In this document: in pieces, positions 1-64,000 of the stretch
Numbering within the stretch: position 1 is the stretch's first letter
Layout of the letters: every line of letters starts with the position of its first letter
NCBI GenBank assembly: GCA_003665825.1
Contig: QPFY01000005.1
Location: 930,001-994,000 of the forward strand
Length of the DNA: 64,000 nucleotides
DNA from: Microbotryum silenes-acaulis
Lineage: Eukaryota; Basidiomycota; Microbotryomycetes; Microbotryales; Microbotryaceae
Direction of reading: 5' to 3'
Made by a program: the position numbers and the translations under genes
Notes under the pieces: model-generated
The model's database searches: none
Seen by the model: only the letters and a program-made list of their open reading frames with translations
What the model was told of the DNA's origin: nothing

Positions 1-471
1 CATCGAACACGAAGATCAACAGGCAGCCTTGCGAGAGGAGTTCGACGATCCGAAAGAAGAAGGTCCGGACATCGGCATTCCTGTCAAGGTTGTCGGAGTC
101 CTACGTCAGTCCAACATGCTTTCCCCCGCCGTCCATGACGGGATGCTTCGACCGGAGCGAGCGAGCGAGTGCTCCGTCGTCGTCATCGTTCAACTCGTCG
201 ACCAATGTGACTACCACTCACGCTCCGACCTCGCTCGCATCCATCGCAGCCACCTTGCGTATGTGCTGCGACCAGACATCGTTCCCAAGATCAGCTTCGT
301 CGTAGACGTACGCATCATGGTCTGACTCACAAAAAGCCATAAGGAGGCATCGATCCCAAGTCGAAAGCCCCTCACGCCCGGGGAGCTCTGGAACTTGGTC
401 GTCGCGATGCCCATGATGGTGTCCCTCTCTTCCGCCGCTTCCAGTTCTTTCCAAAATGTTGGGACCCCCAT
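1..471 (-). CDS. XPG/Rad2-family nuclease, GEN1/YEN1-like (5' part only)
   Basis: Only the N-terminal end of this gene lies in the window; it runs off the left edge. ATG is at 471. Exon 1 (471-331) encodes MGVPTFWKELEAAEERD and GIDASLWLF, then a GTGAGT donor at 330. The best in-phase acceptor is a TAG ending at 101, giving exon 2 (100 to <1) with ADVRTFFFRIVELL and LLIFVFD. The start MGVxxxW, the invariant Asp in GIDAS and the hydrophobic xFVFD strand are hallmarks of the XPG N-terminal domain. MGVPTFWKE and xDVRTFFFR look closer to Holliday-junction resolvase GEN1/Yen1 than to FEN1. Known role of the family: structure-specific cleavage of branched DNA in the nucleus. The subfamily call is tentative because the XPG-I and helix-two-turn-helix regions are outside the window. 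An acceptor at 81 is also possible but is out of phase. Confidence 0.72.
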
Positions 472-812
472 TCCAAACTGGTGGCGTGGCCTGAGAAGAA
501 CCGAGGCCGGATGAGGCTTGGACGTCGCCGCTCGGCCCGTCGAATGACATTGACCGGGTTGCCAGTACAACCGTGTCGTCAATCAACCCCAATCAACCGA
601 CGGCGATCGCCAGTCCCGTCAGTCGATCACCCTCGGCGCATACATTGAGCTCTTCTTTACTAACTCCGGAGATGACGGAACAAATTCGACTTTCGATTTT
701 CTTTCTATGAGATCTAAAATGCTATGTACTCTCTAAGTATTGTTATGCGGGGCCTATTGGAGCGAAATCTCATGAAATCCGAGGCGAAGGACTGATCTGG
801 TGATCCGCCGAC
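472..812. other. Intergenic, upstream of the XPG-like gene
   Basis: This spacer lies between two minus-strand genes. It should hold the promoter of the XPG-like gene and the 3' end of the dehydrogenase gene. I see no open frame with gene-like codon use and no repeat. Confidence 0.5.
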
Positions 813-2314
813 TCAGTTCTCGAGAACGTAGCGGTAACGAGCCTTGCCCTTGTCCATGTCCTTGACGGCTTGCGAAGCATCCGACATGGGTCGCACTTGA
901 ATCCAGGGGCGAACGTTCTTCTCGGCCGCGACGTCGAGCATCTCCTTGATTTGGGTCGTACCGGCAATGAGAGTACCGGCGAGAGCGACACCCTTGCCGA
1001 CGAAGGCCTGGCCGTACATGGCGGGCAACTTGGACTCGGGGAGACCGCACAAAGCCAACGTTCCCTCAGGTCGTAGCAACTTCAGGAAGAGCGACTCGAT
1101 CGGCATGTCGTCTTGGAAGGCCGTGCACACGATCAGGTCGAACGAACGCGCCCACTTCTTGGCCGTCGCCTTCTCGTCCTTGGTGATGATGAAGTTCTCG
1201 GGCTTGACACCGAGCTTCTCCGCATCGGTGAGCTTCGAGTCGCTGTGCGAGAGAGCGAAGGTCTCGGCACCAAGAGCGTTAGAGAATTGCAAGGCGAGAT
1301 GACCTTAAGAGTCGAAAGCAGGCTGTGTCAGTGACCGTGAGCAAACGAGACAGGGGACGATCGAGGTGACGTACCGAGTCCTCCGATACCGACGACGGCA
1401 ACACGCTTGCCGGGACCAGCACCGAATCGCTTCAATGGGGAGTAAACGGTAGCACCGGCACACATGAGACTATGGAAAGGCAAAAAGTCGGCGAGTCAGT
1501 TTTTCGTGATCGGCAAGATCTTCTTTAGATTCAGACGACTCACGGAGCAGCCTCGGCCGACTTAATCTGTTCAGGGATGGCGATAGCGAAGCGACCTTGG
1601 CAGCGGATGTAGTCGGCGTCTGTAATAGGACGAAAAAAATGAGTTAATACCGTTGTCAGATTAGTAGCATGACTGCCTTGCAAACACCACTCACAACCTC
1701 CTTGAGCGTAGTTCTCGGGGTCTTCGGGGTAACGTCCCTGGTAGGTGCCGCGCATGCCCTTGGCGCAGTAGTTCTCCTTGTTGATCTGGCACATGTCGCA
1801 TTCGCCGCAGCTTCCACCTTGGGCTCCGACACCAACGCGTTCGCCGGTACTGTGGCCAGACTCCTTGCCGGCGCGTACGACGGTGCCGACAACTTCGTGA
1901 CCAGCGACGCAAGGGTACGAGGTCGGGCTCGGCCAGCCGTTGGTGAGAGTGTGGATACACGAGCCGCAGATACCACAGTGCGAGATCTTGATGTCAACCT
2001 GTGATGAGTTGAGGATTGTGGAGCGATTGTGAAACCGTCGTCTAGTCAGTTGCCGGAACGAGACAATTTTCCTAGAGAGGAGCTAGCCCGACTTCGGCAT
2101 TACTCACATCAGCCTCGGTCCACTTCTTGGGAGTGTCTATTGATGGACAAAAGAAGAAAAAGTCGCAGAGTAACAATGATCAGTTGCTGCCCCTCCAGAG
2201 GATGCAGAAGCATAGTGACTTACATTGGATCTTGGTCAAGTTCAAAGCCTTGCCCTCCTCCTCGTTGACGGCGGCATAGCCAGTGAATTGCTCAGGGATA
2301 GCTTGGGTCGACAT
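813..2314 (-). CDS. Zinc-dependent NADP(H) alcohol dehydrogenase (cinnamyl-alcohol dehydrogenase/ADH6 type)
   Basis: Six exons (2314-2224, 2136-2108, 1998-1695, 1619-1544, 1469-1375, 1303-813) give a 361-aa protein, the usual size for this MDR family. Visible features: catalytic zinc ligands Cys48 (SHCGICGS) and the GHE motif at 73-74 (VAGHEVVG); structural zinc cysteines at about 104, 107, 110 and 118 (GGSCGECDMC...YC); and a Rossmann glycine motif VVGIGGLGHLA split by the last intron. The protein ends with KGKARYRYVLEN. Family knowledge: cytosolic NADPH-dependent reduction of aliphatic and aromatic aldehydes such as cinnamaldehydes and furfurals. The substrate here cannot be told from sequence. 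It is divergently arranged with the glutaryl-CoA dehydrogenase gene, so the 800-bp gap between them should carry both promoters. Confidence 0.93.
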
Positions 2315-3116
2315 AGTGGTGCTGGAGAGGTATCTTTAGGTGTGGGAGGATAGCAATACGGATGAGAGAAGGGCAGGAGGAGAAGAAAGGCGGCGAGATA
2401 AGACTCGGTCCAGCCTTCGCAGCGCCGAAATTCGTCCGCAATCTGCGACGTCACAATTTGTCATCGGGGGTCCTCCACTTGACCGCCGAGTGTAAGCAGC
2501 ATCTTCGAGATCCGTCAGCTCGGCTTGTCGCCGTTGGCAGCGAATGTTTTTTTTGTCATTCTTCACGTCAATCGAGTGGAGCATTGACGAATGACAAAGC
2601 CAGTTTCTCTGACAAAGCAAGCATATCTTGCTGTTGGGCAACCCTAAAATCGTTCTTCTAGACGTTGTCCCTGTGTCGATCGATCGGAAGTTCCAGCCGG
2701 CCTGTACATGTGTGATCGCCGGCTAACTCGCGGCGGAGGTTTCTGCGAGTCCCACTACACTGGCGTGAAAGCTCACAATTTTTGTTAGAGTGTGCCTCAC
2801 ATCCAGAGAAATCATGATCGGACCAGCTACCTTCCTATCTAAACAGATCCTACGTAAACATATTATTTCGCCAATGACCTTGGGCATGAATCTGTCAAAT
2901 TGCGTCGGAGCGGTTCGCGGAGTTTTTGGGGACCGCCGGTTGAACGGAGCGTGCCGGTCCCGGTGATGGTCCAAGCTCAAAGCTCAAGCGCTCAAGTCTT
3001 GGCCGGCGCAGATCAGTCCCGCGTCTGGCGCGAGTCAATTGAAAACGTTGGTTTCCTCTCCTCGAAGCGATCCAAAAACACCCGACTCTCTACTTTAACC
3101 CCTACACCGCATCACC
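2315..3116. promoter_or_regulatory. Divergent promoter region, ADH / GCDH
   Basis: An 802-bp gap separates two start codons pointing away from each other. It contains pyrimidine-rich leaders close to both ATGs. No coding frame with plausible composition is visible, and I cannot name specific operator sites. Confidence 0.5.
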
Positions 3117-5324
3117 ATGTTCGCCGCCGTCCCCAAAACTCAGCTGTTGCGCTCCATCGCTGCACGCTCGTATGCGTCCCAGGCCCCGCAGGCGACCCAA
3201 GCCGCTGTGCAGCCGATCGTCGAGAGTTAGTCGGCGTTCGAACTGATGTTTACTCTTGGGGGCTTCGGCTGACCATGACCTTTGGCAAATCCTACCCACA
3301 GACAAGCCAGGATCTCAATTCGCTCCTTTCCAATGGCAGGACCCGCTCAAGATCGAGTCGACGTTGCTGAGCGAGGACGAGCAGTCCATCATGTCAGTCT
3401 CGAGACTTCTTGCGCCGACGCGGTCCCCGGGCGCTCGGCAAATCGCGGGGCGCCTCCACGCGTGTCGAGTCGACTCTGTGGCCGGGGCAGTTCAGCTGAA
3501 TCTGGTACGCGCTTTACGTACCATACCACCTGGCGCAATCTATACACAGGGAGACCGCTCGAGAGTACTGCAAGGAACAGTTGGCTCCTCGCGTGCTTGA
3601 GGCGTACCGAAATGAGAGTGAGTGGACGGTGGAACGAGCTCGTGTGGAACGGCGTGGGCCGAAGGACAACAACGAACCTGACGTCTTTCAACTTTTGTTC
3701 AGACTTCGACCGCGAGATTCTGAGCGAGATGGTGCGTGAACACCATGAACATCTTGATGACACTGCTCGCTCTCAAGCTGACCTGGACCTTGACTTATGT
3801 AGGGAGACCTCGGTTTGCTCGGCGCGACGATCAAGACCCATGGGTGCGCAGGCATCAGTTCGGTCGGCTATGGATTGATTGCACGAGAAGTCGAGCGAGT
3901 CGATTCGGGTTACCGCTCGGCCATGTCGGTCCAATCTTCGCTCGTCATGCACCCGATCAACGCCTTCGGTTCTCAAGAGCTGAAGGACAAGTTCTTGCCC
4001 GACTTGGCCAAGGGCAAGAAGGTCGGATGCTTCGGTTTGACCGAGCCTGACCATGGATCCGACCCTGCTGGAATGACAACCGAGGCGACCGAAATTGACG
4101 GTGGCTTCTCACTCACCGGCGCCAAGACGTGGATCTCGAATTCGCCCCTCGCCGATGTCTTTGTGGTGTGGGCCAAGTGCAAGTGGGACGGCAAGATCCG
4201 TGGTTTCGTGATGGAGAAGGTAAGGGCGTTCCTTGAAGTCCACTTCGCGAAAGCCGATTGTGAGTATCTGACTGGTCATCTCGGTTCTTTGGTTGTTTCA
4301 TCACAGGGAATGAAAGGTCTTTCGGCTCCTCAAATCAAGAACAAGCTGTCGCTTCGCGCCTCGATCACTGGATCCATCTTCATGGATGGTGTCAAGGTCC
4401 CGCATGGCAACGTCTTGGACGTGACAGGTCTCAAGGGACCCTTCTCGTGTCTTAAGTGAGTGGTCCGAGTCGATGAATCGATCACGTTACGGCGGACTGA
4501 CGTTTGGATTACTCTCGATTTTTCCAGCAACGCTCGATTCGGTATTTCGTTCGGTGTCATCGGTGCTTTAGAGGAGGCGATCGAGCTCTCTCGATCGTAC
4601 GCGTTGGAGAGGTGCGTTAGGCTCGGTCTCCCAAGCCCGACATGATTTCTGCTTACAGTCCACCTACTGGGTTTGAAACGTTCGTAGGAAGCAATTCGGC
4701 AAGCCCATCGCTTCGTTCCAGCTCATACAGAAGAAGCTCGCCGATGCGAGCTCAGAAGCAGCTCGTACGTCCTTCGTCCACCCGAGTTGATGACTTTATT
4801 TGGTGTCGTGGAAGCCAATTTTTTCTGTTCGCTATTAGTTGGTCTCATCGCGTCTATTCAACTCGGCCGACTGAAGGACTCTGGCAACTGGTCACGTGAG
4901 TTCCAAGAGACCACTGTGCGACAATTTCGGGACTTGGGACTGACGAGCGATGTTATGTACAGCCGAGATGGTCTCGTTGATGAAGCGCAACAACTGCTAC
5001 AAGGCAACCGAGAACACGCGAACGTTGATGGAGATCTTTGGTGGAAACGCCTGCGCCGACGAGTGAGTCGCGCCGCGCGAAAATGCTGATCGTCTAGATA
5101 CAACGCTCACCCTACGTATTTCGATAGGTACCACATTGCCCGAATCGCATCCAATCTTCACACTGTGTCGACCTATGAGGGTGAGTCTGGCCTTCCAGAT
5201 TTGATGGAACTCCTCCCTCTACCGGACGAGTGCTCACCGGGTTTTCGAGTCTTGTGCAGGCACATACGACGTCCACGGCTTGATCTTGGGCCGAGCCATC
5301 ACTGGCATTCAGGCTTTCCAGTAG
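3117..5324 (+). CDS. Glutaryl-CoA dehydrogenase, mitochondrial
   Basis: Twelve exons (3117-3225, 3302-3392, 3550-3617, 3703-3731, 3803-4219, 4307-4455, 4528-4611, 4688-4764, 4839-4895, 4963-5062, 5128-5180, 5260-5324) give a 432-aa acyl-CoA dehydrogenase. The N-terminus ([20 protein letters not shown]) is Arg-rich and amphipathic like a mitochondrial presequence. FAD/substrate motifs are visible: [37 protein letters not shown], and the C-terminal [19 protein letters not shown], with Glu411 at the position of the catalytic base. The last motif is diagnostic for glutaryl-CoA dehydrogenase within the family. Known role: oxidative decarboxylation of glutaryl-CoA to crotonyl-CoA in the mitochondrial matrix during lysine and tryptophan catabolism, with electrons passed to ETF. 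Every exon joins in frame, including a 29-nt exon at 3703-3731. Confidence 0.95.
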
Positions 5325-6100
5325 ATGGTGTGATTACTCTTGTGCCAAAGTGTGTGTGAGTAATGTAGAAAGGAGGATTTACTCGCAGCCGCGGTCCGGA
5401 TAATCTCTACTAGTTCCGTGCCCCAAGCCAATTGCGCCGCTTCAAACGGTACTTCCTGCGGCTTACCCATTTTTGATTGTGTCTGTGGGCGAAGTCAACT
5501 GCCGATACAGGTAATACAATTTCGACAGCAACATTAATCCTCGTTTGCACGGCTCAGGATGGAGGTCAATTGTGTCGGCTACACGCGTCGTCCGTGGCGG
5601 GGCGGCGCAGACGGCTCGGCTGACGGCAGTTGCGACGCTTTGAGCGCGTCACCCGTGCTCGCGCGAGGCCGCGAGGCGAAAGGGGCGGGACCTCCAGGCG
5701 CTAGGGCGGGCGGGCGTTTGACAAATGGCGTGCTCATCGCGACCAAATTTTGCTGGAGACGCTCGCTGGGCGCCCATCGCGCCTGGGGTTTTGGATCGAT
5801 CGGTTATGCTTGATCAGCAACCCGCATCATTTCATCGCCTCGCACCCGCCCCACAGACGCGGTTTCTTGTCTTTGTCATACCTCTGTTCAAAGAATCAAT
5901 CACCTAGAGCCACAGCTTTGACCACCTTCTTCGCTTCCTTCACCTACCGCCGTTGCTCTCTGTGCGCCTGCTCTTTCGCCTTCCTCCGTCAGTCGCAGTC
6001 GTCGCCGTCCCCCTGTGATCGTCGCCGAGTCCGAAGTCTTCAAATTTGTGCCACCCGCCGCCGCCCCACTGCCGCACACCCCTCAACCCGCAAGATCACG
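5325..6100. other. Intergenic region upstream of PAPS reductase
   Basis: This 776-bp spacer is GC-rich around 5570-5760 and becomes pyrimidine-rich just before the next ATG at 6101, as expected for a 5' leader. The reading frame is open upstream of 6101 as far as about 5750, so a longer N-terminus is formally possible but lacks domain support. Confidence 0.45.
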
Positions 6101-7256
6101 ATGGCATCCGCATCACCCGTAGCCTCGACCTCGACATCGGTCGCCAGCTCTCCCTCTCTCCGTGCCTCCAGCCCAGCATCGTCCGTTTCGGCCGGATCTG
6201 AGGCGATCGCCCCCTTTGACGTCTCGACGATCGATGTCGTCAACGCGTCCCTCTCCGCCGCCACGCCGCAGGAGATTCTCGCGTGGGCGATCGGTCATTT
6301 GCCGAACCTCTGGCAAACGACCGCCTTCGGTCTGACCGGTCTGGCGGCGACGGACATGATTGCCAAGATCACAAAACGCCAAAAGGCGAGCCAACACCTC
6401 GTTCCCATGATCTTCATCGACACGCTGTACCATTTCGAAGAGACGCTTGCCCTCGCGGACAAGATCGAGCGCAAGTACAAGCTTAAGATGTCGGTCTTCC
6501 GACCACCCGAAGTCGAGACGACGGCCGAGTTCGAGGAGAAGTACGGCCAGGAACTGTGGAAGACCGATGAGGATACTTACGATTACTTGGTCAAGGTGAG
6601 CTTTGCACGACCCAGGGGTCATGCTCGTCTGGCGAGCAGCCCGCGCTGGCGAACCGAAGAATTAGCAAGCTGACATTTTGTGTCCGCATCCCGCTTTGTC
6701 CCACCCTAGGTCGAACCCGCACGACGAGCATACGAGGAGTTGGATGTCAAGGCTGTCATTACCGGTCGACGACGATCCCAAGGTGCGGACCGAGCGACGT
6801 TGCAACCGCTTGAAGTCGATTCGACCGGCTTGATCAAGGTCAACCCCTTGTGCCGATGGGGCTTCAGCGAGGTCAAGGACTACATCGACATGGCCGGCGT
6901 TCCTTACAACCCTCTACTCGACCAGGGCTACAAGTCGGTTGGCGACTGGCACTCGACCAAGATCCCCATCGATGGTGAGGGAGAGCGTGCCGGTCGATGG
7001 TCGGGCAACACCCAAAAAACGGAGTGCGGGCTGCACAAGGACTACTTCAAGATGTGAGACCATCCTGAACTCCCATTAGGATTTATGCAAACTCCAGATG
7101 CTGACATGCAATTTTCTGATTTTTGTGGCGCACCACAGGAAGAAGGCCTATGAGAAGAAGCGACGAGAAGCCGAGTTGGCATCCCAGGACAAGGCCCGAG
7201 GAGAGGACGTTCTTGGCGAGACCTCGGTACAAATGGATCTCTTGGCTCTCAACTAG
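6101..7256 (+). CDS. Phosphoadenosine phosphosulfate (PAPS) reductase
   Basis: Three exons (6101-6595, 6710-7053, 7139-7256) encode 318 aa. After a Ser/Thr-rich, probably disordered start come the PAPS reductase signatures: FGLTGLAATDMIAKI (P-loop-like start of the adenine nucleotide alpha hydrolase fold), PMIFIDTLYHFEET, ITGRRRSQGADR, KVNPLCRWGFSEVKDYI and KTECGLH near the C-terminus, with the catalytic Cys at about 271. Known role: thioredoxin-dependent reduction of PAPS to sulfite and adenosine 3',5'-bisphosphate in sulfate assimilation in the cytosol (yeast MET16). Of the two possible substrates, PAPS is expected because the protein lacks the extra cysteine pairs of bacterial APS reductases. 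A mitochondrial thioredoxin gene lies 6 kb away, but that proximity is probably coincidental. Confidence 0.93.
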
Positions 7257-8152
7257 AATAGATCCTTCCTCCCTTTACAATCTGCGAACATTACTGTAGA
7301 GATCGATCGATCACCCTTTTTACCCGAAGTTTCCGTCCTGAGTGCTCATGTTTTGTAATCGACCCTTGTTCCGTTTAGCAGGCACCGTTCAATTTTCGAG
7401 TGCAGGAGGACCGAGCACTTGTTTGGTACACCTTACTTGGCAGGGCTACTTTCACCTCTTCAGCTCCGCAATCGTCTGCCGGTCTCCAGGTGCACACTTC
7501 TACCTAGAGGCGACCATAAATTTCGGGTGGAATAGGAATGAAGGTCATTTGCCCGGCTGCGGGAAGGTCCTGCTGGAACACAAAAGCTGAGTCATCCGCC
7601 TCAGGGCCAACAGGCTGCATAAGCTCCCGGGTTCCAACGCGAAAAATGCGCTTCCTCGTCGGCTGCGGTGACAGGCCGTGAGTGACAAACGATTGGGAGC
7701 ACTACTGCAGAGCGCATTGCAGTGAAGGACAAAAGCTGGGGTACCGGGCCCCGAAAGCCCTTGCCGCGGGCGCAGCCGTACACCCCCAGGCGCATGCACG
7801 AGCAGGCACGGCGCGCGGAGCTGCCGGGGTGACGTCAAAGCTTCATCGAGCCGGCGCGCGCGGCTATCGCGGTCGAGGGTGCCCAAACATTTCATTTCGC
7901 GCCTTGAGAAATAAGATCGATGCTCCCGCTCGGCTTTTTTGGCCGAGATGGGTGAGCGGCCGTTGACCCAACGTCAACGGCCGCTCACCCATCTCGGAGT
8001 GCATTTGCCCCCGACATTAAGCCTGACCTTCGTTATACGTCGTCGCCCGCCCCTCCCCTTTCCTCCTGCCCTCAATCCGCCGCGCCACCAGTCCACCCCT
8101 TTCTCGTTTTCTAACTGTGCATCTTTTCTTCCGAAGTTCGTAACCCCTCACC
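7257..8152. other. Intergenic region before the MFS gene
   Basis: An 896-bp spacer. The only structure I see is the long palindrome at 7943-7997, described separately. The final 100 bp is strongly pyrimidine-rich, as in a 5' leader. Confidence 0.5.
7943..7997. repeat. Perfect inverted repeat, 25-bp arms and 5-bp loop
   Basis: Positions 7943-7967 are the exact reverse complement of 7973-7997, separated by ccaac. Each arm contains GGTGAGCGGCCGTTGAC. It ends 155 bp upstream of the ATG of the MFS transporter gene, so it lies in the promoter or 5' leader. It could be a cruciform or operator site, a hairpin in the leader RNA, or a transposon scar. Confidence 0.9.
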
Positions 8153-10744
8153 ATGCCTTTCGAAGGTCTTGCCCGTTCCATCTCCCAAGAACACGAGGCC
8201 GCGGCCGAACTCGAACGAAGAATTTCGGCAAGGTCAGCTACGCGAGCCCGTACGGGGACCCTGACACGACCCGCCGCGGTCGTAGAAGAAGGCCACGAAT
8301 TAACAGATAGTGGCGACGGTTCGACCCTGAACGGACAGAAATTTGATCTCGAAGCCGGACAGAAGAAGAAGAACGACTCCGAGAAGCAGCCTACGCCGCC
8401 ACCTTCGCACGACGACGACGATGAGGACGAATTCCTCGTGACGCTCAAGGGGCGCGAGCACCTGAATCCTCACACTTGGAGCGAGGTGTACCGGTGGTGC
8501 ATCACCGCCTTTGCCGGTCTCTTGGTCCTGAATGCCAGTGAGTCGAGTATTTGATTTCGCTGTTTCCGACTTTCCCTCCTTTGCACCGTCGCGCGAGTCC
8601 AGCTGTCTGTCGCAGCGACAGCGACTTGAACCACGTGCGGAGGCCGAGGAGGCCGGCACGTGGAAACGCTATGACCGAACGGATAAGATTTGCGCTGACA
8701 CATTCCTAAATCATTCCTCGGCGATATTTCGCTGCTGCAGCTTTCGCTTCGTCGGCTCCTTCGAATTTGATTCCTTCGATCATCACCCATTACGGGGTTT
8801 CTGAAGAAGTTGGCATCCTGCTCATCGCAAGTGAGTGATCTTACCTTTTTGCCATTGCCACGGACCAGTGTGCTCCTCGCCGGGTGCCAGCGCGGAAGCC
8901 ATTTGGGCTTCTGGCGAGGGGTGCTGATGTTCGCTTCCGGTACCGTCGCTTCAGCCTCTTCTTCGATGTCTCACTCACGAGTCTTCTCCCTGCAGTCTTT
9001 GTCGCCGGATACTGTGTCGGCCCTCTAAGTGAGTCGCATGCTTCCGCGGTGTTGAGCTCCTGGCAAAAACCAGTCTGACGTGTTACAATCGCTGGCTCGC
9101 GCATCAGTCTGGGGTCCGCTTTCTGAGCGATATGGGCGAAAGTTTGTCATGATCGTCGCTTGGGTTCCTTACATCTGCTTCCAAGTCGGTTGCGCCTTGT
9201 CGCCTAACATTGGATCGCTTATCATCTTCCGGTTCCTGGGTGGTTGCTTTGCCGCCGCTCCCTTGACGAACTCGTGAGTAGGCGATGTTTTGTGGTCTAC
9301 AGGACAGGAGCTGGGCCAAAATATTGATTGAAACCTCTGTTCCGTCATCTCTACGCAGTGGTGGCATCATTGCGGACTTGTGGGGACCCGATCAACGTGG
9401 GGATGCTTTGGCCATCTTTTCTTTAATGCCCTTCGCAGGCCCGGCCCTTGCTCCCATCATTTCGGGCTACATGGAGGTGACGCGCACCAACTTCCGATGG
9501 ATTTTTTGGGTCCTCACCATCTTTGGTGGCGTCTGCCTCGGCGGCATCCTCTTCTTCCTGCCCGAGACGTACGTCCCTTACCTTTTGCACAACGAAGCGA
9601 AGCGCCTGCGCAAGGAGACTGGCGACGAGCGATGGCACGCACTCATGGACAACAAGCAAGAGACGACCAAGGAGGTCATTAACCGAACCGTTCTCAAGCC
9701 ATTCAGGATGGCTGGTGAGTTGGCGCGACTTTACTATTATTGAGATTCAGCCGCTAATATGGTACTGCGTTTCACAGGCCAAGAGCCCATGCTTTTGTTG
9801 CTCACTCTCTACATGAGTTTGGTCTACGGTGTCATCTACTTGATGTTCGAAGGTCAGCTGGCGTCATGCGGTTGAAGGAAGTTTGGTCCGAGTGCTGATG
9901 CTCATCGCCGTCTCGCATTATCATCTAATAGCCGTCCCCATCATTTTCCAAGTGAGTTTGATTGTCGAATATATTGCAAAAAAGTGCACGAGCTGATAAT
10001 TTTTCCTGTCCCCTCATCAGGGCAATCACGGCTTGAACGCTGGCGAGAGCGGTCTCATCTTCCTCGCACTTCTCACAGGCGGTGTCATCGGCGTCTTGAC
10101 CTACATCTTTTACTTCAACACGAAGTACAAGCAATACCACCACTCGCTTGAGGGAAAGCCGGTTCCTGTGAGTCCTATAAGCCACATTGTATGTGCCATG
10201 CAGTCGAGGCTGACCACTCATCACACCCTTGTCTCGCCAGCCCGAGTACCGCCTAGTGCCCCTCATGTGCGCCGCGCCCTTCTTCGCCCTGTCCTTCTTC
10301 TGGCTCGGATGGACTGCGTACCCTAGCATCAGCATCGCATCTCCGATCCTCGCCATCGTACTCCTCGGTTGCACCGTGCTCTTCATCTTCCTGAGCATTT
10401 TCAACTACCTGATCGACGTCTACCTGATGAACGCTGCCTCCGCACTTTCTTTCAACACCGTCTGTCGATCTGCCTTCGGTGCCTCTTTCCCCCTCTTCGC
10501 GGGCCGTCAGTCGTTTCTCTCAACCCTATATGCGTTGTATCTGGCTCGCACGACTGACGGGTTTTTTTTTTGGTTTTTTTGTTGACCTTCAGAGATGTTC
10601 CGAAAACTGAGTATTCCGGGCGCTTCGAGCCTGCTCGGAGGTTTGGCTATCGTGTTCATTCCGGCACCATTCCTCCTTTACAAATACGGGAAGAAGATTC
10701 GCTCGATGAGCAAGAATGCTGTCGTGCGACCAAACGAAGACTGA
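8153..10744 (+). CDS. MFS transporter, DHA1 drug:H+ antiporter type (polyamine/drug exporter-like)
   Basis: Ten exons (8153-8537, 8741-8830, 8996-9028, 9108-9273, 9359-9714, 9778-9852, 9932-9951, 10021-10167, 10241-10505, 10593-10744) give 562 aa. There is a hydrophilic acidic N-terminus of about 105 aa with a DDDDEDE stretch, then twelve predictable hydrophobic segments. The MFS signature WGPLSERYGRKFVMIVAW lies after the second segment, followed by IFRFLGGCFAAAPLTNSGG and DLWGPDQRGDALAIFSLMPF, which resemble the yeast TPO/FLR1 DHA1 branch. Known role of this branch: proton-coupled export of polyamines or xenobiotics at the plasma membrane. The substrate is unknown. Exons 3 and 7 are very short (33 and 20 nt). 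The last intron carries long T runs before its AG. Confidence 0.9.
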
Positions 10745-12458
10745 GGCGCTATAGTTAGGACCCGCACGCTGTGATCCACACCCGCTCCGCCTTCACGAGC
10801 GGCTTACAAAGGCGGCGTGGTTTTCTTCTTGCACTCGAACCTTATAGAGCTGCTTTTTTAGACTATGTAACAACTCTAATCACGAAATATCTTTTATATA
10901 TCTGTCTTGCCTGCGGATACTATCACCAGAAAGCACAGCTGACCGTGCCTTGGCAGTGTGCCAGTGTCCGCTGGCTTTTGATCAGAACCCAGCACGACAA
11001 CTTATCAGCGAGGACGTATCAAGGGGTGCGAGCACTTCACTCTTCTAGCTCTTGCGATCCCCATCGAGAAAACGAAGTTTGTGCAAACATCTCTTGAGGG
11101 CAGGCCGGCTCGTGGGACCGCCCTTGCGAGTGATTTCGACGACGGTCTTGTCTTGAACCCGCCACTGGGCACAAACCCGAGTTCGTCGGTGGCGATGTTT
11201 TCAGCAGGAGTCATAATGGTTGTCCGAATCCCAGAAGACACCCTGCGCCTCGATTGCACCATCCGCGCGAGCAGCGGTGGACACCGTTGGTGCGACGATC
11301 GTCCCTTCAGAGGCAGCGTCCCGAGGGTTCACGGGGCAGAGCATACAGGCAGCGACTAGGACCGGAGTGATGATACGGGCTTCAAACCGAGAAAGGACTG
11401 TGACACTTGGAACTTACCTCTGATGCGGCGGACGTCAAGTCCGAGTCGTCGCGGGGTGGACGCTTGCTCATGGCTCTGAGGAGGGTGACGACATGGGCAA
11501 AGACGATGAAATTGAGTGAACTCGAGTACAAAGACGGGATGAGATATCGAAAGTGGATATTACGAACGAGATGCGCTGAGCGTTCTCAGATGAGGTGGTC
11601 AGAGCGAGAAGAAGGAGCCCAGTGCACGACGGACGAGAGGTGGACTGTCCAGCTCCCCGACCTAAGCGTCTCGGCCGCTCACCAAACCCACACATCCGTG
11701 CAGCCCCAACGTAGCAGTGTTAGGTTTTCACTCACATTTTAATCAAATTGCTTAGCTTATTACGGTCAGTCCTATGGCGCTTTACGGTAGCACAAAAACC
11801 TGCATTGTCGTTCGCCGCAGTTACTGCTGGGCCCCTGTCGCACCAAGCTCAGTCAAAGTCAGATCTCTTCGTCACCTCGATCGAGGCCGACCGAAGGTCA
11901 GAATACAAAGAGTGCAACAAGATCAGTGCCATTCCCACCATGCTTCATCTAGTGATACGGTTCAAACTTTCGTCCCGTCATTGCAGCGCCTTGTGAGTCT
12001 GGGTGAACTTACCGAGCTCGGGCGAGCTCGGAGGAGTTGCCGAGCCTATAAGCCAAGGTGGCTTGACGATCCCGAGCAAACAATACATTAAAATTCATTG
12101 TATTTGACGTATCAGGTGGGGCTTAAGAGACGTCGAGAATGCACTGCATTAGAAATCTATTCATCAAAGAAAACAGAAGAAGAGCTTCGAGTGAGAGTGA
12201 AACTTTTTTCAAAACGGTCAATTTGGAGCGTTAAGGCAATGTACAGGACACCGCAACCAGACGACGCTTTTCAGTAGCCACTAAGCCAAAAGATATGTGC
12301 GAGACAGTGAACGAAAGTTGCTCTTGGGGACGAGTGAGCCCTTTGCAGCCTCAGTTGTGAGATGCAGAGCCTGCTGCCGATGAATACCTACGCCGAACGG
12401 GTATTTAACTACAAGCAAGAGGGTATAGACTGCGACGATTACAATATGTCTTATCAAC
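10745..12458. other. Gene-poor spacer
   Basis: A 1.7-kb stretch between the MFS gene and UreF, both ending into it. Several short frames exist, for example a 47-codon minus-strand frame at 11344-11201 and a short exon-like ATG segment at 11472-11419 with a good GTAAGT donor. They do not splice into one convincing protein. A short palindrome CCGAGCTCG-gg-CGAGCTCGG lies at 12012-12031. I call no gene here. Confidence 0.45.
12012..12031. repeat. Short perfect palindrome with 9-bp arms
   Basis: CCGAGCTCG and its reverse complement are separated by two bases. It lies in a spacer with no assigned gene. Function is unknown and chance is possible. Confidence 0.5.
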
Positions 12459-13524
12459 TCAGGAGTTGAAGATTTTGGAATGCAACTGATCATGCCGGGC
12501 CTGTAAGATCTCCCCTAATGGCCACGTTGTCGCGACGATACCCCTCAGTTCATCACCATCCGGCGCGCCCAACCCATAATCTTGCTCTGCCTTCACTTCC
12601 TCTCCCACTCCCTTCCCCACTTCGTGTGTTGGTTCTGGAACCATATAGGTCCTTCGGTACTGCTCCAGACTCTGGTCGATCAAAGGCCGCGTATCGTGAA
12701 AGAGGATTCGATGGGAGAGGTAAGGTCCGATGAGGTTGAGTCGGATCGCGGAGGAGAGGATGGATCGGCAGTGCAGGAAGAGAAAGAGGTGTTGTGTGGA
12801 GGCTTGAATGGTCGGACGAGGTCTGAAAGTCAGCGCACCAGCGGAGCTAAGAGAAGATTCTGCTTGAACGTACCGAGTGATATCCTCAATGCGGCGGTCA
12901 AGACCCCGAAACATATCGGGAAATGGCCTTGCATCTGCCCCAATTTGGTCGCAGCTTTGAGTTCATCAACCAAGCTCTTCATTATCGCATCGATCGGGGA
13001 ATTGTGCTTCGCCGCGACTCCGTTCGTTTTCGGCGGAGGTGGTGGTGGGGCGGCAAAGGCCCGTTCGTACAAGGTCAATAGCGCAATCCCTTGTGCTTTC
13101 GACGCCCTTCGTACGACATGATTCAACGTCATGGCTTCGAAATCCTGATCTAGCCATCGTAAATTGTCCACCACCTCGTTTCGTACAACTTCCGGTGCTA
13201 CCGGCGTCGGACTCCGTAATCGGGAAACGACGCCGAATGACCGCGTGACGAAAGGGAGGTTCAACCTCATGCAGGCGTGGAGCGAGTGCTGGAGAAAAGT
13301 GATGATTGTTTCGGACTTGTTCGTCGAGGTGGAATGGCCATGTTGGAGGTAGGATTCGAGGCCAGAGGAAGCGATGAACCCACCGGTCGGGAGATTGCTG
13401 TTGCGAGACGGCGTCGATAAGCGTTTGAACCCGGCCGGGGTCAAAGCGATGTATGAGACCGGAAAACTTACGAGTCGGAGAGTAGTAGCAGTAGATACTG
13501 CTCCAAGGAATCTGGATTGGCCAT
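12459..13524 (-). CDS. Urease accessory protein UreF
   Basis: Three exons (13524-13472, 13397-12874, 12802-12459) give 306 aa. Exon 1 encodes MANPDSLEQYLLLLLSDS, which splices in phase to NLPTGGFIASSGLESYLQHG. This is the UreF N-terminal signature (LLxLSDSxLPxGxFxxSxGLE). Later regions fit fungal UreF: GHFPICFGVLTAALRISL, then across an intron STQHLFLFLHCRSILSSAIR and LNLIGPYLSHRILF. The 71-nt intron (12873-12803) was placed so that both conserved halves stay in frame. Known role: with UreG and UreD, UreF delivers nickel to apo-urease in the cytosol, so the fungus very likely makes an active urease. A proline run (APPPPPPK) in the middle is a likely loop insertion. Its start codon is 173 bp from the thioredoxin start on the other strand. 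Confidence 0.92.
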
Positions 13525-13697
13525 GAACGTGGGGGTGGGGCGAAATGAAGGAGCGCATAAAGTGCAGAGGAGCGCCCGAGAGCGCCAGATGAAACCAAGT
13601 CCCCGGAGGCGATCGCTGCCGAGGGCTGCCTCCTCTCGCTCTCCCTCTCCACGCTCAGCCCCTGACTCGCCTCGCTTCCCATCCTCGCGCCCCAGCC
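13525..13697. promoter_or_regulatory. Short shared promoter, UreF / thioredoxin
   Basis: Only 173 bp separate the two divergent ATGs, so both genes must take their promoters from this segment or from within each other. No specific binding motif was identified with confidence. Confidence 0.6.
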
Positions 13698-14394
13698 ATG
13701 TCCCTTCAATCCCTCAGGACCTCCCTCCTACACTCAACGCGGTCCCTGACTCAGACCCGACCCAGCCAAAGTACCGTGCTCACAAGATGTTCGTTCATTC
13801 TTCGTCGCTCGCAACATACCCTTTCGGCCACGCCGGAGCAGTTCAAGGACGCGATCAAGTCCGAACAAACGACCCTGGTGGACTTTTATGCTGAATGTTC
13901 GTTCCATCTCACTGTTTGGGGATGCAGCAGTCTATCGAACGCCGAGTCGCAGCTCGCTTTGATCTCCGAATCCCCCACAGCTGACGTTTACGCGTCCTAA
14001 ATGACATCCCTACACGTTTGCAGGGTGCGGGCCATGCAAGCAGCTCACACCCGTTCTAAAACAAGTAATCCCTTCCGACTCACAGGACGTGCATTGCGAG
14101 TCCAGTCATTGCTCTCCGGCGCATTCAGTTCTCCTTCGCCTTCTCCGAAAGCTGACAAATCCTTACCTCACCTCTTCATGGGATAAACTGCAACGTTCTG
14201 GTGGATCCCCCTGCTCTCAACCGAGAACAGTGGTGACGATCGATACCGATGACCACTATGAACTCGCGTCGGAATATAAGATCAGCGCGTTACCGACCGT
14301 GATTGCGTTCAGAAATGGGGAACCGATTGGCAAGTTCGTTGGAGGGAGGAACCAGAGTGGGGTCGAATCTTTCTTGGAGGAGGTGCAGGCTTGA
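13698..14394 (+). CDS. Thioredoxin, mitochondrial type
   Basis: Best model: three exons (13698-13896, 14024-14064, 14152-14394), 160 aa. The N-terminal 45 residues are rich in Arg, Ser and Leu without acidic residues, as in a mitochondrial presequence (compare yeast Trx3). The active site WCGPCK (Trp67-Lys72) spans the first splice junction (T|GG). The second half has VVTIDTDDHYELASEYKI and SALPTVIAFRNGEPIGKFVGG, containing the cis-Pro loop and central strand. Known role: protein disulfide reduction in mitochondria. The segment between VLKQ and VVTIDTDD is about 25 aa longer than in typical thioredoxins. The acceptor at 14150-14151 was chosen because it is the only one that keeps the frame, so the middle of the protein is less certain than its ends. 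Confidence 0.85.
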
Positions 14395-14585
14395 TGAGGA
14401 AGGTATATGAGTATATCAATTTGTTAGAGAGATATTGCAGTGTGGGCCGGTAGATCCTTTGACATTTTAGAATCGTGAGGTCACGTGCAAGCGACGATTA
14501 GCCCGAACGGGCGCAACATATGCGGTCACATAGCTATGATTACAACAATGAGGTTCCATATTACATCAGAAAACACCTAGGGCAC

Positions 14586-15395
14586 TCATTCCGCGTTGGG
14601 TGCAAGTGGGTTTCCTTCCCTCTCATTTGTGGCAGCAGCATCTTCATCGCCGGCAGTCAAAGATCCGGTCGTTTCGAAAGCATCCTCGGGTATCTTGCCC
14701 TGCGAGTCGGTCAGGGCCCCTGAATGGAAAGAGATACGATGATGAGCTACGGAGCCCTTCATAGAAGAGATCCTGATGGATTAGGGACGCACCCGCTAGT
14801 AAAAAAGTGGCATCGCCTTTTCCTCCGGGAATGGTCTCGTACGCGACTTGGAGTTTACACCTCGCGCAATGAAGCGGACCTGTAGACCCAGAATCGACGT
14901 TTGACCGCGTCAGACTCTGAAGAACACAAGAGTCGCATAAGCGGTCCTTGCATTGATAATGCTCAGACCTACGTTGGTACTCGTACACCGTTGAACCCTT
15001 TTCGGGATCGACGGAGGTGGACAAGATCTCGCGCCCTGGCTCGGCGTTGAGTTTGTACACGACGCGGTGATCGCCTTGGTTCCTTAGGGCGTAGGCTTGA
15101 TCTGATGGTCGTCGCGGAAGGTTCGCGAGTTGGGCTTGGACGACGAGAACGAATTCACCCTGTGAAATGAAAACTCGTACGTTAGCGAGCCGGTGTTGGT
15201 GAGTTGGGGTATGTTGAGTCGGGGATGGAAGCGTACGCATAGGCAGTAGTAGATGGTCAGGGACTGGAGAACAAGTTCCGTTCAGTATCAGCCAAAGTTT
15301 ACACCACTCCTTCCTCTCTGGATCGCATGCTGACTGACGGAATCCACAGGGTCAACCTCATCCTTGCTCTGCGACACCGCGCCTCGCGCGATCAT
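14586..15395 (-). CDS. STEEP1/CXorf56 (UPF0428) family protein
   Basis: Five exons (15395-15339, 15263-15237, 15159-14973, 14879-14793, 14719-14586) give 163 aa. Signatures: SLTIYYCLCGEFVLVVQAQL then LPRRPSDQAYALR, and after an intron PLHCARCKLQVAYET, then ATFLLAGGALTDSQGK. This matches the UPF0428 pattern YYCLCG...LxxLPxRxxD...CxxCxLxxxYxx...GAL, with a CxC and a CxxC pair that may bind zinc. The 93-nt intron at 14972-14880 is open and in frame, so an unspliced 194-aa form can be translated, but splicing restores the family spacing. In mammals the family member assists ER exit of STING. Fungi have no STING, so the function here is unknown. Conserved residues lie in the first 120 aa; the tail is acidic and Ala/Thr-rich. 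Confidence 0.85.
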
Positions 15396-15678
15396 TTTGG
15401 GCCTAGGAAGGGTGGGGATTCGAGGATCAGCTTGAGAACGAAAGTTGGAAGTGAGTATGATAACGCACATGTTGAGCTGAGGGAGGCTACGGCCGGTATG
15501 TTAATATGGAGGAAGGAGAGAGACAGAGAGCCGGAGAGACGGGGAGAGAGAGAAAGAGGAACGCGCCAGTTGAGCCAAGTCGTGCCTCTCGTTCCTTTCC
15601 CCTCTTTTCCCTCAGTTTCACCGGCTTGACAACGCACCCTTGCGGAAAGGATCAGCCCCACTCCAATAAAAGGATGCC

Positions 15679-17307
15679 ATGACGGACCGATCAACCACCT
15701 CGCTCGATCTGACCGAGGTGCTTTCCTCCGCGCTGCTCCTCCCCCACCCGGAGATCAGCGACGAACTACTCTGCCTCGCCGCGATCTACCCCGACCTGAG
15801 CGTCCGACGAATTGACGACTGTTCGATCGAGCTCGAACTTGGCACCTGTCTGAACCACGATGACGACGACGCTCACGAAGACGCCAAGGGCGCAGCGCGC
15901 CGCATCCCTTTCGAACTCGTGCTTTCGATCCCCTTGCAGAGCTACCCCGAGATCGAACCTCCTCTCATCCAACTATCGTCCGTCTACCTCGGTCCTTTCT
16001 TCATCCCTCCCGAACTGCGCCACCAAATCCATCACTGCTTCATTCAACCCGTGCCATCCTTGCCAGATCCGAAAACGGGAATAACAGAGTTTTCCTCGGC
16101 AACTCAGGGGGAAGATTTTATCCAGGTCGATTGGACACCGGGCCAAGTCGTTCTCTTTGATGCGGTGCAGATCATCACTGACAAGTGTAGTGCTTGGTAT
16201 CGAGAGCGAGTCGAGGAGGTGACCGAGGCGAAACACGATGCAACGGCGGCAGCGGATTCGGCGCGGGAGGTAGGGGGCAAGTATGAGAACGAGTTGGTCT
16301 TGGAGGATAGGATCCCTGAAGCGGTGGGACACCTGGCGTTGGATGAAGAAGACGTGTCGTGGAAAACATCGTTCAAAAAGAAGGAACGAAGCGCCGCGGC
16401 CTCGGATGGCATCAAAATTTGGTCCTCGGACCCGCTCGTCGATAGAAAGTCGGTAGGTGCTTCAGGGCCTTGACTCGCGATGCTTGGTCAACTGATGGTT
16501 GGCTGACTCGACTGCTTGTGCTATGATCTTCTCTGAAGGTGTTTGTGGGGCACGCGGCTAGAGTTCGTTCACAGGCCGAGGTGAGGAGCAAGTAAATTCT
16601 TTGCTCGTATTCGGGACTCGTCACCGTCAAAGTCGAGTAATTGACGAGGGCTCGAGCTGACCCTGGCTTATCATCACCACTCGCCTGAATTTATGAATAG
16701 GTCGACCAAGTCATGTCGGAGCTCTTGTCCGACAAGAAGATCGCCAAGGCATCGTGAGTTTTCCATTCCGTCTCGCTGCCGGATATAGCTTCAGCTTCCG
16801 GAGAGGGTATCGCCATCATTGCTGACAAATTCGCAACACTCCACATATTTCTTATAGACACAACATCATTGCCTTCAGATATCATGACTCGGAGACGCAC
16901 GCGCTGTACCATGACGTCGATGACGATGGTGAAACCGCAGCCGGGGGTCGACTAGGGCATCTGTTGAGCCTTCTCGTAAGTCGAAATGTCTGCGACAGGG
17001 CCGAAGCTTCAAAGGTCGTGGATGCTGATTCATCTCAGCTCCAACGCTCATGTAGCAAGTGGAGAACATCTTGGTTGTTGTGACGCGGTGGTACGGAGGC
17101 ATTCACTTGGGTGCCGATCGCTTCAAATTGATCAACCAGGCAAGTGGCATCGGCTTTGGTGCGCTGGAAAATCATGAGCTGACTCAGATCGTCCTGTCGC
17201 ATCTCGGGATCTTCAATCGGCCTCAGGCGGCCCGGGACGCTCTTCAAATTGGTGGATTTTTGGCTGATGAGGCTATTGGAAACAAGAAGAAGTCGGGGAA
17301 GAAATGA
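15679..17307 (+). CDS. IMPACT/YIH1-type protein: RWD domain plus UPF0029 domain
   Basis: Five exons (15679-16452, 16539-16580, 16701-16753, 16858-16975, 17056-17307) encode 412 aa. The N-terminal RWD domain (about 15-140) shows ISDELLCLAAIYPDLSV and a YPEIEPPLIQL turn (the YPxxxP RWD motif). A charged linker with KKK/EEE tracts follows. The C-terminal UPF0029 (Impact) domain includes FVGHAARVRSQAEV, HNIIAFRYH, and VVVTRWYGGIHLGADRFKLI with the diagnostic RWYGGxxLG motif. Known role: by its RWD domain, yeast Yih1/mammalian IMPACT competes with Gcn2 for Gcn1 and so damps the general amino-acid control response. The linker is longer than in yeast Yih1 (258 aa). It diverges from the STEEP1-like gene across 283 bp. 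Confidence 0.93.
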
Positions 17308-17494
17308 TACGCCTCAGGCACGACGGTCCAAGGGCCTAGGGAACTTCTTCCGTAGAGGAATGTATTCGAGACTGTTGTTGTATTGTTAACTCTCAAAGCC
17401 GACTCTTGCTTCATTACGTGTGAGAAAAATGATGTGTTCCACTGCTAGTGATACATAAGATGCAAAGCCGGGACCGTGCTGTCGACTCGGTTGC

Positions 17495-17963
17495 TCACTT
17501 CCACTTGAACCATTCGAGCCAGCTCTGGCCTTTGACGACCTCTCCCCTCGACGCTCGTGCGATCCCATCCTGCATGCGGGCGTAGTGCTTGGGGAACGAG
17601 GCGGGTTGAAGTGTCTTTTGTGTCATGGGATACTGTTGGTCAAAAGCAAGGTGAGGATGTTCAAGTCGGTGAGGTGAGGGGGTGCCTGCGAAGAACGAAT
17701 ACTCTGCGCTCGATGGATCGGAGACAACTTACCGATTTCAAAGCGTCATTGGCCAACAACCTCGTCAAACTGTCGTGCATCTCTTGCGCCTTGAGGATCT
17801 GCTTCTGACCGAGTTCGGCCGCGAGGGTGGGGGTTGCGAATACGCGATCGACGGCGGCTTGGAGCGAGTCGGAGAATTGGAGGGTGGGGCGGAGGGGGTC
17901 TTTGGGCCATTGACGCGCGAGGGAGTGCAGGGAGGTGCGCAGTGTTGTCGAGGACATGGACAT
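17495..17963 (-). CDS. UQCC2/Cbp6-like mitochondrial complex III assembly factor
   Basis: Two exons (17963-17733, 17632-17495) encode 122 aa. The start MSMSSTTLRTSLHSLARQWP, with a Trp-Pro typical of the family (human UQCC2: CEEWPxD), is followed by QAAVDRVFAT and QEMHDSLTRLLAND. After the intron come YPMTQKTLQPASFPKHYARM and a C-terminal WLEWFKWK. Length and the pattern WP...R...L.RL.....KYP fit the UQCC2/Cbp6/mnf1 family, small matrix proteins that with Cbp3/UQCC1 promote translation and stability of cytochrome b. The family is highly divergent, so this is a pattern-level call. An upstream in-frame extension exists but MSMSS is the better start. Confidence 0.7.
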
Positions 17964-18457
17964 GTTGAGCGGGTGAAAAAGGTGAGTGGTTGATGTTGGG
18001 GGTGGGCGCTGTGGAATGAGCTCCGACAAGAAGCGGGAGCGAGGGCGAAGTGCGATCGTCAACTTAAGTGGCGGCGGTGGGTGCGAACCAAATCAAGTCG
18101 CCGATAGCCGATAGCCGATAGCCGAGCGCACTGAGCAGTCCTGTGTGACCGCTGTTGTAGAATGCGCGTGCCCTGCCAGACTAAGTGTGGGGAGAGCCAA
18201 GGTGGTCCGTACTTTATTCTAATACTGACCTTTTCGGCGCGCCCGGCGTGTTTCAGCGATCGGCCCAAACCACAAGAGATCACTCGAAATTACTCGCTCT
18301 CGATCACTTCAGGGGCCGCTCGCGAGCGTACTTCGCAGCCGCAGCATTGCCGCAGCCGACCGCCTTCGTGCTGGTCGATCGCCCCACCCACCCGCGCAGC
18401 TTCAACGCGTCGAACGATTGACCCACCAAGTGATCGCCTCGCTCAAACTGGGCACAT
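17964..18457. promoter_or_regulatory. Divergent promoter, UQCC2-like / RRP7
   Basis: A 494-bp gap between divergent ATGs. It contains a perfect tandem array of the heptamer gccgata (three and a half copies, 18100-18125) and a pyrimidine-rich leader before the RRP7 ATG at 18458. Confidence 0.6.
18100..18125. repeat. Tandem heptamer repeat (gccgata)n
   Basis: Three complete copies plus gccga. It lies in a divergent promoter and could be a length-variable microsatellite or a binding-site array. Confidence 0.85.
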
Positions 18458-19904
18458 ATGGCTCGTCTATCAACCCAACCCACTCCCGTGGCAGCCTCAG
18501 CCTCAGGTTCAAGCTCGTCCAAGTTCAAGCCTGTCGCTCTCAGATCCGGATTCTACGCTCTCCCTCTCGCCGTCGCTTCATCAGCGTCCTCCTCCTCGTC
18601 CAAACGCAGCTCCACTTCAAGCACCGCCGTCGAATACATCTTTGTGCGCCCGCACCACTCGTTCAACTCGGCACAGGACGATGACGAACCTGAGCAAGCT
18701 GTCGCCGCTTCGACTTCGACGACGCTCTTCCTCACCGGATTGCCGCTCGGTGTGACCGAAAACGCTCTACGGAAACTGTTCAAGTCTCTGTACCCACGCC
18801 ACAAGATTGTCACCGTGCAACTCTTGCCCTCGCCGAACGCAGCCGCAGCTAGCAATACGCTCCTGGCGAGGGAACTCGCTTCCGTCTCGGTCACTCCTTC
18901 GATCGACCCTCTCTTCATCAGCTCCGACGCGATTGAAGCCAACTCGATCTCTGATGCGCAATCAGCTTTGATGACCTTCGATTCCACACCTGCTCTGCCC
19001 CCACCGGTCCCCTCGATCGTCCCATCGTTGTCGGTCCCGAAATCCCCAAATTTTCTCGCCCGAGCTCGAGCCAAGTACGACCAGGCGCGACCTCATCGAT
19101 CCATCATCATCTCCCACACCGACACGTGGATGCAGAACCATGATCAAAAGAAGGCCTCTCTACGCCCTTCTTCCGCAGCCGCAGCCGCAGCCGCAGCCAC
19201 GCCCACGACCTCGGCCTCGTCCTCGAAGAAGGGCAAGAAAGCCGCCGCAAGGGACCCCGGACCTCTACCCGGTTCGGCCGCGTTCGCCTTGGCCCAATAC
19301 GCGGCCCAACAGGCCCGACTCGCTTCGGCTTCCTACAACCCCGACGACCATACCGGTCCCCAAGACGCCGAAGGCTGGACCTTGGTCTCTCGTGGCGGAA
19401 GGCACGGTACGTCCGCTTTGGACGTCGAGGCCCTTCAGAATGCCACGACCGACGGGTACGGTGGTCGAGCCGTCAAGGTCGCGAGCAAGACTTGGCTCAA
19501 GGGGCTCGAGGGCGATGGCGCGACCGATTTGGAGACGGGTCAGAGGAATATCGTAGGCAAAGGGTTCTATCGGTTCACCAAGTCGGACGAGAGGAAACAA
19601 GGTCATTTTCACCATTCGGGACTTGAGGCCAAAGGGAACAGATTTTGGCTGACCCGCTCACGTGGTCGTTGCTTCTTTTGTTGTAGAACTCGCGGCTCTC
19701 AAGGATCGCTTCGAACAGGACAAGGGTCGGTTGAACGACTTCCGCGAATCGTACCGCGGACGTGGGGGCCGAGGTGGTCGAGGTGGGGGAGGATCCGGTA
19801 GAGGTGGTGGTGGTGGATCGGGGCGAGGTGGGAGAGGCGGCTCGAGTTCGAGAGGTAGACCGGGGCGTTCGAACGACGGTGAGAAGAGGTACAAGCCTTA
19901 TTGA
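18458..19904 (+). CDS. Ribosomal RNA processing protein 7 (Rrp7) with RGG tail
   Basis: Two exons (18458-19601, 19687-19904) give 453 aa. The N-terminal part has an RRM-like segment (AVEYIFVRPHHSF, TLFLTGLPLGVTENALRKLF). The conserved Rrp7 C-terminal block GKGFYRFTKSDERKQ-ELAALKDRFEQDKGRLNDFRESY is visible (read across the intron; the phase-1 splice makes the Glu). Known role: SSU processome component (UTP-C/CURI) in 18S rRNA maturation in the nucleolus. Two oddities: an alanine tract at about aa 240-247, encoded by a gccgca repeat; and after the Rrp7 helix, a roughly 45-aa Gly/Arg-rich RGG tail (GRGGRGGRGGGGSGRGG...) not typical of Rrp7, which resembles fibrillarin/nucleolin GAR domains. It converges with the giant deacetylase gene. 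Confidence 0.9.
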
Positions 19905-20215
19905 AAGCAATACCACCCGTCGATGTGACCGACCCTTTCCTTATCAGAGATCGCTCTCGAGCACGTTTTCGTTCCGGTCCTTTGAAAAGAGTCCGCAGCC
20001 GCTCTCAATCGATCAAGGTGCGCAAGACGACGAACTCCTTGGCTCCAAAGAACCAGAAATGAAATGATGTACGACAACGCACCACATTATCCAAAGAGAT
20101 GATAAAGAACTGCGATAACGTTGCTCTAAAGTAACGACAATATGCGAGAAGATACTAATGCGTGGTCCGACCCTGACCTGATCCTGCTATGTTTTGTCCT
20201 TCACTTCAGGAAGGC
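19905..20215. other. Convergent 3' region, RRP7 / PIG-L gene
   Basis: A 311-bp spacer between two convergent stop codons. Nothing beyond 3'-UTR-like AT-richer sequence is visible. Confidence 0.5.
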
Positions 20216-23200
20216 TTAAACGACCCCTGTGGTCCCACCCAGGACACCCCCTACGGCTGGCGCAGCATTGTACGCCCTCATTTCGGAGATCCCGACCCCA
20301 TTTCTCGCCACCGCGGCGCCGGTGATGGTGAAGCGCAACGAACTCGTCGTCTTGCCCGCTCCGAGGTTGATTTGGGTACCGAACGGCGACAGGACGCCAA
20401 CGCGGGCTGTCGAGCCATCTGAGAAGGTCAAGGTGCCGGCTAGGATCGCGTTCAGCAGATTGACGGGAGGGAAAAGGACCACGGTCTTGATGAGGTAGCT
20501 CTGAGGCCAGGTGAGCTGAATCCAAGCCGGTACGGTACCAGTGCCTGTCGACCATTCTTGCGCCGCGTTGCCCGATCCATCGAGCTCGAGACCACCAATA
20601 ATTCCGTCGTTGGCGCCCGACGGCGGAGAGCTGGCACGGAACGACGACGCGGTCGCCGTGACCCCGGGGAGGCGAGCGATGTTGACGTTGGACGGCTGTG
20701 CCGTGCTCAAGCCTGTGGTGGTCGTGGTGGCACTGCTGGCACTGCTGGTGCTGGTGCTGCTCGCCGACGGCGACCTCGTGGACGATTGGGGCGTGGTCGT
20801 CATCGACGGCGAAGACGCCGGGGAAGAGGCGGTGCTCGAGGCGGCGGACGAGGACAAGGAAGACGTAGAGGACGAGGACGAGAAAGACGCGGAGGACAAG
20901 GAGGCGGCAGTGCTTAAAGTAGAGGATGGACCCGTCGTGGTTTGCGGCGCGGTGGTGTTCGACGTAGTCGTTGTGGCCGCAACAACCTGGTATTGATAGC
21001 ATCCACTGCCGATACTGCCCGCGAGAGCAGTGTACGATGCGCACACTCCTGGGACGTAATGAACCCAGGAGGCCTCAGCAATGTACATGTTGCCGGCGTT
21101 GTCGCCGAAGGGGTACACGTCGGTGTGCGTCCAACATTCCTTGGTTCTGTGCGAGGTGGCCCGGAGGCCTACAGATCAGTAAGGGGGGCGACCGATCGGA
21201 GGGCCTCGCATAGGTACGTACAAAGCTTTCCAGTCGAAGGAAGTGCACTGCGTACGGTCGCACCTGAGACCGCACGCGTTCGCTGACAACTCGTTGGTTG
21301 AGGACTGCAAGTCGGCACTTCAGTGGATCAGTATTGGCAGTCTCGACAGACCACCCAGCATCTTCTCGATTACTCCACTTACCGCAGTGCCCGCCGTTAC
21401 TCGGGTACCGTTGTAGGTCGCGTAGCTGCGGAGAGATCCAGTCGGCTGAGGAGAATAGGCTGGCGAGGAACTCGTCGTCGTCTTGGTAGTGGTGGCGGAT
21501 GAAGTCGCGGATGTGGTCGCGGAGGTGATCGACGTCGGAGACGTAATCGTAGTTGATGCCGTCGTCAACGACGACGAAGCTTTGGTGGAAGAGTTCGTCC
21601 CAAGCGTCGAGTTTGATACCGTCGTGTTCGCGCTAGTCGTTGAGTTGGCTAGGGTCGAGTTGGTCAAGGTCGAGTTTATTGACGTCGAATTGGCCAAAGT
21701 CGAGTTGGCGATTGTGGCATTGGGTGAACTCGAATTGACCAAGCTGGTGTTGCCCGAAAGCGTCGAGTTCGCCAGCGTCGAGTTCGCAAGCGTCGAGTTC
21801 GTGCCAGCGCTCGAATTGGTGGTCAGTGTTGAGTTCACTAAAGTCGAGTTGCTCAAGGTCGAATCCGGGATTGTCAAATTGGCGGAGGTTGAATTAGATT
21901 CATTCGTGGAGTTGGAGTTGGAGTTTGCCAGGGTCGAGTTGACCAAGGTGGAATTGGCCAAGGTCGGGTTGGACACAGTCGCGTTCCCCGTCGTCGAGTT
22001 TGTCAAAGTAGAGTTGGCGAGAGTCGAATTGTACACGGTCGAGTTGGCTGAGCTGGCGTTACCGGCGAGCGTCGAATTGTCGAGTGTCGAATTGCCAAGC
22101 GTCGAGTTCGTGACGGTTGAATTGTACGAGGTCGAGTTGGTCAGGCTCGAATTGTCCGCAAGCGTGGAATTAGACAGCGTTGAATCGCCCATGGTCGAAT
22201 TGAGGTCGAATGTCGAGTTCGTCAAAGTCGAGTTGGCCGAAGTCAAATTGCCAAGCGTCGAGTTCGCCAGAGTTGAGTTGTCAAGAGTTGAATTGGCAAG
22301 GGTCGAGTTGGCAAGGGTTGAGTCACTGAACGTCGAGTTACTGAAAGTGGAGTTCGAGAATGTCGAATTGCCTGCAGTCGAATATCACATTGTCAGAGCC
22401 AGTCTCAAACCAGTTTAGAGCGAAGACAGCCGGCGCAGCGACATACCTAAGGTCGAGTTACCAAGCGTCGAATTGCTCAACGTTGAGTTCGCAAGTGTCG
22501 AGTTACTAAGCGTCGAATTCGTCAAAGTTGAATTGGCCAGGGTCGAATTAGTCAGGCTTGCGTTTCCCGCGAGCGTCGAGTCAGTCAGAGTCGAGTTGGC
22601 CACGGTTGAATTGGCCAGGGTCGAGTTGGCCAGGGTCGAGTTGGCCAAGCTCGAGTTGACGTTGACGGCTCCGAGCGCCGAGCTGGTCTCGACGGTGGAA
22701 TTGGTCAACGTCGAGTTGGCGCTGCCGGTCGAATTCGCCGAGGTGTTGACGGGTAGGGCGCCGTAGACCATAATTTCCGCCAACCCGATGTTCGACGACG
22801 AGGGCGAGGCTCCGGTGACGGTCATGGTCAAGACCGATGCAATGATGGGTTGCGCCAGGGCGACAGAGGTAGCCGAGCCGTTGTTGGCGAGCGCGCCGAA
22901 CGACACGACCGCACCAGAACTGAACGTGAGCGTACCAGCCGTGACATGATCGGCGAGATTGGGACGATCGTACAGGACGACCTCGTTGATCTCGACGTTG
23001 GAAGGCCACGTCAGCGTGAGCCAAGCACCAACGGTTTGGTCCTGGGTCGCCCACTCTTGCTGCCAGCTGCCCGAGCCGTCCTCCTTGTAGCCGCTGGCCT
23101 TGCCGTCGTTGGCCTTGTCGGGTCCTTGGCCGGACGCGCCCGAGGACGCGGTCGCGATCGCGTTCAACGCGAGATCCACGCTGGTGTCCGTGGTCAGTGA

Positions 23201-26200
23201 GATGATCGCAGACGTCGAGTTGCTCGTGGTAGCCGTGTTGTTGCTCTGGACATAAGTCGTGTTGTTCATGACGAGGTCGGGGGTTTGCGACTTTGAGTAA
23301 AATACGCCCAGCTCGGCCAATCCGGCCGAGCCGGTAGAGGGCCCGACGCTGGTCACGGTGAAGAGCAAAGACGAGGACTTGACGGCGGTCGTCAAGTTGA
23401 CCACGGTGGCCGAGCCATCGTCATTCAGGCTCGGAATGGTGACGGTGGTGCCGTCGCTGAAGGCGACCGTGCCGCCCGTGATCCAATCGTCGGGATTGGG
23501 ACGATCGTAGAAAACGAGAGAGTCGACCATGTAGTAACTCGACCAGGTGAGGTTGAGCCATGCACCTGTTCCTTCTCCCTGGGTCGTCCATTCGGCGGTC
23601 CAGTTTGATGGGTAGCCCGAGATGACCCCGTCATTCGCCCGGTCTGCGGTCTGCCCGCTGGCTCCCGACGACGCCGAGGCGGAGGCCGTGAGAGCCAGAT
23701 CCGAGTAGGCATCCGACGAACCTACGGTGCCCGAGCTCGTCGTCGTTGTCGACGTCAGCGTCGTGTTGACCGCAGTCGTACCCGACGAGCTTTGCGCTTG
23801 CGAGTAGAATACGCCCAGCTCGGCCAAGCCGACCGAATTCGATGAGGGTCCAGCGCTCGTCACGGTGAAGAGCAGCGTGGTCGTGTTGACTGCCGCGGTG
23901 AGGTTGACCACGGTGGCCGAGCCATCGTCATTCAGGCTCGGAATGGTGACGGTGGTGCCGTCGCTGAAGGCGACCGTGCCGCCCGTGATCCAATCATCGG
24001 GATTGGGACGATCGTAGAAAACGAGAGAGTCGACCATGTAGTAACTCGACCAGGTGAGGCTGAGCCATGCGCCTGTTCCTTCCCCCTGGGTCGCCCATTC
24101 GGCGGTCCAGTTCGATGGGTAGCCCGAGATGACCCCATCATTCGCCCGGTCTGCGGTCTGCCCGCTGGCCCCCGACGACGCCGAGGCGGAGGCCGTGAGA
24201 GCAAGATCAGCGAACGCTCCTGCGGTGGTGGTCGTGGTACCGGACGTGGTATTGGAGGTGGTGTTTGATCCAGTGGGTACGCCCCCGACTTGGCCTTGCG
24301 AGTAAAAGACGGCGAGTTCAGCAAGGCCAACGGATCCCGAAGAAGGGCCCGCGCTGGTCACGGTGAACAGCAACGACGTCGTCGTGACGGCATTGGTCAG
24401 GTTGACGACCGTCGCCGAGCCATCGTTGTTGAGGCTCGGGATTGTGACGGTCGAGCCGTCGTCAAAAGCGAGCGTCCCCCCCGTAATCCAATCACCGAGG
24501 TTAGGGCGATCGTAGAAGACGAGCGAATCGAGCCAAATGCTCTGAGGCCACGTCAGGTTGAGGCAAGCACCAGCGCCTTGGCCCTTGGTAGACCACTCGG
24601 CGGTCCAGTTTGCTGGGTAACCCGAGATGACACCGTCGTTAACGCGGTCCGCCGGTTGTCCGTTCGCTTCCGAAGACGCCGTCGCCTGGGCCAGCAGCGC
24701 GAGATCCGAAAAGGCCGTCGCGCTGATGGTTGTTGCGTTTTCAATGGCTCCGCCAGTATCCTGGCACCCAGAACAAAGGTCACCGAACACCTGGATTTCA
24801 GCTAGACCGACGCTTCCAGTAGCAGCCGACACCGAAGTAAACTTGACGACCAGCGAATTCGTGATGACGGTTTGCGACAACGTGACGAGCGTCGCCGAGC
24901 CATCGTTGGCCAGAGCACCAAAGGAGACGCTCTTGCCATCGGCGAACGTGATCGTGCCACCTTTGGCCCAATCGTTGACGTTGGGTCGATCGTACAAGAC
25001 GATCGAGGTGACACTGTACGTGTCGTTCCAGGTGAGGGAGAACGTCGTGCCCGCTGTGCCACCGTCGGAAACCCACTCCGCCGACGAATTGCCCGGATAG
25101 CCCGAGATAATTCCGTCGATGGCTCGGCCCGGGACCTGGGTCGGGCCAGCATAGCTCGAGGCGGTAGCATTGGCGATGAGGGCGATGTTGGTACCGTTGG
25201 GCATGGTGACGGGCGACTCGGCCGATCCGGTGTACGATTGCTGCGCCAGCGCCGACGTCACGACGTACTGTCGAGCCAGCCAATAGGACTCGCCACGGCC
25301 GGCGCTCGTGCAGGCTGAGTAAGATTGGCATTCACCCGAGTCAAAAGGCGTGTACCGGAAGAACGCGTTCGACTTGGCGACGAACTGTGCAGAGCCCGAG
25401 GTGAGGGTGGGAGCGAAGTTGTTGATCGGGTAGCCCATGTAGCCGGCAAAGTTGGCACTAGGTGCGGTGTTGCCGACCAGGGCCGAGGTGATCCTGGCGG
25501 TTGTAATGTGGTCGGAATGATCGCCAGCATCGTAGTCGCTCAGATAGTCGAGAGTGCGAACGTTCTTGGCCTGGCGAGCCGTCAGGATGTCGCTGATGGC
25601 TTTCTTAAGCGTGGCAAGAGTGAAAGTCGCGCCGCCGTCAACGCTCGAGATGCTGGAAATAGAACCAAAGTAGAGGCCACGAAGCGATTGGTAGCCGTTG
25701 GGGGCATACCCAGTCTGCAGAGCAACACGCAACGCTTTTGGTCAGCTTTCGCCTCCGAAACGCCCTCTATGAAGACCGGCGGCGAAGCGTGAGAGCTTGA
25801 ACTGACCCCATCGACGTTGCCATCAGGCAGCCGGAACCACACACGCTGTACCTGGGGTGCACCGACCAATGTGCGCACTAGCACTGGCTGCCCGCCGAAC
25901 GTGGCAACGAATCTACGGCGCAGAATGAAAAGGTTTTCCGAGCGAATCAGCAACTCTCGACGAGGGCGTGCGCAGTTGAGCGTCTGCATCCCTGCCTTCA
26001 CTCACTCTGTCCAGGTGTCGTCCACGTTAGCCATGTACGAATTTGCGGCTTCATTGCCGCTCTCACGAGCCTTTGCGTACGTCAGTCCCACGCCTAACGT
26101 GGGTTTCAGATGTTCAAGCGGCCACGGCAGCAGCGTCAGTCACGTGCGCGAGCCCGCGCGACCAGACGTCATCCCTGCAGTGGACTTACCCGAATCTCCA

Positions 26201-26528
26201 GAGGTGAGAAAGATGGTAGTGATACATGCTCCACTGACGACATCGGTCCACAGATCGGGAGACTGGAACAGCAGATCATCGTCGGGATGCGCGACGACGT
26301 ACACGGTACCGCTGCGGAGGGTGGGAGGAGACGAAGAGCCGGGGCCAAGTGTCAGCGGAATGATCCAGTAACAAGGGGATAGGTTGTGCGCTGCGCTAGC
26401 TCGACTACTCACCCGACGCAACTGAAGACCGCGGCCGAGACTGCCGAGAGTTGGTAACAGGTGAAGAGCAACACGACCGCGAGCCGAAGTAGCCCCGGAA
26501 GCGCGCCGGACGAGCGTTGGCGCGGCAT
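20216..26528 (-). CDS. Giant secreted PIG-L/LmbE-type deacetylase with discoidin-like modules and NST repeat tract
   Basis: Eight exons (26528-26413, 26311-26190, 26093-26006, 25912-25807, 25714-22447, 22371-21383, 21304-21222, 21146-20216) sum to 5,703 nt, an intact 1,900-aa frame. Order: signal peptide (MPRQRSSGALPGLLRLAVVL..., about 1-32); PIG-L deacetylase fold about 38-300 with VVAHPDDDLLF and DAGDHSDHITTARI, the AHPDD and HxDH zinc motifs; five discoidin (F5/8C)-like modules at about 320-455, 480-616, 645-783, 814-952 and 990-1130, each with a pattern like NDGVISGYPxNWTAEW...LxxLTW...LYDRPN; a repeat of NSTLx units, about 1131-1490, dense in N-glycosylation sequons; a Ser/Thr linker; a PAN-like Cys segment (CGLRCDRTQCTSFDW...ECWTHTD, about 1573-1600); another Ser/Thr linker; and a sixth module at the C-terminus. 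PIG-L enzymes de-N-acetylate GlcNAc-type substrates; the substrate here is unknown. Secretion, not ER retention, is expected. Confidence 0.88.
21590..22750 (-). repeat. Coding minisatellite for NSTL-type pentapeptides
   Basis: This is the repeat tract inside the giant deacetylase gene, interrupted by one intron (22446-22372). The unit is about 15 nt and reads (A/T/S/G)NSTL on the minus strand. Many copies are degenerate (NSTV, NASL, DSTL, NATI), so the array is old rather than freshly amplified. The intron sits within the repeat. Confidence 0.85.
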
Positions 26529-28033
26529 CAGGCGCGCTGGGCGCAGGCGCAGGCGCATCATCGTTGTCGGGGCGCCGGTAGTGGCGCGCAAGGCTGGCTG
26601 GCAGGTGATCGACAGGCTGAGCGTTCCGAGCAATCGCACAATTGCAAGGGGCGGTAAGCACATCGGCGACCGTGTCCACCCCAACGAGGGAACATTCACC
26701 CTACTCACCTGACTACAGTTCCGGGGTATAGCACGTCCCAAGCAGCGACCTTGCGAATGTCCGATAGGGTTCGAGGGGTCGAGCAGTCGCGGCTGGAACT
26801 GGATCGGCAGCCGAGTTCAGAGAAGGCAAGCCTGCTGGCCTTCAACCGTAACGAGTAAACGAAAGTGTAGGTTCTCGTGCGAACACGAGACGGTGTAGTG
26901 GGAGATTTGCTCAAGCAAAGAAGTCGAAGGAGCGCCAAGAGGGTGTATATGGCCGTGAGGGGGCGCAGTCAAAGGTCGGACGAAGTTCGAATTGTTGTCC
27001 AAGTGATCCTCCATCGCCCCCGCGCAGGCGCAGCGCTATTACTGGCCAATGGCCAGCCTCAACTCAGCTCTGATCATAAGCTCCGTGCCGCGGTGATCAA
27101 CTTGGCCGTTGATTGCCCCAATCCTCCAGAATATCACCTGTGGAATTATAAACGTCTCCTCGCCTACAGGCAAATAAACAAATTGTTCTAAAAATGCAAT
27201 TCTGTCTGGGCTGCCATGTGTGCCGACGACCAGGCTGGGCGAAGCAATTTGTTGACCAAGGAAAGGGGCTGGCGTGTTCAAGCCGAGAGGTGGGCGCTAC
27301 GACTCCCGCGTCCCTGAGAAGGGTCCCGGCTCCCAAGCCCTTTTGGGCCAACAGCCGCAAATGTCAATGTTGGCGCGCGCTACCAAGCCCGGAGCTTGCC
27401 ACATTCAAAGCCTTTCATGCGGCCCGGGATCCAGAGCCCGGAGCGGCGCGGGGACCGAGTCGAGGCGCTCCTTCTTGAGACTTTCCTCTTTGGACTCGAG
27501 GGCGAAACCTAAGACAATGAAGTGCCTGCTCAAAGGATCGCTTCGGGACTTCGATGCGATCTCCTGCCGTTTGTTCTCCGAAAACATGCCATACACGCGG
27601 ATCGAAAGCATGTGATGAAAGTAACAAATCAACAAGAGAGCAAGAAGGTGAACTTACCTAGGCAAGGAGGGTGTTCCGATCTTTTCAGAAGGGCACGTTA
27701 AATCAAGGCAGCAGCTGCTAGGGTGCGAATATTCACGGTAACAGGGGGATCTCTAAGCCAAATTGAGCCACCCGCGAGCGTGCGCTGTTGTGTGGTCAAC
27801 CAGCGCAAACTCCCCGCTTCTTTGTCAACTCTTGCCTCGCATTGCCAACCACTCACCACAAGAGAACTGCCAGTCACTTCCTTCACTGCACCGCTCTCTG
27901 CATCCTACACTATCAGCTTCGCTTTTGGGACGCTCTTTACTCTCGATCTCGACCGCTTCCAGCGGCACAACCGCACCTCTACCTCACTCAGCCTCCGTCG
28001 CAATTGTCTCACCCAGCTCTGCGCTGCACCAAC
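26529..28033. promoter_or_regulatory. Divergent intergenic region, deacetylase / Cys-rich protein
   Basis: A 1.5-kb region between divergent starts. Its only frames are short, with codon use unlike the neighbours. A pyrimidine-rich leader precedes the ATG at 28034. I see no clear gene or repeat. Confidence 0.5.
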
Positions 28034-29004
28034 ATGCGCTTCACATCGCTCACCTTTATCGCCACGGCTCTTCTGACCTATTCATCCGAGGTCATCGCAC
28101 ACGGAATGGGAGCAAAGGCTCCCGGCTCCCTGCGCCCTCGACAGGCACAGCACGTTGATCCGTAAGTCGTCCGGACTCCGGGGCGATGATGGGTTGTTCC
28201 CTTGGGGTGTCGGGAGGTGACGATGACGATCCGTTCCCATGCGAAAAGGATCGGAACGGGACACCCGGAGTAAGACCATTGTTTTTTCATAAAGAACGTC
28301 CGATTGACCAACTCTGGGATCCCTCTTTATGGATTGCAGTCATTACAGGGCCCGTCATCTCGCCGCACGCGCCGATGCCGGCGACGGTGAAGTCTTGTCG
28401 GATGTACCCGCCTCCGCAACGGCAATCGTAACGGTCTCCAACACCGCTCCAGCCGCTGCTGGACAAACCGCGGAAGCCAAGGGGTCGATTCGCCCGGATG
28501 ACAACAAGCTGCCCGACTGCTCGTCGGAAAGTGCCCTTGGTGGATCCTGCGATCCGACCACGGGGTCTTGCTGGTGAGCTCGGTCGACCGGATGATCACT
28601 CCGCATTCTGCTTCGCTGAGGCACAGTCGCCGTTAAATTGATGATCTTCTTTAGCGGAACTGGTTTAACCTGTCTCCAAAAGTCGTGCGCTCGTCTCTGC
28701 GGGGTAAGAAGTATCGAGGCGTACTGCGCCAACCAATCCGAATGCGACAACTCGCTGGGCTACACCTGCACCAACAACCGCTGCCGACCCCCATTAACCG
28801 CGGCCCGCGTCGACAACGGTGAAGCATGTGATCAAGGTGGTGCCAACACCGCTTTTTGGTAAGTGCATTTGCGGCGATGTGTCGTGATTCCTCCGTGAAA
28901 ACTGTCCTAATCGGTAACCTTGTCACAATTCCACATTGCGCAGCATCCCGGGTCGAGGTGTCTGCATAGGGGGGACGTGCCAGCCTTGCACATTGCATAC
29001 GTAA
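28034..29004 (+). CDS. Small secreted cysteine-rich protein
   Basis: Four exons (28034-28161, 28340-28573, 28655-28858, 28944-29004) encode 208 aa. The N-terminus MRFTSLTFIATALLTYSSEVIAHG is a good signal peptide, cleaved near residue 22. Residues about 60-105 are low complexity (Ala/Thr/Val). The C-terminal half holds 16 cysteines in patterns such as CxxxxxLGGSCDPTTGSCW, CLQKSCARLC, YCANQSECDN, CTNNRC and CIGGTCQPC, which recall disulfide-knotted secreted modules. No family can be named. It resembles the small secreted Cys-rich class often called candidate effectors in plant-associated fungi, but no host link can be inferred. The gene lies between the secreted deacetylase and HtrL-family genes. 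Confidence 0.82.
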
Positions 29005-29454
29005 TTTGTGCAACGATGTCAAGTATTTCAAGGCGTTCCGTCCCAGGTGAAGAATCATATCGTCACCAGAACGTGACCTATCAGTACTATCCTCCTGCCA
29101 CAGTCGCGCATCAGTGCACTTTTTATCAATCCTAGACTTATGCGTGTGTCTTCATACTTTTGCTGCAATTTGACTGTCTGTACAAAACACATTTTCAGAA
29201 TCGAGTGGTTGCGTAAGAGCCTGATTCGCTTGTTTTCTTTGGTCTTTCACGTACAAAGAAGTATGCGAACGCTGGACGTCGGTGCCTCATGACAAAGGGG
29301 TGTCACGTAGGGGACTCGATGCCATGATTCGGAAGGAACTACGGTATTACTGATGATTACAACTACTGCGATAACTAAATCAATGATAATAATACAACAG
29401 CTTAGAAGTTTGAGAAACTAATAGGGTTCTGACACACGAAGCCGGGCGGGCTCA
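29005..29454. other. Convergent 3' region
   Basis: A 450-bp AT-richer spacer between two convergent stop codons. No gene or repeat seen. Confidence 0.5.
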
Positions 29455-31468
29455 TCATCGCTTGCGGGGTGGCGGAGGAGCACGGCGGTTCGCCTGCACT
29501 TTCGAAACGGGCCCGCCAAACTTTGCTTTGTGTTCGGGGCCACTCCAGACCGGGATGGTGCAATCGCGTCCATCGGCAAAGTATTCGAACGCGAACCAAA
29601 CATCCGAGCCACAGTCGGTGCCTTGTCGAAGGGCCATGTTCTGCCCGAAGAGTCGAGGAAAACGCAGGTTAGGACAGGAATTTCTCGAATCGTTCCTGAC
29701 CCAGGGAGGTGTTCGCGACGTACCTGGACATAGATTCGGGGCCAGTTTAAACGAGCGGCTTGATTCCAAACAGGTTGCTCTTTGGCCGTAAACCTAACGC
29801 ACGCCGAGCAGGAGTCGGATCGTCAGCTCCACAATCTAGCAGAACGGGGAGGACGGAAGATCGCAGCACGTGTTCCGGCGGGCCACCCGATCCCAAAGCA
29901 TAACTCACTTTTGCAGGGACGACTGTCGAATCGTCACCTTCATCGTTTCCTCTGCCCACCAGTCAATTCCTGCCGCTTTCCCGCCGTAGTAGCCGCCCTG
30001 TAAACGGTCGGAGCGGTCCAATTCGCCACCCGCGGTAGCGCCCTTAACGTAGTCAAGCCCAGGCGCAAAGGGCTCCTGAGCGGCTGAAAGCACCAAAGTG
30101 TCGTCCGGAACACTGCTGTAGATGTGGTCGAGCTGCTTCTCCAATTGCAAAAAGTCGTGCTTGACCGACGAGTCGCGGAAAGCCCCGGCATCGACCTGTG
30201 TGCAGCAAGAGTGGTGGCAAAAGTTTAGTCGATGAGCTCACGTGATCACGTCCGCCGCAACGCCGCGGGAAAACACTTGCCCAGACAAAGTACTCGGAGT
30301 TGTAGTAGTCGGCGTCCTTGACCTGCTGGACCATCCACGGCTTCGCGGTCCACACCCCGTAAACGTCCGGCACGTGCCAATTCTTCTCAGGGTCGATCGA
30401 GTTCTGCAGCTCCGCCCATTGACGTCCGCCGAGCGTTTCAAGCGGAGGCATATCGAAAGGGGTATCGTAAGAGTCGATGATGGTAATCGGCTGCAGTGAA
30501 GGGAGCGAAGGGGAGGGAATGGAGAGGGAGGGTAAGAATGGCGCGCCAATTGGACGCTGAGCGGACATGATCAGTGAGGGGGAGACAAGTAGCACTTACT
30601 TTAGATCCTCGGAGACCCGTGATCAGAGGGCGCATCTCCGGGGCACAGTAGAACACGATTGGCAGTTCGACGTGACCGAGAAAGTTCGAGAGCCATGCGT
30701 GGTATTCTGCGTCACGGGCAAAGCATCCAGGGGCAAGAACAGACGCGTGAGCGGACGCGCGATCGGGCGGGCCAGCCCGCGACGAGCGATTGAGGATCTC
30801 TTATTCGCGAGAGGAGCACGTGACCTACCGGAAACCCTATGTTTCTTGCCGCTGTCGATGCGATAGAACGCAGAGATCAACGTTACTCGGCTCTTTGGTG
30901 CTTCACCCTCCACTACCTCGGCCGTGCCCGAGTGCGAGTGTGCCTTGGCGGCCGCGCCGTCGAACGGTTGCGACGGCGCAGGTAACCTGACGAAGGCCGA
31001 GACGTCGAAGCCGGCCTTCGACCCAAGTTTTCCGACGGTTTCCAAGTAGGGCTGGGTTACGTTGCGGAGGCTCATCACACTTGACTTGCGTGACTCGGCA
31101 TCGGAGTTCGTCATGGCCATGGCCAGGAAGAGCACGAATGCGACGAGCCAACCCAGCACCGCGACCGCACGAACTGAGTGGCGAGCAGAGGGCGTCGAGG
31201 TGGCCGTCAGCCGGCTATACGAATCTCGCCGGTCGATGCGGTGATAGTGTGACGTGAATTCGGTCTTGGGATCTCTCCACTGGAGGCCCTGGTTCGAGCT
31301 CGGTCGCGAATCGTGGTCTTTCGAGTAAGGCGACTCGGCGGAGCGAGCGGCCGTCGTCGACGTGCGTCGGTGGAGATTCGAGTAAGGGACGCTAGAGTTT
31401 CGTCGTTCCGACTCGTAGGAGTCGAGCGAGCTCGGCTCATTCGAGACGAAAGGCAGCAGCTTGAACAT
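29455..31468 (-). CDS. HtrL/YibB-family protein, type II membrane topology
   Basis: Six exons (31468-30829, 30706-30600, 30490-30281, 30195-29909, 29793-29724, 29640-29455) give 499 aa. A Ser/Arg-rich cytosolic tail of about 98 aa leads to one membrane segment (VAVLGWLVAFVLFLAMAM). Then comes a lumenal domain with VTLISAFYRIDSGKKH, EYHAWLSNFLGHVELPIVFY, PITIIDSYDTPFDMPPL, YYNSEYFVWVDAGAFRDSS and KEQPVWNQAARLNWPRIYV, which match the HtrL_YibB (WlaTC/HtrL) family linked to surface polysaccharide loci in bacteria and thought to be glycosyltransferase-like. VWVDAG is equivalent to the D-containing strand of GT-A folds. The third intron (30280-30196) starts with GCAAGT, a non-canonical GC-AG intron; without it the conserved Trp-Val-Asp junction is lost. 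Likely a Golgi enzyme; substrate unknown. Confidence 0.82.
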
Positions 31469-33531
31469 GGTCGTGTCGTCGAGCGTTGCAGAGGGAACGT
31501 GAAGTACAACAGGCTGGTGACAGTCGGTCAATGCACCCGGAGTGCCAGAACTATCAGTGATCGGCTGCTACACCTAGCTACACCGCTCCGCCGCCGTGGC
31601 CGCCCCTTTGTTCCAGAGTAATTTCACCGAAGGGGGGATGGCCGCGGGGCCCAAGACACCCTGAGGGCCAAGAGCCCACCTTATAGACTGTTCCAAAGTG
31701 TTCCAAAGCGCGCGAAGCGTGGCGCGAGCGCGAGGCCCTGTGCCTGTGAAGGCGACGAATGCGAATGATCCAGATCGCGCCCTTAATTACTACCGCGCCG
31801 CTCGCCGGCTACAGTTACTGGCCTGTCGATGGTACCTGGGTAAGGTAACTCCGAAATAGCTCCCTTCCCGCTTCATGGGGATTCTTCTTTTTTCAACGTT
31901 TTGTGCTGCGATGAATTGGAACCTCCGGTTCGGTCTTGAGCATATTCGGAGCAGGGAGCAGCAACTTCACCGGGGGTCATTGCACGAGGTGCATGGACCG
32001 TGCGTGCGGTGCATGCGCAGCTCTCGCAATCGCCGACATCATCAGGCCTTCAAGAAGTAGCTACCACCGAGTTTGGTGAATCTAGGCTAGTGTAAGCAAT
32101 TACCGCCTACTCCCGCCCTTGGACACGCGTGATTTGCGCATCCGCTTTGGGAAGCTCTGCGCAGCTGGCGGGCTGGCAGGCCCGGGTCGCGCGCCTGCGC
32201 GTGCACCATCTCACAGCGCACGGGTCCCCCCCCAGCTCCCCAGGCTCCCAGGCTCCCGACGCTCCAGGCCCCTCGCGCGTGTTTAGCCCGCCAGGCGCGA
32301 TCGGGAGGAAGTACTAATTTCGAGTCCCCTGCGGTTGACTGCACCGTCGCGGCCGGCAAAACTTTCGACAAAAGGGACTTCAGCCTCCTTTCACCGCAGA
32401 TCATTCGTCTTTCACTTGCCGATTTGAAAGAGCCTGATCACATCGACCCACCGAGTGCTTACTTTGCATACTTTGACAGTCGTGTTCCTGTTCGTGGGTA
32501 GATGAGCCGGAAGGACCGTCCAAAACCTACTCAACAGAGCCGGGAGGCAGAAAACTGGTTTCACGCCGAGGCCACACCATAAGTCTCACCTTTTAATGGA
32601 CTTCGGCAGGGCCTGTTTAACAGCCGGTCTGTGCGTGCCTAGTGAGCGTAGCGTGAGAAGCATGGAATGACACTGCGCCGAGGACGCGGCCCCAATGTCT
32701 CAGTTTCACTGGAGCGTGTCTCACTTTGTCGGGATCCGAAGCCTACGAGACCCAGCTCGGCCATGGCCAAGACGTGACCGCGGGTGAGTGATTGTTGTAG
32801 ATTAGTTGCTTTCCCAAATGGCCGAAAGAAAGAATTGTCGCAATCTCAGGACCTAGACCGGTCTGATGGGCTACTTACTGCTTCAGGCACATGTTGGCTT
32901 GTGCCGAGAAATGATAATGGAAGAGGCTTGCTCTACGGAATCCTAAAGGCGGGAAAAAGGTTGCGCAGGCTGCGGCGCCGAGAGCGCGGGAGGGGGCCGG
33001 GCAATGGGCATTGGGCGCTGGGCACCCGCAGGCGCATGGCAGGCCGGCACGAGCGTCATCTGCTCCGTCACGGTTGAGCTCTCCCCCCTTGTCACGCATT
33101 GCACTTTGTCTGCGTGCTCAGTTACCGAGCCGTAGGACTGGCCGGCTGCTCACCTGATCATTCACGGCCACCCTGATCGTACACCAGCCTGGTGCGACGT
33201 CTCTTTCGGCAAGCAGCGATCTCTTCGAGGCCGACCATTACGTTCTGATCGCCCATTTGGAACCGACTCTTCGTCACCTCGACCTCCACCTCGACCTCGA
33301 TTGATTCGGCGTCTGCGGTCCTACCTTTTCTTGGACACGAGACAGCACTCGTCCTAGCGCCACTCTCTAGCCTTGCCTCTCTTCGTCGACTACAACGTGT
33401 GTAACTACCGTTCGTTTCACCCGTTTCATCCTACCACAAGATCTCGGCGAGCGGATCGCCAGTAAGCGGATCGAGCGGATCAAGAGGACCGTGCACATCT
33501 GCACAAGCTCGAGTAGGCGCAAGTAGGAGCC
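31469..33531. other. Long divergent intergenic region
   Basis: A 2.1-kb gap between the HtrL-family start and the fusion-gene start. The G/C content varies and short frames are scattered, but none has a recognisable domain or gene-like codon use. A pyrimidine-rich segment at about 33280-33430 looks like the 5' leader of the fusion gene. I see no repeat or RNA gene. Confidence 0.5.
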
Positions 33532-36500
33532 ATGTCGAAGGATTCTTCAGTAGTGTCCCCAAGGGCTTTGAGTCTGGCGGCCGTGTGTCTACAATCGACA
33601 GTGCTGGCCATCGTGTAAGCCCACGCTCTCGGATCGTTCCTGCCCAATGTGCTCGGCCGATGCGAGCGCTGGCTGACGACCCCGAGGGGACTTTGGATGT
33701 AACCTTTGCAGTCTTCATATCTCTCAAGCAAAAGCAAGTCCCGGTGAAAGGTCGTACAAAGCCTCGAGTGCCGTCCTCTTGACAGGTGAGTTGTACGCTC
33801 ATGCGGGCTCGACGATGAGCGAGGCTGGACGATCGCTCCGCGCCGACATTCGCCAGCCGGCGCATCTCCAAGTAATGCGAGGCGTTTCCGGCGTCAATCT
33901 CAGATGTTCCCTGTACTCGCACTGACATGCACCCCGTCCCATCCTATCTTGATGTTTAATTTTTCCAGAACTCGGAAAACTATTGCTCTCCTTGTTGCTG
34001 GCACTGCGGGACGTGTGGAAGGAGCGCGCGACATTGCTGGCGCCTAGACACGCCTTGCCTTCGCCCGAGCTCTATTCGTCGGGCTACGAGAATGGCAAGG
34101 ACAAGTACTCGCTACCACCGGATGCGGCGCCACCAGAGTCTCGTCGGCACACACTCCGGCGACGGAGCTCCGCCATCAGCCTCGACCTGCGAATAGAACA
34201 TAACGAAAAGGTGCGGCGCTTGTCTGGCAAGTCGGCCCTCGCGGCGTTTCAATGGCCTCGCACAATGCTTTCCCCCGTGCCGAATATGAAGGAGTCGCCA
34301 CTGCTGTGTGGTAGTCCCGAGATTGTGAAGAGGCTCAACGACCCGACTTTGTGGACGCGGCGCCGTCGCCTGGGTCTGCGAGCGATGCTCTGGGAGGACA
34401 TCTTTGGTTCCGACTGGTGGAAGATGGGGATTCCCGCAGTGCTCTTTGCGGTGCAGAACAATCTGATGTGAGTCGACAAGATCCTCTCTATTTCGTTCTA
34501 TCTAGACCTATGCAAGGTGTCCTCGAGCTCAACGTTTGTTCTTTGCAGCTACGTCGCCGCTCGTAACCTCTCCATTCCCGTCTTCCAGATCACGTTTCAG
34601 ATCAAGGTGAGGCGCCTAAGATACTGGAAGCGGAGAAAGGAAGCCGAACGAGTATCAGGACATGCTGACGCGTGCTCTTCCACTTTGGTCTGTACAGACT
34701 GTGATCACCGCTTTGTGCGCCGTAGTGATGCTTGGCCGCCGGCTGACGGCCTTGCAGTGGGTCACGTTGATCACACTCGGTGCTGGTGTCGCCTCGATGC
34801 AGCTCGGCGCGATCCATGCCAAGTCCGGCGGCGACCCCGGCCACTCACCCAACGTTTCCGCTGAGGAAGATATGAACCATCTGGCTGGGGTGGGTGCTGT
34901 GCTCGTTTCATGTTTTGCTTCGGCCATCGCCGCAACCTACTTCGAACTCGTCATCAAGAAGCCCGCTGTGGTTCCTCAGATCCGCGAGTACATGATGGTC
35001 GCACCGCCGGATCTCAAGCCAGCGAGTCTTTGGATTCGCAACATCCAGCTGTCATTATTCAGCACCTTGTTCGGCATTGCGGTCGTCCTTGTGCAAGCCA
35101 GCCCAGCCCATTTCGCCTTCCACGGAGGACTTTCGCTCGACTTCAAGGGCACGCTCGATCCCCTCGAGCATTGGTACGATCCGTTCTCACTGGCGGCCGA
35201 GGGGTTCTTTGAAGGTTTCAACTCCGTGACGTGGTTTGTCGTCGCGTTGCAGACCATTGGCGGATTACTTATTGGTAGGTCACCGACTCGCGAGATGCTT
35301 TTCGCGCACTGCGCCTGTTCACCAAGCTCATCCGTGGTGGCGTGTCTGACTCTTCTTCGTAGCCCTCGCGATCAAGTACGCCGACAACGTTGCGAAATCG
35401 TTCGCGCTCTCGGTCTCGATCGTGTTCACCTTCCTGCTCTCGGTGCTCATGTTTGATTTCCAAGTCACACCCTCGACCGCTATCGGTGCCCTCGCTGTGG
35501 TGGGATCAACGATGCTCTTCGAAGTCGACCAGAGCGCACTCAAAGCGGCGATCATGCTCGACGGTCATAAACGAGCTGGCCCGCTCCTCCGCAGATGGCA
35601 TTACGTCTTGTTGGTGGTGCTCGGGACCAGCTTCCTTGCGACGGTCACCCCACTCTCGCGTTTCTCCGTCACCACGGCGGCTTGGGACGCAATCAGCTCG
35701 CACGTCGACCTGTCCGCTTCATCAACGCAGCCGACAATCGCCATCGCCGACATGGCCCACATCAACGCGTATCTTGCGAGGGGCGCTGGTCCTGGCGAAG
35801 GGGAATGCGATTGGGACTTGTCGCCCTTGCGGCTGTCAACACGACAGGCATTCGGGCCCGCGACTGACAAGGGCCTTGCGGCTTCCAATGTTGTGAGTCA
35901 TTAAGGCCTTCAATGGAAAAGCGAACTTTGAAACTGACCTCGTTGAGTGTGACGTGCTACATAGAACTTTCCGTATTACGAGTTCGAGACTGGGCAATAT
36001 TCGCTCGACGACATTCTTGCCACACGCATGACTGACTATGCGCACAACGTCCCGATTCTCGCGTCACCCTCACCAGACTTCATTTTCCTTCCCCTCCTTT
36101 CGCTGTTCTACTCGAATCCGTGGAACTGCAAGTCAAAGTCTCTGCAAGAAGGAATCCGCCAGACGACAGAATACATTCGCGCGATCGTTCACAGCGTCGG
36201 CAACACCGCCTACCCTCGCATCATCTTGCCCATCGCGGGTGTTCGCTCGGACGTCGAGGACAAGCTCTTCACCCCAGAGCTGATGGAAGAGTTCAAGGAT
36301 AGTGTTGTCGTGGTCTCGATTGAATCGGCACCCAAGAGATACGCCGAGGGGCTCAAATATCTGATCGACGTCCCCTACCCGACCTGGTTCCATCTCTCGA
36401 CGACCCGCGCGGGCCGCAAGCCCGGGACCGACGACTACTTCCTGCTTCAGAACCGACCAAACTTCGTCTTTTACGCTGCAGCAGTGTCGCACCCCTGGGG

Positions 36501-37293
36501 CGCCCCCGCGTCCGACCCGTTTAACGGCTTTGCGCTTCGCCAAGTTCTGCAGCGTCAGTTCTCGAACTACGTCGCACTCCCTGCTGAGCAGCAGACATCG
36601 CGCGTCATCTTCGAAGACCTCAAAGTCGACCACGATGGCTCTCAGGACTTCGAGGGCTTCCATAGCTCGATGGCGTCTTCGGTGTTCTGCCCCATGCCCG
36701 CGGGTGACTCACCCACGCGCCGCGCATTGTACGAGGCCGCGCTGCTCGGCTGCATTCCCGTCATCTTCCGCGAGCGCTCGTACGGTCGCTTATTCCCCTC
36801 GTCCCCCGAGATCAACGATCTGTCGCGATGGACCGTCTACGTCGACGAGCACGAGATGATTGAAGGAGTCGGGCAGGGTCTGATTGAGCGCCTCGAAGCG
36901 ATTACCCCGTACGAGATCCAGCGTCTGCAACGCCACCTCGCGTCCATCGCGGCCGGTCTGCAATGGTCGGTCCTTGACGAAGACCAGTGGTACCCACCCG
37001 CGCGGGTCTCCCGTACCAACCCGGGCGTCTACAACCAGACGAGCTTTTACAACCATACCAAAAGCATCGAACAACACAGGAGAGCTTCCCCGGTCATCGA
37101 TGCCTTTTCTCTCCTCGTCAAAGAGCTGGAAGGAATCCGCGATGGCACATGGCGAGCCGGTATCGCCCGGGACTATCGCGTCGGCAAACATTCGAAGCAT
37201 TTCGGAAAGTCTGCAGCGCATCAGCAGCAGCAAACTCAAAAAATGCAGCAGGTCAAGCGCCAAAACACTCGTCGGCGAGCGGAGGAGCCTTGA
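33532..37293 (+). CDS. Fusion protein: nucleotide-sugar transporter + GT47 exostosin domain
   Basis: Seven exons (33532-33614, 33712-33785, 33969-34467, 34549-34606, 34698-35274, 35363-35892, 35965-37293) total 3,150 nt, one open frame of 1,049 aa. Residues about 10-485 are a UDP-sugar transporter of the SLC35A/PF04142 type: ALSLAAVCLQSTVLAIV, LLTELGKLLLSLLLALRD, VLFAVQNNLIYVAARNL, TALCAVVMLGRRLTALQW, ALAIKYADNVAKSFA. A long charged loop (about 65-190) interrupts it. An extra membrane segment (about 510-528, HYVLLVVLGTSFLATVTPL) follows, then a linker, then a GT47 exostosin domain (608-1049) with YYEFETGQYSLDD, PDFIFLPLLSLFYSNPWN and SSVFCPMPAGDSPTRRALYE. The joining intron (35893-35964) has GTGAGT and ATAG and is phase 0. 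With ten transporter helices plus one, the enzyme part would face the Golgi lumen. Two separate genes are unlikely: only about 120 bp lie between the domains, and GT47 homology begins upstream of the first Met. Confidence 0.85.
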
Positions 37294-38089
37294 TGGACGC
37301 CGTCGCCGGCCGCCGGCCTCGGACTCAGCCGAGGACCCGTTCCCACGTTTCATGGATCCAGTCGGTATACCATGTTGTAATTTTAACCTAGGAGGAAGCA
37401 GTTCGCATCATGTCACTAGAACTGTCGTTATTCACATGCAGTACCTGCTTCAGTACCTGGATTATTTCTGTCATGACTACAGACCCACTTGCAATTGTAC
37501 GGGTCCCGTCACTATCACCCTGGCCCAAACCGCAGATTCGCAGTAAAAAAGTTGGAAAGTCGTGCACTCTGTCTCACGACTCACGACTCACGAGAGCTCA
37601 CGCGCTCACGAGCCGCTCACGAGCGCCCCTGCCGGCCGCCGTGGGCACAGCGGCGCCTTTGTCCTGATCTGGACCCCAAGCTGCGGCGGTGTCGGGTTAC
37701 GCCCTGTCCGAAGCGGCGGCGCCAAAATGCGGTTTCCGCAAGGGCGGTGTCTCAAGTAGCGCTTCGAGCAATAGCGATCACACCTCCGACTCGACGCGAG
37801 CTCGGGCGACTCGTGCTTCGTAACTTCGCTCCCATCTTTGCATCACCGTAGCCTTCGACCGGTCTCCAGTCAAGACACCCATCGTCATTCTTTCGACGAT
37901 TGATCCAAGAGTGGTTATCTCTGCAGCGCCGATAGGCCCGTTCCTTATGTAAGTGAGCTCGCCGCCGAGCGATCATCCTACTTCAATTGGGTGTCCCTCG
38001 GCCGGAGGCTGGCGCTCAAGCCTAGCCCGGTAGCGGTACAGGAGAAGCTGACAGCCCTCATGATCGCTCGCTCCACCGTGACAGGCTAT
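37294..38089. other. Intergenic region
   Basis: A 796-bp spacer. Repeated ctcacgactcacgag-type sequence occurs near 37575-37620. No gene seen. The PLAC8 start could lie up to 100 bp further left than annotated (an in-frame ATG at 38060). Confidence 0.45.
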
Positions 38090-39135
38090 ATGTCCCCTTC
38101 GATGTATTCTCCGCACGAACTTTCGAAAAATCAGGCTGCGGAGCCAGCCAAACATAGTTATAGCGTACAAAACCAGCAGCTCGTGCGTATGAATGGCATC
38201 GCACTTCGCGAGTGAGCGGTGCTGGTCCGCGGTACTGAACGCTGCCGGTTGTTCTTCACGCCAAATGTAGCTACCTACTCCCCAAATGAGCGTAGGTGGC
38301 AATAGGAACAGCAGGTGAGCTCTCGGTAGCCCTGGTGAAAGTTCGGCGCCGTAGCAAATCTTCGGAAAAAGGGATCGGAGAGCGCCCGACGCCTAAGGGT
38401 CGCCGTTACTGTGCCTTGTACAGGTGAAGCAGCCCTCTAACAAAGTCAATACTGATACGTTTAGAATTTTGCGATTGGCTACACAGATTGGTCGAGATTG
38501 GACTCGATGGTTATCGTCATTGGAATAACGACATCTGTCGCTGCCACGAACGGCCTTGGTTGGCCTGTGCGGCGTATTGCTGTCCTTGCGTCATCTGGTC
38601 GTTGATTCACTCCAAGACGGAGCATCTTGTTGCCCACGGTACTCGTGCGTTCCCTCATGCGGAGTGGGAGCTGTCATGTCACGTGCCCCTAGCCCCGGAA
38701 CACTGACACAGCTTGCCCCCTATTGCTTTCGTACGCGCCCCGCCGGCCTCGCATCTTGACAGCTCATCCCAATCCACGAAAGGTGGGGTCATGGTGCTGC
38801 ATCATTGCATTCTCGCCTATTTGTGTGGCCCTCCCTGAAGTCTTGTTGGACTATGCGTCCCGCGCCGAAACCCGCAAGCGTTACGGCATTCGAGGGAACT
38901 GGGCCGAGGATTTTGCCATCGCGTTGTGCTTACCTTGTTGCTCAATTGTCCAGGTAAGTTTTTCGTTCGCATTGCGGCCATTTGCAGCCAGCTGTCTCAT
39001 CCCCTCACACTAAGTGTATGTAATGAATTGATGATCACCGCACAGGAATACCGCGAGATTGAAGACGAAGAGATCGCACTCGGAGTTGAACCGGCTCCCC
39101 GCCCCACTTGGCTGCGACCGCACAACGTCGATTGA
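38090..39135 (+). CDS. PLAC8-family cysteine-rich protein, copy A
   Basis: Four exons (38090-38211, 38487-38638, 38763-38953, 39046-39135) encode 184 aa. Core motifs: GLDGYRHWNNDICRCHERPW, CAAYCCPCVIWS (the PLAC8 CCxxxxCPC box), RKRYGIRGNWAEDFAIALCL, CCSIVQEYREIEDEE. Known family features: small membrane-associated proteins with two hydrophobic Cys-rich stretches; in plants and fungi linked to cadmium resistance, cell-size control and calcium or metal transport. The start is uncertain: in-frame ATGs occur at 38060, 38090 and 38102. Exons 2 and 3 have exactly the same lengths (152 and 191 nt) as the matching exons of copy B immediately downstream, so the two are tandem paralogues. Confidence 0.85.
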
Positions 39136-39846
39136 ATCATCACGCGTTTTGTTTCATTATTGTCTCGTGGCTTCCAATATGTATGTCGTTTTTTTGAGGG
39201 GGGTTGTAGGTCATGACAGTGATGGAGCAGCTTTGAATTCTAAGCTTTCAAGCTTCACTGAAGGGCCGTGGTGGCTATATAGTTGGCCTGTCGCCGGCTG
39301 ACCTCCGAGGTCACCGCAAACTTTGATGTTGTGCCGGACGCCGACTGGACCGCTCCAAAGGGTGTGTTACATTGCATTGCATTATACGGTATAGCGAGCC
39401 ACGGTGTTCGCAGTGGTTGATGCTTTTGTGCACATGAAGCCCACGGCAGAAGAACCTGCGGCTCCAGCGTCGGCACACGATCGATCGAGCTGAGCGAATC
39501 GGCTCGACTGGGTCCGAGCGGAGCCGGGCTGAGACGTGCAGCCTTCTGGCACCGCCATCATCCTCGAAGACGACTCGGTAACGTTGCATTCTGTCCCCGT
39601 CTCACGCCCCCTCTGAAATCTATCAAGGTAGAACGATCCTTTTGACCAAAGGTGAGTGAGGTTACTCGCGGTTACTCGGAGCAGTCGTGCAGTCCCCCGA
39701 CCGTACCCGTGCATTCCAAGATGACTCGATCCAGCGCTCGATCGGCCACGCTGACCTGAACCGCACGTCGTGAATGTGTCCTCTACAGATCGCCGTCCTC
39801 GTCCCCGTCCCCGTCCCCGTCCCCGTCCCCGCACCAACCTGTACCG
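39136..39846. promoter_or_regulatory. Spacer between the PLAC8 paralogues
   Basis: A 711-bp spacer between tandem genes. It includes a GTCCCC hexamer array just before the ATG of copy B. No additional gene seen. Confidence 0.5.
39801..39830. repeat. Hexanucleotide repeat (GTCCCC)5
   Basis: Five perfect copies lie in the leader 17 bp upstream of the ATG of PLAC8 copy B. Its position suggests an effect on promoter or leader length if copy number varies. Confidence 0.85.
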
Positions 39847-40882
39847 ATGACGATTGACTCTGCTCCCGCCAAGGGCGAGTTGCTAGTCAACTTGGACGAT
39901 GGGTCGGCCCTGAGTCCCCCTTCGTACGAAGCGTCCGAGTTGGGAGATCGCGCGGCGACGATCATGGCCGAGCAACTCGTATGTGCTTGCATCTGACGGC
40001 GGCTGCAGAACACAAATAAACTGAATAGAGTTAGCCTATTCGAACCACAGCAACCCATGAATAAGATGACCATCGCAGGAGCTCGTAACAGCAAGTGAGT
40101 CGTCGAAGGACGGCCACGTCGCGACTCGCCCTCTTGCCCCCTATCCATTCGGGTTGGGCTTGCTTCACCAGAGTCGCCCGCACTTCAGAGCTGCACTTCA
40201 ATTGCGCCTCTTGCGGTTTTGCTGAAGTGGTTCCGCGCCCCACTGCAGATCCGTTCCTATCGGTCTTGATGGTCGACGAGCTTGGAGTCATGGTCTGTGC
40301 GCGTGCCATGAACGACCCGGCCTGTCGCTCGCGGCGTTCTGCTGCCCATGCTCTCTCTGGGCGACGAACCATTCGAAGATTAATCACCTCGCCGAGACGG
40401 GTATGCGTGAGTTACCTTCTCTCAATATGGCCTTGATGGTTCTTTCTTGCCAGTGCACTGTCGCTAATCGTCCCATTCCTCGGATCTTCGCTTCAAGCCG
40501 ATCCCTCGCCCGAGCGCGTCGGCCTTTGGTGTGCGCTCTACGCCATCTCACCGAACTTCCTCGGCATCGGTCAAGTCTTGATGCAAACCGTTTCGCGCTT
40601 CCAAACGCGCGAGCGTTACGGCGTCCGCGGCAACGTCGTTGAGGACACCCTTATCGGCGCGTTCCTGCCCTGCTGCTCTCTCGTTCAGGTTCGTTTCTCT
40701 GCCATCTACACCTTTCACCCATGTGAGCTCTCCGACTGAAGGATCTTCATACTCCATAACAGGAATATCGAGAACTCGAAGCCGAGGAAGCTGCCTTGAC
40801 GCAGACTTCTGCCGCTCCCGAGACCCACTTCCAAGACGAAGAGGGATCCATCGCTTCGGGTTCCACTGAACCCCTCATCTGA
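39847..40882 (+). CDS. PLAC8-family cysteine-rich protein, copy B
   Basis: Five exons (39847-39978, 40051-40094, 40249-40400, 40498-40688, 40763-40882) encode 212 aa. An acidic N-terminus (MTIDSAPAKGELLVNLDDG) precedes the core IGLDGRRAWSHGLCACHERP, AAFCCPCSLWATNHSKINHL, RERYGVRGNVVEDTLIGAFL and CCSLVQEYRELEAEE. The C-terminal tail is acidic. Compared with copy A it has one more 5' intron and a longer N-terminus, but shares the central intron positions, phases and exon lengths. In the same family position, copy A has HWNNDICRCHERP where copy B has AWSHGLCACHERP, so the two have diverged considerably while keeping the Cys framework. Confidence 0.88.
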
Positions 40883-41226
40883 TCGTCGATCTGATCCGAA
40901 TTCGTGTCTCGACATCGTGTACCACTCCATTGAACCCTCCTTTGTTATTGTTTGTTCATATTTGTTCCCGTTCCTCCCCCGTTGGCTCTAGCTTGTCATT
41001 TGTATTACATCGTCGCTCGTTCGTACCTTCGGTTTCAGATGAGATTTCCTTCCGCATCGAAGGTGAGAATTGAGAGCTGCACCGTGCCAATTTCAATGAG
41101 GCGCACACTTCCCGAAGCTGGCTTCTGATGAAAAGGTCATCTCGAGCACACATGTTTACATAACCAATGAACATTACACAACATCTTTAAGATTCAAATG
41201 TTCCGTTCGCGTCAAGGCAATGGTAT
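40883..41226. other. Convergent 3' region, PLAC8 B / GWT1
   Basis: A 344-bp spacer between convergent stop codons, AT-richer than its surroundings. Nothing else recognised. Confidence 0.5.
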
Positions 41227-43272
41227 TTAGATCCTCAACTTCTTCCCTTTGAGTGCCCACGCGGCGCCTACCACGAGGGCGCAATACCCGATCAAGATGA
41301 GCATCGCGATCGTGGTGCCAGTGTACATGCTCTCGATCGAGACGTTGACGAGCCCGGTCAACAAGTTGGCCTTGAGAAGATTGGATAACAAAGTCACGGA
41401 TCAGAACCAGGTTGGCATCTGGAAACGGCGCCTAAAGGCACTCACGACAAGGAAGACGAGCAGGCCGTTCTTGTTTATGGCTTCAAAAATGCGAGGCGCT
41501 GAGCTGGATCGCGTCGTCGGCGATTTGGAAGCCCAGAGATGGACGCAGAGGTAGAGGAACAAGAAGGCCGTGTTGAAAGCCGCAACCCAGAGGACATAAG
41601 GGAGGTTGGCCTGTATGCCCATCCAATGCGACGTTCACTCAGCTCTCAGCCGCATGTGGCCCCTGGACTAGGACGTACCAGCCTTCTTGAAACCTCGATC
41701 CCCGACCAGCTCACAAGCACAAACAACGTCGACCAGATGATGGCATAGCTGCCCAACACGCTTGCCAACTTGTCCGGTTTCGAGCGCCAGACCTTCTCCT
41801 TCTTCTCCACCAGCTTGCGTTGGACCTCCTCCGATGCCTGCGAGTCCGCGGTCGTGGTCATGACGTGGTAGAAGTACGGGTCCGGGGGTAGGACATATAG
41901 CCCTGTACCTAGCCCCAGAAGATAAATCGCCAGGTAGCCTGTGGGAACCTGTTTGGGTGAGCGAAGGGCACGTGCAAGAAGTGGTATACACGAAGCACTT
42001 TACCTGGCAAGCTGACGAGCCCTTCCTTGTTCTGGGACACGAGGGACACTCTTGCAGCCCTCAAAACCCAGCTCGTCAAGCTTGTTCGGCTTAGGATGAG
42101 TTGATGCACTACATCGAAAAAATGCGCCGACGCGTCAAGTCAGCTTCAGGACCCCGAAATCACAGGGTTCCGGACGAGAGGGTGTTGCGCACCAGCGGTA
42201 ACGAGGAGGGCCATCAAGGTGAATCCGATCTTGGGTACTAGTCTCTCGAGACCGGCTCCAAACACGGGCAATATTGCCATAGTAAAGAAAAAGTTCCAAT
42301 GCACGCCGTATTCGGTGACGTGTTCCTATTCAGAAGACAAAAGTTGAGATCAGCACAGATGACATTGCTGGTTTTCTCAAAAATGACAAGATAGCGTACC
42401 GGATAATCCACGCCTTTGACCATGACGACTCTGACCATGCCCAAGGCCAACAATCCGGCACTGTGCTGGATCGACTTGAGAATCTCGTGCAGGACGCTCG
42501 ACTTTGTTTGTTTTTGCCGCAGGATGGGCAAGGCCGAGATGAGGCCAAGCGAAAAGACGAACGAGCCGACTCCCAGATCCATCTTTTCGTAGGTAAAGTA
42601 CCGGTTAGACTTTGGCCGGAAAACATTCCAAAAGAAAGGTAATGGACTGAGAGAATTTGAACTCACTATCGAGGTGCCATACGTCTCGGCCTTGGCAAAG
42701 GACCTTGGGAAAATAGGAAAGTCGACCGCAAGGATACAGATGACGGTCATGAGCATCATGTGGGCTCGGTATACCGTCACGAACGGTCGATTAAAGACTT
42801 GGAACGAGGGGAGATGGGTCGACGAATGAGCGCCGGGTGTCGGCGTCGATCGCTTGGACGTCATCGGCGATAGGGGTGGGGAGAGCGGTGTTGGCGGCAG
42901 CACGTTCGAGCAGACTACGATGCAGAGCACGAGGAGCGCATTGAGGAGGAACGCATGGGCCGCTGCCAAGGTAAGAGCAAGCAGCAGAGGCACGACGAGT
43001 ACGAGGAATTCGTAAAAAGGGGCCTTGAGGGATGATGCGGTGCGGGAGGAGAAGCGCACCGAGACGATCGTCCACAGCGCGTAGGTGGTCTGCAAGGTCC
43101 GTGCGCGCGAGTGTTCAGCGATGCAATACCGGACTTTTTACCGCGTATCGCGGGTAGATGTGTGAGGCATGCTACTCACAATAGCAGTGGCACATACGGT
43201 GTTGATTGTTAGGATGGATCCTCCGGCCGAACCCGACACGAACTGCTCCTTGGCGTGCTTGTAGCCGCTCAT
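41227..43272 (-). CDS. GWT1: GPI inositol-deacylase-stage acyltransferase GWT1 (PIG-W)
   Basis: Eight exons (43272-43180, 43089-42667, 42582-42400, 42322-42193, 42108-42004, 41938-41679, 41610-41446, 41370-41227) give 500 aa, normal for GWT1. The start [20 protein letters not shown] matches the family's MSDYKxxKExFVSxxxGSS. Other signatures: [74 protein letters not shown] and [17 protein letters not shown]. It is a multi-pass ER protein that acylates the inositol of GlcN-PI in GPI-anchor synthesis, and so is needed for GPI-anchored wall proteins; it is the known target of the gepinacin/manogepix class. It starts 391 bp from the complex I gene on the opposite strand. Confidence 0.96.
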
Positions 43273-43663
43273 CCTTCGTCGAGCGGTCGTGTTGGTGGCT
43301 CCAGGAGCTCCGTTCGAGGTTGAGGGGTCCCGAGAGGCTGAGCTTGTCGTGCACGAGCGGGTGAGACACGTAGGACGCGTCACTTATTCCAGTGATCGGT
43401 CCATACTGGGTCCTGCGAGTATGCGCGTTGAACGACAGCAGGGCATGAGTGCGAGCACAATCATGACCGTGCCGGCCTACGAAGCGCGAATCCCGGGGGG
43501 GAAATTCACCATTAACCCCAGGGGAGTGCGCATTAGTGATGGCGTTGATCTGCGCTGATTGGTCTCTATTGGTCTGATCGCGCCGGTATGCTGTGTGGGC
43601 GCCGCCTTGATCGGGCCACGCTTCTACGCACACCCACCTCTGATTACCGCCGTCGATTCCAAC
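43273..43663. promoter_or_regulatory. Divergent promoter, GWT1 / NDUFS3
   Basis: A 391-bp gap between divergent ATGs. No other open frame is credible and no motif is confidently assigned. Confidence 0.55.
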
Positions 43664-44855
43664 ATGGCCTCTCTCGCACCTCGCACCGTCGTGAGGGCAC
43701 TGTCCTCGGCAACACACTCGGCACGCCGGTCCGTCGCTGCAGTCCATGGCGCTGCGCTTCGAATGTCGGCTGCCTCGTCCTACGCCCCTGCGTCGAGGCC
43801 GCTGACCACGTCCAGTGCGGCCCGATCAGGTACGTGCCTTCCGTTGCGTCGTGTGTGCAATGCGAATCCATTCAGCTCATCACCTCCTTCCCACCACCCA
43901 GCAGCTCCGGCAGGCCAGGAGTCGCCGTTCAAGGAGCCGGCACCTCGCAACCCGAACGAGGATTACCTTGCGATCGCCCCCCAGCTGCAAGAGTTCGGTG
44001 CCTACCTCATGGCCTCGCTCCCGAAATTCATCCAGCAGACTTCGGTCTACAAGGACGAGCTCACCCTCTACGTTGCGCCGTCTGCGGTCGTGCCCGTGCT
44101 CCACTTTCTCCGCGACCACACAAACACCCAGTACAAGCAGGTCATGGACATCGCTGGCGCCGACTACCCGACCCGCTCGCACCGGTTCGAGGTTGTGTAC
44201 CATCTCCTCAGTGTCAAGCACAACTCGCGCATTAGGGTCAAGACCTACGCCGACGAGGTCTCTCCCGTGCCCTCCGCCACCGGTCTCTTCAGGGGTGCAG
44301 ATTGGTACGTGCCTCCTACGCAGCAGGGTTGATCGCGTAGCCGCATCATAAAGAAGATCCAACGTTGCTAATCCCTTCATCCTCCCGTCGCCGTGGGCAG
44401 GTACGAACGCGAGGCATGGGACATGTACGGCATCTTCTTCACGGGTCACCCCGATCTGCGAAGGATCCTCACCGACTACGGCTTTGAAGGCCACCCTCTC
44501 CGCAAGGATTTCCCCTTGACAGTACGTTCACCAAGCATGTGATATGAACCAGTGCTAGCCATGCGATAAATCTGCGCTGACCCGGTACGACCCTCTCTGC
44601 TTCACTTCCGTTCCCACTCGACGCGGAATTTGCGTTTGTACGGCATTTGCCGATTCACAGGGCTACACCGAGGTGCGCTACGACGAGGAGAAGAAGCGTG
44701 TCGTTTCGGAGCCTCTGCAACTCTCGCAAGCGTTCCGCAACTTTGAGGGTGCTCTTTCACCGTGGGAAGGGACGGGAACCGGTGTCGCGTCGAGGGCCGA
44801 GCAGTTCACGCTCAAGCCGCCGCAGGAGGAGGAGAAGGAGGGGGCCAAGAAATAA
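43664..44855 (+). CDS. NADH:ubiquinone oxidoreductase 30-kDa subunit (NDUFS3/NuoC)
   Basis: Four exons (43664-43829, 43902-44304, 44401-44521, 44661-44855) give 294 aa. The Arg/Ser/Ala-rich first 55 residues form a mitochondrial presequence. Family motifs: [39 protein letters not shown], and the signature ERE(A)[16 protein letters not shown] followed by [20 protein letters not shown]. Known role: core subunit of the peripheral arm of complex I in the matrix. Its presence argues against complex-I-lacking yeasts such as Saccharomyces. The C-terminal tail [17 protein letters not shown] is lysine/glutamate-rich. Confidence 0.96.
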
Positions 44856-45318
44856 GCGGGAATATGACTCGATGGTTACAGTGACTTGCGGTGGAGGTGA
44901 TACCCCGTCTTGGGGTCTCGGTTTTACAATGGTCAGGTGGGGGATATTTAGAGGTGCGGCCAGTCCATCTTGTTCTCGGACAAATGCAATACTCAGTCTG
45001 CGTGTGTTTGTTTCATCATTTCTGTTCTTTTGTGTCGGCGAAAGGGGGAGGAAAAAAATGGTCTGGGACGTACTGATGTAGTCAAACCGCCAGTAGTGGG
45101 CCCGAAGCCGTATGTTGCACTCACCGCTTCGGCGCCGGGCAAGTTGCAGATGCCGAGGCTCTCACCCGCGCAACTGCCCCACAGAGCTGACATGGCTGAC
45201 AGGCAGCGCCCGGCTTCCGTAGACTTTCGGCTTGAGCCTCCCGGACGCTCGGCTCTCGACTTCGATTCTTGAATCCTGTTCTCGTCACGAACCGCGTATC
45301 GATCATCTGCACAACATC
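44856..45318. other. Intergenic region
   Basis: A 463-bp spacer holding the complex I 3' UTR and the monooxygenase promoter. Nothing else recognised. Confidence 0.5.
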
Positions 45319-47922
45319 ATGTCGCCCCAAATCTCTGCCCAAGACAATAAGGAGCACTACACAGCGTTGAGTCCTTCCTCCTCCTTCCTTTAGCAGGTCG
45401 GCGTTCCCCGAGCCTGAGCGCCAACGCTGACTGGTTACGGCTTTGTGGGAAATGTGGGGCTGCGTGCTGCTTCGCCTTCCGAACCCTTCTGTGGTGATGA
45501 TGGTAATCCAAGAAGTATCATCCTCGGTGCTGGTGTATCAGGATTGGGTGAGTATTCATTCCATCAGTCACTTCTTCCGTGGTCTTGATGCCTTGAGTGC
45601 TGACGGCGACTCTGTCCCGCACCGGCATGGCTCCCATTCTACTTGCGCGGCCCCAGCTTCCAACATCCAGATTGCTCGACGATTGGGTTTGACCGATGTC
45701 CTCTGCTAGTAAATCACCTTTCTACTCTTGTTATCTCTCTTTGGGATGATTCACTAACGTTTTGACACCTGTTATGCGCAGTGAAAAATCTGGAGACATC
45801 GGCGGCACCTGGAACCACAATCAATACCCCGGAGCCGCTTGCGGTTAGTCGTGCCCCCGATGGCACTCCAAAAATTCAAAAATTCAACCTTGGCTAAGCT
45901 CCACCCGCGATTTTGGGGTGTTCCCTCGTCGTGACGGGGGCTGACAATCTTACCTGACATTTCATAAAACAAACAGACATCCCCATGTCACTCTACTCTT
46001 TCTCGTTCGCTCATCCCCACAAGCTCACGACGCAATGGGCCGGACAACAGGAGATCATGAGGTGTTCGTCCATCAGATTCTCCGTCCCGCGGGGAAAGCC
46101 GCTGAAGTCTACTTCCTGTGAATTTTTACCCCACTTCTAGACTTGCACGAGGTGCAAGAAAAGTTCCAAGTCCACAACATCTGCTTTCACCACGAAGCGA
46201 AGCAGATGCGCTTCTCCCGCGACACCGGTCTGTGGACGCTCGAGCTCAAGGACCTCAAGACGGGCCAGACCAAAACGCGGACCTGCAATATTTTGATCTC
46301 GTGCGTCGGCGGTCTCTCGATCCCCAACGACCCTACCTTCGACACCAAGGACTTCAAAGGTGACGTCATGCATTCGGCGCAGTGGAACCATGACGTCTCG
46401 GTCGTGGACAAGGACGTCGTCGTGGTTGGTAATGGCTGTTCGGCCGCGCAGATCGTCCCCGAGATCGCAGACAAGGTCAAGAGTTTGACGCAGATCGCTC
46501 GATCAAGGCAGTCTATCCTGAGGAGACCGCCCGTGCCCGATGGCGGATGGATGGTCTTCATGCAGAACTACATCCCGGGAGTAAGTTACTCCAGTGTCAC
46601 TCGGTGTCAACGCGACTGGAGCAGAAGTGCGCAGCGTCTGACGCGCATGGTCGCGTTCCCGACCCATGTGAATTGCTTCTTACAGATGTCGTACCTGTTC
46701 CGATTCCTCGTCTTTTTGCTCGGGGAATACGACTTTAAGGGCATGGACCTCATCCGCGGGCAAAAGCTGCGACAGTGGGTCTCCAAGGACCTCACCTCGT
46801 ACATCCGCGAGGTTGCACCTAAAAAGTATTGGGACGTGTTGGAACCCAATTTCGAGGTCATGGCCAAGCGTCGTGTGTTTGATGCAGGCTATTATAAGGC
46901 CTTGCATAACCCCAAGGTCGACCTGATCAGCGACGATGCGTTGGAGACGGTCAAGGGCGACACGGTCACGACGAGAGAGGGGCGGAAGCTCAAGGCCGAC
47001 GTGATCGTTCTTTGCACGGGTTTCAAGATTCAAGAGTGTACGTCCACTTGCCAATATAAAATTCTGCTCTTATTTTGTTGATAATCACCCTGCATCCCTG
47101 GCGTAGTCTTGTTCCCCCTCAAGATCGCCAACGACAAGGGCGAAGATCTTGCAACCGTTTTGGGCTCAAGCAACGCCAGCAACTACCTCGGAACACTCGT
47201 GGCTGGCTTTCCCAATTATTTCTGGATCATGGGTCCCAACACGGCGTAAGGAAATATCCCATGTTCCGCCAACCCCTCGAGCCATGCGACATTCGGACCT
47301 GGATCCTAATGCCTTCGATTGCCTTTCCGCAGCACCGGTCATTCGAGCGTCATTTTCACGAGTGAATGCCAGATCGGGTAAGCCAATTGACCCAACAGTC
47401 CGATGTGCTCTCTGGCCGCTACGCGCGCTGACACCGAATGTCGTACTACGCTCCTTCAGCATGATGATCAAGCTCATCAAGCCGATCCTCAAGAAACTTG
47501 AGCAAAACCGAGACGCATCCCCTGGACCGAGCGTTGAAGTGTCGAAGCAAGCACAAGATGCGTACATGGGCAAGGTACGAGCGGAGATGAAGAAGAAGGT
47601 CGGTCCTAAACCTTGCCGTGTTAGAGTTCAAGTCGAGGTGAGTGGTGATCTGACACACGCTCGCGCCCCGTCTTCATTCAGGTCTGGGAGAAGGACGGCG
47701 GTGTGAGTTGGTATGTCAACAAGGAGACGGGTCTCTGCACGACACTCTACCCATGGCCAGTCACCCAAGCTGTATCAGACTCGCAAGGAGAACCCCACCG
47801 GGGTAGACAGCACAAGAATGCTAACACGCTGGCGCCTCCTGATCGATTTCAGGTCGCAAGTCCATTTCTGGCGCAACACCGCCTGGCTCAGCATGAAGGA
47901 CTTCATCTACTCCAGCTGCTAA
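45319..47922 (+). CDS. Flavin-dependent monooxygenase, Baeyer-Villiger (type I) family
   Basis: Twelve exons fit best (45319-45365, 45513-45547, 45657-45708, 45782-45843, 45977-46063, 46141-46580, 46686-47037, 47107-47245, 47334-47378, 47460-47637, 47682-47782, 47853-47922), 535 aa. Seen: FAD Rossmann SIILGAGVSGLG (about 17-28), EKSGDIGGTWNHNQYPGAACD, the BVMO fingerprint FKGDVMHSAQW (about 166-176, FxGxxxHxxxW), NADPH Rossmann VVVVGNGCSAAQI (about 187-199), and IMGPNTATGHSSVIF. Family role: NADPH-dependent oxygen insertion into ketones or oxidation of soft nucleophiles; substrate unknown. The intron at 46581-46685 (105 nt) is open and in frame, so retention would still be translatable. The last intron needs a GCAAGG donor to keep SQVHFWRNTAWLSMKDF in frame; an alternative GTAGAC donor at 47809-47814 is possible, so the last 40 residues are less certain. 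Confidence 0.85.
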
Positions 47923-48317
47923 AAATTTGTGACACGAGACCTCTTCTACTTTGCTCTTTGATTCTTATCTGTTCCTCATGTCTAGTGATCTTCTTTGTGC
48001 CTTCCTCGTATCAAGACATGGGCTTCTCGTTTCGTCGTGGTTATCTTCCCCGGCCTTGATGTCAAGTTCTCGTTCCCAAATCAGTATCCGTAATGACTTT
48101 GAGTGAAATTGAGTGAAGTTTCACTTGTCGTTCCTTAGACTCTAAAGGGTCCGTCGGGATCGTCGGAATGCAGTGCACGAGCATCGAGGAGAATGATCTT
48201 AGAATTTGAAACACATGCCAGCGTTACATACAGAGGACGAGCTGAACGGAACCGGCAACACTACACACGATGAGCCGTCTCCTCCCACGACGTAACCACA
48301 CAGCCTATGCAACTCGA
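47923..48317. other. Convergent 3' region
   Basis: A 395-bp spacer between convergent stop codons. No gene or repeat seen. Confidence 0.5.
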
Positions 48318-49004
48318 TCAAGCCTTCCTCCTCAACGTCGTCTGATTCGCCTCGTCATGGAACGCACTCCAGATCCCCCTGACGCTCTCGTTCGAACTCT
48401 CGACCTTGGGTCGTTTCAACGTTGTGATCTTACTTCCCGACGAGTCGAGCAGCAGCTGCAATTTGGCGCCAATCGAAGGGGGTGGTAAGGAACGCACGCA
48501 GATGACTTTGTCCCGACCGTTGACTGGAAAGAAAAGAGGAACGTCGGGGAGGAGAGTCGTCTCAGTCCAACAATCCAAGCAGATCTAGTGAAGGGCGGCT
48601 TCGTCCACTGACCATAAACTGCTCTCAGATGGGGATGTCGGTTATCGACCCTCTGCACGACCATCTCAACCCCAGGGTATTTTCGAGCGAATGAGACGAT
48701 CGGCCCGTTCGCGAGGAACTCTCGCATCCCTCGGTTCGAACCCCATGTCTCGCAGTATTCGAAGACGACCTGTTTAAGATGAAGCGTTTGAATGAGTAGG
48801 GTTGGGAGGGTATCAACTGCCTGCGATGCGCAACCACAGAGGAGTCGCCGTTCGCAAAGAGGAAGAGCACGATGTCGATAGTGACGACGAGCAAAGGGAG
48901 AGGTCACAGGCTCGACATACCTTTTTACACGGCAACACGAAGGACTTTGTTCCATTCGCGACGGGCACGGCCAATGACCGCCGCAGGATCGGTTGTAGGG
49001 ACAT
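48318..49004 (-). CDS. Mitochondrial ribosomal protein mL43 (L51/S25/CI-B8 fold)
   Basis: Three exons (49004-48921, 48769-48613, 48523-48318) encode 148 aa. The N-terminus MSLQPILRRSLAVPVANGTK is basic and lacks acids. The core VVFEYCETWGSNRGMREFLA, YPGVEMVVQRVDNRHPHLR and AVYVNGRDKVICVRSL match the mL43/MRPL51 pattern (L.F.YCxxGGSSxGxRxFL...P.VEIxV....HPxxxAxYxNGRxKxICVRNL). Known role: structural protein of the mitochondrial large ribosomal subunit; it has the thioredoxin-like L51/S25/CI-B8 fold. The length is normal for fungal mL43. Confidence 0.92.
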
Positions 49005-49691
49005 GGTGGGGCTGTTGCCTTGAGGACGATGCGGCGACGACGGTGAACGAGGGCTTCTCTTGGTGCTTCAACAGTGTCACAGGGGGAGGAGTCCGAGAGC
49101 GACGATGATGGATGATGGGGTTGGTCTTGCTGTACGTAGGTGAGTGTGCGCAGGTATGCGCAGGAGGCGATCGAGATCAGCTCGACGCTTCGACTGTCTT
49201 GTCTTCGCGAAGGGTCACTCGCACGGACCACGCTGAGTCACTCGTAGTCTTGTATGGACAGTAGTGACAGGACCTATATTATGAGAGAGGGTCGAACATG
49301 ACATGATTTGTATGGATTGTAATCGTGAAGTATTGTCGTGAAAAACAAAATGGCTACAACTAAAACTGGTTCGGTGCCAGTAAGAAGCTTTGCTGTGGAC
49401 TGGTGCTGGTGCGTGTGTAACCCAGTCGGAGCAAAGAAAGGTAAAGCGAAACAACAGGGGACAAACATATAAAATAACTGCGACTGCGACATGATGGTAA
49501 ACAAGCCCCCTGAACAAGCAGAGAAATGAAATCGTCGATCGACACAAGCTGGTGGAACTGAACAACATGAATACTGCCAAGGAAAACTTGGACGGGGAGA
49601 AGCGGCGGCGGCAGGCGTGGATTTTGCCGGGGATTGAGAAGAGAGACGGTGATCGACGTGATATTTTATGGTCTCGAGGTCATCGTAGTGT
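49005..49691. other. Intergenic region
   Basis: A 687-bp spacer between two minus-strand genes. It has AT-rich 3'-UTR-like sequence around 49250-49560. Nothing else recognised. Confidence 0.45.
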
Positions 49692-51067
49692 TCAAATTGG
49701 AGACTGGTAACAGCAAGGTAGAGTTAGCTGCTGTGCATGCATGTTCACAAACATGCAGGTCGACTCACCATCGGATCGAAAAAGATGTAGGGGCCAAGCT
49801 TCTCCCAGCTGAGGGAAGCAAAAGCGTACACACTGTTCGAGGGAAAAGACAAGGTCAGCGATCTGCACCAAGACGCCGAGATAAGCAACAGCGCCCGAAA
49901 GAGAGCACTTACTCGTGCATCTTGTCCAACGTGAGTCGGCCTTGCTCAAACAGGTAGACGCCAAAGACAACGTCTTCGGTAAAGGCCGAGGCGTAAAAGA
50001 TCTTCTCGTACGTCACGAGCTCGCCATCGATCGTGCGCTCGCCGTTGCAGTCCCTGGTACCGTCGAGTTGAAGGGCTCTGTCATTAGGCGGCAAGGCGAC
50101 GACCACGACGTGAAGATTGGGTCGCTGCTCGTGCAAGAGATCGGCTTGACGCTGAGCGAATCGGCGGAGGGCCATGTTGGGGCTACTCGAAATCGATTCG
50201 GAAGGCGACAAGGGCAGCGACTGGAACGAATGCGTGCTGCTGAACGACGACGGTCGCGGCGAGTTCGAGTCGGAGCCAAAGTAGTCAAGGCCTTCCGAAG
50301 ACGACGATGACGAAGCCGAGGTGACTGCATTTGAGTTGTTGAGCTTGCCTTGAGTATGTGGTTGTTGAAGCGAGCCTTGATATTGTAGGTCCTGGGATGA
50401 GGATGACTTGTACAAGATCCCGGTTGGTAAAAAGCAGGGGATCGGCGATGGATCGTCGTCGCGCATGGGCCTAGCCGATGGTGCAGGGGCCAGCGCAGGC
50501 CCGTGCAGCGTGGCCGGCGGTGGCGGCCCGTCTATAGTCTCACTCTGTCATGCGTTTACTTTAGCTTATCCAGCTAGGAAGTCAGGATGACGCAAGAATA
50601 AAAGTTACCTACAACTGTTTCCTTAACAACGCTTCGGCTGCGATGACTCGAGGTGACGCTGAGCGCTGAGATCCTATTGTGACCACTGTCGCTGCGGGCG
50701 CCGAGGTTTGGTCGATGCTGGGCTGTGGCCTGAACGTTTGAACACCGGAGAAGGTCGACTTGGTATCGATCTTGATGTATGGTATGCGACGAGAGCTAAC
50801 CGTCGCAATGGTGTGGGATGAGCAAGAAGAAGGAAAGGGTAATCCAGCGCACGCCCAGCGTAGAGTCGAGTTGCATGTGACGTGAAACGAGCGAGACAAG
50901 TCGAGCCGAGGTGCGAATTCGCATCGGAAGGGGAACGACGATTGGTGCTTCGACGCAGCGTGGCATTGAACCAAATCCGCATCTTCGAGTCGTTGTGGGT
51001 ACGTAGCCCAAACTTTACACCGATGCACAGGCGAGTCGCCCTTGATCAGCCTGGCCAGATCCGACAT
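49692..51067 (-). CDS. Unrecognised serine-rich protein
   Basis: A frame-consistent model uses four exons (51067-50613, 50542-49913, 49832-49769, 49703-49692), 386 aa, with the first exon and its splice the weakest part. The middle is Ser-rich (SASSSSSSEGLDYFGSDSNS, SSFSSTHSFQSLPLSPSES). The best-conserved-looking part is the end: MALRRFAQRQADLL, LHVVVVALPPNDRALQLDG, YEKIFYASAFTEDVVFGVYL and DVYAFASLSWEKLGPYIFFD. I do not recognise a family. The hydrophobic, regularly spaced C-terminal third looks like a folded domain and the rest like a disordered tail. Codon use fits a real gene. The final 12-nt exon could be replaced by read-through into the intron, which would change only the last few residues. 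Confidence 0.5.
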
Positions 51068-51555
51068 ACATTCAATACATTAAATATTCGTAAACCCTTC
51101 TCTCGTTCCCTAAAGTTTTCTTTTTAATTTGTAGTTCGAGTGCACGTATCGAGATGCGCATTTGATATTCGAGCACCCATCACGACGTAAAATCCGCGGA
51201 CCGAAGACGATTTACCGATCGCCGTTCCATCTCGACCTTCCAATATATTTCAATCATGCTCTCGATCATTTTTTACCTTCGTGACAAAGTCGATATCATG
51301 GTGTATCACTTTTCGTGGCGCTCTCATCGAGCCGATCTTGTTCTGATCGGCATCGGCGTTTGGGGCTGCTCGATCGGGTTCATTACGCGCTAATGGAGAC
51401 CTTCGCGGTGCCGTTGCGCGCTGGAGCGAGCTGAGGTTCCGGAGAAACGGAGGAGTGCCACACATAACCGCCAAAGCAGAGTTTTGAGGGGAAGCCAATT
51501 CGAAGGCAACAGAAAAGAAAAGGGTCGATTGTTACGAGCAGTTCCTGAGCCAGCG
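51068..51555. other. Spacer left of the transposon
   Basis: About 490 bp without a confident gene. Both strands have short open frames (a minus-strand one at 51565-51383 reaches the transposon edge). They may be remnants of a sequence split by the insertion. Confidence 0.4.
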
Positions 51556-51561
51556 GGTCAG
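51556..51561 (+). repeat. Left target-site duplication GGTCAG
   Basis: Six bases directly abut the left terminal inverted repeat; the same six bases abut the right one at 52194-52199. Confidence 0.75.
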
Positions 51562-52193
51562 CCAAGGATTCTCATAGGATCAGATCTGATCTGATCTTGA
51601 TCCTAAAAATTAGGATCAGATCGATCCTGATCCTAGCTGGGCAGGATCAACATAAGATAGATCAAGCCTCGGGAGTAAAAATAAATAAAAAAGGTGTGGG
51701 GGGGTAAGTAGCGTCGTTACTTGGTAGAGAGCCCTTTAATTGATACCTGCCGTTCACAGGAGAGTTCTACAGGGTGTCTATCCGACATGACCTTTGTTAC
51801 ACAAGTCTGAACTGACTATAAAATCATGTTCGCATTTTGTAGATGTCATTCGAAACCCACCTAATCCGGCGAGGGCAACGCGCGCAACCGGAGCTCATAA
51901 AAAAGGCGAATCAGTGAGGTGATCACTTCCGATGACGATGATGATGATGGTACCGACAAGGATGAGGAGGATAGTTATGATGGGCACAACAGTAGTGGTG
52001 GTAGTAGTGACAATGATGCGCTCAACACCGATAGCGACAACTAGTGAGATGTGGTCATCTGTTGCCATATAAGGCAGCTGGATGTCTCAGATCAAATTGA
52101 TATAGGATCAAGGATCGATCAACGCGAGATGGGGCAAAAAAAAATCGGATCTGATTCGATCCTCCAGTGATCTGATCCTATGAGAACCCTTGG
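51562..52193. mobile_element. 632-bp non-autonomous DNA transposon (MITE-like)
   Basis: The ends are inverted repeats of 25 bp (51562-51586 and 52169-52193) that match at 24 of 25 positions; the shared inner part is TTCTCATAGGATCAGATC. A perfect GGTCAG duplication flanks it. Subterminal zones on both sides are packed with GATC/GGATC/GATCC words in both orientations, typical of transposase-binding subterminal repeats. There is no full transposase. The only coding trace is a short acidic frame near the right end. A superfamily cannot be named: a 6-bp duplication does not fit TTAA, 3-bp or 8-bp families cleanly. Confidence 0.82.
51901..52044 (+). pseudogene. Acidic C-terminal tail remnant inside the transposon
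   Basis: The frame ends in VITSDDDDDDGTDKDEEDS... and stops with DNDALNTDSDN. It has no upstream domain within the element. It resembles the acidic tail of a fungal transposase and may be the last exon left after internal deletion. A codon-slippage artefact is possible because of the gat repeats. Confidence 0.4.
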
Positions 52194-52199
52194 GGTCAG
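52194..52199 (+). repeat. Right target-site duplication GGTCAG
   Basis: Perfect copy of the six bases at the left end of the 632-bp element. Confidence 0.75.
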
Positions 52200-52786
52200 C
52201 GAACCGGCTTTCATCCAGTCTCGGCAACAACGCTTCGGCTTCGACTTCGTCGAACAACTTTCCTCTCGCGGGGTCGGCGAGCGCCGCCTCCACGCCCAAG
52301 ACGCCCAAGTCCAAGACGACGGCACCGCCGATCGGACGTCGTCGAAGTCGAAGGTTAATTGGTAAGGGCCTCGACACGAGCGAGGCTGCGGCCGGTGGAG
52401 CGGGTGATCAAGAGATGCGCGATGCGTCCAGAGCACGGACCTTTAGCGTCCACCTCTTGATTACGTCAGCCACCTCCACCTCCATGGCACCTTCGCGTCC
52501 GCCTCGAGATTTTGCGTCACAGAGGGTCTCCTTGTTTGTCAATTAGCAGTGCAAGAAGTCGTAGCGACGATTCGTCACAAACAAGTGAGTTTTGTGCACA
52601 ACAAATTTGATTATCTACTAGTAGTTCTCCTCTATCCCCCTGTGCTCGTCAGCCTCGAACGCAAGCTTGTTAAAGTTGCGAGTTGCTGCCAAGATCGTCG
52701 CCCGCTGCCAGCAGCTCCTTCAACTCGCAACACGTCGAGACAGGTCAGATGAGGATGGGAATGATGGGGAGAAAGTGGGTGTGTAA

Positions 52787-52803
52787 GGGGGGGGGGGGGG
52801 GGG
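52787..52803 (+). repeat. Poly-G tract (17 G)
   Basis: An uninterrupted G run; likely length-variable and G-quadruplex-capable. Confidence 0.9.
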
Positions 52804-53624
52804 TCGCTGTGTTCGCCTTTTCACGTGCCTAGTGTTTAGGCCGCGTTGCCCAGCGGTTCCGACTGGTGTCTGGTCTTTGGTCTCCCACTGATTGTTTGGG
52901 TAGAACAGATTTCGGTGAGCACCGCACTGGAGTACCGAGACTGGGTCTCCAGACTGTGTCCCGAGATATTTGTTAGTAGCAGCACTTTACCTGAAACTTG
53001 CGACACTTCTCCAAGACTCGCCGGCTTGCTGTAAGGCCCAGTCGTGGGGCCTTGCAAGTAACAGGATACGAGTATGTATTCCAAAGAATAAACTGGTCAG
53101 AAGGGAAGAGAGAGTCTACTTCCCGACAAGGTTTAAGGCCAGACGCGCGTCAGGCCTTGAGTAACTACGGAGTATTACACTTGCATCTGCAACGAACGAA
53201 CGAAGGAAAAGTCCTCCTAATATAGACGGGCGATTGCTGCGGCTGCTCGCCACCCAACTTGAACCTCAGAGGGTCAGGGAACATCATGATGGCCGCGAAT
53301 GCGATGCAGCCATCGCGGCCGTATCCCAGAACGCCTCAGACGACCTTTCGCGAAGGGCTCGACAAGAGAGGTACGAGCCCGAGAGTCCCTCATCGAATTC
53401 CGGCCTTCACCATCGCGACTTTCTGCAGTTCAACTCTCCAAAGCCGCTTGCACAGTGATTTTTAGCGAGAGAGGTGATGTCATGTTGCAGCGGGGCTCGA
53501 GAAACCGAAAGGGACCGTGTCGTAACTAACAACTCGGTCACTATAGAAATGTATCAAAGTAAAAAAGAGACATGAGAGTGTAAATAGGGAAGGTGGGCGG
53601 GAAGCTTAAGAGACCGAGAGATCG

Positions 53625-53711
53625 CTTTGCGAGGCGTAGCGATCGGGGATGATAAGTAACAGGGCAACTATGACAGAGGCACGGCGTAGCATACCTTTGC
53701 GAGGCGTAGCG
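53625..53711. repeat. 17-bp direct repeat, two copies 70 bp apart
   Basis: Copies at 53625-53641 and 53695-53711 are identical, and a partial ggcgtagc copy lies at 53683-53690. The surrounding sequence has no assigned gene. Confidence 0.75.
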
Positions 53712-54683
53712 CAGGCGTTCAATACAATTGAACAAGCGTCCGGGAAGACTCCGCGCGAGGTAGCCTATGGGATGCTATGCGTTAGTTTGGTGCGCCCAAC
53801 TAGGGCGATCCAGGAAAGGGTAGAGATCGTACAGAGAGGTCGCGGAGAACTCGAGCGCGTGGCAGGCGTGCGTGCGTCGAGGGTTTCTGGAAAGCAGCGG
53901 GCTGCTGTAAGGTCCTGATGAAGGAGACTGCTGAGTGAGCGACGGATCGCTTGGATGAGGATCCAATGTTGGAGGACCAACTGACCCTTGGCAGAGGGTG
54001 GCAGTGCTGGAGCAGCGAGCTGGTTCCAGAACGTGTCGACGGTGCGGAACCGAGGAGAGGGTAAGCGGCGGGCTGACGCTGATTCAGGACTAGAATGCAC
54101 GGGTGCGCGCTTGAACAATGAGCGTGGAACTCTTACCGCTAAAGCTGAACAGACATTCGGAAGCGCTCGGCCCCCGAAGTCGCTGCCGAAGCCGAGGCGG
54201 TGCACAACACGGTCTTGCTCCAGATTCCCTTCGCCGCCGCCGAGACGTGGGTTGAGTCATCACGATCGACCAAACTAGCCTTCCTTAGGAGAGCGAGGGA
54301 TACCAACACACACCGGTCTCCAAGACCAGTACCTTGACTCACTGAGGTATTCGTGCAACTCACGCCAAGACCCGATTCGACCGTGCACGCATCGTCGATC
54401 ATCCGGTGCGACGACCGATAACGCCCGTGCACTCCTCGTTGGTGCCGAACTTGCCCTCATTTCCTCGTAAAAAATCAGACCTCGTTCTTCGGGCCCTCAC
54501 TAATCTCGACGCTCACAAGACTCTTGCAAGTCGATCGTGGCCGCTGTGGACCTCGTTACGATTCGTAACGGGCCACTGTGTCATCGCGGCTCTCTCCGAC
54601 GGCACTCCGGCGACCACACCACAGTCTCTCTCCAAGGGGGATTAAGACTTGCATAGACCGTACAACCTCTCGCACACTGTGAC

Positions 54684-57484
54684 ATGAACAGTTACGACGC
54701 AGACTCGTTTTATCGCCCATCCGCGGCGCATCCTTCCCAAGAGCGCACGCAGTTGTGGGGCCCAACCACCGCGACCACGACCCGGCCACCAGCATACGCA
54801 CCGGCATACGCACCCGGTCCAGCATCGGCGCCAGCACCTGTCGAGTTCAACCATCCAAACGGGCGATCATCGACTCAAGCACTCAACACTCATCGGCCGC
54901 AAGCAAGTGCACATCGACCAGAGGTCCAAGTCGGTGATTGTGGCGAGGATCCAGTGAGTGACGATGCCTCTGAGCTCGTTTTTGGCTGGACGCTGAAATT
55001 TGATCTTACTGCGCTCTTCCGATTGGATTCCTTTTTCACAGCAACTCGAAGCCATACGAAGAGAGTCCGTACAAATCGAAAAGGAACGACAGGCTCGCTT
55101 TCGGGAGAATGAACAGGCGTTGCTGCGCACACTCGCCGAATCACAACGAGTGGACGAGCGACGGTCTGCTGAAGAAGCTCAGGCGGAGCAGCTGCTGCGG
55201 CAGGCGATGGAGGAGAGTCAAAGAGGCAAATCCCGTGAAACGGAGGAAGAGGAGCTTCAGATGGTGTTGGCCATGAGCCTGAGTGAACACGAGTTCGCGA
55301 CCACGAGTGCACAACGTTTCGCCCAGCTCAGTCACACCTCCAACTCCATCTCGCGCGACGATTCGGCGCAGGCTTCAAACGATACTCCACATTCGCTCTT
55401 CCAGAACGTCATCGTTGATGCATCAAACACCAATGGCCAACAGCCGGCTGCCCAACAGAATCCGCCCCTTCGTCGAGCCTCTCTGCACGATTCGTTCACC
55501 AACCCCGATGAGCTTGTCAGCCCACTAGCGTATGCGCAGGGATCTCCGATGCTGTCCTCAACGTTGAAGGAAGTTGATGGGCTTTCGCTGAACCAGCCTT
55601 CGCACCCCATTGATCAACGGGCTTCCGACGATACTGTGGAATCCACGTATGGGGCCTATTTACCAGCACCACAGCGAGCGACCTCCTCGGTCCCCCCGTC
55701 ACAAGCGCCGACCTCGGCATTCTATTCTGGAGCAGTCGCTGGTGCAATGATCCCGAATTCCCCACCTATCGACAGAGCACATACCCCCACGCACAATGCC
55801 TTGCTCCCGTACCCTGCACTCTCGCTCAGGCGGTCGTCCCACGCCTCGATCTCGGAGCTGTCCGATGGCCACAACTCGGTGCGGTTGAGCGTGCTCTCAA
55901 CCACCAGCGTAGCAGGGTCTTGGGCAAGCGAGGCCAGTGACGATACTCTTGACGACACTCGAGCGACGAGCCAATCCTTGTTTTGTCTTTCGGAAATGCA
56001 AGAATCCCCCATGGAGCCTGGGCCGAGCCAAAATCTTCCACATTCTCCAGCGACGGAAACGGGCGACGACGACATCGATCCTTTCGACGATCGCTTCGCA
56101 AGTGTTGACGGGGACGATTTGGATGCAAACCTACCGATGACCGAAAGCGAAGCCGATTCAGACTTATCCTTCGCCTCGAGCTCTGTCGTTCAAGATCGGG
56201 ACATGTTTGACATCGCCCGGCGTATGTCCAAGCAAAGCATGTCGAGGCCCTCCCTGTCCATCGTGGCACCCGTTCCGTCCGCTCCTGAATCGGGGGCATC
56301 TTCGTCGCATGCTTCGGATGATCGAGATGAAGCTCCACCAAGTACACTGACACATCTAGACATAACCAATACCCCCTCGGCCCCGCCCCTGACACCTGCT
56401 CGACCATCATTGTCCCGAGGTGACCTCTCGAACGAATCTAGCGCCTCGCTCGAGTCGGCTCTGCCCAGCAGTCCCGACGCAATGCATTCGGCATCAAGCT
56501 CGACTGACGTATTGGACGCATACCGAACAAACCCTTCTTCCGGTGGTCTTGTCATCGATGCCACAGCGGGTGGTGTGGCGCTCGCAACGGAGGACATCGT
56601 CGAAGGAGTGCGGTGGGGCTTCGTGCCCGCGGACAAGCTTGCACAACATCCGCCACTCGAGCATGACGGCCCGTTCCAGAAAGCCGCACAACTTTCGACG
56701 TACATTGATGAAGGCGCCCATCAGCGACCTTTTGAATGTTTCGCCATCGAGGCGTCGAGTTGGCACCGTCTGCTGTGCTATCTCATGTGGTGAGCTGAAG
56801 CCTTGACTGCCTTGCCGAATCGCCCTTAACACAATGATCCTTATCTTGTATCGCAGGTTTGGTCTTTCGCAATTCGAAGCAGCGCCATACGACCATGCGG
56901 CTCTGACAAAAGATCGTCGCCACTTTGAAGTCAGCGTTCTGGTGCAGTTTTTCCGCTCGTTTGAGGACGGAAGCCCTCGTGTGCGGTGCCTCGTACAAAT
57001 ACTGCCTCTTGCCAGGGCTAGCGCGATTGACACGGCACCAACACGTAGGAGTCAAACCAGGTTCGACGCCTCTTGTCCCAACATTTCCATCCCTATCGAC
57101 GCTGATCCCGATCGGCCGCTTCGCCTGCCGCTCACATTGGCGACACTGGGGTCTGCGCTCTCCAAAGCCCACACGATCTCGTCTCGGTCAGGTCGCTCGA
57201 CTTTTGGAGCTCCGACCTCCCGCGGTGGGACGGTGATGGAGAAGACGCTTGCGTCCGCCGTCATCTTTTGCAAGCAATTGAACGGGGACTTTGCGACGGC
57301 TTCACCCGAGGCGGACGACTTTGAAAGGAGCACCTTGGAGCGGCTCAAACTTCGCGTGAAACGGGCCAGGGGCAAGAGGGTCGGCGTGCAAGGAGGTCGC
57401 GTGGAAGGGGGCCGCGACGACGTGCCGGAGGAAGCGAGTTTGATCACACCGTTCATCCTGGAGGAGACAGAAGATGGGTATTGA
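54684..57484 (+). CDS. UIM-containing, serine-rich protein with a conserved-looking C-terminal domain
   Basis: Three exons (54684-54953, 55042-56789, 56857-57484) encode 881 aa. Residues about 90-170 form a charged helix with two ubiquitin-interacting-motif-like segments, AEQLLRQAMEESQRG and EEELQMVLAMSLSEHE (acidic cluster, Ala, Ser at the UIM positions). A long Ser/Pro/Asp-rich disordered stretch follows (about 180-600). The C-terminal 250 aa look folded: GLVIDATAGGVALATEDIVE, RPFECFAIEASSWHRLLCYL, HFEVSVLVQFFRSFED and SAVIFCKQLNGDF. UIMs bind ubiquitin, so a role in ubiquitin-dependent trafficking or turnover is a reasonable inference, but I cannot assign the C-terminal domain to a family. 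Confidence 0.8.
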
Positions 57485-58128
57485 GATCGGCAAATTTCCC
57501 GCCTTACGGACGAGCATGTACCACGCGACAGCAATATTGTAACATCTGGATGGCTGCCGAACCTTACATTTACCTTCTGAAGGTCCCAGCTCAACTTCGG
57601 ACTGACTTGCCTGACCTTCCTGACCTGCCTTTGACTGACAACCATTGTGCATCCCTCCCACCCTTCTTATTTGTACTCTATCTTTCTCCATTGTCCTAGT
57701 TTTCACACAGAACCACATTGTGTACATGCCGGATCACCTTGAATAGTAATATGTAGCGCTCTTCTCTCTTTTTCTCTCTTGTCGTCCCCACGGGGACCCA
57801 CAACCTTGACTCTTGATAATCGACTGGGTTTAGGACTGTCTTTTCGTCAGGCACCTTCGAGAGTACTACCGAGGAACACGCCTTTACTCACGCCCACCGC
57901 TGAGTAATCTGGACTCCTTACAGTAAACAACAGATGAAATTACAATGACACCAATTTAGAAGATAAGGCTATGCAATTGAAGAAAACCGCCCCAAGAGAA
58001 CCCCAGAAACAGATGTGAAGGGAGTCAATTCTTCCTCCAGCGCCAAAAAAATGGTATCGGAACAAGAATGAGATCCTCGACGAAAAGGAGTATTCTTGAA
58101 GGTGACGAGTTGGTGGTCCAGACAGTAC
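57485..58128. other. Convergent 3' region
   Basis: A 644-bp AT-richer spacer between two convergent stop codons, including a tctctcttttt tract near 57760. No gene seen. Confidence 0.5.
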
Positions 58129-61100
58129 TCAAGCCGTCAGGTCGAAGCTCTCGAACCCATCAAAGTTGGCCCCGTTGAAGAACGAGGTGTAGTCGACGAA
58201 CTGCCCTTGATCCGGGACAGCCGATCCGAGAGAATTGGTCGAAGTCGCGAACAATGCGTCGATCTCGTCCGACGTCATGGCTCCAGCTCCAGCTCCAGCT
58301 CCGGCCCCGGTTCCGGTTCCGTTGACTCCCCCAGTCTCCAAGCCAGTGGAGCCCCGATCGTCCAATGTGTAGAAGCCACCACCCGTGGTGCTGCCAAGTT
58401 TCGAGATCGGATCGGAAGCCTCCAAGGTCGCAGGGTTGAAGAAGATGGACGAATCCGACTGGTGCTCCGGTGATGCGACGAACGCACCGGACGGAGTTGG
58501 GTCCGTTGCCGTCGACTCGGTGGCCACGATGCCCGTCGGTGCCGGCGTGGACACTGGCAGAGGGGTATCTCTCATGACCGGAGAGGGCGTCAATGGCAGC
58601 GCGACATTGGCCGGTGTAGTCGCCGGGGCGGTCGAGAGAGAGCGTTTACGTTCGTTCGGCCCGCTCCTCGGAGGTGGCTTCGCAATTGCAGCAGAGGCAG
58701 CTCGAGGCTTCTTGGGTGCGGCTGAAGCTTCCTTGGCCACTTCTCGCTTCCGCTTCGCGGTCGTCGTGTTGCTTTGTTTGAGCGCCACGGGAATTGATCC
58801 TGGCGTCGTGGCCGAGGTCGTCGCGTGCGGAGAAATGCCGCTTGTTGTCTGAGGAGTCGGCGTTTGAAGCATCGCTGGCGAAGTGACGTATTGGCTAGGT
58901 GTCTCGGGTGCCCCGACGAGTCCATTCGCGCCGGGAGTCGCCGCAGGCGTCCTGGATCCGCCGGCACTTGCAGAAGGTGTTGACGCATTCCGGAGCGCGG
59001 GCGCGGGCATCTGCCCTTCCAACTGGTGCGCTTGCAGTTGCGAGCGAGAAATCTCTTGCTGCAGCGCAATAGTCGGATCGACCATCTGTAGACGCGGTGT
59101 TGTCGAGGAGGGACGCGAGTTCCCGTTGACCCCGTTGCCTTGTTGGGCCCCCGGAGTAGACGAGGGTGCGGCGTGGGGACTGACTGCGTTCGTCTTGGCT
59201 GAGGCCCCGTTGAGGTGATTCGGGTTAGGCAAGGAAGCCATGCGGCGGAACGAGGCAGATGCCTCATCAGCACTTGGGTAAAGTGAAGAGGGTTCTGGCG
59301 TAGGAACAGGCCCGACGGGCTCATAGTTGCCGCCGTACTGGTCGGGTCGCGCTGGGCTGCCGTAGCTGCCCTGAGCGCCGTTCGCGTACGGGGACGAAGT
59401 ATTGACCGCTAGCGGTGGTTGAGATTGCTGTGCCTGCGGGTCATTACCGTTGATAGGACCCCCTTTGGCCGCGACAAATCGCTTCGCAGGAGAGGGCGGG
59501 TTGCTGTTGACATCGATCCCCGAGGGATAAAATCCTGCCGCATTCGACTGCATCGTGGCGCCTGGCCCGGTCGGAGGCGACCGCCGGTTCGCCAACATGA
59601 TCCGTTGCTGCTGCAGAGCTAAAGCTTGGGCTTGCGACGATAGTTCCGCAGAGCTTGCGACGCCTGCAGTCGCATGAGGATACTGATGGCCCGGTGAGGG
59701 ACCGCCGACCGGAAGCGGGGAGGGCCCGGGTTGTCGCTGGTTCTCCATCTGTGATTGAGCTTGCGCGTGCGAGTGGTACGCACTTTGCTGAGGTGGCCCC
59801 GGGTACGCAGGTTGTTGATGTTGCTGCGGCTGCGGCTGTTTCGACATGTGTGGCTGGCCTGGATGATGTTGAGCCCCATTGATCAGACCCTGACGATCAC
59901 CCGAGTACACCGCGGCTGATCCGTGCATCTCCATAGCCCCGTTGTGCGCATCGAATCGCTGCTGCTGCTCGGAAGGCTGCGGGTAGGCCGGTCGCTGCCC
60001 TTGAGGTTCCAACCCAGCGTGTTGCCCACCTGGCGCCGGCGCCGACTGCGAAGGGTGCGGATCCCTACAGCGAGTGAAATGCCGAGGTAAGTTCAGTCGG
60101 CGAGCCCGTGATTCAACTGGACTCGGTCTCGTCAGACTTACTGCGCTGGAGTGGGTCGATGGCTCATCTGCCTCTGAAGTGGACCCGGAGGTTGCGTCTG
60201 TTGCATCTGCGTCTGATGCGATCCACCCATCGTATTCGCAATGATCCCCCGCTGCTGCGGCAATTGACTGGCTTGGCTGGCCTGTATTGTCGCGTGTTGC
60301 TGAGGCGCTGCACCTCCCGGTGCCGAGTATGCGTTCAAGTTCGGTCCACTGCCTGAACGGGGCCCACCTTGACCTGGACCATAGGAGCCACCAGGAGCAA
60401 TGATGATCCGTTGCGGCGGCGGCGGCTGCCTTCCCGATGTCGGGTGGGCAGCGGATGCACTTGGGTGCGGTGATGGCTGGCCTGCAAAGTTGCCCTGGTA
60501 CTGCGCCGGTGGCTGCTGCTGCTGCTGGTACTGTTGCTGCTGTGGGCCAGGTGGCACTGCGGTCACTCTTCGCGGCGATTGCTGTTGGGAGCTCACAGGC
60601 GTCGAACCTCGCTGAATATTCAGACCCCAAGTCAAGGAAGCAGACGGCGTGAGCTCCCACTCTGGCTCGAATCAGACATGCTAATGGATTTCACTGCTCA
60701 CCGGTGGTCCACTACTGTTTCTTATACCGACATCGATCGCATGGTGGGACATGTCGACCAGTCCGCGCGACGACAGTACGCCGTTGGGCCCGGCACGTTG
60801 TCGAAAGACCTCGTAAAATATTGTCCACCACCTGCGCAAAGACGACTCGGGTCAACAACTGGGGCCTCTAGTCGAGTACACAGGCCACGAAGGCACTCAC
60901 TCAAACAGAAACCCGGCAGGCGACTCGATTCGCACGTTCGCTTGAGGAATTGTCCGGGGGTCGATCTCCGGCGAATTCCCGGAGGGGTCCGATTCGTGCA
61001 TGCGACCCTTCCCCTTGTACGATGCGGGATGAACTTGACCCGGCCCGAGAGGTCTGATTGGTGTCGTCGGCACGTCGCGCAAGAATGCATGAGCGGCCGT

Positions 61101-62468
61101 GTGAAGACCGCTCTTCTGGAGGTAGTCAAAGATGTAAGAGCTGCGCGGAAAAGGGGTACAATGTCAGCCAGGATGAAGACGTAGAACGGGTGAGCGGCCG
61201 AGACCCGGAGGCAAGGGAACGCACTGGAAAATGGGCCGTAGATCGCCAGAGCCTAATGGGGCAGATTGTTGACCCTGGGCTTGAGCTTGCTCTGAGCTCG
61301 GGTGCGAGTTGAGATGGTGGGGCTGGGACGGCGGTTGAGCCTGGGGTGGTGGCCGCGGTGATACGACGAGACTGGCCGATCGTGATGTTGCGGCCAGTCG
61401 CCCGTCCCGCTCGGTAACATAACTGTTGTCGTGATACCGCCTATCTACCGGAGAGACCGGCCGGCCCCAAGACTGAGGACCCGCCGCAGAACCAGGCTGC
61501 AGCCGTTGTGGTTGTGCTTGTTGCGGCTGCTGGACTGGCTGCTGCTGCTGCGGAGGCTGATGGTAAGACGCATAGTGCGGCGACGAGGGCGGTTGGAACT
61601 GTTGTTGATGCTCGTGCTGAATCTGATGGTACTGCTGCTTAGCTGGGGTAGGCGAGGCACGCGTCGCGTAGGACGATGGGCCAGCTGCGGCGGAGGGACT
61701 GTTCGGGCATGATTGACCCGCTGGGTGTAGGTGAGTTTGAGGGTGCTGCTGCTGTTGTTGTTGTTGCTGTTGCAGCTGCATCTGAGAACCATTGACCATG
61801 GCGACACGTTGGAACGAAGGATGGACCATCACCGGACTGCTGTGGAGCGAGCGTGCATCACCCGGTCCGTACGAGCCATGTGGTGGGGGTCCAATGCCGT
61901 TGCTGCTCGACGCCTGAGCCCGAGCCGGAACGGCAGTCGAGGGTGACACGAAGGCGGGCAGACTCGAGATTCGCTGTTGATGCAACTGCTGCTGCTGCTG
62001 CTGCGCATGGTGTTGTTGTTGCTGTTGCTGTTGTTGTTGCTGTTGTTGTTGCTGTTGTTGCTGTTGTTGCTGTTGTTGCTGCTGCTGCATCGAGTGATGA
62101 GGATGGTTGGCATGCCCCTGATGTGGTGGTGTGTACATGCGTGGATGAATCATCGATGGCCCTCCTGGCACGGGCACTTGTGGCTGGCCGCCGGTCGTCG
62201 CGTAGCTGCTAGTCGAGATTGGCGCAGAGCCGGGGGGACCAGCCGGTGCCACGCTCGAGCCGTACGGTTGCGGTATTTGGTAGGCACCTCGGGGGTGGTG
62301 CTGAAGATGCTGGGGGTGCTGAGCGTGCTGCGGATGTTGTTGTTGTTGCTGCTGCTGCGACGACAGCTGAGGCGGTTGCGACGACTGCAGGTGCAATTGC
62401 AGCTGGCTGGGTCGCAGCGGTCCTGAACCCTGCGGCGACGGATCCGAGGCCGTGTCCTCGCGATACAT
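58129..62468 (-). CDS. Glutamine-rich LisH/LUFS-type transcriptional regulator (Flo8/Som1/SSDP-like)
   Basis: Five exons (62468-61225, 61140-60901, 60831-60702, 60611-60142, 60064-58129) give 1,339 aa. A Gln/His/Pro-rich region of about 414 aa, with a poly-Q run of about 30 encoded near 62000-62090, precedes a LisH motif (SYIFDYLQKSGLHTAAHAFL, about 416-435). Then SPAGFLFEWWTIFYEVFRQR (about 492-511) matches the F(L)xEWWxxFWxxF box next to the LisH in Flo8, Som1 and SSDP/SSBP proteins. The C-terminal 800 aa are Pro/Ser/Gln-rich, with an NLS-like KRKREV and an acidic end (DEIDALF...FDGFESFDL). Known role of the family: nuclear cofactors controlling filamentous growth or LIM-HD/LDB complexes. 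The long Q-rich segment in front of the LisH is unusual, since LisH is normally N-terminal. Confidence 0.85.
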
Positions 62469-63166
62469 GCCTCCGAGCCCTCGACGAGCGACCGGCACTC
62501 GAGCCACTAGGTAGCTGCAGCTACCGGCTCTGGGCGGCTGTCGCGCAGATGGAGGACGACGAGTCGCACAAGGTCCGAACACGCGGCCGAAACACGACCC
62601 GAAACAGGTCGGTGGGAGCAGCACGCCGGAACTCGAGTCTCGACTGCCTCGTGAGTCGTCGCATCGAGTCGCTCACGCAGGCGCCTTCAGGCGCCCTCCG
62701 GAATTTCATTGGCGCGACAAGACACTAGTCCGATAATCAATCGTGGCACGATGGATAGCGAGTCGCCTCGTCAGTTCGGAAAGTTCTCGGTTGATAGCGG
62801 ACGATCTCTTTCCGAAACTGATTCAGCATCTCATGTTCTTCCTACATCCACCGGTGTCACGTACAGTCGCGGCCCTAGCCGTGAGATTCCCGCCGCGTGC
62901 CGATTCTCGCGACAAAACGTGGATAATGACAAACTTGCGGAGCTCCGAAAAACGGCATTTTGCGCGATCGGTACGGCCTGACCCGCGGATCGAACCGGAG
63001 GCATTAATTAGGTAAGCGGAGTACCTCCTTAAGATAGGAAGTACTCGCCTACTGGTTCAAGCCCTCATAGGTACACAGGCAGGTCACTTTGCACCGACGT
63101 TACACGCCTCCGCGTTGTATGGCTCGACTCAGAACAGTTTCTCCCGAATCGGTTCGAAATACGCGC
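62469..63166. promoter_or_regulatory. Upstream region of the LisH regulator
   Basis: About 700 bp expected to carry the promoter and leader. A short imperfect inverted repeat (gtaagcggagtacctcc / ggaagtactcgcctac) lies at about 63012-63052. No gene recognised. Confidence 0.5.
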
Positions 63167-63585
63167 CTACACATGCAAGCGCGAAACTTACGGCTGCCGT
63201 AGGGCACAACTTGCCAAAAAAGAAAAGTGTGTCTGCAAGGACCAAAGTAACCTTGGCTCCCTTCTGATTTCAATCAGCATTGATTGAAATTAGTAGCTTC
63301 TTTGCTGTGTGGTCCAGTGTAAGGCCAGCCCCTTCACAACTGGACTACACACAGAGTTCCCTTGCGCCTTAAGGGGCTCGCTTCTGATTCCGCATCCATT
63401 GAAATTGTTCGCTTTTTTGGCTGTGTAGTCCAGCTGTGAGGGGCTAGCAAAAAACCTAACAATTTCAATCGATGCTGATTGAAATCAGAAGGGAGCCAAA
63501 GTTACTTTGGTCCTTGCAGACACACTTTTCTTTTTTGGCAAGTTGTGCCCTACGGCAGCCGTAAGTTTCGCGCTTGCATGTGTAG
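63167..63585. mobile_element. 419-bp fold-back element with 125-nt inverted arms
   Basis: Positions 63167-63291 and 63461-63585 are reverse complements over 125 nt with two mismatches that I can find (at the AACCTTGG/AACTTTGG and GCATTGAT/GCATCGAT positions). The 169-nt centre contains a second, shorter inverted pair around gtccag / ctggac flanked by tgtgtg/cacaca. There is no coding frame spanning it and no clear target-site duplication. Such near-identity means a recent origin: either a fold-back/MITE transposon or a local inverted duplication. Confidence 0.85.
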
Positions 63586-64000
63586 CCCCGGCGGGGCGTC
63601 AGGGTCACGCGCCCCTATTCCGATCGCCGAACGTTCCATCGCCTATCTCCGACGCGGCCTGGCCCGACCAGACTTGATCATTCATGTTTCTACTACAACG
63701 GAGGCCAACTCCCACACCGTTGCTAGATTTGGCACCTCCACCTCTTGTGCATGAATCTGCCTCGTGCACGATGGCTCAAGTTACCCCAAGCAGGGTAGTC
63801 TTCCAACGGTCCTCGCGGATACCGAAAATTTTTCGTGGAGAAAAAAAAGACCTGACAGAGTAATGTGCACGAAGTGCAAGAATTTGCACTTTGAGAGGTA
63901 TCACCTATAAAGTAGGAATCAGCCAAACTGCAAACTCATGGCGGACTGTCCAATAACTGCTCAGCGCACGGTGCGGAGCGATCGAGTCGAGATCGAGCGA
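63586..64000. other. Right end of the window
   Basis: About 415 bp without a confident gene. A short palindromic stretch (agtgcaa-gaa-tttgcact) is at about 63870-63888. Confidence 0.4.

Follow-up and report, generated by a model that had tools for sequence, protein, structure and literature searches.

In a group of yeasts and smut fungi, a single gene specifies a sugar-nucleotide importer joined in one chain to an enzyme that probably uses the imported sugar, so that two steps which usually fall to different proteins are linked naturally. The gene lies within a 64,000-nucleotide stretch (the window; G000:C5:930001-994000) of the 29.85-Mb genome of Microbotryum silenes-acaulis. When spliced again, its seven exons (Table 1) give the single frame of 3,150 nucleotides, stop codon included, that the original prediction had assembled by hand; the frame encodes 1,049 amino acids, and all six introns have GT-AG ends. 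As had been claimed, a transporter and an exostosin domain stand on one chain, with PF04142 (Nuc_sug_transp) matching residues 192-483 (6e-66; 223 bits against a curated cut-off of 27) and PF03016 (Exostosin_GT47) matching residues 732-905 (1e-15; 57.8 bits against a curated cut-off of 33.4). That the gene fusion is real is close to certain.

Table 1. Exons and junction intron of the fused gene (window coordinates)
Feature	Position	Strand	Content	Basis
Exon 1	33532..33614	+	Start codon, most of transporter helix 1, residues 1-28	Spliced frame; GT donor at 33615; collinear with P0002/P0003
Exon 2	33712..33785	+	End of helix 1, start of helix 2	Spliced frame; alignment
Exon 3	33969..34467	+	Remainder of helix 2 (pocket E53, K56), long cytosolic loop with LRRRSS, helix 3 (Q215, N216)	
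Exon 4	34549..34606	+	Residues 219-238; pocket positions I219, Y220, K238	
Exon 5	34698..35274	+	Helices 4-8; pocket T242, S313, N353, S357, Q423	PF04142
Exon 6	35363..35892	+	End of helix 8, helices 9-10 (A431, K442), cytosolic link, helix 11 (510-528, GT47 anchor), stem, first part of GT47 fold	
Junction intron	35893..35964	+	72 nt, phase 0, GTGAGT...TACATAG	Inside GT47 domain; flanked by conserved residues in the 30-protein alignment
Exon 7	35965..37293	+	Remaining GT47 exostosin domain, stop codon	PF03016 residues 732-905; EXT1/EXT2/EXTL3 fold ~547-1007

The intron that links the two halves has the consensus ends and the phase ascribed to it. The accompanying claim that GT47 homology begins at this junction proved wrong, since the anchor helix, the first strand and residues P554, C579, R587 and G595 are all encoded by exon 6. 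The EXT-like fold starts near residue 547-550, about 57 residues ahead of the junction, and the first GT47 strand is predicted at 556-558, in PTIAIAD. A 30-row alignment is conserved on both sides, the four exon 6 residues being invariant ahead of the junction, as are P610 and L621 beyond it. Over the 24 more distant rows (the Microbotryum rows and P0030 left out), identity to the window protein averages 0.39 for residues 551-607, 0.59 for residues 608-660 and 0.28 for the link ahead of the anchor (484-509). A GT47 protein beginning at its own methionine in exon 7 was rejected, as such a start would leave out the anchor and the opening section of the fold; the first methionine past the junction, at residue 22 of exon 7, falls within the conserved domain. 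The junction intron has a length divisible by three and contains an in-frame stop; its retention would leave a transporter without the enzyme.

Sequences from other species pass through the junction. Seven proteins (P0028, P0029, P0031, P0032, P0043, P0046 and P0047) are continuous across it in one frame. P0028 and P0029, which are raw ORFs or spliced models, run on to the end of GT47; in P0031, P0032, P0043 and P0046 the match extends from the transporter as far as mid-GT47 and ends, there or earlier, in unrelated residues, which we infer to arise where raw ORFs enter introns; and P0047 is more distant (44%). P0042 carries about 20 additional residues at the junction, apparently from an intron read through at that point. 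The gene model of M. lychnidis-dioicae has the same length of 1,049 amino acids; the gene set of that species is described as made with strand-specific RNA-seq and PASA (PMC4469406), in the main text of which the locus tag MVLG_01173 does not occur; this RNA-seq basis lends indirect support to a single transcript. P0045 (318 amino acids) matches only from the start of GT47 and has no Pfam match at E-values up to 5; its hydrophobic N-terminal part may represent a transporter's end.

The distribution of the fusion was examined by a whole-chain search of 5.8 billion proteins, each protein search scoring the 8,000 candidates that shared most words. Both domains are present, by precomputed Pfam assignment, in 29 of the 31 whole-chain matches (P0002-P0030; 76-100% query coverage, 40-98% identity); the remaining pair, P0031 and P0032, are pieces for which only the transporter domain is labelled. 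Rescanning found both domains, PF03016 included, in 26 of 26 members. The outcome that the original prediction had regarded as fatal to it, orthologues always encoded as two separate genes, is therefore contradicted, and no split orthologue pair was seen among the proteins found. The closest relatives are proteins of Microbotryum saponariae (98% identical) and M. lychnidis-dioicae (97%), and further named fused proteins come from Rhodotorula, Rhodosporidiobolus, Sporobolomyces, Phenoliferia, Pseudohyphozyma, Meredithblackwellia and two Microbotryomycetes sp. strains. All seven genera belong to the class Microbotryomycetes (Rhodotorula being placed through R. toruloides), and the fusion spans at least three orders: Microbotryales, Sporidiobolales and Kriegeriales, and also a family whose order is uncertain. 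Among its 8,000 scored candidates, a profile search brought in no further named species with the fusion; no Leucosporidium fusion was found among the scored candidates, only a distant GT47 protein (P0044, 29%). Among the matches listed, Amanita and Leucocoprinus supply the nearest named unfused transporters (35-36%). Across 25 fused proteins, the distances of one half correlate with those of the other (r 0.80, Mantel p 0.0005), as expected from joint inheritance only and by itself no sign of functional coupling. Among the database models of orthologues, P0004 and P0005 contain additional segments, and P0025 begins with about 330 unrelated residues.

The transporter half has ten helices in the SLC35 fold, with both ends predicted to be cytosolic, and qualifies as a member of that family; P0002, the 98% identical orthologue, scores 121.5 bits for TIGR00803 against a cut-off of 55.85. 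Pocket positions were mapped by alignment to 6oh2, with N353 and S357 placed by an LW-x-RN-IQ motif and E53 and K56 falling where the alignment is weak (2.4 bits). Relative to the SLC35A2 pocket residues given in PMC8411240, 11 of 13 are identical (E53, K56, N353, Q215, N216, Y220, Q423, K238, T242, S313 and K442), in agreement with the UDP-sugar type of transporter originally proposed; the differences are S357 for G239 and I219 for Q129. Q423 is invariant in all 30 aligned proteins. Position 357 does not hold the tyrosine of the CMP transporter, and A431 corresponds to the alanine that PMC6508934 gives for both UDP-sugar transporters; together with the shared pocket residues, these features point to a UDP-sugar as the carried substrate.

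One member departs from this pattern. P0030, from Rhodotorula dairenensis, has the pocket substitutions N353C, K238R, Q215E and S313G and keeps the listed GT47 residues, a combination which suggests that it may be a natural case of lost transport and that transport may be dispensable in one lineage. By eye, P0043 resembles a close relative of P0030. Other PF04142 loci occur in the M. silenes-acaulis genome (on C11, C15 and C13, and two on C1), and free transporters could thus supply the lumen. The long cytosolic loop carries an LRRRSS motif (window 34148-34180, residues 113-123), a possible kinase or sorting site, the positions of which are kept in 27 to 29 of the 30 fused proteins.

Family-mean hydropathy gives ten helices and the proposed extra membrane segment at 510-528. 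The first helix pair ends before residue 70 and is parted from the remaining helices by a loop of about 130 residues; a twelfth peak at 635-653 (mean 1.0) lies inside the GT47 domain and was set aside. Near the membrane, loops 2, 4, 6, 8 and 10 contain on average 5.4, 2.0, 5.1, 2.0 and 5.7 lysine and arginine residues, as against 1.7, 1.0, 1.5, 0.8 and 0.3 in loops 1, 3, 5, 7 and 9, with 2.6 after helix 11. The charge bias thus places the even loops in the cytosol and, in keeping with the original eleven-helix model, the GT47 part in the lumen; since the N-terminal segment is little positive (mean 1.1), the topology call rests on the later loops. In GT47-only proteins of Sporobolomyces a helix aligns with helix 11, mostly after RRW or a similar basic motif, and helix 11 accordingly looks like the enzyme's own anchor. 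A cytosolic transporter C-terminus and the cytosolic N-terminus of a type II enzyme both keep their topologies, so a head-to-tail join would work at once.

The GT47 half adopts, in its predicted structure, a GT-B exostosin fold like that of EXT1, EXT2 and EXTL3 over residues ~547-1007, which assigns it to the GT47 exostosins. A sequence search of the PDB gave a weak EXT resemblance (E 0.05). Residues D855, S856, P857, R860, E864, G869, C870, I871 and P872 do not vary among the 30 aligned proteins, and the Pfam matches include no GT64 domain. The structure prediction that had been called for supplied the EXT-like fold; the relative placement of the two halves in it is too uncertain to use (pTM 0.47). 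According to PMC8355462 (2021), the sole fungal GT47 enzyme then reported was that of Cryptococcus neoformans.

Seven named proteins with the GT47 domain only (P0033, P0034 and P0036-P0040; 41-49% similarity) were found among 8,000 candidates scored, all from Sporobolomyces; the partial pieces P0035 and P0041 may be parts of fused genes. Five of the seven pair with a fused protein of the same strain, with equal-sized longest contigs and locus tags 1 to 5 apart (P0033/P0019, P0034/P0013, P0036/P0021, P0037/P0017 and P0040/P0022). The contig of P0038 differs in size from that of P0020, and for S. carnicolor (P0039) there was no fused protein among the matches listed. Trees of the GT47 domain were built with 34, 33 and 32 rows and P0044 as outgroup, leaving out the fused P0004, P0007, P0008, P0010 and P0011, the partial or raw P0031, P0032, P0041, P0042, P0043, P0045, P0046 and P0047, and the transporter-only P0048-P0050. 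On these trees the fused or GT47-only label switches at least twice on well-supported branches: P0033 falls among the fused Sporobolomyces proteins, and the other six GT47-only proteins form their own branch beside them. With the partial P0035 removed, clade tests rejected both a single clade of all fused rows (p 5e-5) and one of all GT47-only rows (p 2e-5). Fused and GT47-only Sporobolomyces rows together make up one side of a branch with support of 91/86, not starred. The root is weak because P0044 is on a very long branch, and P0030 is on a long branch too. The idea that the GT47-only proteins are unfused ancestors is not borne out by the trees, which put them with the fused Sporobolomyces proteins. 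From tree placement and clade tests, fusion looks like the older state within this sample. Free copies of GT47 look to have been released later, probably on two occasions, although gene conversion or a misplaced root could blur that count.

Elsewhere in the window, the minus strand of 20219-25741 holds a large ORF in which DUF7402 matches five times and an F5/8 type C domain is also present; beyond these domains, 15-bp tandem repeats specify NSTxx pentapeptides (N-glycosylation sequons), and a further DUF7402 ORF follows. The plus strand carries ORFs resembling a PAPS reductase (5705-6670) and an ornithine/lysine monooxygenase of the siderophore type (46122-47078), and a CTG/CTGTTG array of about 34 units of three occupies 61986-62088.

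The best reading of these data, and one that we consider moderately probable, is that the single chain both imports and uses a UDP-sugar. Its basis, from sequence analysis and structure prediction, is the fused frame, the conservation of that frame and of the pocket residues, the folds of the domains and the signal in favour of the topology. The 1,049-residue membrane protein would most likely reside in the Golgi, its ten helices acting as an SLC35A-type antiporter that brings UDP-sugar into the lumen and carries UMP out. Helix 11, matching the signal anchor of the GT47-only relatives, would take the chain across the membrane, so that the luminal GT47 domain sits where imported UDP-sugar emerges. 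The enzyme would add the sugar to a glycan of the cell wall or of a glycoprotein, and the UDP produced, once converted to UMP, would be the exchange substrate of the transporter. The presumed benefit is a local supply at a fixed 1:1 ratio, not a sealed tunnel; a direct handing-over of sugar from transporter to enzyme, the channelling originally proposed, is possible. Counted against this reading are the P0030 pocket substitutions, the other PF04142 loci, the GT47-only copies of Sporobolomyces, the weak EXT resemblance in sequence, the two pocket residues unlike those of SLC35A2 and the weak N-terminal charge. A stronger version, in which the fusion is a class-wide import-and-transfer machine whose transporter favours its own GT47 domain when delivering UDP-sugar and recovers the nucleotide product, giving one glycan a private supply, is tentative and we hold it to be rather doubtful.

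A competing and somewhat unlikely explanation is that the halves are joined yet independent, with the transporter feeding the whole lumen and the enzyme drawing on the common pool, the fusion fixing only place and ratio or being kept as a neutral accident. An enzyme in the open lumen, the additional transporter loci in the genome and the free GT47 copies of Sporobolomyces are in its favour; however, all 29 two-domain proteins retain the fusion, at 40-98% identity and over three or more orders, and the proteins found include no split pair. We think it distinctly improbable that the transporter half serves mainly as a Golgi anchor or sorting device for GT47, with transport weak or lost. The P0030 substitutions and the ~130-residue cytosolic loop with its conserved LRRRSS positions would suit such a role, but the pocket residues are kept in the other members with few exceptions, and the transporter core is better conserved than the GT47 core (mean identity 0.67 vs 0.59 over the 24 rows), which is unexpected for a mere anchor. 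That two adjacent genes were merged by hand-splicing or by gene predictors is highly improbable and largely contradicted: the junction is an intron in Microbotryum and erroneous database models exist (P0025, P0004, P0005), but ORFs of other species span the junction in one frame, the GT47 fold begins ahead of the intron, and the first methionine after it lies inside the conserved domain with no anchor.

The reading of one chain that imports and uses a UDP-sugar can be set beside several known systems. Compared with SLC35A transporters (SLC35A1, SLC35A2 and SLC35A3; PF04142, TIGR00803), the fusion differs by its long loop between helices 2 and 3 with LRRRSS, by serine for SLC35A2 Gly239 and isoleucine for Gln129, and by a C-terminus that continues into an enzyme. 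With the GT47 exostosins (EXT1, EXT2 and EXTL3, and those of plants and fungi) it shares the GT-B exostosin fold, a G-D-S-P..R...E....GCIP core and a luminal position behind a membrane anchor, but that anchor is helix 11 of a longer chain and not a free type II anchor, the Pfam matches lack GT64 and the sequence is distant. The Sporobolomyces GT47-only proteins have the same GT47 domain, stem, and basic residue or residues followed by an anchor helix, but are without the transporter domain and seem to descend from the fused form. Mammalian SLC35A2 and SLC35A3 are described as forming complexes with galactosyl- and GlcNAc-transferases (PMC9368800, PMC6453868); there, too, transporter and transferase are physically associated in the Golgi membrane, but as separate, non-covalent chains, whereas the fungal fusion is one covalent chain.

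The original prediction knew of no described protein with this architecture. For the literature this stands, in that a search judged by titles and abstract openings gave no covalent nucleotide-sugar transporter-glycosyltransferase pair among the matches listed; for the databases it does not, as they hold many members, and the entry for P0024 (Pseudohyphozyma) is named for both halves, so that the architecture is already recorded by annotation. If the private-supply machine is real, it would be the first such covalent pair described, by the literature searches made. Mammalian nucleotide-sugar transporters are reported to associate with particular transferases (PMC9368800, PMC6453868). A functional coupling there is possible but hard to test in shifting complexes, and a covalent pair that occurs naturally and is conserved throughout a class of fungi would make the question testable. 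The attached transporter would also suggest the donor class of a GT47 enzyme, in a kingdom for which PMC8355462 gives one reported GT47 enzyme, and the fusion would offer engineering a ready template for a one-chain supply-and-transfer unit.
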